Below are positions 1 through 64,000 of a stretch of 64,000 bases of DNA, piece after piece. The stretch's first letter is position 1, and each line of letters opens with the position of its first letter. A program made the position numbers and the translations under genes. The notes below the pieces were generated by a model. That model was not told the origin of the DNA and made no database searches. It saw nothing but the letters and a program-made list of their open reading frames with translations. The DNA is taken from contig OY759224.1 in assembly GCA_963662175.1 (NCBI GenBank), positions 20,159,489-20,223,488 of the forward strand. Reading direction: 5' to 3'. This DNA is from Aradus depressus (taxonomy: Eukaryota; Arthropoda; Insecta; Hemiptera; Aradidae).

Positions 1-542
1 TTGAAATATGTAAATATGAGATCACTGCCCTGAGGTCAGAGCCAGGCTAAATCCTGAACAAGTCACGCTGCCATGTTCGCTCGAGCCGACGTGGTGTGTT
101 ACGAGGAACAATTAGGGTAAAAGGAAGTGAAAGCAAATGTTGGTGAGTTTTCAAAAAATTGTAAAAAAGGATACCAGACGAAAGAACATCAAAAACTGAT
201 GAGGGAGCAGTCAGGAAAATAATTTGGTCGTATTGAATTTCATTTAAAAAAAAAACTGAAAATCTAGCCATGCAGAATTAGACATGGCCGATAAGTAGAC
301 CGACATACCAGCGGAAAACTGAGAGCTATCAAAGAGAATACTGAAGTATGGAAAAGCTCGAATAGGCAGAGTAGGCAGGAAGTGTGCCTGAAGCCCCGTC
401 TGGGCTATTCATAACTTTTATGCAGACCAGGAATTAGATGGTTTCTTTGTTAAATTATTTGCCACCCAATGATGTAATTCTAAGGAATACACTATAAGAC
501 GATTATATTACACTACTAGTTTGGCGAGTTGGGGTGAGGGTC
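1..542. other. AT-rich sequence without recognised gene
   Basis: No convincing gene is seen. The minus strand at 47-271 has a 74-codon ORF ending in TPRRLERTWQRDLFRI, which faintly resembles the basic C-terminal tail of Jockey-clade ORF2 proteins. No reverse transcriptase motif accompanies it, so it may be a LINE remnant or chance. Confidence 0.3.
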
Positions 543-802
543 GGATGTCAACCGGTGGAACAACCGACCTCGGATGTCAACCGGTGGAACAACCGACCTC
601 GGATGTCAACCGGTGGAACAACCGACCTCGGATGTCAACCGGTGGAACAACCGACCTCGGATGTCAACCGGTGGAACAACCGACCTCGGATGTCAACCGG
701 TGGAACAACCGACCTCGGATGTCAACCGGTGGAACAACCGACCTCGGATGTCAACCGGTGGAACAACCGACCTCGGATGTCAACCGGTGGAACAACCGAC
801 CC
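543..802. repeat. 29-bp minisatellite, nine copies
   Basis: Nine head-to-tail copies of a 29-bp unit (GGATGTCAACCGG, then TGGAACAACCGACCTC) run from 543 to about 802. The copies look identical until the last one, which ends ACCGACCCTTTAAC. Since 29 is not a multiple of three, the array cycles through all frames; the unit has no stop in any forward frame, which explains three overlapping ORFs of 77-104 codons. The homogeneity suggests recent expansion or gene conversion. The ORFs are not taken as genes. Confidence 0.95.
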
Positions 803-923
803 TTTAACTGATGTTCGTATTGAGCAAGTGCTTGAACGAGTGGCTTGATTTAGAAGTTTGTGAATCATTCCTTCACAACTGTGGAAACAAATTGTTCTTG
901 TAGGTCGTGATGAAGAGTGTTGT

Positions 924-1678
924 ATACTAACTCAATGCTAGAGGCGATCAACCAGGGAAGACAATGGATTATTCATTGAAATAGTGATGTTGGAAGAGGG
1001 AAGATGAGAGGAAATGGAGAACATTCACAAAGAATGAGAAGAAGGGAGAAATAAAAGGATTTAAAAAAAACAGGCCAATAGAGAAGTAGAAGTGGAAGAG
1101 AATGTTAAGGATGTTTGTTTTAAGTCTACCATTAGTGACCTGACGGTAATCCATCTTTCAGGTCCGCTTATCATATACTAACTCGATGCTAGAGGCGATC
1201 AACAAAGGGAAGACAATGGATTATCCATTGAAATAGTGATGTTGGAAGAGGGGAGATGAGAGGAAATGGAGAATATTCACAAAGAATGAGAAAAAAAAGA
1301 GAAATAAAAGAATTGAAAAAAAAAACATGCCAATAGAGAAGTAGAAGTGGAAGAGAATGTTAAGGATGTTTGTTTTAAGTCTACCATTAGTGACCTGACG
1401 GTAATCCACCTTTCAGGTCCGCTTATCATATACTAACTCTATGCTAGAGGTGATCAACAGAGGGAAGACAATGCATTATCCATTACAATAAAGGGGTGTT
1501 GTATGAGGGGAGAAGTGAAGGGGATGGAAGACATTCGAAAAGAATAAGAAGAAAAGAGTGGAGAAAGGATTGAAAAAAAACAGGCCAATAGAGAAGTAGA
1601 AGTGGAAGAGAATGTTAAGGATGTTTGTTTTAAGTCTACCATTAGTGACCTGACGGTAATCCACCTTTCAGGGGCCGC
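924..1678. repeat. Tandem triplication of a ~250-bp unit
   Basis: Three direct copies start at 924, 1175 and 1430 with ATACTAACTC, followed by GCTAGAGG and a GATCAAC stretch. Each ends in a conserved block reading TGACCTGACGGTAATCC. The minus strand of each gives a similar 61-62-codon ORF beginning MDYRQVTNGRLKTNI, but the copies carry indels in A-runs and different C-termini, so coding is unlikely. The third copy ends in TTTCAGGGGCCGCTT instead of the TTTCAGGTCCGCTT seen in the first two. Confidence 0.9.
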
Positions 1679-2103
1679 TTGAGTGGCTGGAAAGCGGTCA
1701 ACAACTCCTTAGGGCGTCTAAAAGCCAGTCTAGATAGAGAAGACGTTGGAGCACTTAACTCAGTCCGGTTAGCTGATGTATTGCTGTTGATTTGGCAACT
1801 CTCTTTCAATAAACTCACATATTTCACAACCTCTATTTTCAACTTATTTTTTTTGATGTACACTAGAGGCCTAATATTTCAGATCATGTGCTAAGAATCA
1901 GTCTCTGCCTTGCCTAAGTTTTCCTCACGATAAATCTTCAATCATGTGATAATTCAGTTTATTTTCAAAATCAGTGACTGTGGACTCAGGTTTGTCAAAT
2001 CAATACTGACTAGAAACCCATCGGAACAGTCTCAAGTCACCGGGAGTGTATTATTGATATTCTCCGCTTTCCAAAGTCAGAGATTTTACCACCCAAATTT
2101 TAT
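1679..2103. other. Unassigned spacer
   Basis: Short ORFs lie on both strands (for example 1679-1894 plus and 1642-1863 minus) with no recognisable domain. I see no repeat termini here. Confidence 0.3.
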
Positions 2104-2930
2104 GAAGTATAAGGGATGTTATGTAATCAGTCAAAAATTCGATGTAGAGTTTTCAACCTCCAGATGAAAAGTAATGTCTGTCTGTGCGTCTGTGTGTCTG
2201 TGGACATGATAACTCCCGAAAGAATGAATGTATCGACATGAAATTTCATATGTAAATTACAAGTCGTAATCGGCCGAAGAGAAGAGGATGATAAGAGTGA
2301 AGGCTCAAATCAAAACCACAATAACTACCGAAGTAATGAATGCATCGACGTAAAATATTAGTTAGTTATTGTGACTCATGCCCGGGCTTTAACTACGAGG
2401 TCATATCGCCTACTACCAGAGCGCTCTTTCGTCACTCTGGTGGACATGAGCCCGACTCTACTGTGGGAGTCCTAAATTTTGCCTACCCTAAATTTTTATT
2501 CATCTAGGTTAGGGGTTTTAAACGAGTACTTGACATCGTACAGGCTCGGGACCATCGCTTAACGTCCCATCCGAAGGACGGCATGCTTGAATTTATTTTA
2601 CCACCCAGATAAAATAAACTAAGAGCCTCAGCCCGGAGCTCAGAAGGCAAGCACGCATACCACTGAGCTACCGACGCCCTCCGTGTAATATTATACTTAA
2701 ATTCAAAACCCCATAAAAATGACATCTATTAATTTTTCGGAAAGGGGTAATCAGAATGGGGTTCAAATCAAAAACCCCAATAAATGACGACCTAATGAAT
2801 AAATCAACACAAAATTTAGTATAAGAATTCCAAAATTGTTTTTAGAGGGGGAGCGACAACTTTATTGATTATTTTGTGTTGGGGAAGTACATTGTCTGTC
2901 ATTTATGGTCGGATTTTTATTTTGCAGCAT
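2104..2930 (+). repeat. Q dispersed repeat, split by an S1 SINE
   Basis: This Q copy starts at GAAGTATAAGGG and runs through the typical CTGTGTGTCTGTGGACA block and the 'ATGAATGTATCGACATGAAATTTC' type block (written in parts elsewhere). It ends near GTTGGGGAAGTACATTG at ~2880-2896. It is interrupted at 2358-2682 by an S1 SINE. Q has no coding capacity that I can defend. Its superfamily is unknown to me. Confidence 0.65.
2358..2682 (-). mobile_element. S1 tRNA-derived SINE
   Basis: This is a near full-length S1 copy in reverse orientation. The tRNA-like head lies at the right end (CACTGAGCTACCGACGCCC is the reverse complement of the A-box region). The B-box segment is partly deleted around 2625-2640. 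The 3' tail on the left reads as (TAAC)n-type sequence. AATATTA occurs at both edges and may be the TSD. Confidence 0.85.
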
Positions 2931-3135
2931 TGTCCTGGTCGTAAGGGGCTGTCCCACTTATCTATAGTTTTGTAACACCAGGTTTACGCCAGGTTCTACA
3001 GTTAGTATATAACAATCTGTGTTTCGTTCAATCGAATACCTTTTACAAGTAATAGTTCTATGTCAGATGGAGGTGCTCATTACGTACAATATTATAGTTA
3101 ATTTATCGTATTATAAATTGTGTAAATTTACATTG

Positions 3136-3293
3136 TGAAGAGATAAGCGATGGTCTCGAGCCTGAACTCGTTAAAAACCCGTACCCTAAGTGGAAAAAAT
3201 TTAGGTGGCTCCCATAGTAGAGTCCGGCTATCCAGCAGAGTGACAAAAGAGCGCTCTGGTAGTAGGCAATGGAACTTTGTAGTAATAATAACT
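3136..3293 (+). mobile_element. S1 SINE, 5'-truncated, split by a LINE
   Basis: The 3' half of S1 (GATAAGCGATGGTC through GAGCGCTCTGGTAGTAGGCAA) is followed by GTAGTAATAATAACT at 3279-3293. The remainder (AACTAACTAAACT) resumes after a LINE insertion at 4728-4750. The head is missing. Confidence 0.85.
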
Positions 3294-4727
3294 TTTTTTT
3301 TTTTTTTTTTTTTTTTCTCGGGTGCTCCGGTTAATCACCCGGCCCGTTTTTTTTTTCGTCGGGGAATGAGGATACATGACATGGTTATGCTAAATTTATT
3401 TATTTATTTGTTGCTGTGGGTGTCTGGGGGCGACAGCCTCTGGTCCCTTGCGGGACAAACTGGCGCTCCCAGACCCCCGTGTTGCGGCTGCCAGATGGCG
3501 CCGAGAGAGCTCAGGATCTTGGAGTGGGGGCTGCTACTACATCGCGGTCGCCGGGGGTAGACATCGGGCCGCAGCCCGTCAATCGCCCCCGGCGCCGGGT
3601 CAAGCGGGCTTTTTCTGTTCCCGCCAGGAGGTGACAAACCGGCCGAACGCCGGATAGTTCGACTCCGTCATCAACTCCGGCAGGCTCAATCCCAGATATG
3701 ATCCTGTCGCGCGGATCAACTCCACCCTAGACCTGTCGTACAGCGGGCAATCGAGGACCACGTGTTCTGCAGTCTCGATGCCGCCACACGAGCAGTTTGG
3801 GCTATCCTTCCTCTTGAAGAAGAAGAGTTTGGAGTTGAAGTCGCCGTGACCTGATAGTACCTGGGATGTCCAGTGATCGGGTTGTACCCAAGTGGAGCGC
3901 AGGCGGACCTGGACGTCAGGGATGTACGCGAATGTCGTTCGGCCATCGGAGGAGCGCGACCATCGCTGTTGCCACTTGTTCATTATCCAGTCTTGGACCA
4001 TGTCCCTGCAACGCTCTGGTCCGTTCTGTCTACGTAGCTCACCCTCCAGGGCGAGGCGCAAGGGCTCATCTATATCTGCTCTCAGGGGCAAATTGCGTCT
4101 ACAGTAGTACGAGGCGACCGACCCGTCCAAGACCAAGTCTATGGGCGGAGCTCCCGCCAGCACCTGTAGCGCTGCTGTGGAGACAGTACGATAGGCCTTT
4201 GTGACTCTCAGGAGGGCGGCTCTTTGGGCCTGTAGCAGTCTCGTTCTCTGCTGCTTGGTGGGGCGATACCACCACCCTGCAGCAGCGTACCGTGCTACAG
4301 CCTCGAATACCCCCGTGTAGATTGTTCTACACGCTGAGTAGTCGAGGCCCCATGTTGCGCGACTAGGCGGCTCAGAGCGTTGAAGGTGGCATTGGTCCTT
4401 TCCTTGATGGCAACAGCGTGGGGAGTCGCGCTGAAGCCCGAACCCAGTCTCACACCTAGGTATGTGACCGCCTCCGGGAACTCAACGCGCATCCCCCGGA
4501 TCCTCAAGGAGAAGGGGTGGCGGGCGTCGGTTTTCCCTCTCATCAGCAGGGCCGTAGTCTTGCTTGGTGAGAGGGCCAGCTTGTTGGCGCAGCACCAGCT
4601 GTCGACGAAGTCGATGGCGGCTTGGGCTACGCGGGTCAGAGCTGCCCGGCTATCAGCGTGCACCGTGATTGCGAGATCGTCAACATAGGCAATAGCCTTA
4701 TATTCACGACTCTCGAGCTCACGGAGC
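3294..4727 (-). mobile_element. R1-like LINE insertion with 15-bp TSD
   Basis: A minus-strand, 5'-truncated LINE is bounded by a perfect 15-bp TSD, GTAGTAATAATAACT (3279-3293 and 4728-4742). Its poly(A) tail appears as a T-run directly after the left TSD. The insert is clearly more GC-rich than its surroundings. The 3' UTR spans ~3317-3599. The insertion landed inside an older S1 SINE, so the LINE is the younger event. Confidence 0.93.
3600..4727 (-). pseudogene. LINE ORF2 C-terminal part (reverse transcriptase plus zinc knuckle)
   Basis: Reading leftward from 4727, the first codons encode the RT palm motif YVDD (AIAYVDDLAITVHAD, ~4650-4690), so only the distal part of RT survives. The frame continues through LALSPSKT and TYLGVRLG, then is broken by a one-base shift near 4345-4360. 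It resumes as a second frame (ending at 3600) that includes the cysteine-histidine knuckle CSCGGIETAEHVVLDCP, about 50 residues before the stop. RT with this terminal knuckle and no RNase H fits R1/Waldo-type elements. Most of ORF2, the endonuclease and ORF1 are missing, so it cannot be active. Confidence 0.88.
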
Positions 4728-4749
4728 GTAGTAATAATAACTAACTAAA

Positions 4750-4955
4750 CTATGACGTTTTGGAATTAAGGAGTCGGAAAACATGAAATTCCTTTGAAAA
4801 CGCCTTATTAAATTTTTATGTTAAGCCCTCGTCAATCCTCCCTTTTCTTATTATAGATTTGGTTGAAATCAATAGATATCAGTTCTTATAATGGTCTGGA
4901 TACACATATGAGCTCCACCTCCATCGTTTCAGGATATTTGAAGAGGTGCAACTCT
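4750..4955. other. Unassigned AT-rich spacer
   Basis: No gene, RNA or repeat terminus is recognised between the split S1 SINE and the following MITE. Confidence 0.3.
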
Positions 4956-5242
4956 GAATTGACGGGGTTAGAATCACAGTGGTCTAAGTGACATTTGCTG
5001 TTAGCAAACCATAACATTGAATAAAAAATCTTAATTTCAAGGTCACTATTGATATGTTTAAGTTACTTGTTCATGTCACCAAAATGGAATAAGTGATTTG
5101 CCACTAGATCTCAGCACTGACTAGGATTTCACTTGTACAACTTTTTTGCTGAACAGAACTATCATTTTTGTACCCGATTATGATGCACTTAAAATGTTCA
5201 AAAATGTCACTTGGGCCATTCTGATTCTAACCCCGTCAATTC
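4956..5242. mobile_element. 287-bp MITE with ~40-bp terminal inverted repeats
   Basis: The left end reads GAATTGACGGGGTTAGAATC and the right end is its reverse complement. The similarity continues inward to AAGTGACATTT for about 40 bp with mismatches. The interior is non-coding and AT-rich. If the TIR starts at AATTGACGG, CTG flanks both sides as a possible 3-bp TSD. The superfamily is not assigned. Confidence 0.75.
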
Positions 5243-5470
5243 TGCCAACACCTCCAAAAAACAGGACATGAGGCCTGCTCAGTCTTGTTGCAACACCAGA
5301 TCCGAAAAAGTAGAAAAATGGATTTCTTAGAAAATATAAAATTAAATTCGAAAGGAAGAAGGAAAATTTTAAATTGGTAAATTGTTTTTTAATTAGTTTT
5401 TTATGTGCGTTTATTTTAATTTTTATAAAAATCTTATTTTTAAAACATTCTAAATTATGTTATTTTCATA

Positions 5471-5516
5471 TTTTTGCCTGATGATGAGGACAAACTCGAA
5501 AGCCGGCTAGCAAAAA
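5471..5516 (+). ncRNA. Hammerhead-ribozyme-like motif, subfamily B
   Basis: Stem I is TTTTTGC (5471-5477) with GCAAAAA (5510-5516), seven pairs. The core CTGATGA (5478-5484) is followed by one extra T, stem II GAG/CTC (5486-5488/5495-5497) and GAA (5498-5500). Stem III is AG/CT around a CCGG loop (5501-5508). The predicted cleavage site follows A5509 (UA). An AATAAA-like stretch (CCAATAAAATG) follows within 15 nt, then GTGAGAGGTCAGAC, which is common to subfamily B. The fold and residues match the minimal type I hammerhead consensus; activity is inferred. Confidence 0.7.
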
Positions 5517-5570
5517 ACCAATAAAATGTGTGAGAGGTCAGACTATATCTTATTTTACAACCTGTGTATC
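5517..5570 (+). repeat. Distal part of hammerhead B element
   Basis: The sequence GAGAGGTCAGACTA, then TTATTTTACAACCTGTG, also follows the hammerhead core in the copies at 29512-29640 and 36907-37430. It marks this as a truncated member of the same dispersed family. Confidence 0.7.
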
Positions 5571-6015
5571 AAATATATCTTCAATTCAACTCCATTAAAT
5601 GTAATCATTCATAATCTTATAGAATTTTTTTTTTTTTTTATAAGCTTGATGCAAGTAACAAAGAAAAAAATAGCCCCCCACACTTCAAAAGCAAAAAAAA
5701 AACTGTAAGATTGTGAGTGTTATAAATAATATAGGAAGGAGAAGTCATTTATCAGAAGAGAAAGACCATCAATTGCCAACTTTCTTCTCATCAATTCCGG
5801 AGAGGCTGGCCTTAGAGAAGACGTTGGGATTGAGGATCCCGGACTAGCTTATATTACAGCTGCTGGACGGATTTCCCGGACGTCTTAGTTCTTATATTTC
5901 CGAATAAGATATAGAATATTCCTATTCTTACTTTTCTTTTAAAGTATAATATATACTTTTAAAGTATAATAGTATATCCTGACCAAATTACTAAGGAATG
6001 ACACCCCCCCTATAG
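5571..6015. other. Unassigned AT-rich spacer
   Basis: An imperfect direct repeat of TTTTAAAGTATAATATATAC-type sequence lies near 5938-5970. No gene is recognised. Confidence 0.3.
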
Positions 6016-7010
6016 TATATAAACATGAGTTTATGAAGATCAAAAATGATTTCCCCGACGCAACGTTTATATATACGGACGGGTCAAAAAACCCTAACGG
6101 AGTAGGAGCTGCGGTGGTTTTCGATGAGAGGATCTACCTATTTACCCTTCCTTCAATGTGCAGCAACGTGACAGCGGAATTATTAGCTATTGGCAAGAGT
6201 CTGAACGTCTCTGTCCCCAATGGAAGCCAACTGATAGTCTGCAGTGACTCCCTGTCGGCTCTATTGGCCATGGGGAATCTGTATTCAGAAGATCTCCTTG
6301 TCCAAAATATACTGATGGCCCTATGGTCATTAAGAAGAAACCAGACTTCAGTTACCTTCCTCTGGATCCCAGGTCATTGCGGCATTGCAGGTAATGAGTC
6401 AGCAGATAAGAATGCCAGGCGCGCCATACTAGAAGGACTTCGTTGCCTACATCAAGGAAAGAGTTTGGATCAAATGGTAGATTCGGTGGCTCGGTATGAC
6501 GGATAATAAGCTAAGGACCATCAAAAGCTCCACTCGAGTTTGGAACACCTCAATAAGAGAAAAAAGGAAAGAAGAAGTAATTTTAACTCGGTTACGTAGA
6601 GGGCAGAGCAGGCTGACCCCTGGATATCTGATGGGTCGGGAACCACCTCCTCTGTGTCAGTGCTGCGGGGTGGGACTGTCTGTCAGACACATTCTAACTG
6701 AACGCATGGCATAAAGTCCCCAGCGTGAAAATTGCAACCTTGCGGTGGACATTTCCGAAATTTTATCCGATAATATCTTCCAAATTACCCAACTATTTCA
6801 TTTCTTGCAATTCACAAACCTCTTATTTAAATTATAAAACAAAATTATCTTCATCACATAGCCTTTCTATTCCATACACATCTCCTTTATTATTATTAAT
6901 CTGCGCCTATCCAAATTAGCCCTCTAAGATCCCCAGAGACCTGCATCCATCAGGCATCCATGACCCTCGTGGTCGAAATGCCTTAAAGAAGAGAGAAAAA
7001 AAAAAAAAAG
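6016..7010 (+). mobile_element. LINE fragment with RNase H (I-like group), 3' end with A-run
   Basis: A 5'-truncated LINE remnant consists of an RNase H domain, the distal zinc knuckle and a 3' region running to an A-run near 6995-7009. RNase H downstream of RT is typical of I/LOA/Ingi-type LINEs. No clear TSD was found. Confidence 0.75.
6033..6837 (+). pseudogene. LINE ORF2 RNase H domain and C-terminus
   Basis: Codons from 6033 encode an RNase HI fold with the expected acidic residues: D in IYTDGSK, E in VTAELLAIGKS, D in CSDSLSAL and D in GNESADKNAR, with WIPGHCGIAGNE before the last. The frame shifts near 6495-6506 and continues (6496-6714) to the knuckle LCQCCGVGLSVRHILTE. A deletion and another frame change remove the region around the CP motif. 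The terminal helix LAVDISEILSDNIFQI is still readable and stops at 6835-6837. RT is absent. The catalytic set is intact, but the ORF is broken and has no start of its own. Confidence 0.88.
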
Positions 7011-7074
7011 TTTAATAACAACAAATATAATAAACTGACATAAGCGGGAGGAGGAGCTCAGAATCAGACACGAA

Positions 7075-7310
7075 ACATTATATTTGGGATCAAAACCCCA
7101 TAAGAACAACTCGTATCTATTTTCAGCTAAATCGGCCAAAGAGGAGCGAGATCAGGGGGAAGGCTTAAGTCAATTTTAATAACTGCCATTGTAATAAATA
7201 TGTCGACACAAAATTTTCATAGTGAAAGTAGATAGTAATTGCGAGCAGGAAGTGATGTCATCTTGCGCCTCACTGGATGATGTCACTTCCTGTGCCAGAA
7301 GCGACAAATA
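7075..7310 (+). repeat. Q repeat fragment
   Basis: The blocks CAAAACCCCATAAGAACAAC, TTTTCAGCTAAATCGGCCAA and ATGTCGACACAAAATTTTCA are typical Q sub-units. The copy lacks the terminal GGGGAAGTACAT block. Confidence 0.6.
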
Positions 7311-7322
7311 CTATATACAGTG

Positions 7323-7665
7323 AGGGGCGCCGGTAGCTCAGTGGTATGCGTGCTTGACTTCTGAGCTCAAGGTCGTGGGTTCGTAGCCCGACCGAGGCCC
7401 TTAGTTTATTTTATCTGGGAGGTAAAATAAACTTAAAGCACGCCGTCCTTCGGATGGGACGTTAAGCGATGGTCCCGAGCCTGTACGATGTCAGGTACTC
7501 GTTAAAGACCCCTACCCTAGATGAATAAAAAAATTTAGGGTAGGCAAAATTTAGGACTCCCACAGTAGAGTCGGGCTCATGTCCACCAGAGTGACGAAAG
7601 AGCGCTCTGGTAGTAGGTGATATGACTTCGTAGTTAAAGCCCGGGCATGAGTCATAAAACCTAAC
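7323..7665 (+). mobile_element. S1 SINE, full length, 12-bp TSD
   Basis: The full S1 reads GCGCCGGTAGCTCAGTGG (A-box), then GTGGGTTCGTAGCCCG (degenerate B-box), the body, and a CATAAAACCTAACC tail. CTATATACAGTG lies on both sides (7311-7322 and 7666-7677). The right copy overlaps the first bases of a pogo-like TIR, so the SINE inserted across the left edge of that DNA transposon. Confidence 0.92.
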
Positions 7666-7672
7666 CTATATA

Positions 7673-8534
7673 CAGTGGAATCCGCTTATTAGCAATTCGC
7701 TTAATAGGAATATCCGCACATTAGCATCAAAACAAGCTGGAACGAACCGGATCGGCAAAATACAGTGAGTTTTGTCCGCTTATTAGCAATGAATGTCCGG
7801 TTTAAGGGTTCAATTATGAACGCAGAATGAGGTTTCGAGATAGGAAAATAGGATGTTTCTCGGAAGGTCGGTATTCAGGGAAAAATAACACTTGCGTAAA
7901 CAGATTTAGTTTCTGACTATTCTCTGAAAAACGGAAAGGAGTAAAGCCATAATTACATAATTCTCAGAAGACTTTGATTTTTGAACCGAACCCCCGCGAG
8001 TTTTAAACAGTAAGATATTCAGTTGTACTCGGGTCATTGTGGAGTGCGTGTTGTTTGTTAAAAAGGTGCGATGAGTCACAAACGACGCGATCTTTCCTTG
8101 TCGGAAAAAATTGACATTTTAAAATCGTATGATGCCCTGCCTAAAATGACGCAACGAGAGGCTGCAGAACTAACTTTGCTAAGAAGAGGCGTCCAACATT
8201 ATGGTCAGACCTTTGCCGATCATTATAGATACGAGGGGTACATTCGAAACATGCTTTCGAACGATCTAAGGCAAAGTAAAATTATAATTTACTGTAAATA
8301 TGTACATAATACATATTATGTTTCTTTATTGACGATTTTTTGACCTACTTTGTTCGTATTATGTACCTCGATTTTTTAAATATATTCCATGGGAAAATTT
8401 TCATGCCTACCTAATTTTTATATTTTTCTTCCCCCCCCCCCCCCCCCCCCCCCAAATCCGTTTATTAGAATCGTCCGTTTATTAGGTTCAAAGTACGGTA
8501 GTCCCAATGTGATTCTAATAAGCGGATTCCACTG
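7673..8534 (+). mobile_element. pogo/Tigger-like DNA transposon, internally deleted
   Basis: The 20-bp TIR CAGTGGAATCCGCTTATTAG at 7673 is matched perfectly by its reverse complement ending at 8534. TA flanks each end (7671-7672 and 8535-8536), as in Tc1/mariner-pogo elements. The 862-bp element keeps only the N-terminus of a transposase and contains a C23 homopolymer (8431-8453). Confidence 0.88.
8071..8343 (+). pseudogene. pogo/Tigger transposase N-terminal HTH fragment
   Basis: The ORF begins MSHKRRDLSLSEKIDILKSY, which matches the first helix-turn-helix of CENP-B/Tigger-type transposases (KRR.LSL.EK..IL). It continues with a short QREAAELT stretch. It loses similarity after about 50 codons, and the DDE domain is deleted. 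Its position between pogo-type TIRs supports the call. Confidence 0.8.
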
Positions 8535-8536
8535 TA

Positions 8537-8645
8537 CTTGTGAATTCAAAACGTATAAAGGCGACACTTCGCAAAATATTAATTGATTATTTCGATCTGG
8601 GGAAGTACATTGCTGGTGATTCACCGACGAAATTAAGTCATTGTA
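8537..8645 (+). repeat. Q repeat 3' end
   Basis: The sequence AATTGATTATTTCGATCTGG, then GGAAGTACATTG and GGTGATTCACCGACGA form the canonical Q terminus. The inverted GGTGA/TCACC pair forms a small hairpin, followed by an AT-rich run. Confidence 0.7.
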
Positions 8646-8939
8646 TAATTTTCTTATATTTTTTATTATTATTATTATTTTTTTTTGCTTGCTTGAAATC
8701 ATTAAATAAAAATTTATTTTTACGAATTAAGACATCCTGATTTAATACACATAAATTTTATTTTGCACGAAATTGCAGGTTTTTTTTTTAAACCTTTTTG
8801 GCAAAATTGCATATTTTGAAGTAATTAGAAAATGTGTTTGTAAGTTAGTTTGAAAATATATATTTTTGTTTATAGACAAATTTACAACAGTTTTGAGAAA
8901 AAATCCCGGGTAAGACCAACTCAAAAAGTACAATGCAAC

Positions 8940-9505
8940 CATAAATGGTGAAGATATTTATAGAGGATTGAAACTACAACCTGACATTATAAGATGCTAC
9001 AAAAAATGTCCCATTACAAGCGTCAGCGTCGAGAGATCGTTTTCTCAGCTAAAACACAGGCGGCATAGTTTTTCAGACAAGAATTTTGAAATTAAGTAGC
9101 AAATTTTAACGCATAAATTCTTAAGTAAAAAATATATATATATCAATTTAATTGAAGTGAAATTCACGGCCTCGGATAATGTCGTGAACTGTTTTGTATT
9201 ATTATATATTAGTATCTCTATTATTTTTTTAATCAAAAATTTATGGAGTTTTTTAATTAAAACATGGAAGTAAAAAAAAACTTGTGTTTTCCGTAAATAT
9301 TTTATATAAATTCCTTTAGGATTTTTTTTTAAAGATTTATTTTTAAACCCTACCCAATTTTATGCTGAAAAAAGAGATATTTAATTTACAAATTAGATCC
9401 AATTTTTTTTAGGGAGGATTTTATGTTTTGTTGTACATTTTTGCACGTTTAAGTTTTTCTATTGCACGTTTTTAAACTTTTTTGCTGCACGAAATCCGGG
9501 CTCTA
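8940..9505 (+). mobile_element. hAT-like transposon remnant
   Basis: The region includes a hAT dimerisation-domain fragment (8945-9099) and a possible terminus near 9484-9505 (TGCTGCACGAAATCCGGGC). The other end and the TSD were not found, so the boundaries are approximate. Confidence 0.5.
8945..9099 (+). pseudogene. hAT transposase C-terminal (dimerisation) fragment
   Basis: The translation ends with CPITSVSVERSFSQLKHRRH and stops at 9097-9099. The PITSVSVERSFSQLK core is the diagnostic hAT C-terminal motif. Only ~50 codons remain, with no start and no catalytic part. Confidence 0.8.
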
Positions 9506-10660
9506 GTTATGTTGATTGAGCGAATTACATTCGCTATATCTGGGCCATACAAGCTCCCTACTGGACAAATGGGTGTTGTTAATGTACGTGTACAAGTTCA
9601 AACCAGGCTTGGGTCTGAAATATCTATCTATCTGCAGTATGTAAATTCGTACAGTTGGCTTGATTCCAATTGCAATTTTCTTCAAATACAACTTCGAATT
9701 TCTATCTCCAAATTCGTACAGACATGAAAGGCAATTAGATAGAACCTTAGCGATGAAGCCATAATGATTTGTTAATTAGAATTTTAGTATATTTTATTAC
9801 TTCATCAACAATTTGAGAGATTTCACCGGTGTTTCATATTTTCTGAGCACTTGATTCCAAAAATAAATAAAAAAATTATAAGTTGTTGAATTAACGGATA
9901 TGTACCTCTCCAGTACGAATTATAGAATATAATATAGCTCATTTTTCAATCTGACTCTTAAGGATGATACAGTGCCACCAAAACAAATTAAATATTTTTC
10001 AAGAATTCCTAAAATCCACTTTTTTATCAGTATTTTTGCTTAAACAAAAAAACGGCTGAATCGAGTTTGATAAAAAAATTTTTAGATAATATTTACGTTG
10101 GTACGCTTTGATTGGCACCAAAGCAGAGTCGATATCATTTTTCATTCGCGAGATATCGTGCAGGAAAAATTGACCACGCACGTACATACACACACAGGCA
10201 TATACTTCTTTCCAAAAATAGTGTTTTCGAACCCATTACAATAACTTCCCTAAATGCTGTTAGAAAAGTTTTAAAAAAATGTCTAACATCTAGGTTATCG
10301 AAAAAAAAAAATGCACAATTGGTTCTTGAATTTTGTCCTGACCAAAATAGTCTTCTTCAAGACTGAGATAAAATTTTTGACATCGGCATTTAAGTAGAGA
10401 GTGTGAAGAAATTATGAGGCATGCATTAGAAGGAGTGTTGTCTTGGGAAGTGGGGTGCTGTTGGTTAAGACTTACTGGAATGTGTAGAAGGCTCCAGGAA
10501 TTAAGTTCCAAGCTCTTCCACTTTATTTAGGACTTTATAGTGATGCTTTGAAGGAATTTACATTGGCGAGTTGCTTACAGTCTCTCTACAATATATTATA
10601 CACGTCTTTTTCTTACTTATTTTTTTTTCTCACTACTTTTTTTTTATGTGTAAACATCTT
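9506..10660. other. Unassigned AT-rich sequence
   Basis: Several ORFs of 60-85 codons lie on both strands without recognisable domains. I find no TIR, tail or RNA gene here. Confidence 0.3.
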
Positions 10661-11090
10661 AGCTCTCGGTAGGGGCTATGAACGTCAGTAAGTGTGTGTG
10701 CCGTACGGTTAATAAATTTGAGCTTAAATTTGTAACAATAAATAAAATTTGTGTTAAAAGAAAATAATATAGCAGTATAAATCTAAAAAAATATAATATA
10801 CTATAATATTTCAATACATTATTATATGATATTAGGTATACTACGAGGTCATATCGCCTACTACCAGAGCGCTCTTTCGTCACTCTGATGGACATAAGCC
10901 CGACTCTACTGTGGGAGTGCCAGACTGGACTTGACTTGACTGACCAGTCAGTTGAACTAAGGAACTATGACCGCAGTGACTTCTACTGGCCACTATCCAA
11001 ACTATATACACTTCACTAATGGCGCCGCCTCTTCCACGCTCCACACACCTCTTTTTAAAGTTTAACTCACTTGGGGCCTTAACAACATTC
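10660..11090 (-). repeat. Chimeric S1-tailed repeat, copy 1
   Basis: The S1 3' module (reverse complement of GAAAGAGCGCTCTGGTAGTAG, 10845-10920) is joined to a ~160-bp non-tRNA head (GGCGCCATTAGTGAAG-type, read on minus) instead of the usual tRNA head. It is flanked by AT-rich sequence, all duplicated in inverse orientation at 24190-24555. The minus-strand ORF beginning MSIRVTKERSGSRRYDLVVY recurs there almost unchanged. Confidence 0.75.
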
Positions 11091-11211
11091 ATTTTATTTT
11101 TTATTCGTATATTTATTTAAACAATAGTTCAGAAAGTATTAAATATCAGTTAGAAGAAGAAAATAATTTATTATACAAAACCTCACTATACAATGCAAAT
11201 AATCATTTTCT

Positions 11212-11760
11212 TATGTCACTAGATATACGTGAAGTTATGTAATCGGAAAATTCGATCCCAAGTTTTCAACGGAATTTCATATTTTCCGACTTCTATTTTC
11301 CAAATATGAAAAAAAAGTAATTCTGACTGTGTGCCTGTGAACACGATAACTCCTGATAGAATGAATGTACCAACGCAAAATTTTATATGTTAATCCAGAA
11401 CCCTCTAACGACGACATCTATTGTTTTTCAGCCAAACCGACCAAAGGGTAGAGGGAGATTAGGGGAAGGGCTTAAAATAAAAGTGTAAGAACTCCCGATA
11501 ATATAGTAATAATAATGTATGACATACTATTTTACATTTAAAGTCAAAACCCAATGAGGGCATAACCTGTCAAATTTCAGTGACATCGGCTGAAGTGAAG
11601 GGGGGATCGGGGGGGGGGGGGCGGGGGGGGGGGGGCCTCAATTTGTAAGTATTGAATATCAGCGCAAAAGATCGACTTGTTTTGGAAGAGCAAAAAATTA
11701 ATTGAGTAATTCGTTCTGGGGAAGTACATTGCTGATGATGCAAAATCGTATTTTATAGAC
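11212..11760 (+). repeat. Q repeat, long copy
   Basis: The copy starts at ATATACGTGAAGTTATGTAA and passes through several sub-units. It includes a G-rich stretch (11600-11634) and ends with GTTCTGGGGAAGTACATTG near 11730. All typical Q blocks are present. Confidence 0.75.
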
Positions 11761-11830
11761 TTTTTTTTTCAGTTTTCTCCACAAATTTTAGTTGAAGTAT
11801 ATTTTGATTATGTCACACATATAAATTATC

Positions 11831-12172
11831 GAGGGCGCCGGTAGCTCAGTGGTATGCGTGCTTGCCTTCTGATCTCAAGATCGTGGGTTCGAAACCCGAC
11901 CGAGGCCTTTTAGTTTATTTTATTTGGGAGGTAAAATAAACTTAAGCACGCCGTCCTTCGGATGAGACGTTAAGCGATGGTCCCGAGCCTATACGATGTC
12001 AGGTACTCGTTAAAGACCCCTACCCTAGGTGAATAAAAATTTAGGATAGGCAAAATTTAGGACTCCCACAGTAGAGTCGGGCTCATGTCCACCAGAGTGA
12101 TGAAAGAGCGCTCTGGTAGTAGGCGATATGACCTCGTAGTTAAAGCCCGGGCATGAGTCATAAAACCTAACC
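11831..12172 (+). mobile_element. S1 SINE, full length, 11-bp TSD
   Basis: This is the best-preserved S1 head, with A-box TAGCTCAGTGG and B-box GGGTTCGAAACCC. The tail is CATAAAACCTAACC. TATAAATTATC flanks both ends (11820-11830 and 12173-12183). RNA polymerase III transcription is inferred from the boxes. Confidence 0.93.
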
Positions 12173-12183
12173 TATAAATTATC

Positions 12184-12640
12184 ACGAGAATATCCAAAAT
12201 GTATTCAGGGGACCTTGAAATATGAAAATTGGTTGAAAATTTGATTTCGAGTTTTCTCACCATTAGAATACTGAAGTTATACGAAAGTAAAAAAGACCAC
12301 ACTTGTCGTATCTCTCTCTACCTTCAAGATCAGAAGCTATTTACTTCAGGAAATTGCGGAATGTGGTCGGTCCCAGAATGGTATGGATTACGTAGGTGGG
12401 GTGGTTCACTTAAAATAAGTGCCAATCTTTGCCGTTCACTGAAGCTCCTATGTACACAGAGAAATATGAGATCGAGACTGGGTGTTGAGAACATGACACC
12501 TCGTCTTCTCTTCAATATACCGACCAACTGGCATTTTCAAGAAAAATTTCAAAGACAATTTTGTGTCCAATGAGGATCAATAGTCGTGCAAAAAAACCTT
12601 AGATCGAATTTTAATCGATATTTCACGTTTTCCGCATATG
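12184..12640. other. Unassigned sequence with overlapping ORFs
   Basis: Overlapping ORFs at 12229-12573 (plus) and 12330-12527 (minus) show no recognised motif. They are not annotated as genes. Confidence 0.3.
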
Positions 12641-12699
12641 TATTTTAGTCAAACTTTAGGAGCTCTTTAAACACGTGTGCTAACTAGATTCTGGGGACA

Positions 12700-12870
12700 A
12701 AAAAAAAATTCCAAACAGAACGGATTTCAAAGGAACTGAGTCATCATCAGTGGTACATCACCCATACAGTATGAAGTCTAATTGGACACATTGTTCAACA
12801 CACTCCATACTGTCCCTCTGATGTATCACAAGGGAAGACAACGTTTTTTATTTCTTTGAGAAAATATATT
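12700..12870 (-). repeat. Degenerate hammerhead A element
   Basis: On the minus strand ACCACTGATGATGAC is followed by a decayed stem II and TTTGAAATCCGTTCTG. Stem I no longer pairs. A GGGAAGACAACG block, shared with subfamily A, lies at 12832-12843. It is a remnant only. Confidence 0.55.
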
Positions 12871-12899
12871 ATATATTTCCATAATTTTTTTTCTCATGT

Positions 12900-13065
12900 A
12901 AGCAAACTATGTATTAAAGCTTATATATACGAAGCACAGAAAGTTCGAAGGGATGTTAAATATGGACAATGAGAGCCTCAGTGTCCGTTTTTTTTGGAGT
13001 ATATACTTTATAGGGCTCCAATTTCGAATGTAGGTAAGGTATGTTGGGCAAAGGGACTTACATCT
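12900..13065 (+). repeat. Fragment of the 29.0/34.3-kb repeat
   Basis: The blocks ATTAAAGCTTATATATACGA and GGAGTATATACTTTATAGGG, then GGGCAAAGGGACTTA, match sequence in both arms of the large inverted duplication (29020-29230 and 34240-34430). A third dispersed copy therefore exists here. Confidence 0.65.
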
Positions 13066-13071
13066 ACGTGT

Positions 13072-13378
13072 GTTAAGATCGTGGGTTTGAAAGGCCCCCT
13101 AGTTTATTTTATCTGGGAGGTAAAATAAACTTAAGCATGCCATCCTTCGGATGGGACGTTAAACGATGGTCCCGAGCCTGCACGATGTCAGGTACTCGTT
13201 AAAGACCACTGCCCTAGGTGAATAAAAATTTAGGGTAAGCAAAATTCAGGACTCACACAGTAAAGTCGGGCTCATGTCCACTAGAGTGATGAAAGAGCGC
13301 TCTGGTAGTAGGCAATATGATCTCGTAGTTAACGACCGGGTATGAGTCATAATACTCGTAACTAACTAATTAACTACT
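13072..13378 (+). mobile_element. S1 SINE, head degraded
   Basis: The B-box remnant GTGGGTTTGAAAGG, the body and a TAACTAACTAATTAACT tail remain. The A-box region is lost. Confidence 0.85.
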
Positions 13379-13650
13379 GGTATTACTAGGTATATGAGAA
13401 TAATGTGTTGGCATGAGCAATTTTATTTATTTTATTGTACAAAGTAATGTTGAGAGCGTCTATTAAAATATGTGTGACGTGGCCATAACAGGCCTTTCTT
13501 ATACCAAAAACGATTAAAATCCTTATTCTTATGTGATAGTCAGATGTGGGAGGAGATTTCTCATAGAAATAACACTGATACTATTTCAAATTTTCCTCTA
13601 TTATTAAATTTTCAATTTGAGATGAAATTTTATTTTTAATTTTTTTCAAG
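13379..13650. other. Unassigned, with a fragment of the CT-rich foldback family
   Basis: GACGTGGCCATAACAGG and CTTATACCAAAAACG at 13477-13512 match the arm of the foldback family at 15604-15870 and 32690-32760. The rest is not recognised. Confidence 0.45.
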
Positions 13651-14160
13651 AAGGTTCAACAGGAGAAAGGGACAGGGGAGAGAATCTTTGCGGCAAACAA
13701 GTGCTACTATGGTCTCAGAAAGTACTTCAGAAGCAACCACATATCCAGGCAGACTAAATTCGTTCTATATAAGACCCTTATCCGCCCAGTTTTTCTGTAA
13801 GGCTCAGAAACCTGGACAACAACCAGGAGCTCTACGAATTATATAGTAAACCAGATGTCCTGAAAGTCATGACGATTGGGCGGTAAAGATGGGCATGACA
13901 TGTCGCCAGGATGGAAGCTGAGGAAATGCCGAAGAAGCTGGTAATGGAGCCTATTCATGGAGTAAGACGGCGAGGGAGACCTAAGCTGAGATAGGCAGAT
14001 GGTGTGGCACAAGATGCCCGAAACATATTCCGCATCAGGAACTGGATGGCAGCCGCACAGGATCGGGACAATTGGAAGCTGTTGGTGGAGGAGGCCAGGA
14101 CTGGCGCCATGATAGATAGAAGGGTCAGGAAAAAACACTCTGGAAGCTGAAAAAGGGACA
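13650..14160 (+). pseudogene. LINE reverse transcriptase C-terminal remnant
   Basis: Conceptual translation gives [20 protein letters not shown], then [14 protein letters not shown] and GSETWTTT, the usual distal RT region (YK.LIRPV..YGSE.W). After a frame change it reads GHVARMEAEEMPKK, RRRGRPKLR and DRDNWKLLVEEARTG, the C-terminal signature of RTE/CR1-type or 'craniofacial development protein 2-like' LINE ORFs. Stops and frameshifts are present. The catalytic palm lies upstream and is missing. Confidence 0.85.
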
Positions 14161-14279
14161 GTTCGGAATGTGAACATGTTGAACTTCCATTTAGTATTTT
14201 AGTCGTGGTAGAAGACAGTAGCAATACCGAAAATACTCCAGTATATTTTATTTACTTTGTGAAATAGACATATTTTTTA

Positions 14280-14530
14280 GAAAAACATAGGTTTTTTTTT
14301 ATTTTTGCCAATCGATTCACATAAAGGTATCTATTCATGATAAATTGTCAGTAGTCCTTTGGCCTCTATGCTGTACGGGGTGGGAAGACATTTTCTATTT
14401 CTATGAGAAAATCTCATCCCACATATGAACACCTATTGATTTTCAGCCAATCGGACAAAGTGAAGGCGGGGCGTGGTTGAACTCGCGCTCATACATTGCC
14501 AGTGATACACCGAAGACTTTAAAAAAAAAA
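14280..14530 (+). repeat. Hammerhead A tail and Q fragment
   Basis: GGTGGGAAGACATTTTCTATT resembles the block after hammerhead A. It is followed by Q blocks (CACCTATTGATTTTCAGCC) and a degenerate Q end, ACATTGCCAGTGATACACCG. Confidence 0.5.
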
Positions 14531-15030
14531 AAGTTTTTTTTTGTTTGGTTAAACGTTCTTGTGTACTCCCAATTAGGGCAGAAAGAACGACCTCTCTATA
14601 GCTGCCGCCTCTAAATCAATTCTGTTAAATCGGCAGTTTTTCCTTAACTTGTTCAACGTATTTTTAAACAAATTTTGTAGAATGGTCAACAGGAAAGGTT
14701 ACATAGGTTAGGGAAAAAATGAAAGTAAAAATAAAGCAAATAAAGAAGAAAAAAAAAAAGGTTTTCCGAGAATCACTGGCTATGTACTTCCCCAGCAAGA
14801 ATAAATCAATTACGTTTCTCTCTCCCTCCAAAGCCAATCGACCGTTTGATCTAAAACTCATACTAACGCTTTGGTAGTAGGCGATATGACCTCGATACAT
14901 TCATTATGACAGGTATTAGGTTTTTTTTTTTTAAATTGATTCCGGCTTCCCTTTTGCCGATTTCTCATATTTTGATTTTGGCAAATTCATACTAAATATG
15001 TATTTTGAATAGTCGTTGGCCTATGCCCTT
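14530..15030. repeat. AT-rich sequence with inverted Q end and S1 scrap
   Basis: An inverted Q terminus (CTATGTACTTCCCCAGC) lies at ~14778-14795. A 26-bp S1 scrap (CTTTGGTAGTAGGCGATATG) lies at 14868-14893. No gene is seen. Confidence 0.5.
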
Positions 15031-16002
15031 AGGGTACGTCCATAGTGCACCGCTTCCCGCTTTATCGCGGCGGGCGAGCGGGGGAAAAAAAGTAGTGAAA
15101 ACGCGGTCATAGTGCACCTGCCTACCTGCTTTAACCGGCTCAAACTGCTTCTACCCGCTTTAACCGGAATGAATTATTGTTTCTTTTACCCGCTTGAACC
15201 GCTTACCGCTTACCATGCCCGGTCAGTTTGCTGTTATCTAGCACGTTGTTGAAGTAGTTGTTAAAATAGTAAATATGGACATGCACTTTAATATAAATAG
15301 TGCAAGCAACTAGCAACAAAAACAATACAAAATTATATAAAACAAAATATGACTTTTGGTGAGACAATAGTAAAATTTTAGTAAACATAACACAAAAAAA
15401 AAAAAACTGAACATAAAAAAAATATATGTATATCTTATAAGCAATAAATTAAAATATATTTTTCTTAATTTTTAAGTCAGTAAAAAATTAATTGTTGATC
15501 TACATTATCAAAAAGTGCACAATTGGTTCTGAGTCGAATTTTGATCTATTAAAGAGATATTTGTGGAGAAATGTTTGACTGGAGATACACAAAGATAATA
15601 CCATGTATTGGTTTAACGAAAATAAATTTATTATTATAGAAATATATGATGTGGCCATTACAGGACGTTCTCCTCTCTCTCCCCCCCTTCCCTTCATCAA
15701 AATCATTTCATTTTGTCTCTTTGTACACCGTTATCCTGAGTTGAGACATTCTTTTACCTAGTAATGCCGGTATGAAGGGGGAAGAGAGAGGAGAACGTCC
15801 TGTAATGGCCACATCACATATTTCTATAATAATAATAATAATAAATTTATTTTTGTTAAACGTAATGCGTTTACTTATCCCGCGAGCGGTGCTATATAAC
15901 CACCATCAGCTAGAATCGCGCGGGTTCACCTCGCTGTTTGCAACTGCCGCGGTTAAAGCGGTTGAGCGGGACGCGGGAAGTGGTGCACTATGGACGTACC
16001 CT
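15031..16002. mobile_element. DNA transposon with 30-bp TIRs (PIF/Harbinger-like?)
   Basis: The left end AGGGTACGTCCATAGTGCAC and the next ten bases match the reverse complement of the right end with one mismatch over 30 bp. The termini are GC-rich (CCCGC motifs) against an AT-rich interior. No transposase is recognised. The flank TATTTTGAATAGTCGTTGG recurs without the element at 16606-16640, approximating an empty site. The TSD is ambiguous, so the superfamily is a guess. Confidence 0.75.
15604..15870. repeat. CT-rich foldback (inverted repeat) element
   Basis: Two arms of about 110 bp (AATAAATTTATTATTATAG, then GATGTGGCCATTACAGGACG and a CT-rich part, against the reverse complement ending GTCCTGTAATGGCCACATC) surround a ~70-bp loop. 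Single arms occur elsewhere (13477, 29240-29440, 32690, 34080-34230, 53220). The element is nested in the 15031-16002 transposon. Confidence 0.8.
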
Positions 16003-16248
16003 AAAAGGATACATATAGAAGAAGAGAAAGAGGGAAGAAGGTTCCTTAACATTACCTTTATACACTAAATACAAATCAAAAATAATCAGTTAAATTAAAA
16101 ACAATGCTACTGCTTAAGAGTAAATTTTAAGAAACTCTTAAAGAAAAAGAAAAAAAACAAAAACAAATGCAAAGTAACTGAAATGAATAGAAAATAAATT
16201 AATAAACATTTAAAAACAGTTTATAATTTAAAATCGTGAACAATTATT
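16003..16248. other. AT-rich spacer
   Basis: No feature is recognised. Confidence 0.3.
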
Positions 16249-16562
16249 TTAGTGTTTCCCTCCCTGAGTTTTCCCTATTTTCTTTACCAAAACGTTTCGA
16301 TTTGTGTCACACTTAAGTAAAAAGTTTTTATAGAATTTTATTATGTAGTCCAGTAGGAGCTCAGAATTTAGGTCTTCATAGATTTGGAGGATGGAGGTGT
16401 CCCTCGAGTAGCTACCAACCAATCTAAGGCATTTGTTTTGGGCCACTTGAACTTGTTTGGCCACAGCTCACACTGGGCATGCATACGTTATCACTGGCAG
16501 CAACAGAAGCTTGTATATGAGGAGTCTATTGGTTAGATAAGGAGGGCTGCCTTTGTGTGGAG
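16249..16562 (-). pseudogene. Jockey-like LINE RT C-terminal fragment
   Basis: Reading leftward from ~16560: LTNRLLIYKLLLLPVITYAC, then a stop, then VQVAQNKCLRLVG. The pairing YK.LL.PVITYA with QNK.LR is the signature of the region after the Jockey palm. The ORF runs to 16249 with 71 codons. Only the distal RT is left, with one in-frame stop. Confidence 0.82.
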
Positions 16563-17364
16563 TAACGGGAATAAGAGAATAGAAAATATTTTGAATAAAT
16601 ATTTATTTTGAATAATCGTTGGCCTATGTAAAAGGATATATGTAATTACAGGTTCCAAAGCGTTTATATATTACATTTTTCTTTGATTTTCTAATGTAGA
16701 TCATGAGTTTAGCTAAGCTCTAGAATTAAGATTACCAATAAGATTATTTTCATAATTTTCATGGCTATCTCAGAGCAGCCTTGAAACTTTAAAAAGAAAC
16801 ATTTTACTGCCAGTAAACACTGTTCAGTTATATAATTACTGCTTAATTAAATTACAATTTCATCTCCTGTAGGCAACGATAAATTCTGGTTATAAAAGAC
16901 TTTATGAAGAACATTATAGACATATTGAAGATAACTTTCCATTCCTTCGAATTATGATAGACAGTTATGATAAATAATTTTAGTTTCATTAACACAGGGT
17001 TTGCAGAGTTTTATATATACATAAAAAAAGTGAACTAAATATACTAAAAAAAAATATATATATATATATAATATACAATATATACATATAACTTTCCTTC
17101 GAATTATTTCAAAAGCTATGAATATTACACGTACATACACACATATTTCTTTTCAAAAATAGTGTAGTGAGCTTGAAACATAAAAATATAATGAAAATTT
17201 TGATTTCTATTTTAATTTTCACCATTCCAGGTTTATTTAGACTTGATAATTTCATTAGTAGAAGACGCTGCAGCCCTGGTTAGTTATGCTTCGGTTCGCT
17301 GGCTGCGGTTCTCCAACCATCTTACGTATTTAACATTTACATTATTCTCTCCCACTTATTTTCA
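16563..17364. other. Unassigned AT-rich sequence
   Basis: It contains the empty-site-like copy of the 15031 flank (16606-16640) and an AT microsatellite at 17050-17072. No gene is recognised. Confidence 0.35.
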
Positions 17365-17700
17365 ATCTTATATACGAAGTATAGCTGAGGAAGTTATATA
17401 ATCGGTCGAAAATTCGATGTCGAGTTTTATACGGAATTTCATGTTTAACAACCTCCCCTGATCCCAAAAAATTTAAAAAAATTTAAAAAATCTGTGGGTC
17501 TGTGGACACGATAACTTCCAATTGAGTTAATGTATCGACACGAAATATCATATGTGAATTCAAAACCCCATAAGGACGACAATTATAAATTTTTAGCGGA
17601 ATCGGCAGAAGAGAATGAGGGGATCAGAGGGGGCTCTACTAAAAAAAACCAATAACTGCACAAGGGCAGCCAAATTTAAGTCCATAATAAGGGTGGCTGC
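17365..17700 (+). repeat. Q repeat
   Basis: It starts at TATACGAAGTATAGCTGAGG (hairpin-like TATAC/GTATA), followed by the blocks AAGTTATATAATCGGTCG, GTCTGTGGACACGATAAC and CAAAACCCCATAAGGACGAC. The 3' end is missing. Confidence 0.75.
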
Positions 17701-17865
17701 CCTAATTTTTTATTTTCCTTCTATCGTTGACAAAGCCAAATGTAGACAAGAGAACAAAAAGAAACCAAAGCCAAGGGGAAAATCAAGATAAATTCATTTG
17801 AAGGGATGGGGAAAAGGGAAATATGGGTAATCAAAAGTTATAATAGAAAATTTTGCTTTCATTAA

Positions 17866-18181
17866 GGCTTTAACTACGAGGTCATATCGCCTACTACCAG
17901 AGCGCTCTTTCGTCACTCTGGTGGACATGAGCCCGACTCTACGGTGGGAGTCCTAAATTTTGCCTACCCTAAATTTTTATTCACCTAGGGTAGGGGTCTT
18001 TAACGAATACCTGACATCGTACAGGCTCGGGACCATTGCTTAACGTCCCATCCGAAGGACGGCGTGCTTAAGTTTATTTTACTTCCCAGATAAAAAAAAT
18101 TAAGGGCCTCGGTCGGGTTACGAACCCACGACCTTGAGCTCAGAAGGCAAGCACGCATACCACTGAGCTACCGGCGCCCTC
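17866..18181 (-). mobile_element. S1 SINE
   Basis: Near full-length in reverse. The head is at the right (GAGCTACCGGCGCCCTC) and the B-box is degenerate (GGGTTACGAACCC on minus reading). The tail is shortened to GGCTTTAACTACGAGG. Confidence 0.9.
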
Positions 18182-18534
18182 AAGTTTATTATATAAAGTA
18201 AATTTTATATGACACATATGTGAATTTTATTGTTATGTACATAGGTAACAATTATGTTTAGTAGTTCATAATATAATGTTTAAAAATAAAATATTGTCGT
18301 TACACTATTATTAATTTTCTAGCTCAAGTATTTATTTGGAAAATAAAAATCATTAACTTATTCAAAATGTAAAGGGGAAAAACATAAAAACATTTGGGTA
18401 GTACTTTAATTGTGGAGGGGGGCGGCGGTAGCGTTATTTGCACGGTTTTGTCTAGATTCAAAAAAAAAAAAAAAATTTCTGTGAAAACTGACATTATTGC
18501 AGAGATATTGTGAAATAATTCAAATGAACTTGAA
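18182..18534. other. AT-rich spacer
   Basis: A minus-strand ORF (18324-18578) is low complexity and shows no domain. Confidence 0.3.
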
Positions 18535-18740
18535 AGAAATAAAACTTGTTTATTTATGATATTGTCTAATTTCACCAACTATATTTACATGGGAGTACTT
18601 TCGGTATTTCTACCATCCTCAGACATGTCTTATCTCTTATGCTTTTGGCTGAGGATGGTAGAAATACCGAAAGTACTCCCATGTAAATATAGTTGGTGAT
18701 ATTAGACAATATCATAAATAAACAAGTTTTATTTCTTTCA
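18535..18740. mobile_element. Hammerhead D inverted-pair (foldback) element
   Basis: Arms of about 90 bp (AAAGAAATAAAACTTGTTTA... against its reverse complement ending AACAAGTTTTATTTCTTT) face each other across a ~25-bp loop. Each arm carries one hammerhead-like core reading outward from the loop, then an ATTAGACAATATCATAAATAAA-type block (shared in part with subfamily C). The near-perfect palindrome implies a recent origin or strong template switching. Confidence 0.8.
18646..18681 (+). ncRNA. Hammerhead-ribozyme-like motif, subfamily D
   Basis: The core CTGAGGA (18649-18655) is followed by one extra T, a four-pair stem II GGTA/TACC capped by GAAA (18657-18668), GAA (18669-18671), stem III AG/CT with a TA loop (18672-18677) and cleavage after C18678. 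Stem I is TGG (18646-18648) with CCA (18679-18681). The mirror copy on the minus strand (~18590-18627) has the same core, but its first stem I pair is mismatched. Confidence 0.6.
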
Positions 18741-19124
18741 AATTCAATTGTCTGTGAGTCTGTGGACAGGATAGCTCCCGATATATTCGATATATCATCA
18801 CATTTTGTATGCGGAACTCAATAAGGACAACAGTTATCTAGTTCCAGCCAAATCGGTCAAAGAAAAGGGGCATTAACTGTAATAACTGCCGTTGTAACGA
18901 ATGTATCGACACGAAATTATGTATGTGAATTCAAAATTCTATAAGGACGGCACTCACCAATGTTATGAATGTATCGACATGAAATTTCATATTTGAAGTC
19001 AAAACTCAATGAGGACATAACCTGTCATATGTCAGCGATATCGGCCGAAGGAAAGTGGGCTTTCAGGGGAGGGGCTCAATTCAAAAACCCAAATAACTTC
19101 CGATGATATGAATGTATCGAACAC
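18741..19124 (+). repeat. Q repeat
   Basis: Three consecutive sub-units are readable (TATCGACACGAAATTATG, TATCGACATGAAATTTCA, CATAACCTGTCATATGTC). The copy runs into an S1 SINE at its right side. Confidence 0.7.
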
Positions 19125-19336
19125 AAGCCCGACTTTACTGTGGGAGTTCTACATTTTTCCTACTTTGTTTTATTCACCTAGAATATGGGTCTTTAATGAG
19201 TATCCGAAGGTCCCATCCAAAGGACGGCGTGCTAAAGTTTTTTTTACGTCTAAAATAAAAACCTAAAGGCCTCGGCCGGGTTTCGAACCAGCGATGTTGA
19301 GCTCATAGGTTAGCTCTGAGTTACCGGCGGCCTCCT
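19125..19336 (-). mobile_element. S1 SINE, old and internally deleted
   Basis: The S1 order is preserved on the minus strand but with many substitutions and an internal deletion. The B-box is still close to consensus (GGGTTTCGAACCAG on the plus-strand reading). It appears older than other copies. Confidence 0.8.
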
Positions 19337-19664
19337 TAGATTCATCGTTGAAAAGATGGTACTCAAAAAGAGTAAACGTGGAAAAGATTTAAGAGGAATG
19401 CAAATAAGTGTCTAGATATACGGAGTGTGAGAGTAGAACTGTGCGGTGGAAGTGTTGTTTTTCAGATGAGCCCGCTCGCGTGACTCCCGCCATAAGTTTT
19501 GGCGGACTCGACATATACTCCCGCCCCCGCCACTTACAACCCCCTCCCCCATTTGTTTTCTTTTATTTCCTCTCCATTTCCTGTCTGTCATTTTTTATTT
19601 CTTACAATTTACAGGTAGGTACACAACCACCTCACTTTTCAGTTCAAAACTTTTACGATCCTAG
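19337..19664. other. Unassigned sequence
   Basis: An ORF at 19408-19692 has no recognisable domain. It includes a pyrimidine-rich stretch with proline codons. Confidence 0.3.
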
Positions 19665-19949
19665 CTACACGATCATAGGAGAAGTCATGTAATCGACCAA
19701 AAATTCGATGCTAGGTTTTGGACGGAACATCATGTTAAGTGACCTCCTGATTCTGAAAAATATTTGAAAAATATTTGTCTATGTGTGTGAACACGATAAC
19801 TCTCGATAGAATGAATATATCAACACGATTTTTTTTTTATATGTGAATCCAGAACACTCTAAGGTCGACTATTAATTTTCATAATTTCTTCCAGAGATTT
19901 CCCTTTTTATATTTTTGACAATATTTCGGGACACTTTCACGTCCCTTTT
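19665..19949 (+). repeat. Q repeat head
   Basis: ATAGGAGAAGTCATGTAATC is followed by a GTTTTGGACGGAACATCATG block and the GTGAACACGATAACTC block. The copy is truncated before the S1 insertion site. Confidence 0.65.
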
Positions 19950-19966
19950 TCTGGTCACTATGAACA

Positions 19967-20312
19967 GGTTAGGTTAGGTTTAATGACTCATGGCCGGGCT
20001 TTAACTACGAGGTCATATCGCTTACTACCAAAGCGCTATTTCGTCACTCTGGTGGACATGAGACCTACTCTACTGTGGGAGTCCTAAATTTTGCCTACCC
20101 TAAATTTTTATTCACCTAGGGTAGGGGTCTTTAACGAGTACCTGACATCGTACAGGCTCGGGACCATCGCTTAACGCCCCATCCGAAGGACGGCGTGCTT
20201 AAGTTTATTTTACTTCCCAGATAAAAAAAATTAAGGGCCTCGGTCGGGTTACGAACCCACGACCTTGAGCTCAGAAGGCAAGCACGCCTACCACTGACCT
20301 ACCGGCGCCATC
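19967..20312 (-). mobile_element. S1 SINE with 17-bp TSD
   Basis: A perfect 17-bp TSD, TCTGGTCACTATGAACA, flanks it at 19950-19966 and 20313-20329. The tail reads GGTTAGGTTAGGTTT on the plus strand, that is (CCTAA)n on the element strand. The head at the right is full length. Confidence 0.95.
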
Positions 20313-20329
20313 TCTGGTCACTATGAACA

Positions 20330-20930
20330 TTTTTCTAATGGGGACCCTCCTTTTTATAGCCAAAACCTTGACTGTGTCGGTCTCTCTCTCTCTCTTCCAA
20401 GAACTGATAATTAGTTTAAAATTATTGTTAGAAAAGTCCGAGGTAGTTTACTGATTCGTCCGCCCACCAGCCAATCATAATTCTGGAATCCTTCGACCGT
20501 GGCGCCCTCAGTTGACCTTCAAATAATGGCGGCCATGTTCTTCATTGATTTTTGTGATTGGTTCACGATTTGGATACGAAATTTTCAATGTGCTTGCGTA
20601 GGGATAAGGAAGACACGTATTGATTTTCAGTAGAATCAGTCAAAAAGAAGTGGGGATGAGAGAGGGAAGGTAATACAAACTCCCGAAATAATGGATGAAT
20701 AAATATGAAATTTTATATGTAAATCCAAAATTTCATGAAGACAATATTTATCAGTTTTTAGCAAAATCAGTCGAAAGGAAGTGGGGGATAAGAGGACAGG
20801 GACTTAATAACCAAAATAACTGTCAATGTATCGACAAGAAATTTAGAATGAGAATTCAGAACTCCCAGTATTAGTCCACTATTGATTTTTAGCTAATACG
20901 GTCGATTATAAGGGTAACCTCGAAAGCCGG
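20330..20930 (+). repeat. Unassigned GC-moderate stretch then Q repeat
   Basis: 20330-20570 is unassigned, with a short TCTCTC run. 20570-20930 carries Q blocks (AAATTTTATATGTAAATCC, CAAAATAACTGTCAATGTATCG). Confidence 0.55.
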
Positions 20931-20985
20931 CTAACATATATTAATAAAATTTGTGAGAGGTCAGACTCCATTTTTATATGTTTAA
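20931..20985 (+). repeat. Hammerhead B element, 5'-truncated core
   Basis: CCTCGAAAGCCGGCTAAC retains the 3' half of stem II, GAA, stem III and the cleavage site, but CTGATGA is missing. It is followed by TAATAAAATTTGTGAGAGG, as in other B copies. A functional ribozyme is not possible. Confidence 0.7.
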
Positions 20986-21516
20986 ATCTGGGATAAGAAG
21001 TAATGGTGATTCCGATTCCAGTTGGAAAATAAGGTAACAGTATAAAAAAAGATGGAACACAAATCAGAGTGAGTGGTCACCCAGGGACTTTAAGTCAATT
21101 AAAGCCGGGTCCACTGAAGCTTCCTGGGACCTCCCCACTTGAATCTGGTCCTCATTCTGACTGGATATGTACCTAAGGAGACCTCGAAGAGGATAAATTT
21201 TCCCAGAGTCCCTCGAGAGAGAAAGAGAGAGACTACGAGAGGGCCTACACTATTAGGAAGGCGCGGGGTTCCCCCCCTCCTAAATTTGTAGAGAGAGTTG
21301 TAAAGAGAAGAGGAGCCCTCTGGATTGGGTCCAGCCCAGGCTCCAATATTTAGAGCACCTTTGGGGGACAGTACGGGTCTAGGTCGGGAGGTAAGCCAAT
21401 CCCGGGTGGGTTCGGATTAGATCAAGACTTACTTTGGTGGCTTCGGTTCAAATGGTAAACAACTAAAGGTAAATTGGCAATACACTCCAGAATATATAAT
21501 ATATAATGTACCTACT

Positions 21517-21583
<67 letters not shown>

Positions 21584-22740
21584 CCAATCTCTCCCTGTGT
21601 GAGTGCAAATCACGTAATTAATAAAATAAATAAAATTGAGATCGAAAAATTATTAAAATTGAAAATTATTTAAATCGCGACTTTAATTAAACAATGCCTG
21701 AATAGCTGAAAGCACTCCCACGGGAAGAACGGTTACAAGATCCTAACGGTTAGTTGACATCAGTAATTAACAATAATTAATTACTGTTGTCAACCAGAAG
21801 AAGCATGAGTGGGGGGGAATGAAATGAATCAAACCTATAACTTTAACATATTTATTTTAATGAGAACATATTTACAAAACAACAATTGAATATATATAAT
21901 TTGGCCGTGTGTCTGAAGGACTGAATTATAACTTAATTACGAGGTACCTCGATACGATATCCATGGCGAATGACGGCGTGATCACCCTTTCTGGACTTCC
22001 CGTAGAAATCGTCTATTCACATAGTCCCTGAAGATCTGCGTAGTTTCGAGGGCACACCAGAAGTTACACCCCCACTGACTTTGCACCGTCCAAGATCAAA
22101 GTGTGTCTCTACGACTAATTCACATATTCAAACTGATATTACTTATAGAAAAGATACGTGGTGATCACCCAAGACATGAACGAAGAAAACTCAATTGACA
22201 TATTTAAACTCAACTGTACAATATAAAAAGAACGTGGTGACCAGCCAAGACATGAACGAAGAAAGTACTTTCACATACTGAAACTAGGCTTTACAAAGAG
22301 AGGAACGTGGTGATCCACCAAGATATGAACGAAGAATGAGTAAAACGGGGAGTGGCTTCCGATATCCGACCGTGGTAGGGGACAGTTCTCGAAGCTTGAT
22401 TGGTCGTCGGACTCCGCCCATTTTATTTCCAGCCAATCGCATATTACCAATTAACATCTGCCTCTAGTTGTGTGAAAACCTGGAGTAAGAAAAAAAACCT
22501 TTACTGCTTATTCCTTATACACCGGATGTAGACAATTATCTTGGCTTCCTTTCCATTGTGTCTCTATTATTCTTTATTTTCGCTCCCAGCGATCGCGATT
22601 CTCTCGCAAGCATCGTTGGTTCCGAGCATTCTCTTCCAAATGCAATTCTCGTTTATTCAACACCACACAACCCATACTTTGCTCCTAGCGATCGCGATCC
22701 TCTCATAGACATCGCCAGTTCTGAGCATTATCTATAGGGT
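20986..22740. other. Less AT-rich unassigned region with small tandem repeats
   Basis: The region is visibly richer in GC than its neighbours. It holds a (TC)n(TA)n microsatellite (21513-21577) and three diverged repeats of AACGTGGTGA...CAAGACATGAACGAAGAA (22155-22340). Two diverged copies of a ~105-bp unit containing AGCGATCGCGAT lie at 22575-22735. No coding domain is recognised. It may be an unclassified element or a fragment of a gene flank. Confidence 0.4.
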
Positions 22741-22749
22741 AGACATGCT

Positions 22750-22779
<30 letters not shown>

Positions 22780-22795
<16 letters not shown>

Positions 22796-23525
22796 AGGTA
22801 TGCTCCCCACTTCTTGAAGTCAATAGATACAATAAAAAAATTTAAATTTCAACTAAAAATATTTATGTTAGAGAAAACCCTTTACACGGAAACGGAATGT
22901 TATTCTCACTGTTCAAAAAGAATAAAACAACCACAATAAAAAGAAAAAAAAAGCGTGTTTCATATCCAAAAAACTTTATTTGATACAAAGCTTTCATTTT
23001 TATTGTTTGGGCAGAGTTCCTCCACACCTTAAAGGTCAGTCCAATGCACGTTATTGTTTTATTTATTCATTTATAATTTTTTATTTATTTAGAATTTTTT
23101 ATACATCCATTTATAATTGATTAATCTTTATTTATATATATATATAATTTTTCATATATTGTTATAGTTACATTGTTTGCTATATCTCGCACGTCCCGAA
23201 ACATCATTGGGATAAAGACACTTCCGAAGAGTTTTTTGAAAAATAGTTATCTTAATTTTTATTGAATTGAAAAATGTGTCTACTTATTATAAATATATCT
23301 TGTATTAATTTATTTTGTATACTCATATATTTTTAAGTATTTATTTGTTCAGTTTTTATTAATTTCATTTCACTTTTTTTAATAGTTTTGTTATTACTAC
23401 TAATCATAGATGTGTTAGACTCAAGTAGTTATATATCTAATATATAAGCTATCTTAATGAAGAAATTCATTTGACGTATCCTATTACCATGTATTGGTTT
23501 AATGGAAATAAATTTATTATTATTA
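22780..23525 (+). mobile_element. Probable LINE 3' end
   Basis: The short C-terminal reading PHFLKSIDTIKKFKFQLKIF (22803-22860) resembles the last residues of Jockey/CR1-type ORF2 (LP..L+SI.....FK..LK). It is followed by a long AT-rich tail ending ACCATGTATTGGTTTAATGG and an (ATT)n end. The same tail occurs at 15598 and, reversed, at 15830 and 43850. Confidence 0.45.
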
Positions 23526-24190
23526 TGGGAATTAAAAATGGCGATTTACTACAAGGAGGTATTAATCATACTCTCTACTTTTTATTTTATTTGCTACGAT
23601 GTTTATAACAAGTTTTATAATTATCCTTTTATATTTAGTACAAAACATTTGGCTGGTGTTAACAAGGTTTTTTTTAAATTTCAAAAGGGAAAATTTTGTG
23701 CCGAATAAAGTGTTCTTGCGGGAAGTGATGTTTAATTATTTTCTTTCTAAAAAAACTGCAGCAAAAACCGTTTGCTATTGGATATATTGATATCTCAATC
23801 TCGAATTTTTGCAGTATTACAGTACTCCTTTATCCTAAATGTATAAGAATGTAAATATTTCAACATTAAAAACTGGCTAAGCAGTAACTCGATATAATTT
23901 TTCAAACTTTGGCCATTCCAACATAAGTTGAAGCTAACTTGGGACTTTTTCACAATTAAGCAGTTCTCTAGCTCACAGCCTCATTTTAACTTTTAACTTA
24001 ATTGTTATTTATTTTTGTTTCTCTTCTGACTACTGACTAGCAGTGGTGGCAGACCAAGGAGGACGGAGAAGATTTGTACATGATGCTCTTACCTTCCTGA
24101 AGAACCTAGTCTCCTTAGCAAATCTAAAAATACTCCCGGGGTCCAATCCTCTATATATCATCAAATCTTTTCAAAAAAGACGAAATGACT
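23526..24190. other. Unassigned AT-rich sequence
   Basis: Overlapping low-complexity ORFs at 23502-23790 show no domain. No termini are recognised. Confidence 0.3.
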
Positions 24191-24555
24191 GCACTTGAAG
24201 GCCCCAAGTGAAATGAACTTTATAAAGACATTGGGGTATGTGTGGAGGAGGCGGCGCCATTAGTGAAGTGTATATAGTTTGGATAGTGGCCAGTAGAGGT
24301 CACTGCGGTCATAGTTCCTTAGTTCAACTGACCGGTCAGTCAAGTCAAGTCCAGTCTGGCACTCCCACAGTAGAGTCGGGCTTATGTCCATCAGAGTGAC
24401 GAAAGAGCGCTCTGGTAGTAGGCGATATGACCTCGTAGTATACCTAATATCATATAATAATGTATTGAAAGATTATAGTATATTATATTTTTTTAGATTT
24501 ATACTGCTATATTATTTTCTTTTAACACAAATTTTATTTATTGTTACAAGTGCCC
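24190..24555 (+). repeat. Chimeric S1-tailed repeat, copy 2
   Basis: This is the inverted partner of 10660-11090. The GGCGGCGCCATTAGTGAAG head is joined to CACTCCCACAGTAGAGTCGG, the S1 3' module. Similarity extends past the S1 part into AT-rich sequence, so the repeat unit is longer than S1. Confidence 0.75.
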
Positions 24556-25145
24556 TCAGCCCTTTGCTTCACCACCACCTCGACCAGTATATGCCCTCAG
24601 CCCTTGCTGCAAGTATTAGTCAAGAAGCCCTATAAGACGGACCCTCATTTGTTTGCATCATTATTAATCATATTCCTTCTAAATCTATAGGTGTGAATGA
24701 AAATGAATATTGTTAATCCTTTCTTGGATTTTCCCTTAGTTACCTAATCATTCCCCATCACTTACCTAATTATTGACCACACTTACCTAATTTTTATACA
24801 CACTTACCTAATTATTAACCATACTTTTTGAAATACTCGTGAATGATGCCTCTCTAAAATTGAGCAAGTTGATTTAACCGAAAATACCCTCTTCACTTGG
24901 AATAGTCTGCCGTAGTGAATAAATAGTTAAATGCAGTTAGGTATCTCGTGAATGATTCTTCAAAGAATTACATACACAATTTCACGAATTACCAAGAAAC
25001 CCACATCTTTATAATTCCAAATGTATTAGAGTCCTGAGCTATCAACATCTTCACAGTGCGCAGATGACTTGGGAGATCATCACATTGCACTTAACTCATT
25101 TTGGCCATTTTACGACTTAACACTTAACAACTTATTCCATCTGAC
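24556..25145. other. Unassigned AT-rich sequence
   Basis: Four loose repeats of an ACTTACCTAATTATT-type motif lie at 24735-24830. No gene is recognised. Confidence 0.35.
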
Positions 25146-25152
25146 CCTATAT

Positions 25153-25793
25153 ACAGGGTGGCCCAGATAAGCGGGCCATAAGTGAAATAACTCCTAAACG
25201 GTTGGATATATCAAAATTGTGCATAGGACTAATGTTGTAGCATTTGCCGAGAGTTATAGTATGGCGTCCTCGAAAAGACATAAATGTCCCTTTTAATGGC
25301 TCAAACAGCCGTTCGAAGGGCGGGGTTACCTTTTGACCCTTAACTTTCATTACATTTTATTAAAGTACTAAAGAAACAAGGAAGAACTGTGCAAACAGAT
25401 TTTTAATACGTCAAGTAGTTATCGGGAAAAAAACGTTTGAAGTTGCACGTTTTTCTTATTCTGAAGTTAGTTGGAATTTAATAACTTCTGAATAAGAAAA
25501 ACGTGCAACTTTAAAGGTTTTTTTTCCAAGAACTGCTTGACGTATCAAAAATCTGTTTGCACAGTTCTTCTTTGTTTCTTTAGTACTTTAATAAAATGAA
25601 ACTTAAGGGTCAAAAGGGAACCCCGCCCTTCGAAGGGCTGTTTAAGCCATTAAAAGGGTCATTTTTGTCTTTTCAAGGACGCCATACTATAGCTCTCGGC
25701 GAATGCTACAACTTTAATCCTATGCACAATTTTGATATCTCTAACCGTTTAGGAGTTATTTCACTTGTGGCCCTCTTATCTGGGCCACTCTGT
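25153..25793. mobile_element. 641-bp near-perfect palindromic transposon
   Basis: Left end ACAGGGTGGCCCAGATAAG and right end CTTATCTGGGCCACTCTGT are inverted, and the two arms of ~300 bp match over their whole length around a ~20-bp centre. TATA/TA flanks both ends. Each arm has an ORF with almost the same protein (MK.KGQK.TPPFE). Comparison of the arms shows mostly amino-acid-changing differences, so it is not under protein-level constraint. It looks like a foldback MITE. Confidence 0.85.
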
Positions 25794-26384
25794 ATATCGG
25801 GAGGTATCGTGCTCACAGGTACACATACATAAATGTATTTATCATATTTGTTATCTGGAGGTTGGAAAACATTAAATTCCGTTGAAAACTCCGAATGAAA
25901 TTTTTGACCATGTAATCGGTAAACCTATAGGTACTTAGTATAACTGGGAGAAGTTAAAAAGTTGAAAAATAAATTGGACAAATTGTTGTGGAAAGCAGTG
26001 ATTGGATATAACTAGAAAGTTTTACAAAGGGCAAACGGTCCATTGACTTCACTCAATCGGGCATTTGTGTGGGGGTAGAGAGGGGTTCGCCATGAAAAAC
26101 GAAATAACGGGAAATAATAAAATGTGAATAGAAATTCTAAAAAAGAGGAAATGAGGCGGTGTTATATATGAAGAAAATAGCATGGGATAGCTGGAAAAAC
26201 AGTTTCATTCAGGATCAATCAATCCACCACAGATATTTTCAATTTATCCAACGTTAATTCACATTCATCATAGCCTCGTTGTTTCAATTACTTAACGCAT
26301 TTGTCATCCTCAAATTTGTGCTGATCCATCATAATATAGTTGTTGAATAATTGTTCTACTGTTCAACGATAGGGGGAAGTTGCA
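25794..26384. other. Unassigned, with inverted Q head
   Basis: An inverted Q head (CCGTTGAAAACTCCGAATG, then TTTTTGACCATGTAATCGG) lies at 25880-25925. The rest carries no recognised feature. Confidence 0.4.
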
Positions 26385-26957
26385 TAATCGATCACCAGCA
26401 ATGTACTTCCCCACGCGGAATTAACCATTTTACTCTCTGAAAACAATTTGTCAATTTGGTTGGAAATCAATAGAAGTCTCAGAGAACCCCATAAGGAGGA
26501 CAACTAATTTCAGTTAAATCGGACAAACAGAAGAGGCGAGTGAAGTCTAGTGAAGGTTTCACAAAATTTAAAACCAAAAAAAAGTTTTTTTTTTTTTAAT
26601 AAGTCTCTTGCTAGTTTTGTTGAATCCTTCAGCACTCTTTAAAGTTTAAAAAAAATTTTTTTTTTTTTTTTTAATAAGTCTTGCTATTTTTGCTGTATCC
26701 TTCAACACTCTTTAAAGTTTAAAAAAAAAAGTTTTTTGTTTTTGACTTGACAACGTCTTATAATTTGGTAGGCCGGGCCCTCATGCACGAAAACGATGTC
26801 CCGTAACGAAAGTCACGCGGAACACACGTATCGCGCATGCACCGAGAGTGAGAGACAGCTGTTACTACTAATACAGAATATAATATATATTATATTATAG
26901 TACAGCTGTTACTTTCTGTATATACAGATAGCCTAGTTTTCCAATATTATTATTAGA

Positions 26958-27301
26958 GGGTTAGGGTTAGGGTTTATGACTCATGCCCGGGCTTTAACAA
27001 CGAGGTCATATCGCCTACTACCAGAGCGCTCTTTCGTCACTCTGGTGGACATGAGCCCGACTCTACTGTGGGAGTCCTAAATTTTGCCTACCCTAAATTT
27101 TTATTCCCCTAGGGTAGGGGTCTTTTAACGAGTACCTGACATCGTACAGGCTCGGGACCATCGCTTAACGTCCCATCCGAAGGACGGCGTGCTTAAGTTT
27201 ATTTTACCTCCCAGATAAACTAAGGGCCTCGGTCGGGTTACGAACCCACAACCTTGAGCTCAGAAGTCAAGCACGCATACCACTGAGCTACCGGCGCCCT
27301 C
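26958..27301 (-). mobile_element. S1 SINE with 13-bp TSD and TTAGGG-type tail
   Basis: TSD TATTATTATTAGA lies at 26945-26957 and 27302-27314. The tail on the plus strand is GGGTTAGGGTTAGGGTTT, that is CCCTAA repeats on the element strand, unlike the CCTAA of other copies. It is absent from the opposite arm of the duplication, so it inserted after the duplication. Confidence 0.94.
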
Positions 27302-28324
27302 TATTATTATTAGATATATACAAAATAATAATAAGATATATACTTATTAATAATAAACTCGTTTTTTAACTATTATGCTTATGAATGTTTTCTTTCTATA
27401 TTGTTTTTAAATTGTTTCAAGGTCCAAAAATTTTATTGAAATGATTTGTTATATTTGATTCTTGACACTTTCGCTATCTCGCAACTCAGACGTTGTCACG
27501 CTCATTTCGCCACGCATCGGAGTTGCACGCACCCGATTTTTTTTTAAATAATTCTCTTGCTAGTTTTGCTGTATCCTTCAACACTCTTTAAAGTTTAAAA
27601 AAAAAAAAGTTTTTTCTTTAATTATTAATTTTAAATAAGAAATTTTGAGTTTTAAACCATTCTCTCGAAATGTAAATTATAAATAATTTTTATAACTTAC
27701 TTTCTATAGCTTGGGCAGATTAAGAGACTTGATGATATGTTGTGGGCATAAAAATTAAAAAAATGTTCAGGGAAGTTCTGACGCTCTCAAAAACCCCCAA
27801 AAAATTATATATATATATTTTTTTTGCCCAGCTTGCTTTTTACTTTCTCAGATGTAGGAGGTATAAGGGATGATTCAATGTTGAGCTTTTACCGGAATTT
27901 CAAGTTACCCCACCCCTGATTCCAAAAATAAAAATAAATTTTTGTCTGTGTGTGTCACACAATAACTCCCGATCCAGAATCCCATAAGGACAACTATAGA
28001 ATTTCAGTTAAATCGGACAAAGAGAAGAGTTTTACAAAATTTCATTTGTAAATTCAAAACTTCATGAGGACGACCCCTATTAATTTTTCGCGGAATCAAC
28101 CACTGGTAAAACGGGCATCAGAGGGAGTTCGACTCAAAAACCTTAATAATTATCGATATAATTAATGTATCGACACAGAATGTAGTCCGAGGATTCAGAA
28201 ACCTCTAAGTGAACTATTGATTTTTTGACTAAGCAGCGAAAAAAACGAGGATCAAGGGCAATTGGCTCATTCATACTGACCTACACAACCAATATGTTTA
28301 GTATACCGAGGTATTGCATACTTT

Positions 28325-28790
28325 ACAGAAGTGCACCAAATCATGGTTACCGGTCACTGCTTTTTGCCCTGGGAACGCGATTTTGCTTTAATTGAACGCA
28401 AAAAAAAAAAAAAAAATAATAAAAAAAAAGCTATTTTTCCTGATGATTGGAAGTACATCATTACTTCTGCAAAGCTTTCTAAACCGTTCTTAATAACCGA
28501 AATGACAACGTAAAAAAACCTGAACGTTGTTACTAATACGCACATGAGAAAAAACTGTTAAGTTCCACATAACCAAGTTGGTTTGGTTTAAACTATCAAG
28601 TGATGACCCATCGACGGTGTATGCAAGAGAATCCCACTATTTATTGAGACCCTGGAAAACGTTCCAGCTCTTCGACTGCCGATATCCCAGAAGTAAAAGA
28701 TTTCCCTCGTATTTGCAGAAACTTATTTCCCATCAGCAAGGAAATGAAGAAATACCTGCTTCACATGATCCAGTTTATGACTAATGAAGA
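28325..28790 (+). pseudogene. DUF7869-like protein fragment (transposon-associated?)
   Basis: Two reading blocks are seen: HQIMVTGHCFLPWERDFALI (28331 on), followed after an A-rich gap by FPDDWKYIITSAKLSKPFLI, and a second one (28578-28784) ending LQKLISHQQGNEEIPASHDP. The 'TGHSF.P.DRDF..IE' and 'DDW..II..A+..KPF' pattern resembles, from memory, a multicopy arthropod/cnidarian family annotated DUF7869. There are frame breaks and no start. The opposite arm carries the same region with a stop in the first block. Confidence 0.4.
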
Positions 28791-29511
28791 ACATTAGGTC
28801 GTTATCTTCACAACAGTCACTTACTAATTTTGATTCTGTTTGCAGTATTTTGTATTGATCAATAAATTTTTTTTATGTTCCGACCTTATTTTGCAATAAA
28901 CAAATCGTTAACAATTATTGTTTCAATTCAAAATTGCGCTCCTGTAAAATTTGAAAAATCTGACATGTGTCCTTCTTCCAGACACCCTTTCAATTGATTA
29001 ATTCGCGCTGAGAAAGGACAAGAGATTTCAACAAGATAAAAGTCCCTTGGCTCAACAGGCCTTACTTACATTCTGAGCTTCACGAAATTGGAGCTCTATA
29101 AAGTATACGAGTATACTCTAAAAAAACGGACTTGGCTCAGCTCGAGATTGTCCTTACTCTTCTCCCCTCCTACCTCCGTCCTGTTTCGTATATAAAAGCT
29201 TTAATTCATACTTTCCTTTCATGAGGAAAAAAATTGTGATTTGACCATTCTTATACCAACGCTTACAGATCACTTTCTTTCCCCCTTCTCAAAATTATTT
29301 CATACTGGCATTACAGGTTGTAAGAATGTCTACTCTCAAGATTACGCTGTACCAAACGATAAAAATAAATAATTTTGAGAAGGGGAGAGGGAGTGATCTG
29401 TAAGCATTATTGGTGTAAGGAAGTCACATCACATATATTTTTCTTAATACTTATAATTTTTCAAAAAAAAAACTATAAAAAATATTTTATAGTTCATTGC
29501 TATGAGTTAAT

Positions 29512-29760
29512 ATGAAGATGGCTGATATAGTGAGAACTGATTATTTCACAGGTTGTCAAATAAAATGTAGTCTGACTCTCACAGATTTTTTATTTGTATT
29601 AACTAGCCAGCTTTCGAGGTCGCCCTCATCATCAGGCAGTCTGATAAATAACACTCTTTTACCTAATTAAAATAAGTAAATAAAATTAAATTTTTTTATA
29701 ATAAAAATAAATTATAAATAAATAAAACCTTTAACAATTTTAAATTTCATGGATGGGGAC
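29512..29760 (-). mobile_element. Hammerhead B element, single copy
   Basis: On the minus strand this runs from a tail-proximal segment (ATCCATGAAATTTAAAATTG) through the hammerhead core to TCACTATATCAGCCATCTTC. It matches one half of the inverted pair at 36907-37430. The boundaries are inferred from that comparison. Confidence 0.75.
29600..29640 (-). ncRNA. Hammerhead-ribozyme-like motif, subfamily B
   Basis: Minus strand: CTGATGA (29635-29629), one extra T, stem II GAGG/CCTC with a GCGA loop, GAA, stem III AGC/GCT with a TG loop, and cleavage after A29604. Stem I is short here (C-G and a G-U pair). The core residues are intact. Confidence 0.6.
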
Positions 29761-29922
29761 ACTGTTGTATGGTATTTATCAATTTTCTGCAAAATCCGTC
29801 GAAGGGAAAGAGCACCAGTGAAGCGGGTCGATTCAAATACCACAATAACTTCCGATGTAATGAAAGTATCGAAACAAAATATAGTATGAAGATTCAGAAA
29901 ACTCTCTCTCTATATATATATA
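29761..29922 (+). repeat. Q repeat fragment and AT microsatellite
   Basis: Q blocks (CAAAATCCGTCGAAGGGAA, ACTTCCGATGTAATGAAAG) precede a (TC)(TA) run that borders the pogo-like insertion. Confidence 0.6.
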
Positions 29923-30524
29923 CAGTAGAACCTCTTTAAGTCGAACCTCGATAAGTCGATAACCTCCCAAACTCGAAAAAAAAGTTTTGTTCCTTTCCCT
30001 TCAAGCCCCAAAACTTCCATTACTCGAAATCTCAACCCTCTATTAGTCGAAATAATTAGTGAGTCCCTACAAGCCATTTTGGTACATATTTTCCCTCTAT
30101 AACTCGAAAAAATAAATTGGACCTCTGTATCTCGAACATAGTAATGTTTTATTATTTGAAACTCACACAACTCGATTATTTGAAACTTATTACCTCTATA
30201 GCTCGAAGAAAAATAAGTTACCGACTTTAAGAATTTGCCGACGATGTACTCCATTGTTTCTTAGAAAACAATATAGGAGTATACAATAAATAGGATTACC
30301 AATTATCTAAAGCAAAAAAAAATTACTGACTTTTTTTATACCTACATATACTACGTATTTTTTATTTTAAGGATGTTTTGATATAATGTTGATTTATAAT
30401 AAATATACATATGTTAGTTACCTCTGTAACTTCCGCCCATGTCGAAATCCTCCATAACTCGAAAACTCTATAACTCGAATTTGTTGGCGTCTCCCTTGAT
30501 GTTCGACTTATAGAGGTTCTACTG
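29923..30524. mobile_element. pogo/Tigger-like MITE with internal CTCGAA repeats
   Basis: Left end CAGTAGAACCTCT and right end AGAGGTTCTACTG are exact inverted repeats, flanked by TA (29921-29922 and 30525-30526). The interior carries more than a dozen variants of a CTCTATAACTCGAA-like motif (ACTCGAAA, AGTCGAAA, ATCTCGAACA, AGCTCGAAG). A minus-strand ORF (29910-30254) merely reads these repeats. No transposase remains. Confidence 0.85.
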
Positions 30525-30526
30525 TA

Positions 30527-30800
30527 TAACTCTATATATATACATATATATTAAGTTTTAACCTAAACGGTCGATTGGCTTTGGACGGAGAGCGAAAATG
30601 TAATTGATTATGTCCTACTGGGGAAGTACAGAGCAGGTGATTCACCGACACTTTTTTAGCTGCTTATCAAACACAGACATTTTTTTTTAAACATTTTGGA
30701 TCATGAGGCCTAAAAACATGAAATTCTGTTATAAAACCAACATCGAATTTCTGTCCAGTTACATAACTTCCCCTATACTCTGTATAGGTTCAAAAGTAAC
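30527..30800 (+). repeat. Q repeat 3' end and inverted head
   Basis: GGGGAAGTACAGAGC and GGTGATTCACCGACAC at 30619-30652 form a Q terminus followed by T-runs. An inverted Q head (CCAGTTACATAACTTCCCC) lies at 30756-30774. Confidence 0.65.
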
Positions 30801-31182
30801 AAGAGATCGAGATTAATTCATATTTGAGTCCCTGGGCCCAAATTGATCAAAATATTGGAGATATCTGTGTGTGCGTATTCTAATGACATGGGTCCACATT
30901 TTAAAAAGCGGATTTGCAAGTCGGAAATTGAAGCACAATTTTCAGCTAATTTGGCACAATAGAGGTAGGTATATGTTAATCAGAGAGTACGCTTGATGGG
31001 AGCTGAATGATTAATTTTAACTTGTGATTATTTCGGCCATTAACTAGTTAAATAGTAATGTTTGAATAAATTTCTACAATATGTGTCCATAAAGTGGAAA
31101 GTTAATAAAATAAATAAAAACAGAGAAATTATTTAACTTTTAATTACACAAAAATATGTACATAAATTAATTTTTTTGGGTC
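30801..31182. other. Unassigned AT-rich sequence
   Basis: No feature is recognised. Confidence 0.3.
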
Positions 31183-31345
31183 CTATCCTGTATACAAGTA
31201 CACTATACACTGCGGATATCCCAAACCACCCGAAAACCATTCTCACTTACCTACGCTGATGACAGCCATCCTTGCCCCAGATCCTGATCCCAATAACGAG
31301 TTTCTAAGCCTGCAAAAGCATCTAGAGTGCTGGGGGAGAAGTTGT
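31183..31345 (+). pseudogene. Jockey-like RT palm fragment (YADD)
   Basis: Conceptual translation with two frame changes gives GPILYTSTLYTADIPNHP, the catalytic TYADD, then ILAPDPDPNNEFLSLQKHLE and CWGR. The order YTADIP..P, YADD, AILA, LQ.HLE.W is the Jockey-type RT palm and following helix. Only ~55 codons remain. Confidence 0.82.
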
Positions 31346-31669
31346 TCTACTATAACTTAATAGTTTGATTTTAGGTTGGCATTATTTATCTGACTTTATG
31401 AAAAGTATTAGAAGTTATAACACCTTCTTTTGGTGCTAAAGAAGTAAAAGAAGGAATCTATGCCAACAAATAACGATGGGTACATATACACCTGCTTGGA
31501 GTTACCAACCTGTGTAAAGTTACTTGCTTAATGTTACTAATCTGCTTAGAGTTACTAATCTGAGTAAAGTTGCTCCTGGTAACCTGCTTGTCGTATAATA
31601 TTATATGTATATATAATATATTACAATATTATATACAATATATAATATTATATGTAAATAATATAATAT

Positions 31670-32612
31670 AATATGTTGGGATCAGGGCCTGGGGCGGTTC
31701 AACAGCTTCAGCTGTAAAGCCGCTGGTGACCGCCCAAAAACTAGTTATAAAGACCATTTTGAAAGTCCCTGCTACATTTCCTACTACGCAAGTTTTTTCT
31801 GTTTTCCCCGTTCTCCCGATCCGGCATATATACCTCAAAAACCTCCTTTTCCTAAATGCTTCAGATACTCTCTGTTCTGTTCCTCACCGATACCCGACAC
31901 GAACCCCTCACTCCACCAGTACTATCGTACACAGACCACTCACCACTTGGACGACCAAACAGACACTGTTTATTATAGCAACTCTTTTCAATAATTTGTC
32001 CAAAGATATGAAACTAGAAATAGAAAACCGGAGAGGTTCTCTGGGCAGGTACATGACTAGGGTCATGGAGTGGGTCACCGGACTGAGCTCTGATCAGGTT
32101 GAGTCCTTGTTAAGTTCTCTCTACTCTGACTAGCACGACGCTCTGTTCTGATCTCTTCCAAAGTATGCTGTTGTGCTCTGCCAACTTCATGTTCACTTGT
32201 CTTGTCTCTCACTCCATTAAAATTCAATGCCAGGTCTCCGGGTTGTCAGGTTCATTCCATCAGCACTTCATTATTCATCTATTTTTATCTTACTTTTCTT
32301 CTATATTACGAGAATATTTCTTATTTTAGTCACTTTTTCTTTTTCTCATTCTTTTTTTAAATTTATTATTATTATATTTTTTTATTTTTTACTAAAGATA
32401 CTATTTGTTATTTATTTATTTATTTTTGTATTTTTCTTTTTTTTGTATTTCTTCTCTCTATACTATGTTAAATCATTTTTAACAGTGTTTGTACAGTGCT
32501 AGCTGGCTGCTCCCCCTCCCACACTCAGACTCCGTCTTCTGGGAGGAGGTAGCCTATTTATCTTGTAATATTTATCTTTTATTTTGTAATTATCTAAAGG
32601 CATTAAATAAAA
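31670..32612 (+). mobile_element. LINE C-terminal ORF with 3' UTR and A-tail
   Basis: A reading frame from about 31678 (GIRAWGGSTASAVKPL) through QKLVIKTILKVPATFP to the stop at 32133 encodes the region after the RT palm of Jockey/CR1-type ORF2 (aWGG, QK..IK.IL, LP..YLKNLLFLN). A pyrimidine-rich 3' UTR follows and ends in GGCATTAAATAAAAAAAA. The last ~150 codons are open. It could belong to the same element as 31183-31345, with about 80 codons missing between. Confidence 0.72.
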
Positions 32613-33284
32613 AAAATATATATATTATATACACTTAAAAATATGGTTTATGTATTGATAGTCTTTTTGAAGAAATTTATAAAATATAATAAAAATATAT
32701 GTATGGCCATTACAGGACTTTTTTATACCAACAACGCTTACAGATCACACACTCTTGACTCTTCATTTGTACATTTACATACAACCATTGGGGAGCCCAG
32801 TAAGCAAGCACACATACCACTGAGCTACCGGCGCTCTCTAGAGTCTCTAACCAAACCTGGTCCCTCTAATCCCTAAAAGTTTAGATAGTCTATTCGTGAT
32901 AAAATGATGTCATATTATGACGTGGTGCTCTCAGACAATTGCCAACCTGCCTACCTGCTTAGCAACATATAAATGGACTCACCCCATTCTTCAAACTGGC
33001 AAAAAAAAAAATAAAAAAAAAAAATAATAATAATATAAAGGCACCGGCGTATTTGTCAAAAAAATGTTGATGATTGGGTGTGAAGAAGAGAGAATTCAGT
33101 GATAGCTCCAACGAAACGTTAAACCAAAACATCGATTGGTTTTACCATATCTTGTATATTTCCTGTGTTATAGCGCTTTGAAATATCAACTTAACTTTTT
33201 TTACTGAATTTCATAACTTAAAAACTATTTCCGAATACATTTTTTTTTTTGCGTTTTGTGTTGATATAGTGGAAATACTAATGA
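32613..33284. repeat. Mixed repeat scraps
   Basis: One arm of the CT-rich foldback family (TATGGCCATTACAGGACT, 32702-32760) is followed by a reversed S1 head scrap (CCACTGAGCTACCGGCGC, 32817-32834). Unassigned AT-rich sequence with A-runs fills the rest. Confidence 0.55.
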
Positions 33285-33440
33285 ATAAAATAAAATGATA
33301 GATAAAACACTTTTTTGAACACTTATATTGTCTAATTCCACAAACATATACTTAAATGTGTACTGGTTTCGGCTTACGCCATTAGGAATTAGACAATATA
33401 AGTGTTCAAAAAAGTGTTTTATCTATAATTTTATTTTATT
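33285..33440. repeat. Hammerhead C foldback, one core lost
   Basis: Inverted arms AGATAAAACACTTTTTTGAA...AATTCC face each other. On the minus strand GGCGTAAGCCGAAACCAGTA keeps stem II, GAA and stem III, but CTGACGA is deleted. Compare the complete copy at 37828-38062. Confidence 0.75.
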
Positions 33441-33614
33441 TAAAAACTATTATTCGTAGACATTTACTTTTTGTATTGTTTTGTACATAAATAATTGGAC
33501 TTTTTAGATAATATTTTCGTATCATCCCATAATTATTCCTTAATCTTAAATTTGTAATTTCATCAAGAGCCCTCCTTTTTAAACATGTCAAAAAGAATCG
33601 TGAATAATCCTTTC

Positions 33615-33965
33615 GAGGGCGCCGGTAGCTCAGTGGTATGCGTGCTTGACTTCTGAGCTCAAGGTCGTGGGTTCGTAGCCCGACCGAGAGGCCCTTAGTT
33701 TATTTTATCTGGGAGGTAAAATAAACTTAAGAACGCCGTCCTTCGGAAGGGACGTTAAGCGATGGTCCCGAGCCTGTACGATGTCAGGTACTCGTTAAAG
33801 ACCCCTACCCTAGATGAATAAAAATTTAGGGTAGGCAAAATTTAGGACTCCCACAGTAGAGTCGGGCTCATGTCCACCAGAGTGACGAAAGAGCGCTCTG
33901 GTAGTAGGCGATATGACCTCGTAGTTAAAGCCCGGGCATGAGTCATAAAACCTAAAACCTAACCT
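33615..33965 (+). mobile_element. S1 SINE, full length
   Basis: The head, body and a tail of CATAAAACCTAAAACCTAACC are present. It is followed directly by a long (CT)n array. The TSD is obscured by the array. Confidence 0.92.
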
Positions 33966-33969
33966 CACA

Positions 33970-33974
33970 CTCTA

Positions 33975-34067
<93 letters not shown>
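33970..34067. repeat. (CT)n microsatellite, ~98 bp
   Basis: An almost pure CT dinucleotide run. It sits at the inner edge of the right arm, where the CT-rich foldback family begins, and probably expanded from it. Confidence 0.97.
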
Positions 34068-34069
<2 letters not shown>

Positions 34070-34739
34070 CTTCTCAAAGTCATATCACTTTGTCTCTTTG
34101 TACAGAGTCATCTTGTGAGTAGACATTCTTATACCCAGTGATTACATTATGAAATAGTTTTGGGGAGGAGGAGAGAGAGTGGTCTGGAAACGTAGTTGAT
34201 ATAAGAAAGTGCTATACGCGCCACATCATAATTGTTTTCCTCATGAAAGCAATGTATGAATTAAAGCTTTTATGTACGAAATACGACTTACGGAGCTAGG
34301 AGGAAAGTCGAGTAAGAACAATTTCGAGCTGAGCCGAGTCCATTTTTTCAGAGTATATACTTTATAAAGCTCCAATTTCGTGAAGCTCAGAATGTAGTAA
34401 GGTCTGCTGGGCCAAGGGACTTATATAAAAAAATTTATCTTGTATACATCTCTTGTATTTCCTCAACGCGAATTAATCAATTGAATAGCTGTCTGAAAGA
34501 AGGGCTTATGTCAGGTTTGCAAATTTTACAGGAGCGAAATTTTGAACTGAAACAATTGCAATAAAATAAAAACCAGCTGAAAATGACATAGGCCCTTTTT
34601 CTATTGGAAAAACACTGAAAACAGAAAGACTTTTTTACGATTTGTTTATTGCAAAATAAGGTCGGAACCTAAATTATTGATTAATACACAATACTGCAAA
34701 GAGAATCAAAATTAGTAAGTGACTACTGTGAAGATAACG

Positions 34740-34930
34740 ACCTAATGTTCTTTATTAGTCATAAACTGGATCAGATGAAGCAAGTCTTTCTTATTTTCCT
34801 TGCTGATGGATAAGTTTGTGTAAAGACGACGGAAATCTTTTACGACTGGGATATCGGCAGTCGAATCGAAGAGCTGGAACGTTTTTCAGGGTCTCAATAA
34901 ATAGTGGGATTCTCTTGCATACACCGTCAA
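34740..34930 (-). pseudogene. DUF7869-like fragment, opposite-arm copy
   Basis: The minus-strand reading RIPLFIETLKNVPALRFDCR and RKRFPSSLHKLI parallels the left-arm copy at 28578-28784. Frameshifts relative to that copy show independent decay. The upstream block continues on the far side of the hAT insert (36300-36540) with an in-frame stop. Confidence 0.4.
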
Positions 34931-34931
34931 A

Positions 34932-36302
34932 CCATATGTGGGCAACAACCGGCCCGCTGTAAGATTTGGTCCGGCCCGCGAGACATTTTGAAAAAAACAT
35001 TTTTTGTTTCAATTTATTTGCTAATCCAACAAAAAGTAATGTACAAAATGCTCCAATAAACTTGCAAATGGAATTGATTTTATTCTATCGTATTATATTG
35101 TACAAATTGAGAAAAAATATATATTTTTTTATTATTTGTTTATTTTTTTCTGTGTGTGTCTTTGTGAATGCGATAACTTCCTATAACAAGAATGTAACAT
35201 CACAAAATTTTATGTGTGAATCTAGAACCCTTTGAAGACGAAAATTTTCATTATCAGCCAAATCGACCACAGGAAAGGAGGTTAGGGGGGAGGTTTAACA
35301 CAAAAGTCTAATAATTACCGACAGAATCCTCCCCTGAACCCCCTTCCCTTCAGCCGATATCACTGAAATTTGACAAGTAATGTCCTCCTTATTGGTTTTT
35401 GATTTGAAATTTGAAATTTCATGTCGATAGTTTGATAAAAAAATATGTTAAATGAAATAAATATATAAATAATAATTGAATTAATAATAAATAAACAAAT
35501 AATAAATATTACCAGGACATAATAGCTATTCTAAAAATAAAATTAATAAATAATACAATATAATATATTATACTATTATTATTAACTATTTATATATTTC
35601 TAGGAAGTCTTCTTTCAGGACGAAAACTCGGGGCGACGGTACGCTTTTCCTCAGGTCAGAATGAGCAAAATAGGGAAAACAATACTATATATAAATAAAT
35701 TAACAATTACCAATAAAGTAAATAACTAATTCAAGAAAACTCACTCCTAAAATCTAAATTTGTTGTGCGATTTCTACAAAAAATACCTCGAAGAAGACCA
35801 TTTTCCGCAGCTTAGAAAATTCGCAAGAAGATTGATTTGTGCGTTTGGAAGTACTTATAAATGCGAACAGTTCTTTTCAATGATGAAAGTTAATAAATCA
35901 AAACATCGTACAAGGCTCACTGAAGATAATTTGGAAAATTCTTTACGTCTATATATCAGTGGAATTGATCCAAACATCAATGGATTAGTTTCCCAAATTC
36001 AAGCCCAAGTGTCTCATTGATTTCGGTGTCGCTACTTAACTTTCGTAGTTTGTAATAATTCCAAATTTCACCATTTAATTATAATATTGTACCTATTTTT
36101 TTTTCATTTCATTTTGTTATTTTAATAAATTGTATTATAATAACATTGTCTTATTATTTCATGTCTGATATCTATCGCTAAAAATTGATGACACTACTTT
36201 AAAGACCGACGTTATTTTATTTTGAACCATCTACGCGGCCCGCGAACGTATTTGCACACTAAAGTTTGGCCCACAACATGTCAGATGTTGCCCATACATG
36301 GT
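34932..36302 (+). mobile_element. hAT-like element inserted in right arm
   Basis: Ends CATATGTGGGCAAC and GTTGCCCATACATG are near inverted repeats, followed inward by GGCCCGC motifs at both sides, as in many hAT elements. The left arm lacks the whole block, where the host sequence (GTTTGGTTTAAAC) is shared, so insertion postdates the duplication. A clean 8-bp TSD was not found. The interior includes a Q fragment (35150-35440). Confidence 0.7.
35760..36020 (+). pseudogene. hAT transposase C-terminal fragment
   Basis: The 86-codon reading includes FARRLICAFGSTYKCEQFFS, MMKVNKSKHRTRL and NLENSLRLYIS. FGSTY.CEQ.FS.M...KS.HR..L...NLE..LR is the dimerisation region of the GTF2IRD2/SCAND3-like hAT transposase lineage. 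The catalytic and zinc-finger parts are deleted. Confidence 0.85.
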
Positions 36303-36896
36303 TTAAACCAAACCAACTTGGTTATGTAGAATTTAACAATTTTCCTCATGTACGTATTAATAAAAACTCCCAATCTTTTGAATTTATTTTGAGTCATTTC
36401 GGTTATTAAGAACGGTTTAGTATTTTTTTTTATAACGGTTTACTTTTTTATTTTTATTTTGCGTTCAATTAAAGCAAAATTGCTGTCTCAGTGTAAAAAG
36501 CAATGACCGGTAACCATGATCTGGTGCACTTCTGTAAAGTATGCAATACCTCGGTATACTAAACATATTGGTTGTGTAGGTCAGTATGAATGAACCAATT
36601 GCCCTTGATCCTCATTTTTTTCGCTGCTTAGTCTAAAAATCAATAGTTCACTTATAGAGATTTCTGAATCCTCAGACAATATTTTGTGTCAGTATATCGA
36701 TAATTATTAAGGTTTTTGGGAATGCCCTCCATGTCCGTTTTACCTTTGTTCGATTCCGCGAAAAACTAATAATGGTTCGTCCTCATGAAGTTTTGAATTT
36801 ATATATGAAATTTTGTAAAACATTCACCACAATGAGAAGTTAATATAATTTATATTTTAAGACTTCACCTCCTCTTCTCTTTGTCCGATTTAACTG
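36303..36896 (-). repeat. Right-arm segment with inverted Q units
   Basis: It contains the counterpart of the left-arm DUF7869-like first block (36440-36540, minus) and Q units on the minus strand up to the hammerhead pair insertion site. Confidence 0.6.
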
Positions 36897-37002
36897 AAAT
36901 TCTATAATATGAAGATGGCTGATGTAGTGAAAAGTGATTATTTCACAGGATGTCAAATATAAGATAGTCTGACCTCTCACAGATTTTTATTGGTAGTAAT
37001 AG

Positions 37003-37037
37003 CTAGCCGGCTTTCGAGGTTTCCCTCATCATCAGGC
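37003..37037 (-). ncRNA. Hammerhead-ribozyme-like motif, subfamily B
   Basis: Minus strand: CTGATGA, one extra T, stem II GAGG/CCTC with loop GAAA, GAA, stem III AG/CT with CCGG loop, then A and GC. Stem I has two G-C pairs (GC/GC). It is identical in core to its partner at 37332-37367. Confidence 0.6.
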
Positions 37038-37331
37038 AGTCTGATAAAAATTTAAAAATTTTGAATAGAACTAAATAATGTAATAAAAATAAATAAATAA
37101 CAATCTAAAACATTAACAATTTAAAATATCATGGATGGGGACAGACGAGTTATCCCTGTGCACCATCTGAGTCACAACTGGGAGAACGGTGTACGTGAGA
37201 CTGGACAAACCTCCCATCCCCTCTCTAGAGTTTAATTTTTTATCAGGTATGCTTAATCAAAAATTGTTTTTAATTATTTATCTTTGCTATTTATATTACA
37301 TATTATATTATGGATGGTTCTTTTGTAGACT

Positions 37332-37367
37332 GCCTGATGATGAGGGAAACCTCGAAAGCCGGCTAGC
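37332..37367 (+). ncRNA. Hammerhead-ribozyme-like motif, subfamily B
   Basis: CTGATGA (37334-37340), extra T, GAGG (37342-37345) with CCTC (37350-37353), GAA (37354-37356), stem III at 37357-37364 and cleavage after A37365. Stem I is GC/GC. An AATAAAAATCTGTGAGAGG block follows. Confidence 0.62.
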
Positions 37368-37430
37368 TATTACTACCAATAAAAATCTGTGAGAGGTCAG
37401 ACTATCTTATATTTGACATCCTGTGAAATT

Positions 37431-37827
37431 AAATTCTATAGTTGTCCTCCTTATGGGGTTCTCTGAGTATCTGAGACTTCTATTGATTTTCAACAAAATT
37501 GGCAAATTGTTTTCAGAGGAAGAGTAAAATGGGTAATTCCGCGTGGGGAAGTACATTGCCGGTGATCGATTATAAAATGAAATAAAAAATAATCTTTATT
37601 CTGGGACATACGTCCCCTAAGAATAATAACATAAAAAATAAACAAGAGTATACAAGTATCAACCAGTTGAAAAGAATAAATATAAAATATAATAAAAGAG
37701 GTCTCTAGGAATAAATATTAAATGTTAAAAACAGGCAATCAGTAAAACAATATAATGAATTAGTGAAAAATAATAAAGAGAAATAAAAAAATAAAAATAG
37801 AAAAATTAGAAAAACAAGTATGAATAG
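37431..37827 (-). repeat. Q end and AT-rich sequence
   Basis: 37440-37566 carries a Q terminus (GTGGGGAAGTACATTGCC) and matches the outer left arm. 37567-37827 is AT-rich with no feature. Confidence 0.55.
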
Positions 37828-38062
37828 ATTTAAAATAAAATGATAGATAAAACACTTTTTTTTGAACACTTATATTGTCTAATTCCACAAACATATACTT
37901 AAATGTGTACCGGTTTCGGCTTACGCCATCGTCAGCACAAGGTTCAACAATAATTATTGTAAGCCGAAACTGGTACACATTTAAGTACCTATATGTTTGT
38001 GGAATTAGACAATGTAAGTGTTAAAAAAAAAGTGTTTTATCTATCATTTTATTTTATTTTAT
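37828..38062. mobile_element. Hammerhead C inverted-pair element
   Basis: Outer arms AAATAAAATGATAGATAAAA and its reverse complement (ending at ~38058) enclose inner arms with ACACATTTAAGTA and TGTTTGTGGAATTAGAC. The minus strand holds a complete hammerhead-like core. The plus-strand partner keeps only GTAAGCCGAAACTGGTACAC. Confidence 0.8.
37904..37939 (-). ncRNA. Hammerhead-ribozyme-like motif, subfamily C
   Basis: Minus strand: stem I TGTG (37939-37936) with CACA (37907-37904), core CTGACGA (37935-37929), one extra T, stem II GGC/GCC capped by GTAA, GAA, stem III AC/GT with a CG loop, and cleavage after A37908. All invariant core residues of the CUGANGA...GAAA consensus are present. Confidence 0.65.
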
Positions 38063-38719
38063 TTCATTTGTATTTCCACTATATCAACACAGAACGCAAA
38101 AAATGTATTCGGACATGAATAGATTTTCTACCAAATTGTTTTCAGAGGAAGAGTAAAATGGTTAATTCCGCGTGGGGATGTACATAGCCGGTGATCTCTT
38201 TGTACAATTTAACTGAAATTCTGTAGTTGTCCTTATGAGATTCTGGATCGGGAGTTATTGTGTTTAGTGACACACACAGACAACTATTTTTTTTTATTTT
38301 TGGAATCAGGGGTGGTAAAACTTAAAATTCCGATAAAAGCTCAACATAGAATCATCCCTTATACTTCGTACATCTGAGAAAGTAAAAATCAAGCTGAAAA
38401 TAGAAACAAAATATCATTTTTTAGGTTTTTTGAGAGCATCAGAACTTCCCTGAACATTTTTTTCATTTTTATGCCCACAACACTTCAAGTCTCTTAATCT
38501 GCCCAAGCTATAAGAAGTAAGTTATAAAAATTATTTATAATTTACATTTTGAGAGAATGGTTTAAAACTCAAAATTTCTTATTTAAAATTAATAATTAAA
38601 CGAAAAACTTTTTTTTTTAAACTTTAAAGAGTGCTGGAGGGTACAGTAAAACTTGAGACTTATTTAAAAAAAAACAAAAAAACTTTTTCTTGGTTTTGAT
38701 TTATATATTTAAAAATAAA

Positions 38720-38906
38720 AAATATAATAATGAAAATAATGGTAAAAGTCGATACATTTATTACATCGATAGATATTGAGATTTTTGAGTTGGCCCAGCC
38801 TCTGATCCCCCCTACCCTTCGTCTCTTCCCGCTGAAAATTGATAAATATCATTCTTATAGGGTTTTGAATTTACATATGTTTCGTGTCAATACGTTCATT
38901 ACAACG
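38720..38906 (-). repeat. Q repeat, left part of a split copy
   Basis: Q blocks on the minus strand (plus reading GTCGATACATTTATTACATCG, here in part) run up to the Transib-like insertion and continue at 40287 with GGTAGTTATTAGG. Confidence 0.6.
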
Positions 38907-40286
38907 CACAGTGGGGCAATTCACCAACTTAGCACGAAAAAATTCAAATTATGAAACTCTCACTAGAAAGATGGGAACAATAATTGTTCTGCCGGGAACC
39001 ACTATGTGTTCTGCACATACTGGAAACATGCATAGCACTCAAGTCCTATAGAGACAGAGAAGGATTGCCTCATGATTCTTCGGCAATTTTAAAAATTGGT
39101 TCCCCTTATACGATGCAATTACTGCAATTCTTGAAGAACATAGATTTACATAATAAAATATAATAGGAGGTGGGTACTCTCCCCCTTCTGCCGCTCTTGA
39201 AGTGACAGGGAGAGAACCCCGATGTAAAGGAGTACGGAGCGGTACCATGGGGTGCTGCTCTCTGTGCTCTGACAGTCAGAGCAGTCAGGAGAGATCGCCG
39301 CGCTGAAGGTGCTCCCTCCGAGCGAATATCAAGTTTGTGCAGGCGCTAATGACCTTAGTTGTCGATGCGCCAAATAAATTAAAAAAAAAAAAAAAAAAAA
39401 AAACAATAATTGTTGTTATTGGAAGTAGACTAGTTGTAGACATTGAACCCAAGAGGTGGGTCTCGGTTGTTTACAGTAAGTGAGCAAAGCCGGCATGTAA
39501 ACACAGGAACGACACGTCATCTTTTCATATCAGTTACATTCTGACAGTGGTACAGTGCAGTTCATTTATTTTTCAAACCTTAGCTAATATGTCTGATTAA
39601 GGAGAAGCTAAGTGAATAAAATATATTGTTTATTTTGCCAAAATAGTGCATAAATTAATTAAATTCAATGCATAAAGTTGTTTATTGGAAATTTTACATT
39701 CAGAAAGGCGCCCAAAAAATTGCATGCCTTCTACTTAGCATTTTTCTCTTGGTAATTTAGTATTCTAATTGTTGTAAAAGAAGCAGAACCTTAGCTCTCC
39801 TTGATAAGCCACACTATTTTGTTTTCCTTTTTCAGGAAGTTGTAATGTAGTGAAGAACTCTTACATGTTTTCAATATGGTTGAAATACAAGAGTCTTAAA
39901 CGAATCGTAGCGGTTGCACTTTAAAAACGCTTATCCAACAAAATCGATGAGAAAGCTCTTCCAAGAAAATTGAATAATTTCATAAAAAGTGCCGAATTAC
40001 GAAAGTATCGTTCTACAAGAAAATATTTTCCGACGGATGTATTATCGCTGCTAAGAGAACCCAACTAGTCGCTACTAACCAACTTCGTATTATTTTTTTA
40101 AATTATTTTATTATATTTACATTATTAAACTGCTATTGTACAAGCAAGTACTTTTTCATATTTTTTTTTTTTACTCTAATGATATGTATCTTTTTAATTA
40201 TAATATTTTCCTATCATATGCTTGTAAAATGTGAGAGCAGTACTTTATAATTTTTTCGCGCTAATTATGCATTTTGCCCCACTGTG
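38907..40286. mobile_element. Transib-like DNA transposon with RSS-type ends
   Basis: Left end CACAGTGGGGCAA and right end TTGCCCCACTGTG are inverted repeats, with further similarity inward (TTAGCACGAAAAAATT against AATTTTTTCGCGCTAA). CAACG flanks both sides (38902-38906 and 40287-40291), a 5-bp TSD. CACAGTG-type heptamers and 5-bp TSDs are hallmarks of Transib, the lineage related to RAG1. No transposase could be identified. A short reading (39930-40069, ...FPTDVLSLLREPN, stop) is unassigned. Confidence 0.6.
38989..39401 (+). mobile_element. Retroposon (LINE 3' end) with 13-bp TSD and poly(A)
   Basis: AACAATAATTGTT flanks the insert at 38976-38988 and 39402-39414. It ends with CGCTAATGACCTTAGTTGTC, GATGCGCCAAATAAATT and an A-run. 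This 3' end resembles R1/Jockey-type LINE tails. It is nested in the Transib-like element. No ORF with RT motifs is present. Confidence 0.85.
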
Positions 40287-40291
40287 CAACG

Positions 40292-40687
40292 GTAGTTATT
40301 AGGATTGTCATGATAGACCTCTCTAACGACTGCCATTGTATATATATTCGTTACAATGAAAATTATTGAAAATCATAAATTCGAAACCCAGTGATGGACA
40401 TATCGTGTCAAATTTCAGAGATATCGGCTGAAGGAAAGGTGGCTTTAGGTGAGAGAGTTCAATACTAAAAGCCTAATAACTGCCGACGTAATGAATTTAT
40501 GAACACAAAATTTAGAATGAAGATTTAGGAGCCCCCATGTTAGTCAGGTATTAAGTTCTGGAGAGGAAGCAAAAACTAAATTTAATAATTCATTCTGACT
40601 ATAGTACATGAGTGATTCACCGACTTTTTTTTTTTTTTAACTGCGTTTAAAATATCAAATTAGATATTTAGGTATTTTCTGGAAAGG
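40292..40687. repeat. Q repeat, right part
   Basis: Q units with CATATCGTGTCAAATTTCAG, AATAACTGCCGACGTAATG and a terminal GTGATTCACCGAC followed by a T-run (40624-40638). Confidence 0.65.
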
Positions 40688-40953
40688 GGTTGAACTACAA
40701 GGTTATATCGCCTACTACCAGAGTGCTCTTTCGCCACTCTGGTGGACATGAGCCCGACTCTACTATGGGAATTCTAAATGTTGTCTATCCTAAATTTGTA
40801 TTCGTCTAGGGTAGGAGTCTCTAACTCGGAACCATCGCTTAACCCCCATCCGTTGGATGGCGTGCTTAAGTTTATTTTACCTCTCAGATAAAGCCGAGTT
40901 TCAAACCCACGATCTTGAGCTCAATAAGCAAGCATGCATACCACTGAGCTACT
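40688..40953 (-). mobile_element. S1 SINE (duplicated with the left arm)
   Basis: The reverse S1 has its head truncated at GAGCTACTCTTTTC. Its partner at 51324-51640 retains a complete head, which shows the deletion is specific to this arm. Confidence 0.88.
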
Positions 40954-41285
40954 CTTTTCATAGATACATTTAAAACTCCATAAGGAGGACATGTATTAAT
41001 TTGGTACGGAATCTGACGAAGGGATGAGGAGGTTCAGAAGAGGACGGCTTAACACAAAAATACTAATAAACACAGTTGTAAGAAAATTATTGACACAAAA
41101 TTTCATAAGTAAATTCTAAACCCAATAAGGACATTTCCTGTCAATTTTCCTCGACATAATCCAAAGGGAACGGTTTTCAAAGACCCTAATAACTAGCGAT
41201 GTATCGGTTTTAGAAAGATAAAAAGCACAAATTGATTGATTTGTTCTGGGGAAGTACATCGCCGGTGTTCCACCGACGACATAGT
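40954..41285 (+). repeat. Q repeat in left arm
   Basis: Q units end with TTCTGGGGAAGTACATCGCC and a degenerate hairpin GGTGTTCCACCGACGAC at 41248-41280. Confidence 0.7.
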
Positions 41286-41329
41286 TGTGCCAGTTATCTT
41301 CCAACCGCTGTGCTGTGTGGGTGGGATGA

Positions 41330-41371
41330 ACCACTGATGATGACGCATATGCGTCGAAAACCAGTTCTGGT
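41330..41371 (+). ncRNA. Hammerhead-ribozyme-like motif, subfamily A
   Basis: Stem I ACCA (41330-41333) pairs with TGGT (41368-41371). CTGATGA is at 41334-41340, followed by one extra T. Stem II GACGC/GCGTC (41342-41346/41351-41355) has an ATAT loop. GAA is at 41356-41358. Stem III AAC/GTT with a CA loop is at 41359-41366, and the predicted cleavage follows C41367 (UUC). Every invariant hammerhead residue is present. Then come ATAAATAAAAC and GTGGGAAGACAACG. Confidence 0.72.
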
Positions 41372-41482
41372 ATAAATAAAACAGTGGGAAGACAACGTCT
41401 TTTATTTCTACATGGTTGTGAAGTTTTTAGTCACGTGGTGCATTGTAAGAGCTAAGTGACCGTGTAATCTGTTATCTGGTTG

Positions 41483-42254
41483 TAGTGTTGGCAAAAATTT
41501 AGTTTGATTGACGATTAAAAACTAAAACAATCGTAATTAGTTTAACTGACGATTGACGATTGAATTAGTTTTAGTCGTATAAAAAATTGAAATAATGATT
41601 GAATCAATTTTAGTTTTCAATGTTGATTAATAATTTGATTACAATACTAATGTCGAGGAAATTGTAAAGTCTACGAATTATTAAATTAGACAAATGGTTT
41701 ATTCTTTTATTAGTCATTCATACATGGAATGCAAATAACAATATTTTCATATTTTTTATTTATTTATTCTTTTACTAGTACAGCACATATAATCAAACCG
41801 TCAATGATTTCGATTCATTATATTTAAATTGCTTTTCATGACGACTCTTTTCTCAAACACCTCATCAGATAGTTTGTGTGATTTCGGTGAGTTGTAGTAG
41901 CATAGGAAAACATTCTTACAACAGGTCCCGATGACGGCATAGGCTCTGTAGCTAACAATGCTTTGTATCAATATAATAGACCCTTTCCAGGTAGTGACAC
42001 ACACAGCGATACAATGTGCTAATAAAGAATTTGAATTGAAAGAACTTGAGTAATTTTTAAGAGTTTAAAATTGTATTGCGTTGTGTCAGTAGTTACTAGA
42101 AGGTACAAGGTCGGTTCATTTTCTGGATAATATTTTATTGCCTCGTTTTCAAATACGAAAAATATCTTTTTAGTTAAAAAATTAATCCAAACTAAAACTA
42201 ATAACTAATGATTACTCAATTTTAGTAGTGACTAAAACTAAATTATCAACTCTG
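41483..42254. mobile_element. Non-autonomous hAT element with 8-bp TSD
   Basis: Ends TAGTGTTGG and CAACTCTG, with the similarity extending to AATTTAGTTT, lie between two copies of TCTGGTTG (41475-41482 and 42255-42262). The opposite arm of the inverted duplication has the uninterrupted TCTGGTTGTAATCGAG. The interior has many ACTAAAACTAA-like subterminal repeats and no transposase. Confidence 0.9.
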
Positions 42255-42310
42255 TCTGGTTGTAATCGAGAGGGGAGCTCTAGATCCGGGCTACACTATC
42301 AGAGGCCTCG

Positions 42311-42957
42311 TAACACCTGGGGAAATACATTGCCCGGTGATTCACCGACATTTTTTAAACTCAAGTCTAGTGTCAGTTACAGTGTTGATAAGTACAAACT
42401 TCTTAATTTTTAAGTTGTTTATTATATTTAAAGTGTGTTGGTACCACTGATCGTTTTGTTCACTAAAAGATGATGCTAAAACTGTAAAGTTGCCTCTGAA
42501 ATATGAACCACGGCCTCCTAGAATGCCCTTCTAATGAAGAAGGATTAGACACTTCCTGAAGAGTTATTTTCTTATTTAGTCTAATGAATATTAGTGGAGT
42601 CTTTCCTATCTCTTTATTATTACCTTGGTTTTATTATAATTTTCATTTTAAAGGTCAAAGAGAAAGTAAATATTCATTTTCACTTATTCTTGTCACTTTC
42701 GTTGGTCTTTTGTAAAGTTGTAATTTTTTTTTTTTTTTTTTTTTTTAACTGCAGTTTGAGAGTAATGAGCTTTTCTTGTTTTTGACCTTGATAGTCTTCA
42801 ACTAGTTAACTTCTGAACAAAAATAGCAAGAAATGAATTCCAAATTTCAATTAATCAATTAATTTTTCGCTCCTCTCCAAAATCGGTTAACCGATTGCAT
42901 ATTCAACAGCTCAGTAATACAGAGGTTGCCAAATCCTCATGCTAAATTTTTTAACCA
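42311..42957. other. Q scrap and unassigned AT-rich sequence
   Basis: A Q end, GGTGATTCACCGAC, lies at 42338-42351. A T-run lies at 42726-42746. The rest shows no gene. Confidence 0.4.
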
Positions 42958-43500
42958 TAAATTCATATTTATTTATTTTATTTTTTTCTTCCGAGGGCTG
43001 ATTGTGTCATCGCGGCCAGAATAAGCCTATCGTGTGCCCTGTGGGTGTTGGTCCTTACAGCAGCCCTGTATCTTTAAAAAGTCCAGGATTCTTCTGCTTC
43101 GGTTCCGTTAAGGTAGACCCGAAGCAGTGAAATCTTCTGCTTTCTAGTGCCCCACACTGGCTTAGAATATGGACCGCAGTCTCATTTTTCTCGCCACATT
43201 TCCTGCACAGACGGCTTCTAGCGATGCCTATATTGTGTAGGTGTTTGGTCATATGACAGTGTCCTGTAATCAGCCTGTATGTAAATTCATTACATCGGCA
43301 GTTATTAGGTTTTTGATTTTGAATCTCCTGAACCCCGCTTCTTTTCAGATATCCCAGAAATTTGACAGGCTGCGTCCTCATTGGTTTTTGACTATAAGTG
43401 ACAATGTGTGACCATTTTTTTCAATTCGACATTTAAAATTTCAAGCTCATAGCTACAATCGTTTCTGAGCAAAAAGTAGACTAAACAAAAATTTAAAAAA
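42840..43500 (-). repeat. Q repeat split by a LINE fragment
   Basis: Minus-oriented Q blocks lie at 42840-42957 and continue at 43291-43500 (TACATCGGCAGTTATTAGG, AAATTTGACAGG). The LINE insert at 42967-43281 separates them. Confidence 0.65.
42967..43281 (-). pseudogene. LINE ORF2 C-terminus, 9-bp TSD
   Basis: The minus reading YRLITGHCHMTKHLHNIGIA, CRKCGEKNETAVHILSQC is the terminal zinc knuckle region of I/R1/Jockey-type ORF2 (TGH....HL..IG......C..C...ET..H.L..C). The frame stays open to the stop at 43055. TAAATTCAT flanks the insert at 42958-42966 and 43282-43290. Upstream codons of the open frame (to 43381) belong to the Q repeat, so the 108-codon ORF is a chance fusion. Confidence 0.86.
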
Positions 43501-43980
43501 AAAAATGTCTACATCCATAGAATTTTAAATTGTTTATTTTTTGAGTAAGACTATAAGGAGTCTTCGACTTAAAAACTCTAATAACTATCGATATAACCAA
43601 TTATTCGACAATAAATTTAATATCAAGACCTGGAGTCCTCGCGTAAGACACCTACTGATTATTGTACCAAATTACTGTAAAAATGCAAATGGTTTAACAG
43701 AGTTAGTATTACCAGCTCAGTAGCCAATAGGCTGAGGTCAGACTGGGATGGTCAACGGTATGCATTACAACCAGTTGGGATGTCAGTTTGGCTGACATCA
43801 GGAAATGAACAACAAGGCATTGTAATGCCCTGCCTTCCATGGAGATTAGTAATAATAACAACAATAATAATAATATTTATTTTCGTTAAATTATGGTAAT
43901 GAATACGTCATGAAAATGTATACATCAAGATATTTTATGAATTAAATATAGTTGGTTATTGTGACTCGTTTAATTACGAG
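43501..43980. other. Unassigned, with reversed LINE tail
   Basis: AATAATAATAATATTTATTTTCGTTAAAT at 43864-43892 (in parts) is the reverse of the LINE tail seen at 15598 and 23488. An S1 3' scrap (TTGTGACTCG...ATTACGAGGTC) lies at ~43955-43983. There is no gene. Confidence 0.45.
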
Positions 43981-44220
43981 GTCCACAGTTTCGTTGAACA
44001 ATGTTCCTATTCCCCAACCAAGTCTTCCTTGTGTTCTACCTCGACCATAGATTGACCTGGAACCCACAAACAAAATTGAAACGATAAGAACTTAACAGAA
44101 GATTTGGATTACTTTACCACTTGTTAAAGAGGCAATACAAACTATCCGTGGAGATTAAACTATCTACAAGATCATCTTAAGACCTATTTGGACATAAGGA
44201 CTAGAACTATGGGGTAGTGC

Positions 44221-44886
44221 CACAGAACATAGAACCAACTCGAAGCGGCAAGGGGGCCCGCCGTTCCCCCACTCCACCCTCACAACCGCTTGCATCTCTG
44301 CCAGTGTACCTTCTTACCTTCTACCATTTGCCTTAATGTTTCGTATATAATGGGTTAAATAAAGACAAAATAAAATTCACTCTGTTTGAAGTAAAGGTAA
44401 TTTATTTACGTATCGTTTGGAATATTCAAATTATAAACTACACTACTTCAACTAGATGTATTACCTACCTATTATTGGCCTTTAAATAAAATAAGTTTAG
44501 TATATTTTGCCCGTATCTTTTCTCGATTTAGCTTATCATTCAATTGTTTCAATTCATGATACATCCTAGTTTTAAAGTATAATACCCCTATTGCGGAGAT
44601 TATTGAATAATAATCAGACTCATCTTCTAGAAGGTGTGGTACAGTACCAAAAATGTTTTTGCCAATGCAGTGCTTTAGTAGGAGTGATGCTAAAGCTTCC
44701 AACTTTGGGGAAAGTCTTTTTTGTTTGGATTTGAACCTAAATAATTTTTCACAAATTTTACATATTTCAATAACATCAATCGTCCATTTCCGGTTGCGTT
44801 GGAGTTTGATTCTACTGCTCTCAAACATTCTTCACATTTCAAAGTCAAATTCAGTCTTCTCACTATGAATCCTTCTATGTTCTGTG
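44221..44886 (-). mobile_element. P-like DNA transposon remnant, 8-bp TSD
   Basis: A perfect 12-bp inverted terminus, CACAGAACATAG, starts at 44221 and ends at 44886 in reverse. The flanks GGTAGTGC (44213-44220) and GGTTGTGC (44887-44894) form an 8-bp TSD with one mismatch. The 666-bp element inserted in the Jockey-like LINE. P elements and hAT both make 8-bp TSDs; the ORF favours P. Confidence 0.75.
44472..44828 (-). pseudogene. P-element/THAP9-like transposase C-terminus
   Basis: The 118-codon reading includes KRLSPKLEALASLLLKHC and ends TRMYHELKQLNDKL, then YTKLILFKGQ. The final 'TKL.LFK.Q' after an 'RLYHE.K..N' helix is, from memory, typical of insect P-like/THAP9 transposase ends. The catalytic core and THAP finger are missing. 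Confidence 0.5.
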
Positions 44887-45235
44887 GGTTGTGCTAAGCC
44901 ATCCAACATGAAGTGCATCCAGTCCTTTCAATCCATAGTTTCAACCATCCTTGATGCTCCCTACTACATTTCCAACCTTATCCTCCACAATGATCTCAAT
45001 GTTCCTTTTGTCATTGACCTTAATAAGTCCCACTTCTCAAAGATTCACTTCAATCTGTCCTTCCAAAACAATCCTGTTGCTCGATCCTTGTCATCATGTT
45101 CCTACTCTGACGATCCTCACCGAAGACCTCTTCCTTCATTGTCGCCTCTCTTCAGCTCTCCTGTTCCTCTCAGTCTGCCTCCACTGCTAGTCAGAAGCTA
45201 GGCAGATCCAGGGGGTAGGGGGGACCTCCTCTACC

Positions 45236-45655
45236 TTCATTTTGTAGTAGGAATGAGGAGAGTACCGTTGTTTTTCCTATGATTTATCATATTATTTTGT
45301 ACATACTTTTCTTTATTCTGTTATATGTTTTTTTTATGTACTTTACTTTTTTTCACAACATTTATTTAACATAGTCTTACTTTATTTATTTTTCTATACT
45401 TTATAATTATTAATATAGTTTTTATTAAGTTATACGATAAAAGAAAAGTGTATGTATGTATGTAAACACAATACAATAAATGTATCCACACGATATTTTA
45501 TATGTATATCTAAAAACCACTTAATGACTACACCTATTGATATTCAGCCAAGTAATTATTAATATATACATATTACATTGTACAAGACATCAATAATAAA
45601 TATATGTATTAATTATATTCAGCAAAGTAATTATTAATATATATATATATATATA
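45236..45655. repeat. LINE 3' UTR-like AT-rich tail and Q start
   Basis: T-rich sequence follows the Jockey-like ORF to ~45440. Q blocks then begin (GTATGTAAACACAATACAAT, ATGTATCCACACGATATT). Confidence 0.45.
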
Positions 45656-45660
45656 TTACA

Positions 45661-45887
45661 TCCCGACCGAGGCATGCCGTCCTTCGGATGGGAGGTTAAG
45701 CGATGGTCCCGAGCCTGTACGATGTCAGGTACTCGTTCAAGACCCCTACCCTAGGTGAATAAAAGTTCAGGGTAGACAGTAGAGTTGGGCTCATGTCCAC
45801 CAGAGTGACGAAAGAGCTCTCTGGTAGTAGGCAATATGACCTCGTAGTTAAAGCCCGGGCATGAGTGTTAAAATCTAACCTAATCTA
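45661..45887 (+). mobile_element. S1 SINE, 5'-truncated
   Basis: It starts at CCCGACCGAGGC, just after the B-box, and continues to GGGCATGAGTGTTAAAATCTAACC. It is inserted in or next to a Q copy. Confidence 0.87.
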
Positions 45888-47320
45888 TATATTTATTGTA
45901 CAAGACATCAAACTTATTTATGGTTTCTTTTGACCGATTGTAAATATATATAATAATAAAAGATGACCTGATAACTATCGATGTAATAAATGTATTCATA
46001 CATAATTTTGTATGAAGATTCAGAAATCCATAAGTAAATCAATTATTGATTTTCACATGTTCAATTGATTTTTGAACAGATCAAAACTTAATTGATTTAT
46101 TTGTTATAACCAAAAAACTCAACATTAAATTTCTGACCTACTACATACCTTCCCGTATACCTTTTACAGCAGCGGAAGTAATAAAACAGAAAGAGTTTTT
46201 TGAAAATGAAAAATTACTATTTCTTCTATAACTGATATCATAATGTATTTTTCATGTAGTGTTCAATTGGTTTTTCACATGACTGAGAAAGACAGAATTC
46301 GTCATAGTGCGTGCTCCTGTCAAGAAACCATATTTAACTGAGTTATATGAAGTAACTCACCACAATATTCGAAGTCAACGTTTTACTTCATCAGCTACAC
46401 AAAGTATAGGGTAAGTTATCGGTTAGAAATTTCATGTTTTCCGATTTCCCGGTTTGAAAAATGAAAAAAAAGAAAAGTGTGTGTATGTAAACACAATACT
46501 TCCCAATAGAATAAATGTATCCACACGATATTTTATGTGTAGGTATCTAAAATATATTCAGCCAAATCATTTGCTCCATTTAACACAAAAACTATTATAA
46601 CTGCCTTTGTAATGAATCCATCGACACAAAATTTCATAAGTAAATTTAAAATTCCGTAAGGACAACATATATCAATTTTCAGCAGAATCGGCTGAAGAAA
46701 AAGGGGGGATAGGAAGGAAGACTCAACTCAAAAATCTCATAACTGCCGATGTAATAAATATATCGATATAAAATTTCATATTTAGAGTTATAAGCCCATG
46801 ATATTATTTGTCAAATTGAAGCGAAATCGGCCGAAGGAAAAGGGCGGTTCAGGGGAGAGGCTTATTTCAAAAACTCTCTGTATGTATAGACACGAAATTT
46901 CATATGTGAATTTAGAACTCAATAATGCCGAAATTTGGTGGAAACGGTAAAAATTAAGGAGTGGGGGTGGAGTAGGGCTCAAGGAATGTAGAGTTAAAGC
47001 ACCATGAGGACAACACGTGTTATATTTCAGCAAAATCGGCCGAAGGAAATGGGGGTTATTGGGAAGGATCAACTCAAAAATCCTAATAACAACATGTAAT
47101 GACAGCAATAGAAGATGTTGTCTTCCACTGTTTTATTTTTGACCAGAACTGGTTTTCAACGCAACAGTGTCATCATCAGTGGTACATGCCATCTACACAG
47201 AGTAGCGGTTTAAGAAAAACAATGCCAGTTGTAGACGTCTTTTATATTTAATGAATTTATCAACACAAATTCGTTCTGGGGAATTATATTGCCGGTGATT
47301 TGCTGACGACTATTTATTAT
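45888..47320 (+). repeat. Q repeat array
   Basis: A long, nearly continuous run of Q sub-units contains a fresh head at 46388-46450 (CTACACAAAGTATAGGGTAAG). It ends with TCGTTCTGGGGAATTATATTGCC, in part, at 47270-47292. The minus strand gives an ORF at 46788-47108 that simply reads Q sub-units. A degenerate hammerhead A copy interrupts it at 47115-47230. Confidence 0.7.
47115..47185 (-). repeat. Hammerhead A element, imperfect core
   Basis: Minus strand: ACCACTGATGATGACAC, then TGTT, GCGTTGAAAACCAGTTCTGG. CTGATGA, GAA, stem III and stem I (ACCA/TGGT) are intact, but stem II has a mismatch and a G-U pair. It is followed by AATAAAACAGTGGAAGAC. Confidence 0.65.
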
Positions 47321-47367
47321 TTAATAAAACATGGGCTCTCTAAATCATTGGTTCTTTTTATGTAAAA

Positions 47368-47694
47368 GAGGGCGCCGGTAGCTCAGTGGTATGCATGCTT
47401 GCTTTCTGAGCTCAAGTTCGTGGGTTTGAAACCCGACCGAGGCCCTTGGTTTATTTCATCTGGGACTAAACTTAAGCACGCCGTCCTTCGGATGGGACAT
47501 TAAGCGATGGTCCCGAGCCTGTACGATGTCACTCGTTAAAGACCCCTACTCTAGGTTAATAAAAATTTGGGGTGGGCAAAATTTAGGACTCCCACAGTAG
47601 AGTCGGGCTCATGTCAACCAGAGTGACGAAAGAGCGCTCTGGTAGTAGGCGATATGAGGTAGTTAAAGCCCGGGCATGAGTCATAAAACCTAAC
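47368..47694 (+). mobile_element. S1 SINE with 14-bp TSD
   Basis: CTTTTTATGTAAAA lies at 47354-47367 and 47695-47708. The head has A-box TAGCTCAGTGG and B-box GGGTTTGAAACCC. The tail is short (CATAAAACCTAAC). Confidence 0.95.
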
Positions 47695-47708
47695 CTTTTT
47701 ATGTAAAA

Positions 47709-48540
47709 AATGAAAAGTTGCTTCAAAGTTAAAACCTATTAATAATTAACAAAAAGATACCTGGAAGATAGACTGATCCTTAGGGAGCTCTTTGAATTTA
47801 TTTGCACAAATTATTTTATAATGAGAGATTGAGGGACGGGGGCTGGGAGGGGCTGAGGGGGTTAGAAACATTCTTAGATGGGAACCTCCTCCTTCAGAAG
47901 GACCTCCATCTTGTTAGTACCCTGAGTAACCCTGGTCTGCTCAAAGGAAGAAGAGAGTCCGTTTTATTTCTCATCCCCCCCTTTTTCTGTCCCCCAAAAT
48001 TTGATTTATATCTGGAAAAATTTATCCGACCCACTAGCAAAGTGGATTCTTTCAAGAGAAGGTCTTAAAAGGACGAAATCCTTCTAAAAGTTCTGTGATC
48101 TCTTTCGACTTTTGGGTCAAATGTGGGACTTACAACTTTGCGACATACTTAAAGCTAGAAGTTCAGTCGGCTGCTGAATTTCTAGATCTGTGTGTCAACG
48201 ATGGTAGTAATGAAAATAATATTTGAGATCATCTTGTCACATTTGGTAACATAGATCTGATTAGATTTCGGCCGAATCACTGGTTATTCACTTTCCGAAT
48301 CCTCATACCAATTTTGTGTCGATACATTTATTACATCGATAGGTTAATGTTTTTGAATTGCCCCCACCCCCCTTCCCCTCCACTCTGATCCCCCCTTCCC
48401 TTAATATATATCCATTTCTTTGACTCCTTCTCTAATAAGGTAATTGTTACGTATATTTTGAAATGTTCATATAATTTCTCTGTTTTTATTTTAACTTATT
48501 TATTGTTAATGATTTCGTAAATTCTAGTCTAATTTTTGGT
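47709..48540. other. Unassigned sequence with one ORF
   Basis: The ORF at 47802-48068 (88 codons) has no motif I recognise and no homologous copy in the window. Q-like pyrimidine blocks occur at 48300-48410. Confidence 0.3.
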
Positions 48541-48559
48541 TTATGTATGTTCAGTTTCA

Positions 48560-48790
48560 CCACCTGAAGATGGCAAACTGCTGTAATATTTTATTATTTT
48601 TTTTTTTTGGTCTTATGTACGGTGCATATTAGCCATGCCATGTCGCCATGGGAGGGAGTTCTATCTACGAAATAAAACTCACTCCCATGGTTAGACCATG
48701 CGACCAAAGCCCTATGCTCTAGCCCGCACGGCCATCATGGCTCCCAAAACTGCTGTAATAATAAATATAATCAAATTTAATGAACTTATT
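48560..48790 (+). repeat. Degenerate hammerhead-like element carrying a small SINE
   Basis: CACCTGAAGATGGCAAACTG retains the CTGANGA pattern, but GAAA is absent. A 158-bp SINE is inserted 14 bp downstream. Confidence 0.45.
48589..48746 (-). mobile_element. Small SINE (S2) with 14-bp TSD
   Basis: AAACTGCTGTAATA flanks the insert at 48575-48588 and 48747-48760. On the minus strand it starts GGGAGCCATGATGGCCGTG and ends in an A-run (a T-run on plus). The start resembles a tRNA head (TGGCCGTGCGGGCTAGAGC). It is unrelated to S1. Confidence 0.75.
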
Positions 48791-49889
48791 AAAAAAGTTT
48801 TAAAAAATGAGAGGGACAAATATTTAAATAGAATATATGTAAATGTAAATATAAAATAATTTTTAAATTAGGATAGTTATAAGGGAGAAAATAAAGAAAT
48901 AATTAATATGACTTATAGTCAAAATAAGACTGTATAATAAATGATATAAAAATGATAAATCTAAATATAAAAATCCAAATAATTGATGATATAAAAAACT
49001 TTTTAAATATATAGATAACTAATTAACCTCCAATTGTTTATCCAAATAGAAAGGGTCTATAAAAACGTACATTTTTGAACCATAAACCACGATGAAGAGA
49101 AAAAAAAGGTATTTTTACAATGATTTTTAATAATTTCAATAATTATAAGTAATATTAAACATATACAGTGAGATATTTTTGGAAATACTTTTTTACAGAA
49201 GCATAATTAAGATGTTGGATATGTTAGATTTTGACACGCTATGTTATAATAAATAATGTTTCATAGCATAACAAGAAATGAAGGTGTTATAATGTAAGTA
49301 CGAGAAACAAGATTTAGATTTGATATTAAACTAACAATGTTAATTTTTAGACGTTCATATCCATGTAATATTTTTCAGTTTGTACTTGAAAATGTCCTGA
49401 TGGATGAAATATTGTATTTCTAAATGATGAAAAAATAAATTAAATAGAATGAGACCAAAAAAAGGTCAATATTTGGAATTATTAAAATACCTACATTAAA
49501 TGAAATTTAGAAGGTCTCAAAAAATCGTATATATTGATACGAATTGTGGATAAAATTTAATAAAATAAAATTAATTAATCCCCACAGGAGATTTGCCATA
49601 TTGTGTCAATATGAAAAATGTTGACGTTAATAAAAATATAATTGAATTAATAAATAATTAATGATAGTAAATAAAATATAGAATGAATTTAATAATGACT
49701 CAAATAATGAATAACTATATAATAAAAAAGAATTTAAATGTAATGAAATCAATTTACTGAGTATTAAAAAATAATAATAATAAATGATAAAAAAAAATTC
49801 AATAAAACATATCTGAGTTAAACTAAAAAAATTGTTATAAATAACTCTGGACAGAAGCGATGCTACTCTACTCTGTACCAATTATGCAA
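48790..49889. other. Very AT-rich unassigned sequence
   Basis: Long runs of A and T with few G/C. The ORF at 49627-49881 is low complexity. No feature is recognised. Confidence 0.3.
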
Positions 49890-49980
49890 AATGTAGAACT
49901 CCCGAAGAAGAGTCGGGCTGGTAGTAGGCTCATATGACCGTGTAGCTGAAGCCCGGGCATAAATCCCAATAACTAACTAC
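49890..49980 (+). mobile_element. S1 SINE scrap
   Basis: GTAGAACTCCCGAAGAAGAG, GGTAGTAGGCTCATATGACC, then CCCGGGCATAAATCC and a TAACTAACTAC tail. Only the 3' end remains, with an internal deletion. Confidence 0.75.
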
Positions 49981-50254
49981 TAGCAGAATGAAACTCCCAC
50001 TCATATTTTCAAATCAGGTAGTAGCCATCCAACCATAAATATATTATCAGGTCTCTGGAGGCGGTCGGCTAAGAGCTAGGGATACAGCCCTAATTGATTT
50101 CTTACCCTTACAATATAATAACAAGAAGGGGGTAGGTCTTGGGGTAATAAACGACCGGAAGGGGTAAAGTAAATCTGACCCTCCCCCCTACCCTACCTTC
50201 CCTCTCTATAACCCCCTATAAATATTATCTTAATACGTTTTAGGGTCTGGTTGG
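49981..50254. other. Unassigned sequence
   Basis: Purine- and pyrimidine-rich blocks (CCCTCCCCCCTACCCTACC) occur, but no termini or coding motifs. Confidence 0.3.
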
Positions 50255-50509
50255 TTTTACGAGGCCTCTGATAGTGTAGCCCGGATCTAGAGCTCCCCTC
50301 TCGATTACAACCAGATTACAGATTACACGGTCACTTAGCTCTTACAATGCACCACGTGACTAACAACTTGACAACCATGTCCTCGGTGGATCACCGGTAT
50401 TGTATATCCCCAGCACAAATTGTTCAATTTATTTATTCATATGTGATAGTAAGATGTTGTGGGACGAGATTTCTAATAGAAATAAAAGACGTTGTCTTCC
50501 CACTGTTTT

Positions 50510-50570
50510 ATTTTATACCAGAACCGGTTTCCGACGCAACAGCGTCATCATCAGTGGTTCATCTATCATA
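50510..50570 (-). repeat. Hammerhead A element, core mutated
   Basis: Minus strand: ACCACTGATGATGACGC, TGTT, GCGTCGGAAACCGGTTCTGG. Stems I and II are perfect, but A13 of the GAA core is G (CGGAAACC). This would be expected to abolish cleavage. It is the partner of the intact copy at 41330 in the opposite arm. Confidence 0.7.
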
Positions 50571-51049
50571 GAGTAACAAAAAATACAAATAATAAAAAGT
50601 ATAAATAATTCTTAAAGCATCAGGGTACAGAGTAAGAAAATAAAATCAACTTACCCCACCCACACAGCACAGAGTTTGGAAGATAACTGGCATAGCTCTA
50701 AGGGGTGGGGATAGCCAGGTTCACTCACTCTTTCTACATGCAAAAACCATTCATTCTAATAAATATAATAAGTCTGTACATAATATAAACATTTTTCATC
50801 ATATAGCCAAATAAATTATTGTTGTCATAAAATATATAAGAAATTTAAATAAATACATAAATAAATGCAATGTTAAAAATATTAACACAGACTTGAATTA
50901 AAATACATAATAAATATCATTATAAAAACCATCCAAAACATATTTACACTACATTTCTCACAGGACAGCTACTTCCCTTAGTTTGGGACCAATTTCTCAC
51001 ACCAGGCAGGTCAGGCAGCAGAAGAAATAAATAAATTTATTTGTTATTT

Positions 51050-51323
51050 TTTATCTTTCCAAAACCGATCGTTAGTTATTAGGTTGTTTAAAATCGTTCC
51101 CTTTGGATTATCTCGAGAAAAATTGACAGGTAACGTTCTTATTGGGTTTTGAATATACTTATGAAATTTTGTGTCAATAATCTTCTTACAACTGCATTTA
51201 TTAGTAGTTTTGTGTTAAGCCGTCCTCTTCTAATCGTCCTCATCCCTTCGTCAGATTCCGTAGAAAATTAATACATGTCGTCCTTATGGGATTCTGAATG
51301 TATCTCCCTTCGTCCGGTTCTAT
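51050..51323 (-). repeat. Q repeat in right arm
   Basis: Minus-oriented Q blocks (GGATTATCTCGAGAAAAATTG, in part; AAATTTTGTGTCAATAATC) match 40970-41200. Confidence 0.7.
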
Positions 51324-51640
51324 GAGGGCGCCGGTAGCTCAGTGGTATGCATGCTTGCTTATTGAGCTCAAGATCGTGGGTTTGAAACCCGGCCGAGGCC
51401 CTTAGTTTATTTCATCTGGGAGGTAAAATGAACTTAAGCACGCCACCCTTCCGATGGGTCGTTAAGCGATGTTCCCGAGCCTGTACGATGTCAGGTAGTC
51501 ATTAGAGACCCCTACCCTAGGTGAATACAAATTTAGGATAGGTAAAATTTAGAACTCCCACAGTAGAGTTAACTAATGTCCACCAGAGTGATGAAAGATC
51601 GCTATGGTAGTAGGCGATATGACCTTGTAGTTCAAACCCC
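51324..51640 (+). mobile_element. S1 SINE (duplicated with the right arm)
   Basis: The complete head and body are present. The 3' end is replaced by GTAGTTCAAACCCCCTATCC, a junction shared with 40670-40700, so the truncation predates the duplication. Confidence 0.9.
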
Positions 51641-51665
51641 CTATCCAGAAAATACTAAAGACTAT

Positions 51666-52199
51666 CGACAGCATCTTGACAGAATGATGATGAATCTTCT
51701 TAAGATCACTTCTAATTATATATTTTAAAAGCAGTATAGTCTCTTTTACGCAGATATTTCTTCATGCTTCATTCAAAAAGTGCTGCTATCAGAAGCGATG
51801 TTATCATGGAAGGATGGTTCGAGGTGACTTGTTTCATTAGCTGGCTCCCTAACATGAAATGATGATTGCAAGCATTGCAGAACTTGATTACTTCAATGAT
51901 GATGATGAAGAAATTCGGTGATAAAATATCTACTCAACTGACGTCGTAAAACTTTCTCTCATTTCGGACTACGCATTATGTCTTTCGGTACCTTCAATCA
52001 ATATTAGGTTATTCTTGAAGTTTGTTTTCTTCAGAACAGTTCAAATTTCTTTTTATGTTGCATTGTTTATCAATATATCAGTAGAGGGGTAATGTGGTTT
52101 TTGACAGATGATAATGACTATATATTTATAACAATGACATTCCACGAGAAATGTGGAATTTATGACACATAACAAAAGTTGATTTATGTCAAATAACAA
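51666..52199. other. Unassigned sequence
   Basis: Triplet-rich ATGATGATGATGAAG at 51896-51912 resembles the hammerhead core only by chance. No coding domain is found. Confidence 0.3.
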
Positions 52200-52590
52200 C
52201 AACCGGTAGCTCAGAGGTTTCGTGCTTGTCTACTGAGTTCAAGATCGCGGGTTCAAAATCCGGCCGAAATCCCTGAATATTTTATGTGGAAGGTGGAAAA
52301 ACCTTGGGCACACCGTACGCATTCAAGATTCCTCCCCTTAGGTTTTTTATCTGAGAGCTGAAAACATCTTGAGCACGCTGTCCTTTGGATGGGACGTTAG
52401 GCAATGATCTTGAGCCTGTGCATTGTCAGGTACTCGTTAAAGACGCCTTTACCCTATGTGAATAAACGTAGGTAGGCAAAAGATAGGACTCCCGTAGTCG
52501 GGCTCATGTCTACCAGAATGAAAAAAGAGCGCTTTGGTAGTGGGCGATATGATTTCGTTGTTAAAGTCCGAGCATGAGTCCGAAATAAGT
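52200..52590 (+). mobile_element. S1 SINE, old copy with internal duplication
   Basis: The head CCGGTAGCTCAGAGG, B-box GCGGGTTCAAAATCC and body are highly diverged. A ~60-bp segment (TTTTATGTGGAAGG...TTGGGCAC against TTTTTTATCTGAGAGC...TTGAGCAC) is repeated. It is probably among the oldest S1 copies here. Confidence 0.82.
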
Positions 52591-53289
52591 AATTATACTA
52601 GTATCGCCGGGGTCTCTGGACTGAAAGATTTCCAGGTTTTGAGGTTGTAGACGGCCTCTCATACACCACACCCTTCTTCTCAAGCCTTGCTTGCCTGTGC
52701 TCCTTGGCCCTCGGTCTGGCCTTATCCCTAGTTGGGTGCTCCATGGAGTTCTCCGTAAATTCATCATTGGTTGGTCAGTCAGAAGACGCCATCTTGTGCC
52801 AACAGTTCCTTTTCCCCCCTACTTACATCCCCTCACACAAAAATTGATTTCAAAGTGGTATTCTTCTTTTCATGGATCTGTATGAGCAAAGATGAGACCT
52901 CAATAAAATTAATTAAAAATGTGGATTGAACCATTAAATAATTCAAGATATCCATTAGGAGTATAAGGTTAGATTTTAAATGATATCTGCCTGTTCATCA
53001 GTGTTAGCTCGTTGAGTTATTCATAAGTATTACTGGAATACAGTGATGGAGTATAGTGTAGTATGTAATAATCAGATGGAGTTGAGCCAGTTCAATAAAT
53101 AACCAGAGTAGAGTTCACATGTCACATACTGCTTATCCTAAGTAGACATTGTTTCGATCGATACTGAATATTGTATATGTATCTGTGGGTCAAAATAAAT
53201 AGTATATTAAAATATATATTGTCTGGCAATAACAGGAGTTTTTTTGTTACCAACCACGTTTTAACATATCACTCCACCCCTCCTGTAAT
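52591..53289. other. Unassigned, partly GC-moderate sequence
   Basis: Opposed ORFs at 52561-52767 (minus) and 52691-52885 (plus) show no recognised motif. An arm scrap of the CT-rich foldback family lies at 53218-53280. Confidence 0.3.
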
Positions 53290-54060
53290 GGTCACAAAGT
53301 TGTGTAATCGGTGAAAAGTACCGGCACGAAATTTTATATGTACATCTAGAAAGTTTCGACTATTTCATTTTCCGAAAGGTAAGTGGGATTATGAGGGAGC
53401 CTCACAAAAAAAGTATAATAACTGCCGTAGTAATGAATATAATGAAACTAAATTTCATATGCAAATTCAATGCTCTCTAAGGACTACAGATATTGATTTT
53501 CAGGCAAATCGGCCTGGAAAAAAGGGAGATTGAAGGGGGAGGCTCACCTAATAATTGCCGTAGTAATGAAATATCATATGTAAGTTCAAAGCCATCTTAG
53601 GACGACACCTATTGATTTTCAACCGAATCGACCTGAGAAAAAGTAGGGATTAGAGGCGTGACAAAACAAAAACTCTAACAACTCCTGATAGAATAAATAT
53701 ATCGACACGAAATTTAATATGTTTATCCAGAAACCTCTAAACACGACACCTATTGATTTTCAACCTAATCGACCTGAGAAAAAGAGGGGATTAGAGGCGT
53801 GACAAAACAAAAACTCTAACTACTCTTGATAGAATGAATATATCGACACGAAATTTTATATATTTATCCAGAAACCTCTAAAGATGACACCTATTGATTT
53901 CCAGGCAAATTGGCCAAAGGAAAGAAGTTATAATGAATGTACTGGAATTCAATATTTTAATTCAAAGTCAAAACGTAATTTTTTTATGTGCGCCGGGGAA
54001 GTACATATCTGGTGAGGTACCGATGACATTTTTTGACATTAAATTTCATACCTTCCCCTT
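53290..54060 (+). repeat. Q repeat array with tandem sub-units
   Basis: Successive near-identical sub-units (CACCTATTGATTTTCAACC, AATCGACCTGAGAAAAAG, AAAACTCTAACAACTC) recur with ~120-140-bp spacing. The array ends with CGGGGAAGTACATATCTGG and GGTACCGATGAC near 53993-54025. Confidence 0.75.
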
Positions 54061-54375
54061 TACCTCATATAGTGTACTCACAGAATACACACTTTTGACA
54101 ATATCCTGAGTCGGTATCCTGAGAGTGGGTTTTGACGGGAGACTGAGGTAGCTCCCCCGAGGTACAGAGGGCTAGACCATCTACTCTCCTAAATCACATT
54201 AACATTTATTACCAGGGACTAGGGTCACAAAAATATGAGACCCTCTAATGGGGGCCAACCCCACGTACTCTTTCATAATTCACCACAAACCATGCCAGTC
54301 CTGGGTTTTTAATGAAAATCATTCCAGCTCTCTCACTGTCCCAGCTTGATCCCATCCAGGCCCGGCCTTTCATAT
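54061..54375. other. Unassigned sequence
   Basis: No gene or terminus is recognised. Confidence 0.3.
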
Positions 54376-54612
54376 CCTCTTTCTAACTAACCACTAGTGA
54401 ATTTTTACTTTCCCCCTCTTTCTAACTAACCACTAGTAAATATTTACTTTCCCCCTCTTTCTAACTAACCACTAGTGAATTTTTACTTTCCCCCTCTTTC
54501 TAACAAACCACTAGTGAATTTTTACTTTCCCCCTCTTTCTAACTAACCCCTAGTGAATTATTACTTTCCCCCTCTTTCTGACTAACCCCTAGTGAATTTT
54601 TACTCTCACAAC
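54376..54612. repeat. 39-bp minisatellite, six copies
   Basis: Six direct copies (starts spaced 39 bp: 54383, 54422, 54461, 54500, 54539, 54578 by the CTAACT/CTGACT landmark) of CTCTTTCTAACTAACCACTA, GTGAATTTTTACTTTCCCC. Single-base variants distinguish the copies. Confidence 0.95.
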
Positions 54613-55580
54613 TACACAAAGTTTAGAAGAATTTATGTCGTCAGACAGAAATTTGAAATTGAATTTTCACCGAAATTTCATTTTTCTGACACCCTGATTC
54701 CAAAAATGAAAAAAAAAAAAGTCCCCACTTCGAAATAATCAATTAACCTCTAGCCCCCCTCTCCAAAACCAGTCGAAACTTTGCGCTAATATTCAACAGT
54801 TGACTTACATAGATGCTCCAACTAATGACTTACATAGATGCTCCAACTAATGACTTACATAGATGCTCCAACTAATGACTTACATAGATGCTCCAACTAA
54901 ATAAATCCTCATACTAAATTTTGTATCGATGAATTCATTACCTTGGCAGGTTTTTGGCTTCTCCAATTTCCCTGAAAATTAATAGGTATTTTGGTCATGG
55001 GGGTTTGACTTTAAATATGAAATTTTATGTCGATAGTTTCATTACATTTGAAGTTATTGGGGTTTTTGAGTTGAGCCACCCTCTGATCCACCCTCTTCCC
55101 TTAGGCCGATTCCGCTGTAAATTGATGTGTCGTCCATATATAATTTTGAATTTACATAAGAAACTTTGTGTCGATACATTCATTCTCTCAGCAGTTATTA
55201 CAGTTTTTCTACTAAGTCTTCTCTGTGATCACTCTTTTCCTTTGGCTCATTTAGCTGAAACTCAATGGGTGTGGTCCTCAAACAGTATCGACAGGCCATG
55301 TTAAACGTGTACCCAGAACAGAAGGATGACACCTACTGATTTTCAGCAAAATTGGCCCAAGGGTGGTGGAATATTGGAGGGCTTAACACACAAACTCTAA
55401 TAAGAGTGTTAAGTAGCGAGGGAGCACAGTGAATTGATCTTCCGTCACTCATTTATATTCTCCTCAATTTTTGTAAGTACGAGAACAGGACTCCAAAACT
55501 TGTGTATCTCGGCCAAATCGGCCAAAGGGAAGGAGTTTTAACACAAATACTCTTATAACTGCCGTATTGCATATTTGCTT
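54605..55580. repeat. Q repeat composite in both orientations
   Basis: A plus-oriented Q head (ACACAAAGTTTAGAAG, 54605-54710) is followed by minus-oriented Q units (54730-55300), which create the ORF at 54954-55304, then plus-oriented units (55310-55570). It contains a 25-bp minisatellite. Confidence 0.7.
54801..54900. repeat. 25-bp minisatellite, four copies
   Basis: Four identical copies of TGACTTACATAGATG + CTCCAACTAA lie within a Q copy. The same position at 60000 has a single unit start (CAGTTGAATTACA), so the expansion is local. Confidence 0.95.
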
Positions 55581-55954
55581 ATTATGATAATGCATATAAA
55601 CAGGGACGTAGTTAGGATTTTGAGGAGGGGGGGGGGGGGGGCAAAGTTAGGCTACGAGGGTGGGGGCTATAGACTCCCGGGGGCACAACCCGCAGTTTCC
55701 GTGGTTAGCGTTGCAGACATGTTATTAATTTGGGAGACTCAAACCTCTAGAAGCTCCCCCTGAGGTAACCACTGACTGTAATACTTAAGTTGACTTTACC
55801 TGAGCAGCAAAAATGCAAAGCGCAGCAGCAGTAAATGCACGCTGTGGTTTCTGTGTTTTTAGAATTAAATGACATCCATTAGAGTGCATTTGCTGCTGCT
55901 GCGCTTTGCATTTTTACTGCGCATGTAAAATCAGCTTTAAGAGTATAAAGTATA

Positions 55955-56791
55955 TTCAATTCAATTCAATTCAATTCTTTATTAGCCTTTAAGAAATACA
56001 TCTTTTAGGCTCAGGGTTCGGCCTGATATATACATTATTCAGTTTAAAAAAAGTACAAATAAATGAAAATATAAAATAATAATAATAATAAAATACAAAG
56101 TAATATAGAACCTAACTGTTAATTAACAAATTAAAACAAAAATAAAAATGGTATTTTATTTGAATACTTCAATGTCCTCTAATTTTTAGCGCCCTTACTA
56201 TGTATAGTATGATATTATTGAGGTTTTGGTTGTTTGCAATGTTGAAAAGGGTCTTGTGAGGTTGCGGGCTCTTTAGTGCTTCTACCAGGTACTTTTTTCT
56301 TAGTTGGCTGAAGGCTGGACACTCCATGAAGAAATGGTGGATGTCGTCCGGTCGGTCTTCGTTGCAGACACTACAGCTGTCTTCCCTGTTGAAGAGGTAG
56401 GTCACTCCTCCCACCGTCACTCTAGCCAGGCTTTCTCTACACAGCCGTATCTGAGCCAACACTCTCGTCCTCTCGATATTTGTCCTCAGCTTTAAGTAGA
56501 CGTTGTAACAGTAAATATCCTTGTATGTGAGGTTATAGTTAGATTCGAGAATGTGCTGAATGTCTCTATCGCGGCTCCTTTCTTCAAATCTACTCACAAT
56601 CTTTTTCTTATGCCTGCTGATAAGATCAGGGTCCTGAGTATCCCATAACCATGAATAGCCTACAGAGGTTAGCATATTCCGGAGTTGAGTCACCCAGTTG
56701 TAGGCCGGTAGGTCTGAAGGCTGCTTGCTCAGGAACAGGAGACGTTCGTAACACAGTCTAGGGTACCTGTCGGCCGGCATCTCCAGTATTT
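55955..56791 (-). mobile_element. LINE insertion with 14-bp TSD and (ATTGA)n tail
   Basis: GAGTATAAAGTATA occurs at 55941-55954 and 56792-56805. The 3' end on the left is (TTCAA)n on the plus strand, that is an (ATTGA)n microsatellite tail. The element is 5'-truncated. Confidence 0.93.
56169..56791 (-). pseudogene. LINE ORF2 C-terminal domain, open frame
   Basis: Within the insert ~200 codons are open on the minus strand, from ILEMPADRYPRLCYERL to the stop at 56169. They include LAQIRLCRESLARVTVGG, then SCSVCNEDRPDDIHHFFMEC, PAF..LRKKYL. The C..C...DD..HFF.ECP....LR..YL knuckle is the terminal motif of CR1/L2/Jockey-like ORF2 proteins. The frame extends to 56978 only because it runs on into the host transposon, so the N-terminal ~63 residues of the 269-codon ORF are not LINE. 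Confidence 0.85.
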
Positions 56792-57070
56792 GAGTATAAA
56801 GTATAACATAAATGAAGATTTTGAGTAAGGAAATGAAATGATCGAATTCATATATATTTAAATAAATGTAATATGACTTGTTTTGTATATGTACATTTAT
56901 GTAACAGCTGATTGCTGATTTAGGAATCAGACGCACGGGAAATTTGAAGATCCTACTGATAACTTGCAAGCAATCCATTTTTTATAAAAACAATTTTTTT
57001 AGTTTATTTAATTTTTTTCTTGGTTTTTTGCTCTGGCCATGGGGGGGCACGTTGCAACGCCCATGCAAAT

Positions 57071-57550
57071 AAATACATTTCTGAGAGAAAACAAATATAT
57101 ATATATTTTTTCTTGTTCAAATGCTCTCTCCGGTCGCAGAGGAGCGTTTGAACGAAGTTTCGCACCATAAATTAGGTTCAACGGGTGACCATAAACTTAG
57201 TCTATGAATTCTCTCTGAGGAAGTACATTGCCAGTTATTTATCGACAACTTTGAGAACTTTCCCTATACTTCGGGGAACTAAGGCCATCAGGACAGGCCC
57301 TATTTTAATACTACGAAACCCTTAAAGGGCTAATTCGAATATATATTCTAATGAGGCCTCTGGTGTAGGCATGTATATTCTGGTGAAACTGTTTATATAC
57401 AAATTGAATTAGCACGATGAGACAAAGTTGGTTATTAATATACAAACCTCATAATACCTTGGTTTGATTGTAAGTTTTGGTGGTGTCAATTGTACTTCAA
57501 TAACTAAGTTTGCTTAACTTTCATCAATGTTGATTCAGATGTGTTAACTA
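57071..57550. other. Unassigned with a Q end
   Basis: A degenerate Q end (CTGAGGAAGTACATTGCC) lies at 57216-57233. The rest is not recognised. Confidence 0.4.
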
Positions 57551-57553
57551 GGC

Positions 57554-57556
<3 letters not shown>

Positions 57557-57597
<41 letters not shown>

Positions 57598-57910
57598 CCA
57601 GTATAAGAATTTAGTAATTACGATATTTTTATCCAATTCCTAAATTGCTAATATATAAATATCATTTACGGGTAACATAACCTTAAACGGATGACCACAA
57701 AGGGAGGTTACCTCGTTTTTAGGCCATGATGAACTAAACTGAGGGCCGTTTTTTTTTTTTTTTTTTTTTTTGCAATATAAGAATTTCGTAATTACGATAT
57801 TTTTATCCAATTCCTAAATTGCTTATATATAAATATCATATACGGGTAACATAACCTTAAACGGATGACCCCAAAGGGAGGATACCTCGTTTTCGCGCCA
57901 TAATGATAAT
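57557..57910. repeat. Tandem duplication of a poly(T)-headed ~180-bp unit
   Basis: Two direct copies each start with a T-run (about 40 and 23 nt) followed by TATAAGAATTT.GTAATTACG, ATATTTTTATCCAATTCC and GGGTAACATAACCTTAAACG, ending near CCTCGTTTT. On the minus strand both would be A-tailed units, as expected for two successive retroposon insertions or a duplication. Confidence 0.88.
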
Positions 57911-58184
57911 TGTTGCTATCTCATTTTTTTCTTTTTTATACCCATAGTATATTGTAAACTCGCAAAAATCTGAGATCGAATTTTCAAAGGATTTTCACAT
58001 TTTAAGGACCCCTGAAATCATTTTGACCATTTTCATGAAGATGTCTGTCTGTGCGAGTGAGTGTGTCTGTGATGGAGGTTGTGAGCGCTCTAACGCATAA
58101 ATGTTTGTAACTATGAACATGAAATGAAGAAGTCACACGTGTTAACTTAGATCTGATTAGATTTTGGCCGAAATTGAACAAACA
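57911..58184 (+). repeat. Q-related repeat
   Basis: The GATGTCTGTCTGTGCGAG and GTGTGTCTGTGATGG block and GATTAGATTTTGGCCGAAATT resemble Q but are more diverged. Confidence 0.45.
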
Positions 58185-58700
58185 TTGGCGTAGCCAGGGA
58201 GGCAGGGGGCCACCAGAGCAATAAAACAAGATAAAAATTAAATAAACTAAAAAAATAGTTTTTATTAAAAATGGATTGCTTGCAAGTTACCATAGGATCT
58301 TCAAATTTCCCGTGCGTCTGATTCTTAAATCAGCAATCAGCTGTTGCAAGTGCGGGGCAGGCGCCAGAATTTTTAAATATACATTGATTCGATCATTTCA
58401 TTTCCTGTCTCAAAATCTTCATTTATGTTATAATTTATTCTCTTAAAGCTGATTTTACAGCACGCTATTGGCTGTAAGTCATTTCATTCTAAAAGCACAG
58501 AAACCATAGCGTGCATTTGCTGCTGCTGCCTTTGCATTTTTGCTGTTCATGTAAAGTCAGCTTAAGTATTACAGTCAGTGGTTACCTCAGGGGGAGCTTC
58601 TAGAGGTCCGAGTCTCCCAAATTAATAACAAAATGTCTGCAGCGCAAACCACGGAAACTGTGGCCTGTGCCCTCGGGAGTCTGGTTACGCCCCTGGGTCT
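58185..58700 (-). mobile_element. DNA transposon with GGCGTAGCC-type ends, copy 2
   Basis: Ends CATTGGCGTAGCCAGGGAGG and GTCTGGTTACGCCCCTGGG are inverted. The body is the reverse of 55590-57070 without the LINE insert, and it confirms the LINE boundaries by giving the unoccupied sequence. Confidence 0.75.
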
Positions 58701-59620
58701 AGGTTCATTTTACAAGATATCACTTATTGTAAATACAATAATTAAGAGCATAATAAAATAATTAAATAAAATAAAATAAAAAACGATCGATCCTAGAATT
58801 TCGTTAAAATAAGTTTCGCTAAATAAGTTATATGGATGTATCACTATATTCCTGGATATATGCTCAAGCGAGATTCCACATTTTAGGAAAGATGTGATCA
58901 TTTTAAAATATTGGACCACGGTAGCAATCGTTAAGAAAACTGGGTCCTTCATGAACGATTTGGTATGTGTAATCGACTAGATAGCAAAGTAGAATGGAAG
59001 CCCAGCTCTTCCAGGGGAAAAACAAGATGCTTAGGTCCCTAGGTCAAAGCACTAGCCACATATATGTGTATATATATATATATAATTTATTTATATTTGA
59101 AAAAATTACATTTTGAAAAAAATCTAGAATACAACCATTTAAATTCATTAAAAGAAAGAAGACATATTTTAATTTTTTCTATTTTCAGAGAAGCACAGAT
59201 TCTCTTTGAAAAAACCTTAACTGATCCTAATGAAGCCTTATAATTTTAAAGAAAAACCATTCGAGAAAATATACAAGAGGGAAAACCTTGGTGTTTTTCT
59301 GGTCTTTTCATTTTTTGAATTTTCTCATTTCTCTTTTTGAGTTCATAAAAAGAGAAGAAAGAATAAAAAAATAAAAAAAATATTTTTAAAAGGAGGAAAA
59401 TTGAGTAATAAAATTTAATTAGTATCACCTGATGAAAGTTGTTTATATCTGTTAATTACATCTTAATGAGTAGAGCTTGGAATGGGGGAGGTCTCGAGGA
59501 CATTACCACCCCGGACTCTTTGAAATATGAGGCTTATCATGATCAACCGTTCTAAGTACTCCAAAGTGACAATGTAAAACTGCCCCATTAGGACAATAGC
59601 GCTTAAGATTTTTTTTTTAC
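58701..59620. other. Unassigned AT-rich sequence
   Basis: The ORFs at 58710-58952 and 59246-59428 (minus) are low complexity. An AT microsatellite lies at 59062-59083. No feature is recognised. Confidence 0.3.
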
Positions 59621-59621
59621 T

Positions 59622-60010
59622 TCACCAGCTATACGAAGTATTGCGGAAGTTATGTAATAGGTTAGAAATTGATGCTGGGAAGTTATGTAATAGGTTACGA
59701 ATTGATGCTGGAAAGTTATGTAATAGGTTAGGAATTGAGGCTGGGAAGTTATGTATTAGGTTGGGAATTGATGCTGTGAAGTTATGTAATAGGTTAGAAA
59801 TTGATGCTGTGAAGTTATGTAATAAGTTAGGAATTGATGCTGTGAAGTTATGTAATAAGTTAGGAATTGATGCTGGAAAGTTATGTAATAGGTTAGAAAT
59901 CGCTACTGAGTTTTCAAGGACAATATACTTCCCCAGAACAAATTAATCAATTATCTTTTCGCTCCCCTTCCAAAACCAGTGGACCGTTTACGCTAATATT
60001 CAACAGTTGA
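59622..60010 (+). repeat. Q repeat: head joined to inverted tail
   Basis: The Q head CACCAGCTATACGAAGTATTG is followed by the 33-bp minisatellite. It then passes directly to an inverted Q tail (ATATACTTCCCCAGAAC at 59921-59937), giving a foldback-like unit. Confidence 0.7.
59646..59908 (+). repeat. 33-bp minisatellite, eight copies, in frame
   Basis: Eight copies of GAAGTTATGTAATAGGTTAG + AAATTGATGCTGG. As 33 is divisible by three, one frame stays open and encodes an 11-residue repeat (KLCNRLEIDAG). The unit is the normal Q head segment (AAGTTATGTAAT.GGT..AAATTCGATG), so this is amplification within a repeat, not a gene. Confidence 0.93.
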
Positions 60011-60577
60011 ATTACATTTTCGATTGATATTTTTTCATCCTCCATAACATAGAATAATTTAAACTAGGTAGTTATACATGAAAAAATGAAAATAAAATAA
60101 TCATATTATAGTATAATATTGTAATTGGAAAGTATTTTGCATAAAAAGCGGCAACTTACTGAATAATAGATACTAACGATAGTTTTCCACCGATAGTATC
60201 GTACAATCGACATCGCTCATCCCTAGGTGTACCACTGATGATGATACAGTTGTGTTTAAAACGTGTTCTGATTGGAACTAAAACAGTGGGAAGACAACGT
60301 CATTTATCACTATATACTCGTATTAATAATATTTCACAAATGTAGTACATTCTCAGAAGTGGAGAATCAAGTTTCAAGTTGGTGTGTACATACCATTTTC
60401 AAAATGTACACACTTGAAATCAACTCAAGGCAGAACTTCTCCCTAATTTGTGACTTCTCACAATCCCATTCACAAAGTTATCTCCACGATCCTATCTATC
60501 TTCACCTAAGTTTTCCACTTGGGAACCCATCTCTTCTTCCAACGTTTTCCCTTCGCTTAGTTATTTCACTGAAAATA
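60011..60577. other. Unassigned, with hammerhead A remnant
   Basis: TACCACTGATGATGATAC at 60228-60245 begins a decayed hammerhead A copy (GTTTAAAACGTGTTCTG, core G lost), followed by AAAACAGTGGGAAGACAACG. The ORF at 60272-60580 has no domain. Confidence 0.45.
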
Positions 60578-61475
60578 TAGGCAACGTCGTCATCATCAGT
60601 GGAACATGTATTCATAGATAAGGAAATTAACACAGATTTTTATGAAACTTTTTTTTGCATGTTTTAGGTCAAAAATGAGAAAACAACTATCTCACCGTTC
60701 GTTTCAATGGGCCTTGGTTTGGTTGCAAAAAAAATTTTTAAATTTAATTTTAAGCATTTTTCGTTTTTTTTCTTTTTTTCTCGGCGTGTGTTTTACCGAA
60801 TGAGGAGTTCTCTACTTAATTTTTTTTTGTTTTTACCCAGATTTCAGATAAAACCTTTTCACGTTGATTTTTTGAGCAGTGTGATGAAAAAAATTTTAAA
60901 AACTATTTTTGTCAAGAGAACATGCTCGGGAAATTTTTTTTCATGAAAACTAATTTAAAATTCCTGTTTTCACTGTCGAAAAATCATTGAATACAGATTT
61001 TGGTTCAAATAAAAAATTATCGATTTTTGGATCTCAAATTTTTACTGTAAACGCCTATAACTTCAGATCTAATCAACCGATTTTGATTTTCGATAGCAAA
61101 TTTTAAAGAGCTTTACTTCCTCTTTCCAGATTTTTTTTTCTGATGATGTTTTTTTCGGAAAAAATAGTTTTTTTTTCCATTTTTTTATTCATTTCACTAC
61201 TCACTGCTGGGTAAAAAGCAAATAGAGAACTCCTCATTCCGTTAAACACACGCCGAGAAAAAAAAAAACGAAAAATGGTCATTTTTTTGCGACCAAACCA
61301 AGGCCTATTGAAACAAACGGTGAGACACATGTCTTCTTATTTTTGACCTAGAACATGCAAAAAAAGTTTCATCAAAATCCGTGACCCCTCACATCGTAAT
61401 CTCTCCTTGATAGTTTGCTTATACTTTCTATGTATTCGTAGATGCTCCACTGATGATGACGACGTTGCCTATATT
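60578..61475. mobile_element. ~900-bp palindrome bounded by hammerhead A half-motifs
   Basis: The outer ends read GGCAACGTCGTCATCATCAGTGG (in part) and its reverse complement CCACTGATGATGACGACG, TTGCC. Inside, AACATGCAAAAAAAGTTTC, CGGTGAGACA and CTCGGCGTGTG..TTTACCGAATGAGG blocks recur inverted around a centre near 61020. Each end holds CTGATGA and the 5' side of stem II but no GAAA. The ORFs at 60707-60946 and 61103-61330 merely read the two arms. Confidence 0.8.
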
Positions 61476-61539
61476 ATTATGGATACAGTATATTATACAA
61501 TTATGTTTACAGAAATAAAAAATATTATTGTTTTTGAAA

Positions 61540-62345
61540 AGAATATTATTTATTCGTCTATATTAATGTTATCCCCTTTAAAATAGTCCCCATTAGATAT
61601 TATACACTTATGCCAGCACTACTTCCAATCCCCGAAACACTTCTGGAACTCGATCTTTGGGATAGCATTTAGCTCTCTCAGCGATGCACTTTTAATCTCA
61701 TCTATGCTTGTGAAACGTCGGCCCTTTAAGGTTCTCTTCTGAACAAGAAACAATCACATGGAGGCTGGGGCATCATTACAGTGTTGTTTTTGGTGAAAAT
61801 TCACGAACAAGTGTGAGCAGGTGCATTAATGTGGTGCAAAAGCCATGAATTGTTTTACCACAAATCCGGGCGTTTTTTTGGATTGCTTCACGCAAACGAC
61901 GTTGCACTTGCAGGTAGTACTCCTTATTGATCGTTTGACCTTGTGGTAAGAACTCAGGGTGCATTAAAATCGAAAAACATAGTGAGCATGACCTTCACAT
62001 TCAGTTTAGCCCATAGCAGACTCACCAAAAGCAATATTTAACATTTCAAAAACTTTGCTGCACTTTATTCCATTCTTATAGCAAAATTTAATGCAAATTA
62101 TCTGATCCATTTTTTAACAAATAAATAATCGCCGATGGTACCAAAACACATGTAACCTCTTTGACAGCTGACAGCAGACTAAACATCCGGTTTGGCTAAC
62201 AATGTACAGATACTTTTCAGTTTTTACCATCATGTTTACCAACCTTCATGTTTACCAACACAACAACGAAAAAATCGAGCGAATCGGACTATTACAACCC
62301 GGGAAATTACAAAATTCCCGTTATTTTTTGAACACACCTCGTATG
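61540..62345 (-). mobile_element. irritans-type mariner remnant
   Basis: The right end at ~62305-62343 (TTATTTTTTGAACACACCTC) is typical of irritans-like mariner TIRs. The left TIR is not recognisable. The interior is a decayed transposase on the minus strand. Confidence 0.8.
61550..62112 (-). pseudogene. mariner transposase pseudogene
   Basis: From the right: MDQIICIKFCYKNGIKCSKV, FEMLNIAFGESAMG then a stop (N-terminal HTH). A large deletion follows. Then comes PEFLPQGQTINKEYYLQVQR, RLREAI, then HVIVSCSEENLKGRRFTSID, EIKSASLRELNAIPKIEF, QKCFGDWK with a stop, and CIISNGDYFKGD. The YSPDLAP segment before the last catalytic Asp is deleted. Several stops and frameshifts make it inactive. Confidence 0.9.
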
Positions 62346-62560
62346 CAATAAATGGCGCCTCGGCGGCGCTTGCTTCTCCGACGCTTCACTTTACCATCAC
62401 CCCTCAGCGCCATTTTGATAAAGCATAAAGAAACTTTCCTTCTTTATCTGTACCCATCCATAAAATTTTCAAATGTTAATTTTTTTTAGTAATTTATTTA
62501 TTTATTATACTGTTTTAACTGTTTTATATTTAAAAAAATAAAATTTATCAAACAACTTGA
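62346..62560. other. Unassigned sequence
   Basis: The region contains GGCGCCTCGGCGGCGCTTGC at 62353-62372, locally GC-rich, but no recognised gene. Confidence 0.3.
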
Positions 62561-62665
62561 TGAAAGCCGGCTAGCATAAATATTAAAATCTGTGAGAAGT
62601 CAAAGTTTAGAAAGAAATAATCACATTTCACTACAATAGTCATCTTTACATTATATATTATTTTA
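62555..62665 (+). repeat. Hammerhead B element, stem II deleted
   Basis: ACTTGATGAAAGCCGGCTAGC lacks stem II. The downstream GTGAGAAGTCAAAG and AATAATCACATTTCACTAC blocks identify subfamily B. Confidence 0.7.
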
Positions 62666-62914
62666 TTTGTTTGTATAAATTAAGCCATTCCAAGTTATGG
62701 TGAAGTTAGTGGGACTTGGTAACAAAGGGACTGAAGTTAGAAGCCCGGAGAGAAGATGGATAGGAGAAATCTCTAGTTTTGTCTGTGAAGTTGGGAAGTT
62801 GGGATAGTTGAAGACAAATTTCTATCTCTCGACTTGACTCAAAACTCGCATCAACACACCAACTCGCCCATAGTGGATGAGAATAGAATAGAAGGGATAA
62901 AATCAGTAGCGAAA
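62666..62914. other. Unassigned sequence
   Basis: No feature is recognised. Confidence 0.3.
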
Positions 62915-63242
62915 GAGGGCGCCGGTAGCTCAGTGGTATGCGTGCTTGCCTTCTGAGCTCAAGATCGTGGGTTCGAAACCCGACCGAGGCCTTTCGTTTA
63001 TTTTATCTGGGAGGTAATCCTTTGGATGGGACGTTAAGCGATGGTCCCGAGCCTGTACGATGTCAGGTACTCGTTAAAGACCCCTGCCCTGGGTGAATAA
63101 AAATTTAGGGTAGGCAAAATTTAGGACTTCCACAGTAGAGTCGAGCTCATGTCCACCAGAGTGACGAAAGAGCGCTCTGGTAGTAAGCGATATGACCTCT
63201 CAGTTAAGGCCCGGGCATGAGTCATATAACCTAACCTAACCC
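62915..63242 (+). mobile_element. S1 SINE with (CCTAA)n tail
   Basis: Intact A-box (TAGCTCAGTGG) and B-box (GGGTTCGAAACCC). ~20 bp are deleted after GGGAGGTAA. The tail is ATATAACCTAACCTAACCCC, the clearest telomere-like tail in the window. Confidence 0.93.
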
Positions 63243-63840
63243 CTTTACACAACATTTTTTTAATGATCACAGTCGACAACGAACGCAGAAATATTCATAC
63301 ATGTTACAGCAGATGGGCAGAAAAAGTAACTAACCTGATAAATTGAATTTCTTTCTATAATTATAATTGGCGGTAATTTCATCTCGTGAAAGTGACTCCA
63401 TTGATGTCAAAATTAGCAATTTTTTCATAACTTGTCCTTGCAGTTGGCAAAAAAAAAATCATCGAATCAAAATGAAAAGCTCATCAATTCAACAAAATGA
63501 GACAATTCATGGACAGAGACCCATTTGTCATTGTTTGAAGAATTTATCAGGTGTAATTAATTAAATAACAATTGTGACTGGAACAAATAGGGGGTGGGGG
63601 GGGGGGACCCAATGATTGTCCTCAAAATATGATTTAGATGATGACTCCAGATTTACATTCTAAATTTGAGAGGGGGTGGGAATGGGGATGGGGGTGGTTC
63701 TGATTGGAAAAAACTCCCCTGGCTACATAATTAGTATTGATTAATCAGAACCAACCCACGGGGGGTTGTACAGGTCTCTCAGCCCCTGACGCTCACCCCA
63801 GACTTGGAGGCCCAGCCTTGTAAATCATTATCGTTAAGGT
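63243..63840. other. Unassigned sequence with G-rich tracts
   Basis: G-rich runs lie at 63590-63607 and 63670-63700. The ORF at 63367-63564 shows no domain. Confidence 0.3.
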
Positions 63841-63954
63841 AGCTCTATACACGTAATTGCAAGCTTCATGAGCATGCATGATCAATCCTTTTGTATAAGC
63901 ATGCTCAAATACCATACCGCCCCACATGGACCAGCGACAGTTTGTGCTTGGGAA

Positions 63955-64000
63955 ATGTCGAGTTCGGACGACGATGATGCGCTCGCTTTGGGTGCTTTTG
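63955..64000 (+). CDS. Possible start of a PIF/Harbinger-like transposase, cut by window edge
   Basis: Fifteen codons, MSSSDDDDALALGAF, are open to the end of the window. An acidic MSSSDD.DALAL start is, from memory, common in arthropod HARBI1-like (PIF/Harbinger) transposases. AAGGTAGCTCTATACACG about 120 bp upstream could be the element's TIR. The partial length prevents confirmation. Confidence 0.35.
   Translation, partial: MSSSDDDDALALGAF

Follow-up and report, generated by a model that had tools for sequence, protein, structure and literature searches.

The DNA analysed here (the window) is a stretch of 64,000 nucleotides from Aradus depressus, located in C10 (G000:C10) of a 698-Mb genome. 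It contains a 121-bp insertion at 41290-41410, hereafter copy A, flanked by an 11-nt target-site duplication (TSD, one mismatch). The empty site is seen in a related host repeat: its copy at 50290-50436(-) can be aligned through the copy A insertion point and has no insert there. Copy A corresponds to one arm of a repeat family, the pseudo-LTR (pLTR) of a Penelope-like element (PLE), and relatives of it (copies B to E) occur elsewhere in the window. The features are as follows, L039 being a reference copy on chromosome C1:

12716-12769 (-): copy E, a decayed pLTR fragment (81% over 57 nt)
41279-41289: left TSD, ACATAGTTGTG, from the sequence and the empty site in the related host repeat
41290-41410 (+): copy A, a solo pLTR arm without the intron, 97% identical to the arm over 121 nt (arm positions 1-121), with TSD and empty site
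41290-41325 (+): exon-1 segment of the pLTR, spliced junction 41325/41326, where L039 and copy B have an intron
41330-41371 (+): minimal type I hammerhead-like motif, predicted cut after C41367, from the sequence with the structure by inspection
41337-41342 (+): two in-frame ATG codons overlapping CUGAUGA-U-G, from the sequence and by comparison with PMC11167929
41410-41420: right TSD, ACATGGTTGTG, with one mismatch; its first base is common to the element end
47104-47210 (-): copy C, a diverged pLTR fragment (85% to the arm) with its motif at 47142-47183, one mismatch in stem II
50436-51024 (-): copy B, a 5'-truncated PLE fragment matching unit positions 2681-2969 and 1-275
50517-50558 (-): hammerhead-like motif of copy B, found by the core pattern, with GGA instead of GAA
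50563-50654 (-): 92-nt pLTR intron retained in copy B, GTAAGTTG...TATGATAG
60228-60313 (+): copy D, an older pLTR fragment (80% to the arm) with its motif at 60231-60272

Copy B consists of ~290 nt of the unit 3' end followed by an unspliced pLTR that runs to the long end described below, and no TSD was found for it. In copy D, GAA has become TAA and stem I has one mismatch; stem II (GATAC/GTGTT) is still paired.

An earlier note on this DNA, made from the sequence alone, had read a complete hammerhead-like order at 41330-41371, and this was borne out: ACCA, CTGATGA, T, GACGC, ATAT, GCGTC, GAA, AAC, CA, GTT, C and TGGT follow one another, so that CUGAUGA, GAA and NUH stand in order together with stems I and II. 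The core pattern occurs at three places in the window (copy A, 47142-47183(-) and 50517-50558(-)) versus 0.09 expected from 100 shuffles. One extra U lies between CUGAUGA and stem II at 41330-41371; the textbook hammerhead core has one nucleotide fewer at this point. The folding model could not close stem III (3 bp with a 2-nt loop), and the best predicted fold of the isolated window RNA is other than the hammerhead. For the family consensus motif, AACCGGUU, the double-hammerhead dimer scored -31.7 kcal/mol vs -32.2 for the best dimer, and stems I and II of the monomer -8.6 vs -12.6 for the best monomer. These predicted energies favour a dimeric over a monomeric hammerhead.

The covariance-model search that the note had proposed returned no hammerhead: with Rfam, the window had no match at the gathering score, 41200-41500 none at E<=10, and the consensus-like copy L008 gave 13 matches at E<=10, none of them a hammerhead, where these models may miss minimal variants with a 3-bp stem III. 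The miRNA-model matches of L008 are attributed to its long palindrome. Covariation in the family stems was at shuffle level, since two pairs with double changes were found vs 0.9 in shuffles and 106/500 shuffles scored as high; the 36 rows compared (32 of 36 distinct family rows, after dropping the fragmentary L034, L080, L082 and L122, plus 4 window rows) were all chosen to keep CTGATGAT. The motif is fully covered in 129/147 arms, 98/129 of which keep the core and all stem I/II pairs, a proportion biased by the choice of many loci for an intact core. In the window, look-alikes of the form CTGATGATGAGGG-AAAC-CTCGAAAGCCGGCTAGC with broken stems II and I recur at 37330 (+) and similar places, and look like part of another repeat. 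The ATG codons within the hammerhead (arm positions 48-87) open a short frame that closes at a TAA in the common haplotypes, with a few family copies varying at this TAA; in L039, the main ORF resumes after the TAA in the same frame.

The family is dispersed. Of 1621 first-look candidates for a 155-nt region, 40 were scored and gave 75 matches, and exact searches genome-wide located a 31-nt core at 1313 places and a 32-nt downstream segment at 1995 places, each with 0 in the reversed control. L039 (G000:C1:335000-343500) combines pLTR, ORF and pLTR in one insertion: pLTRs at 2341-2595 and 5311-5530 enclose an ORF at 2519-4990 (824 codons stop to stop), and on the left side stands a head-to-head inverted pLTR with an ORF remnant. 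The whole insertion is flanked by AAGTACACCGCC and sits inside a gag-pol-like ORF. The L039 ORF encodes a reverse transcriptase (RVT_1, E=3.2e-10) and, at residues 735-775, a sub-threshold GIY-YIG match (E=0.033, 14.9 bits vs a Pfam cut-off of 22.6) that includes a GVY..YIG motif; a TAA stop lies in frame between the hammerhead ATGs and the main ORF. Among 7993 scored candidates, 25 proteins were related to it, the best-scoring at 36% identity; RT (PF00078) is listed for 20/25 and GIY-YIG (PF01541) for 4/25, and the three relatives that carry an organism name are all from insects. This pLTR borders an ORF that has RT and a weak GIY-YIG match, and on these sequence grounds the family is assigned to the pLTR of a PLE. 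Direct and inverted pLTRs with an optional tail (L039, and the short and long ends below), as well as TSDs in compact pairs and copy A, accord with this assignment. Thus, of the earlier proposal of a self-cleaving retroelement, the dispersed retroelement family stands, as a PLE; self-cleavage is taken up with the cut site below.

A pLTR intron of 92-93 nt is present in L039 and copy B and has no counterpart in copy A. Its boundaries read GTAAGT...TAG, one of the three L039 donors reading AT. Sampled junction contexts comprised 83 distinct spliced and 13 distinct intron-bearing ones (introns of 92-99 nt), 12/13 of the latter starting with GT in a search that itself required [GA]TA[AG]GT...TAG. 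Splice state was linked to the arm 5' end: none of the 52 spliced arms had sequence upstream of CCAGTT, which was present in 37 intron-bearing arms and missing from 4, 7 arms being left unclassed (tallies not deduplicated). This suggests that spliced copies come from mRNAs starting at CCAGTT and unspliced copies mostly from read-through RNA. Copy A would accordingly derive from the 5' end of a spliced PLE mRNA, and its segment appears to begin at the putative mRNA 5' end (CCAGTT) and to finish at the short RT start site.

The anatomy of the insertions was read from 136 loci, 128 of which lie on C1, with several overlapping and most picked by exact matches. They comprise the 8 best 155-nt matches, 30 and then 40 more from the 31-nt core list, 8 regions with wide pairs or a full PLE, and 30 and then 20 from the 32-nt segment list. 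A first parse, of 75 loci left once overlaps were removed, gave 45 compact head-to-head pairs, 19 arms standing alone and 11 loci arranged otherwise; among the compact copies parsed, none was a head-to-tail tandem of a small unit.

All 45 compact pairs had one short outer end (arm position 116-135) and one long one (150-165), the two end positions being ~38 nt apart. One of these, L034, has one unreadable side (end at 76) and was dropped; adding 17 pairs from further loci and L074 gave 62 pairs with both ends readable, 61 of which had one short and one long end. The exception, L074 (293-612), is the sole compact head-to-head pair seen with two long ends; it has no clear TSD (a 7-nt match lies in the element ends), and had initially been classed among other arrangements for the further pLTR fragments beside it. 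Nine wide pairs (L012 and L039-L046), outside the 62-pair count, also had one short and one long outer end in 9/9 cases. Among the 17 added pairs, L121 has a 201-nt spacer and the long arm of L108 and L133 is split by an insertion; the least clear end calls are L135 (long end at 143) and L094 (131/151). Of the loci left out of the tally, L105, L111 and L126 (interrupted or intron-bearing) each follow the short/long pattern, the readable ends of L099 and L122 (rearranged or nested) are consistent with it, and L123 is unreadable. The splice-state tally flagged L009 and L133 as same-end pairs; in L009, the inner arm continues into the ORF of the full PLE.

Exact TSDs of at least 11 nt (range 11-16 nt) flanked 41/45 compact pairs, with lengths of 12 nt in 22, 13 in 13, 14 in 3, 16 in 1 and 11 in 2; in the remaining 4/45 the TSD was shorter or not found. 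By BLAST arm limits, the junctions between the arms of the 45 pairs were blunt in 9, overlapping in 9, and contained fillers of 1-4 nt in 14 and 5-17 nt in 13. The short-end arm was the more complete in 28 pairs and the long-end arm in 15, with 18 ties (n=61; p=0.066). We had considered that a trailing polymerase might shorten the long-end arm; a stronger bias than this 28 vs 15 trend would be expected, and the idea was set aside.

We then compared the two arms of each pair. The exon-junction haplotype was concordant in 35/38 scorable pairs (of 61; 14.1 expected, 0/10,000 permutations) and the A-run haplotype in 42/47 (of 61; 19.0 expected, 0/10,000 permutations). Over all sites, arms differed by 2.97 within pairs vs 3.61 when shuffled (0/2000), a difference that was weaker with polymorphic sites only (276/2000, including gaps at arm ends) or with the remaining sites (127/2000). 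Splice state agreed in 23/23 scorable pairs of 39: 17 were spliced on both sides, 6 unspliced on both sides, 0 mixed and 16 not scorable. Since both arms are intronless in 17 of the 23 scorable pairs, the template was spliced sense RNA. The arms of L003 differ at both haplotype markers and thus come from different sources, which contradicts a strict single-RNA version; two RNAs must be possible. Altogether, paired arms seem to be two cDNAs, usually from one or from identical sense RNAs, that were primed from both target strands and end-joined.

If the RNA cut itself before being copied, arms might begin at the cut site, between C78 and U79 of the arm, and this was rarely seen. Among 131 arms with a 3' anchor, 107 fit the intronless arm (starts beyond position 36 being uninformative on splicing) and 24 the unspliced unit. 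The cut site was copied through in 117/131 arms, namely the 93/107 that start at or before 78 and 24/24 unspliced ones. Only 3/107 arms started at 78-80, with no pile-up at the cut site; arm starts are over-called where a mutation stops extension (L064 starts at 74 here and at 20 in the pair parse). Under a strict filter requiring four mismatching bases upstream, 2 arms genome-wide started exactly at 79, both from one element, and 0 at control position 76, three bases further upstream. In a search for palindromes near the cut site, which gave 82 places (reversed control: 54), the 50 that were listed included no exact cut-site junction; at C4:49450499, arms of variant sequence begin one or two bases upstream of the cut site. 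Two short head-to-head elements, L130 (380-523) and G000:C11:5495033-5495085, have both arms beginning at the predicted cut site and joined by 5-6 nt of filler; they could be copies of self-cleaved RNA, do not amount to an enrichment, and are too few to argue either for or against cleavage. Judging from the arm starts, the RNA appears to be copied in most cases without prior self-cleavage at the predicted hammerhead site. In agreement with uncut templates, hammerhead mutants of PAc, the Poseidon element of Anolis carolinensis, left in vitro insertion unchanged (PMC11167929).

Copy A is very probably a solo pLTR that arose when the 5' end of a spliced PLE mRNA was reverse-transcribed, starting internally at one of two sites. 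In this model, the PLE enzyme would cut the two target strands ~12-13 nt apart, and copying would start not at the RNA 3' end but at either of two internal sites near the ORF start, at arm positions ~124 and ~162. As both sites are near the 5' end of a one-unit mRNA, the cDNA would be only ~120-160 nt long; it would run through the hammerhead, which is carried within the copied segment and mostly uncut in inserted templates, and stop at the presumed cap site, CCAGTT. Where both target ends are extended, normally one per start site, microhomology or filler would link the two cDNAs close to their 5' ends into a head-to-head twin, whereas retention of a single arm would leave a solo copy like copy A. 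Longer unspliced copies with ORF sequence would come from read-through or tandem RNAs. We count against this explanation the TAA stop in the L039 frame, which obscures the start codon, the sub-threshold GIY-YIG match, the long/long pair L074 without a clear TSD, the differing arms of L003, the modest 28 vs 15 bias, and the sampling of loci mostly from the single chromosome C1 and by exact matches. A more general proposal, which we doubt slightly more than we believe, is that PLE integration is intrinsically two-sided and asymmetric: a dimeric enzyme would cut both strands, its two halves using different members of a neighbouring pair of start sites on the same or an identical sense mRNA, and an event carried to completion would give a head-to-head twin with one tailed and one tailless end, and the hammerhead would stay intact during integration, acting, if at all, outside it. 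L074 is the reason why we hold this reading less firmly.

Head-to-head arrangement around palindromes at the pLTR 5' end is the usual one here, and would also arise if a cDNA or an antisense RNA snapped back and copied itself; such self-priming likewise predicts common source haplotypes in the two arms, and it was proposed, with an antisense template, for rotifer Penelope elements in a paper that left unspliced sense RNA as a possibility (PMC3846280). We consider it unlikely in this family: snap-back offers no reason for the short and long ends of 61/62 readable pairs, the intron is absent from both arms in 17/23 splice-scorable pairs, which speaks against the antisense version, and neither the different haplotypes of the L003 arms nor the 5-17-nt fillers at 13/45 junctions fit it. 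Short and long ends, spliced arms and a shared source together argue against the published antisense self-priming and for two-sided target-primed reverse transcription from sense RNA. That the pairs are MITE-like DNA transposons with long terminal inverted repeats is scarcely credible; they do have long inverted arms, short length, many copies and TSDs, yet their unequal ends, loss of the intron, 5'-truncations and variable junctions point to reverse transcription, and the TSD length varies (11-16 nt in 41/45). We had at first thought of a schistosome-type SINE or a MITE, and gave up both ideas in view of the TSD, the intron and L039.

The motif itself invites two other readings. Metazoan retrozymes are small tandem units that would spread as circular RNAs excised by their hammerhead, and a type I hammerhead in a non-coding, high-copy sequence with a TSD >4 bp is common to them and to this family (PMC7229834). 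The retrozyme kinship that the earlier note had also allowed is nevertheless very improbable, as parsing of the compact copies gave single arms and head-to-head pairs, the unit belongs to an ORF-bearing PLE as its pLTR, and 117/131 arms cross the cut site uninterrupted. A more serious contender, though we judge it doubtful, is that the hammerhead-like motif plays no part as a ribozyme in this family and is a by-product of constraints that coding and priming impose close to the start of the ORF. The lack of excess among arm starts at 78-80 (3/107) and the shuffle-level covariation favour it; on the other side, the pairing of stem II in the diverged copy D (GATAC/GTGTT), although GAA is lost, and the two elements (C11:5495033-5495085 and L130) with both arms starting at the cut site count against it. 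So does the placement of the ATG at the stem II edge with the cut ~26 nt downstream: the anole PLE has a similar layout, and its hammerhead cleaves in the presence of protein (PMC11167929).

The presence of a minimal hammerhead in the pLTR of a PLE has precedents, to which this family adds another case: minimal type I hammerheads in PLE pLTRs were described by Cervera & de la Pena (2014) and by Lunse, Weinberg & Breaker (2017), as related in PMC7761336, and appear in PMC6155905 as well. As in the present family, the known ones are described as minimal, with no or a very short stem III, located in the pLTR and expected to act as dimers (PMC7761336), a review that calls their role unknown. Differences are the extra U after CUGAUGA, judged against the textbook core, and the very large number of solo and twin pLTR copies that lack the intron. 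PAc is a close parallel: its hammerhead lies where pLTR and ORF meet, the start codon being at stem II, and its ORF starts near the place that matches the ATGs at 41337-41342; two adjacent internal RT start sites define an optional tail, and both target strands are cut and extended, as in our model (PMC11167929). The ~38-nt end spacing also resembles the two RT start sites and 30-40-bp tail of PAc; the PAc results are mainly biochemical, whereas here the pairing of sites within single insertions is read from genomic copies (PMC11167929).

The Penelope elements of Adineta vaga share with this family head-to-head inverted pLTRs with a junction palindrome, solo pLTRs, and, as a further likeness, an optional 31-bp tail on one pLTR with a TSD of 8-10 bp, so that an optional tail on one inverted pLTR had already been described (PMC3846280). 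They differ in being few and in retaining the intron, which was read as a sign of antisense templates, whereas here copies are many and the pLTR intron is spliced out (PMC3846280). Metazoan non-LTR retrozymes likewise carry a type I hammerhead in small non-coding repeats, with head-to-tail tandems expressed as circles, while the copies parsed here are not tandem (PMC7229834). In the literature surveyed (including PMC12910113 in part, most subscription papers lying outside the survey) we found no report of the strict short/long rule or of spliced twins. PLEs are relatives of telomerase, and this family bears on the way in which they insert: from the ~2000 arms that match a 32-nt segment exactly, the splice state, start site, template identity and joining of each event can be read. 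Any genome with recent PLEs, like the in vitro system already available, would allow a test of the short/long rule and of the spliced sense template.

Other repeats are present in the window. A dispersed repeat at 40825-40952 (-), with about ten other places in the window, contains TAGCTCAGTGGT and GGGTTTGAAACTC, which we take to be tRNA-like A and B boxes on the basis of box motifs; it is probably, judging from these boxes, a tRNA-derived SINE, and ARAGORN found no tRNA. An RNase H domain at 6033-6506 (+) (4.2e-15) probably comes from a LINE. A search with a LINE-like ORF of the window returned no relative. Short tandem arrays with 25-39-bp units occupy 541-801, 54376-54604, 54801-54900 and 59645-59900.
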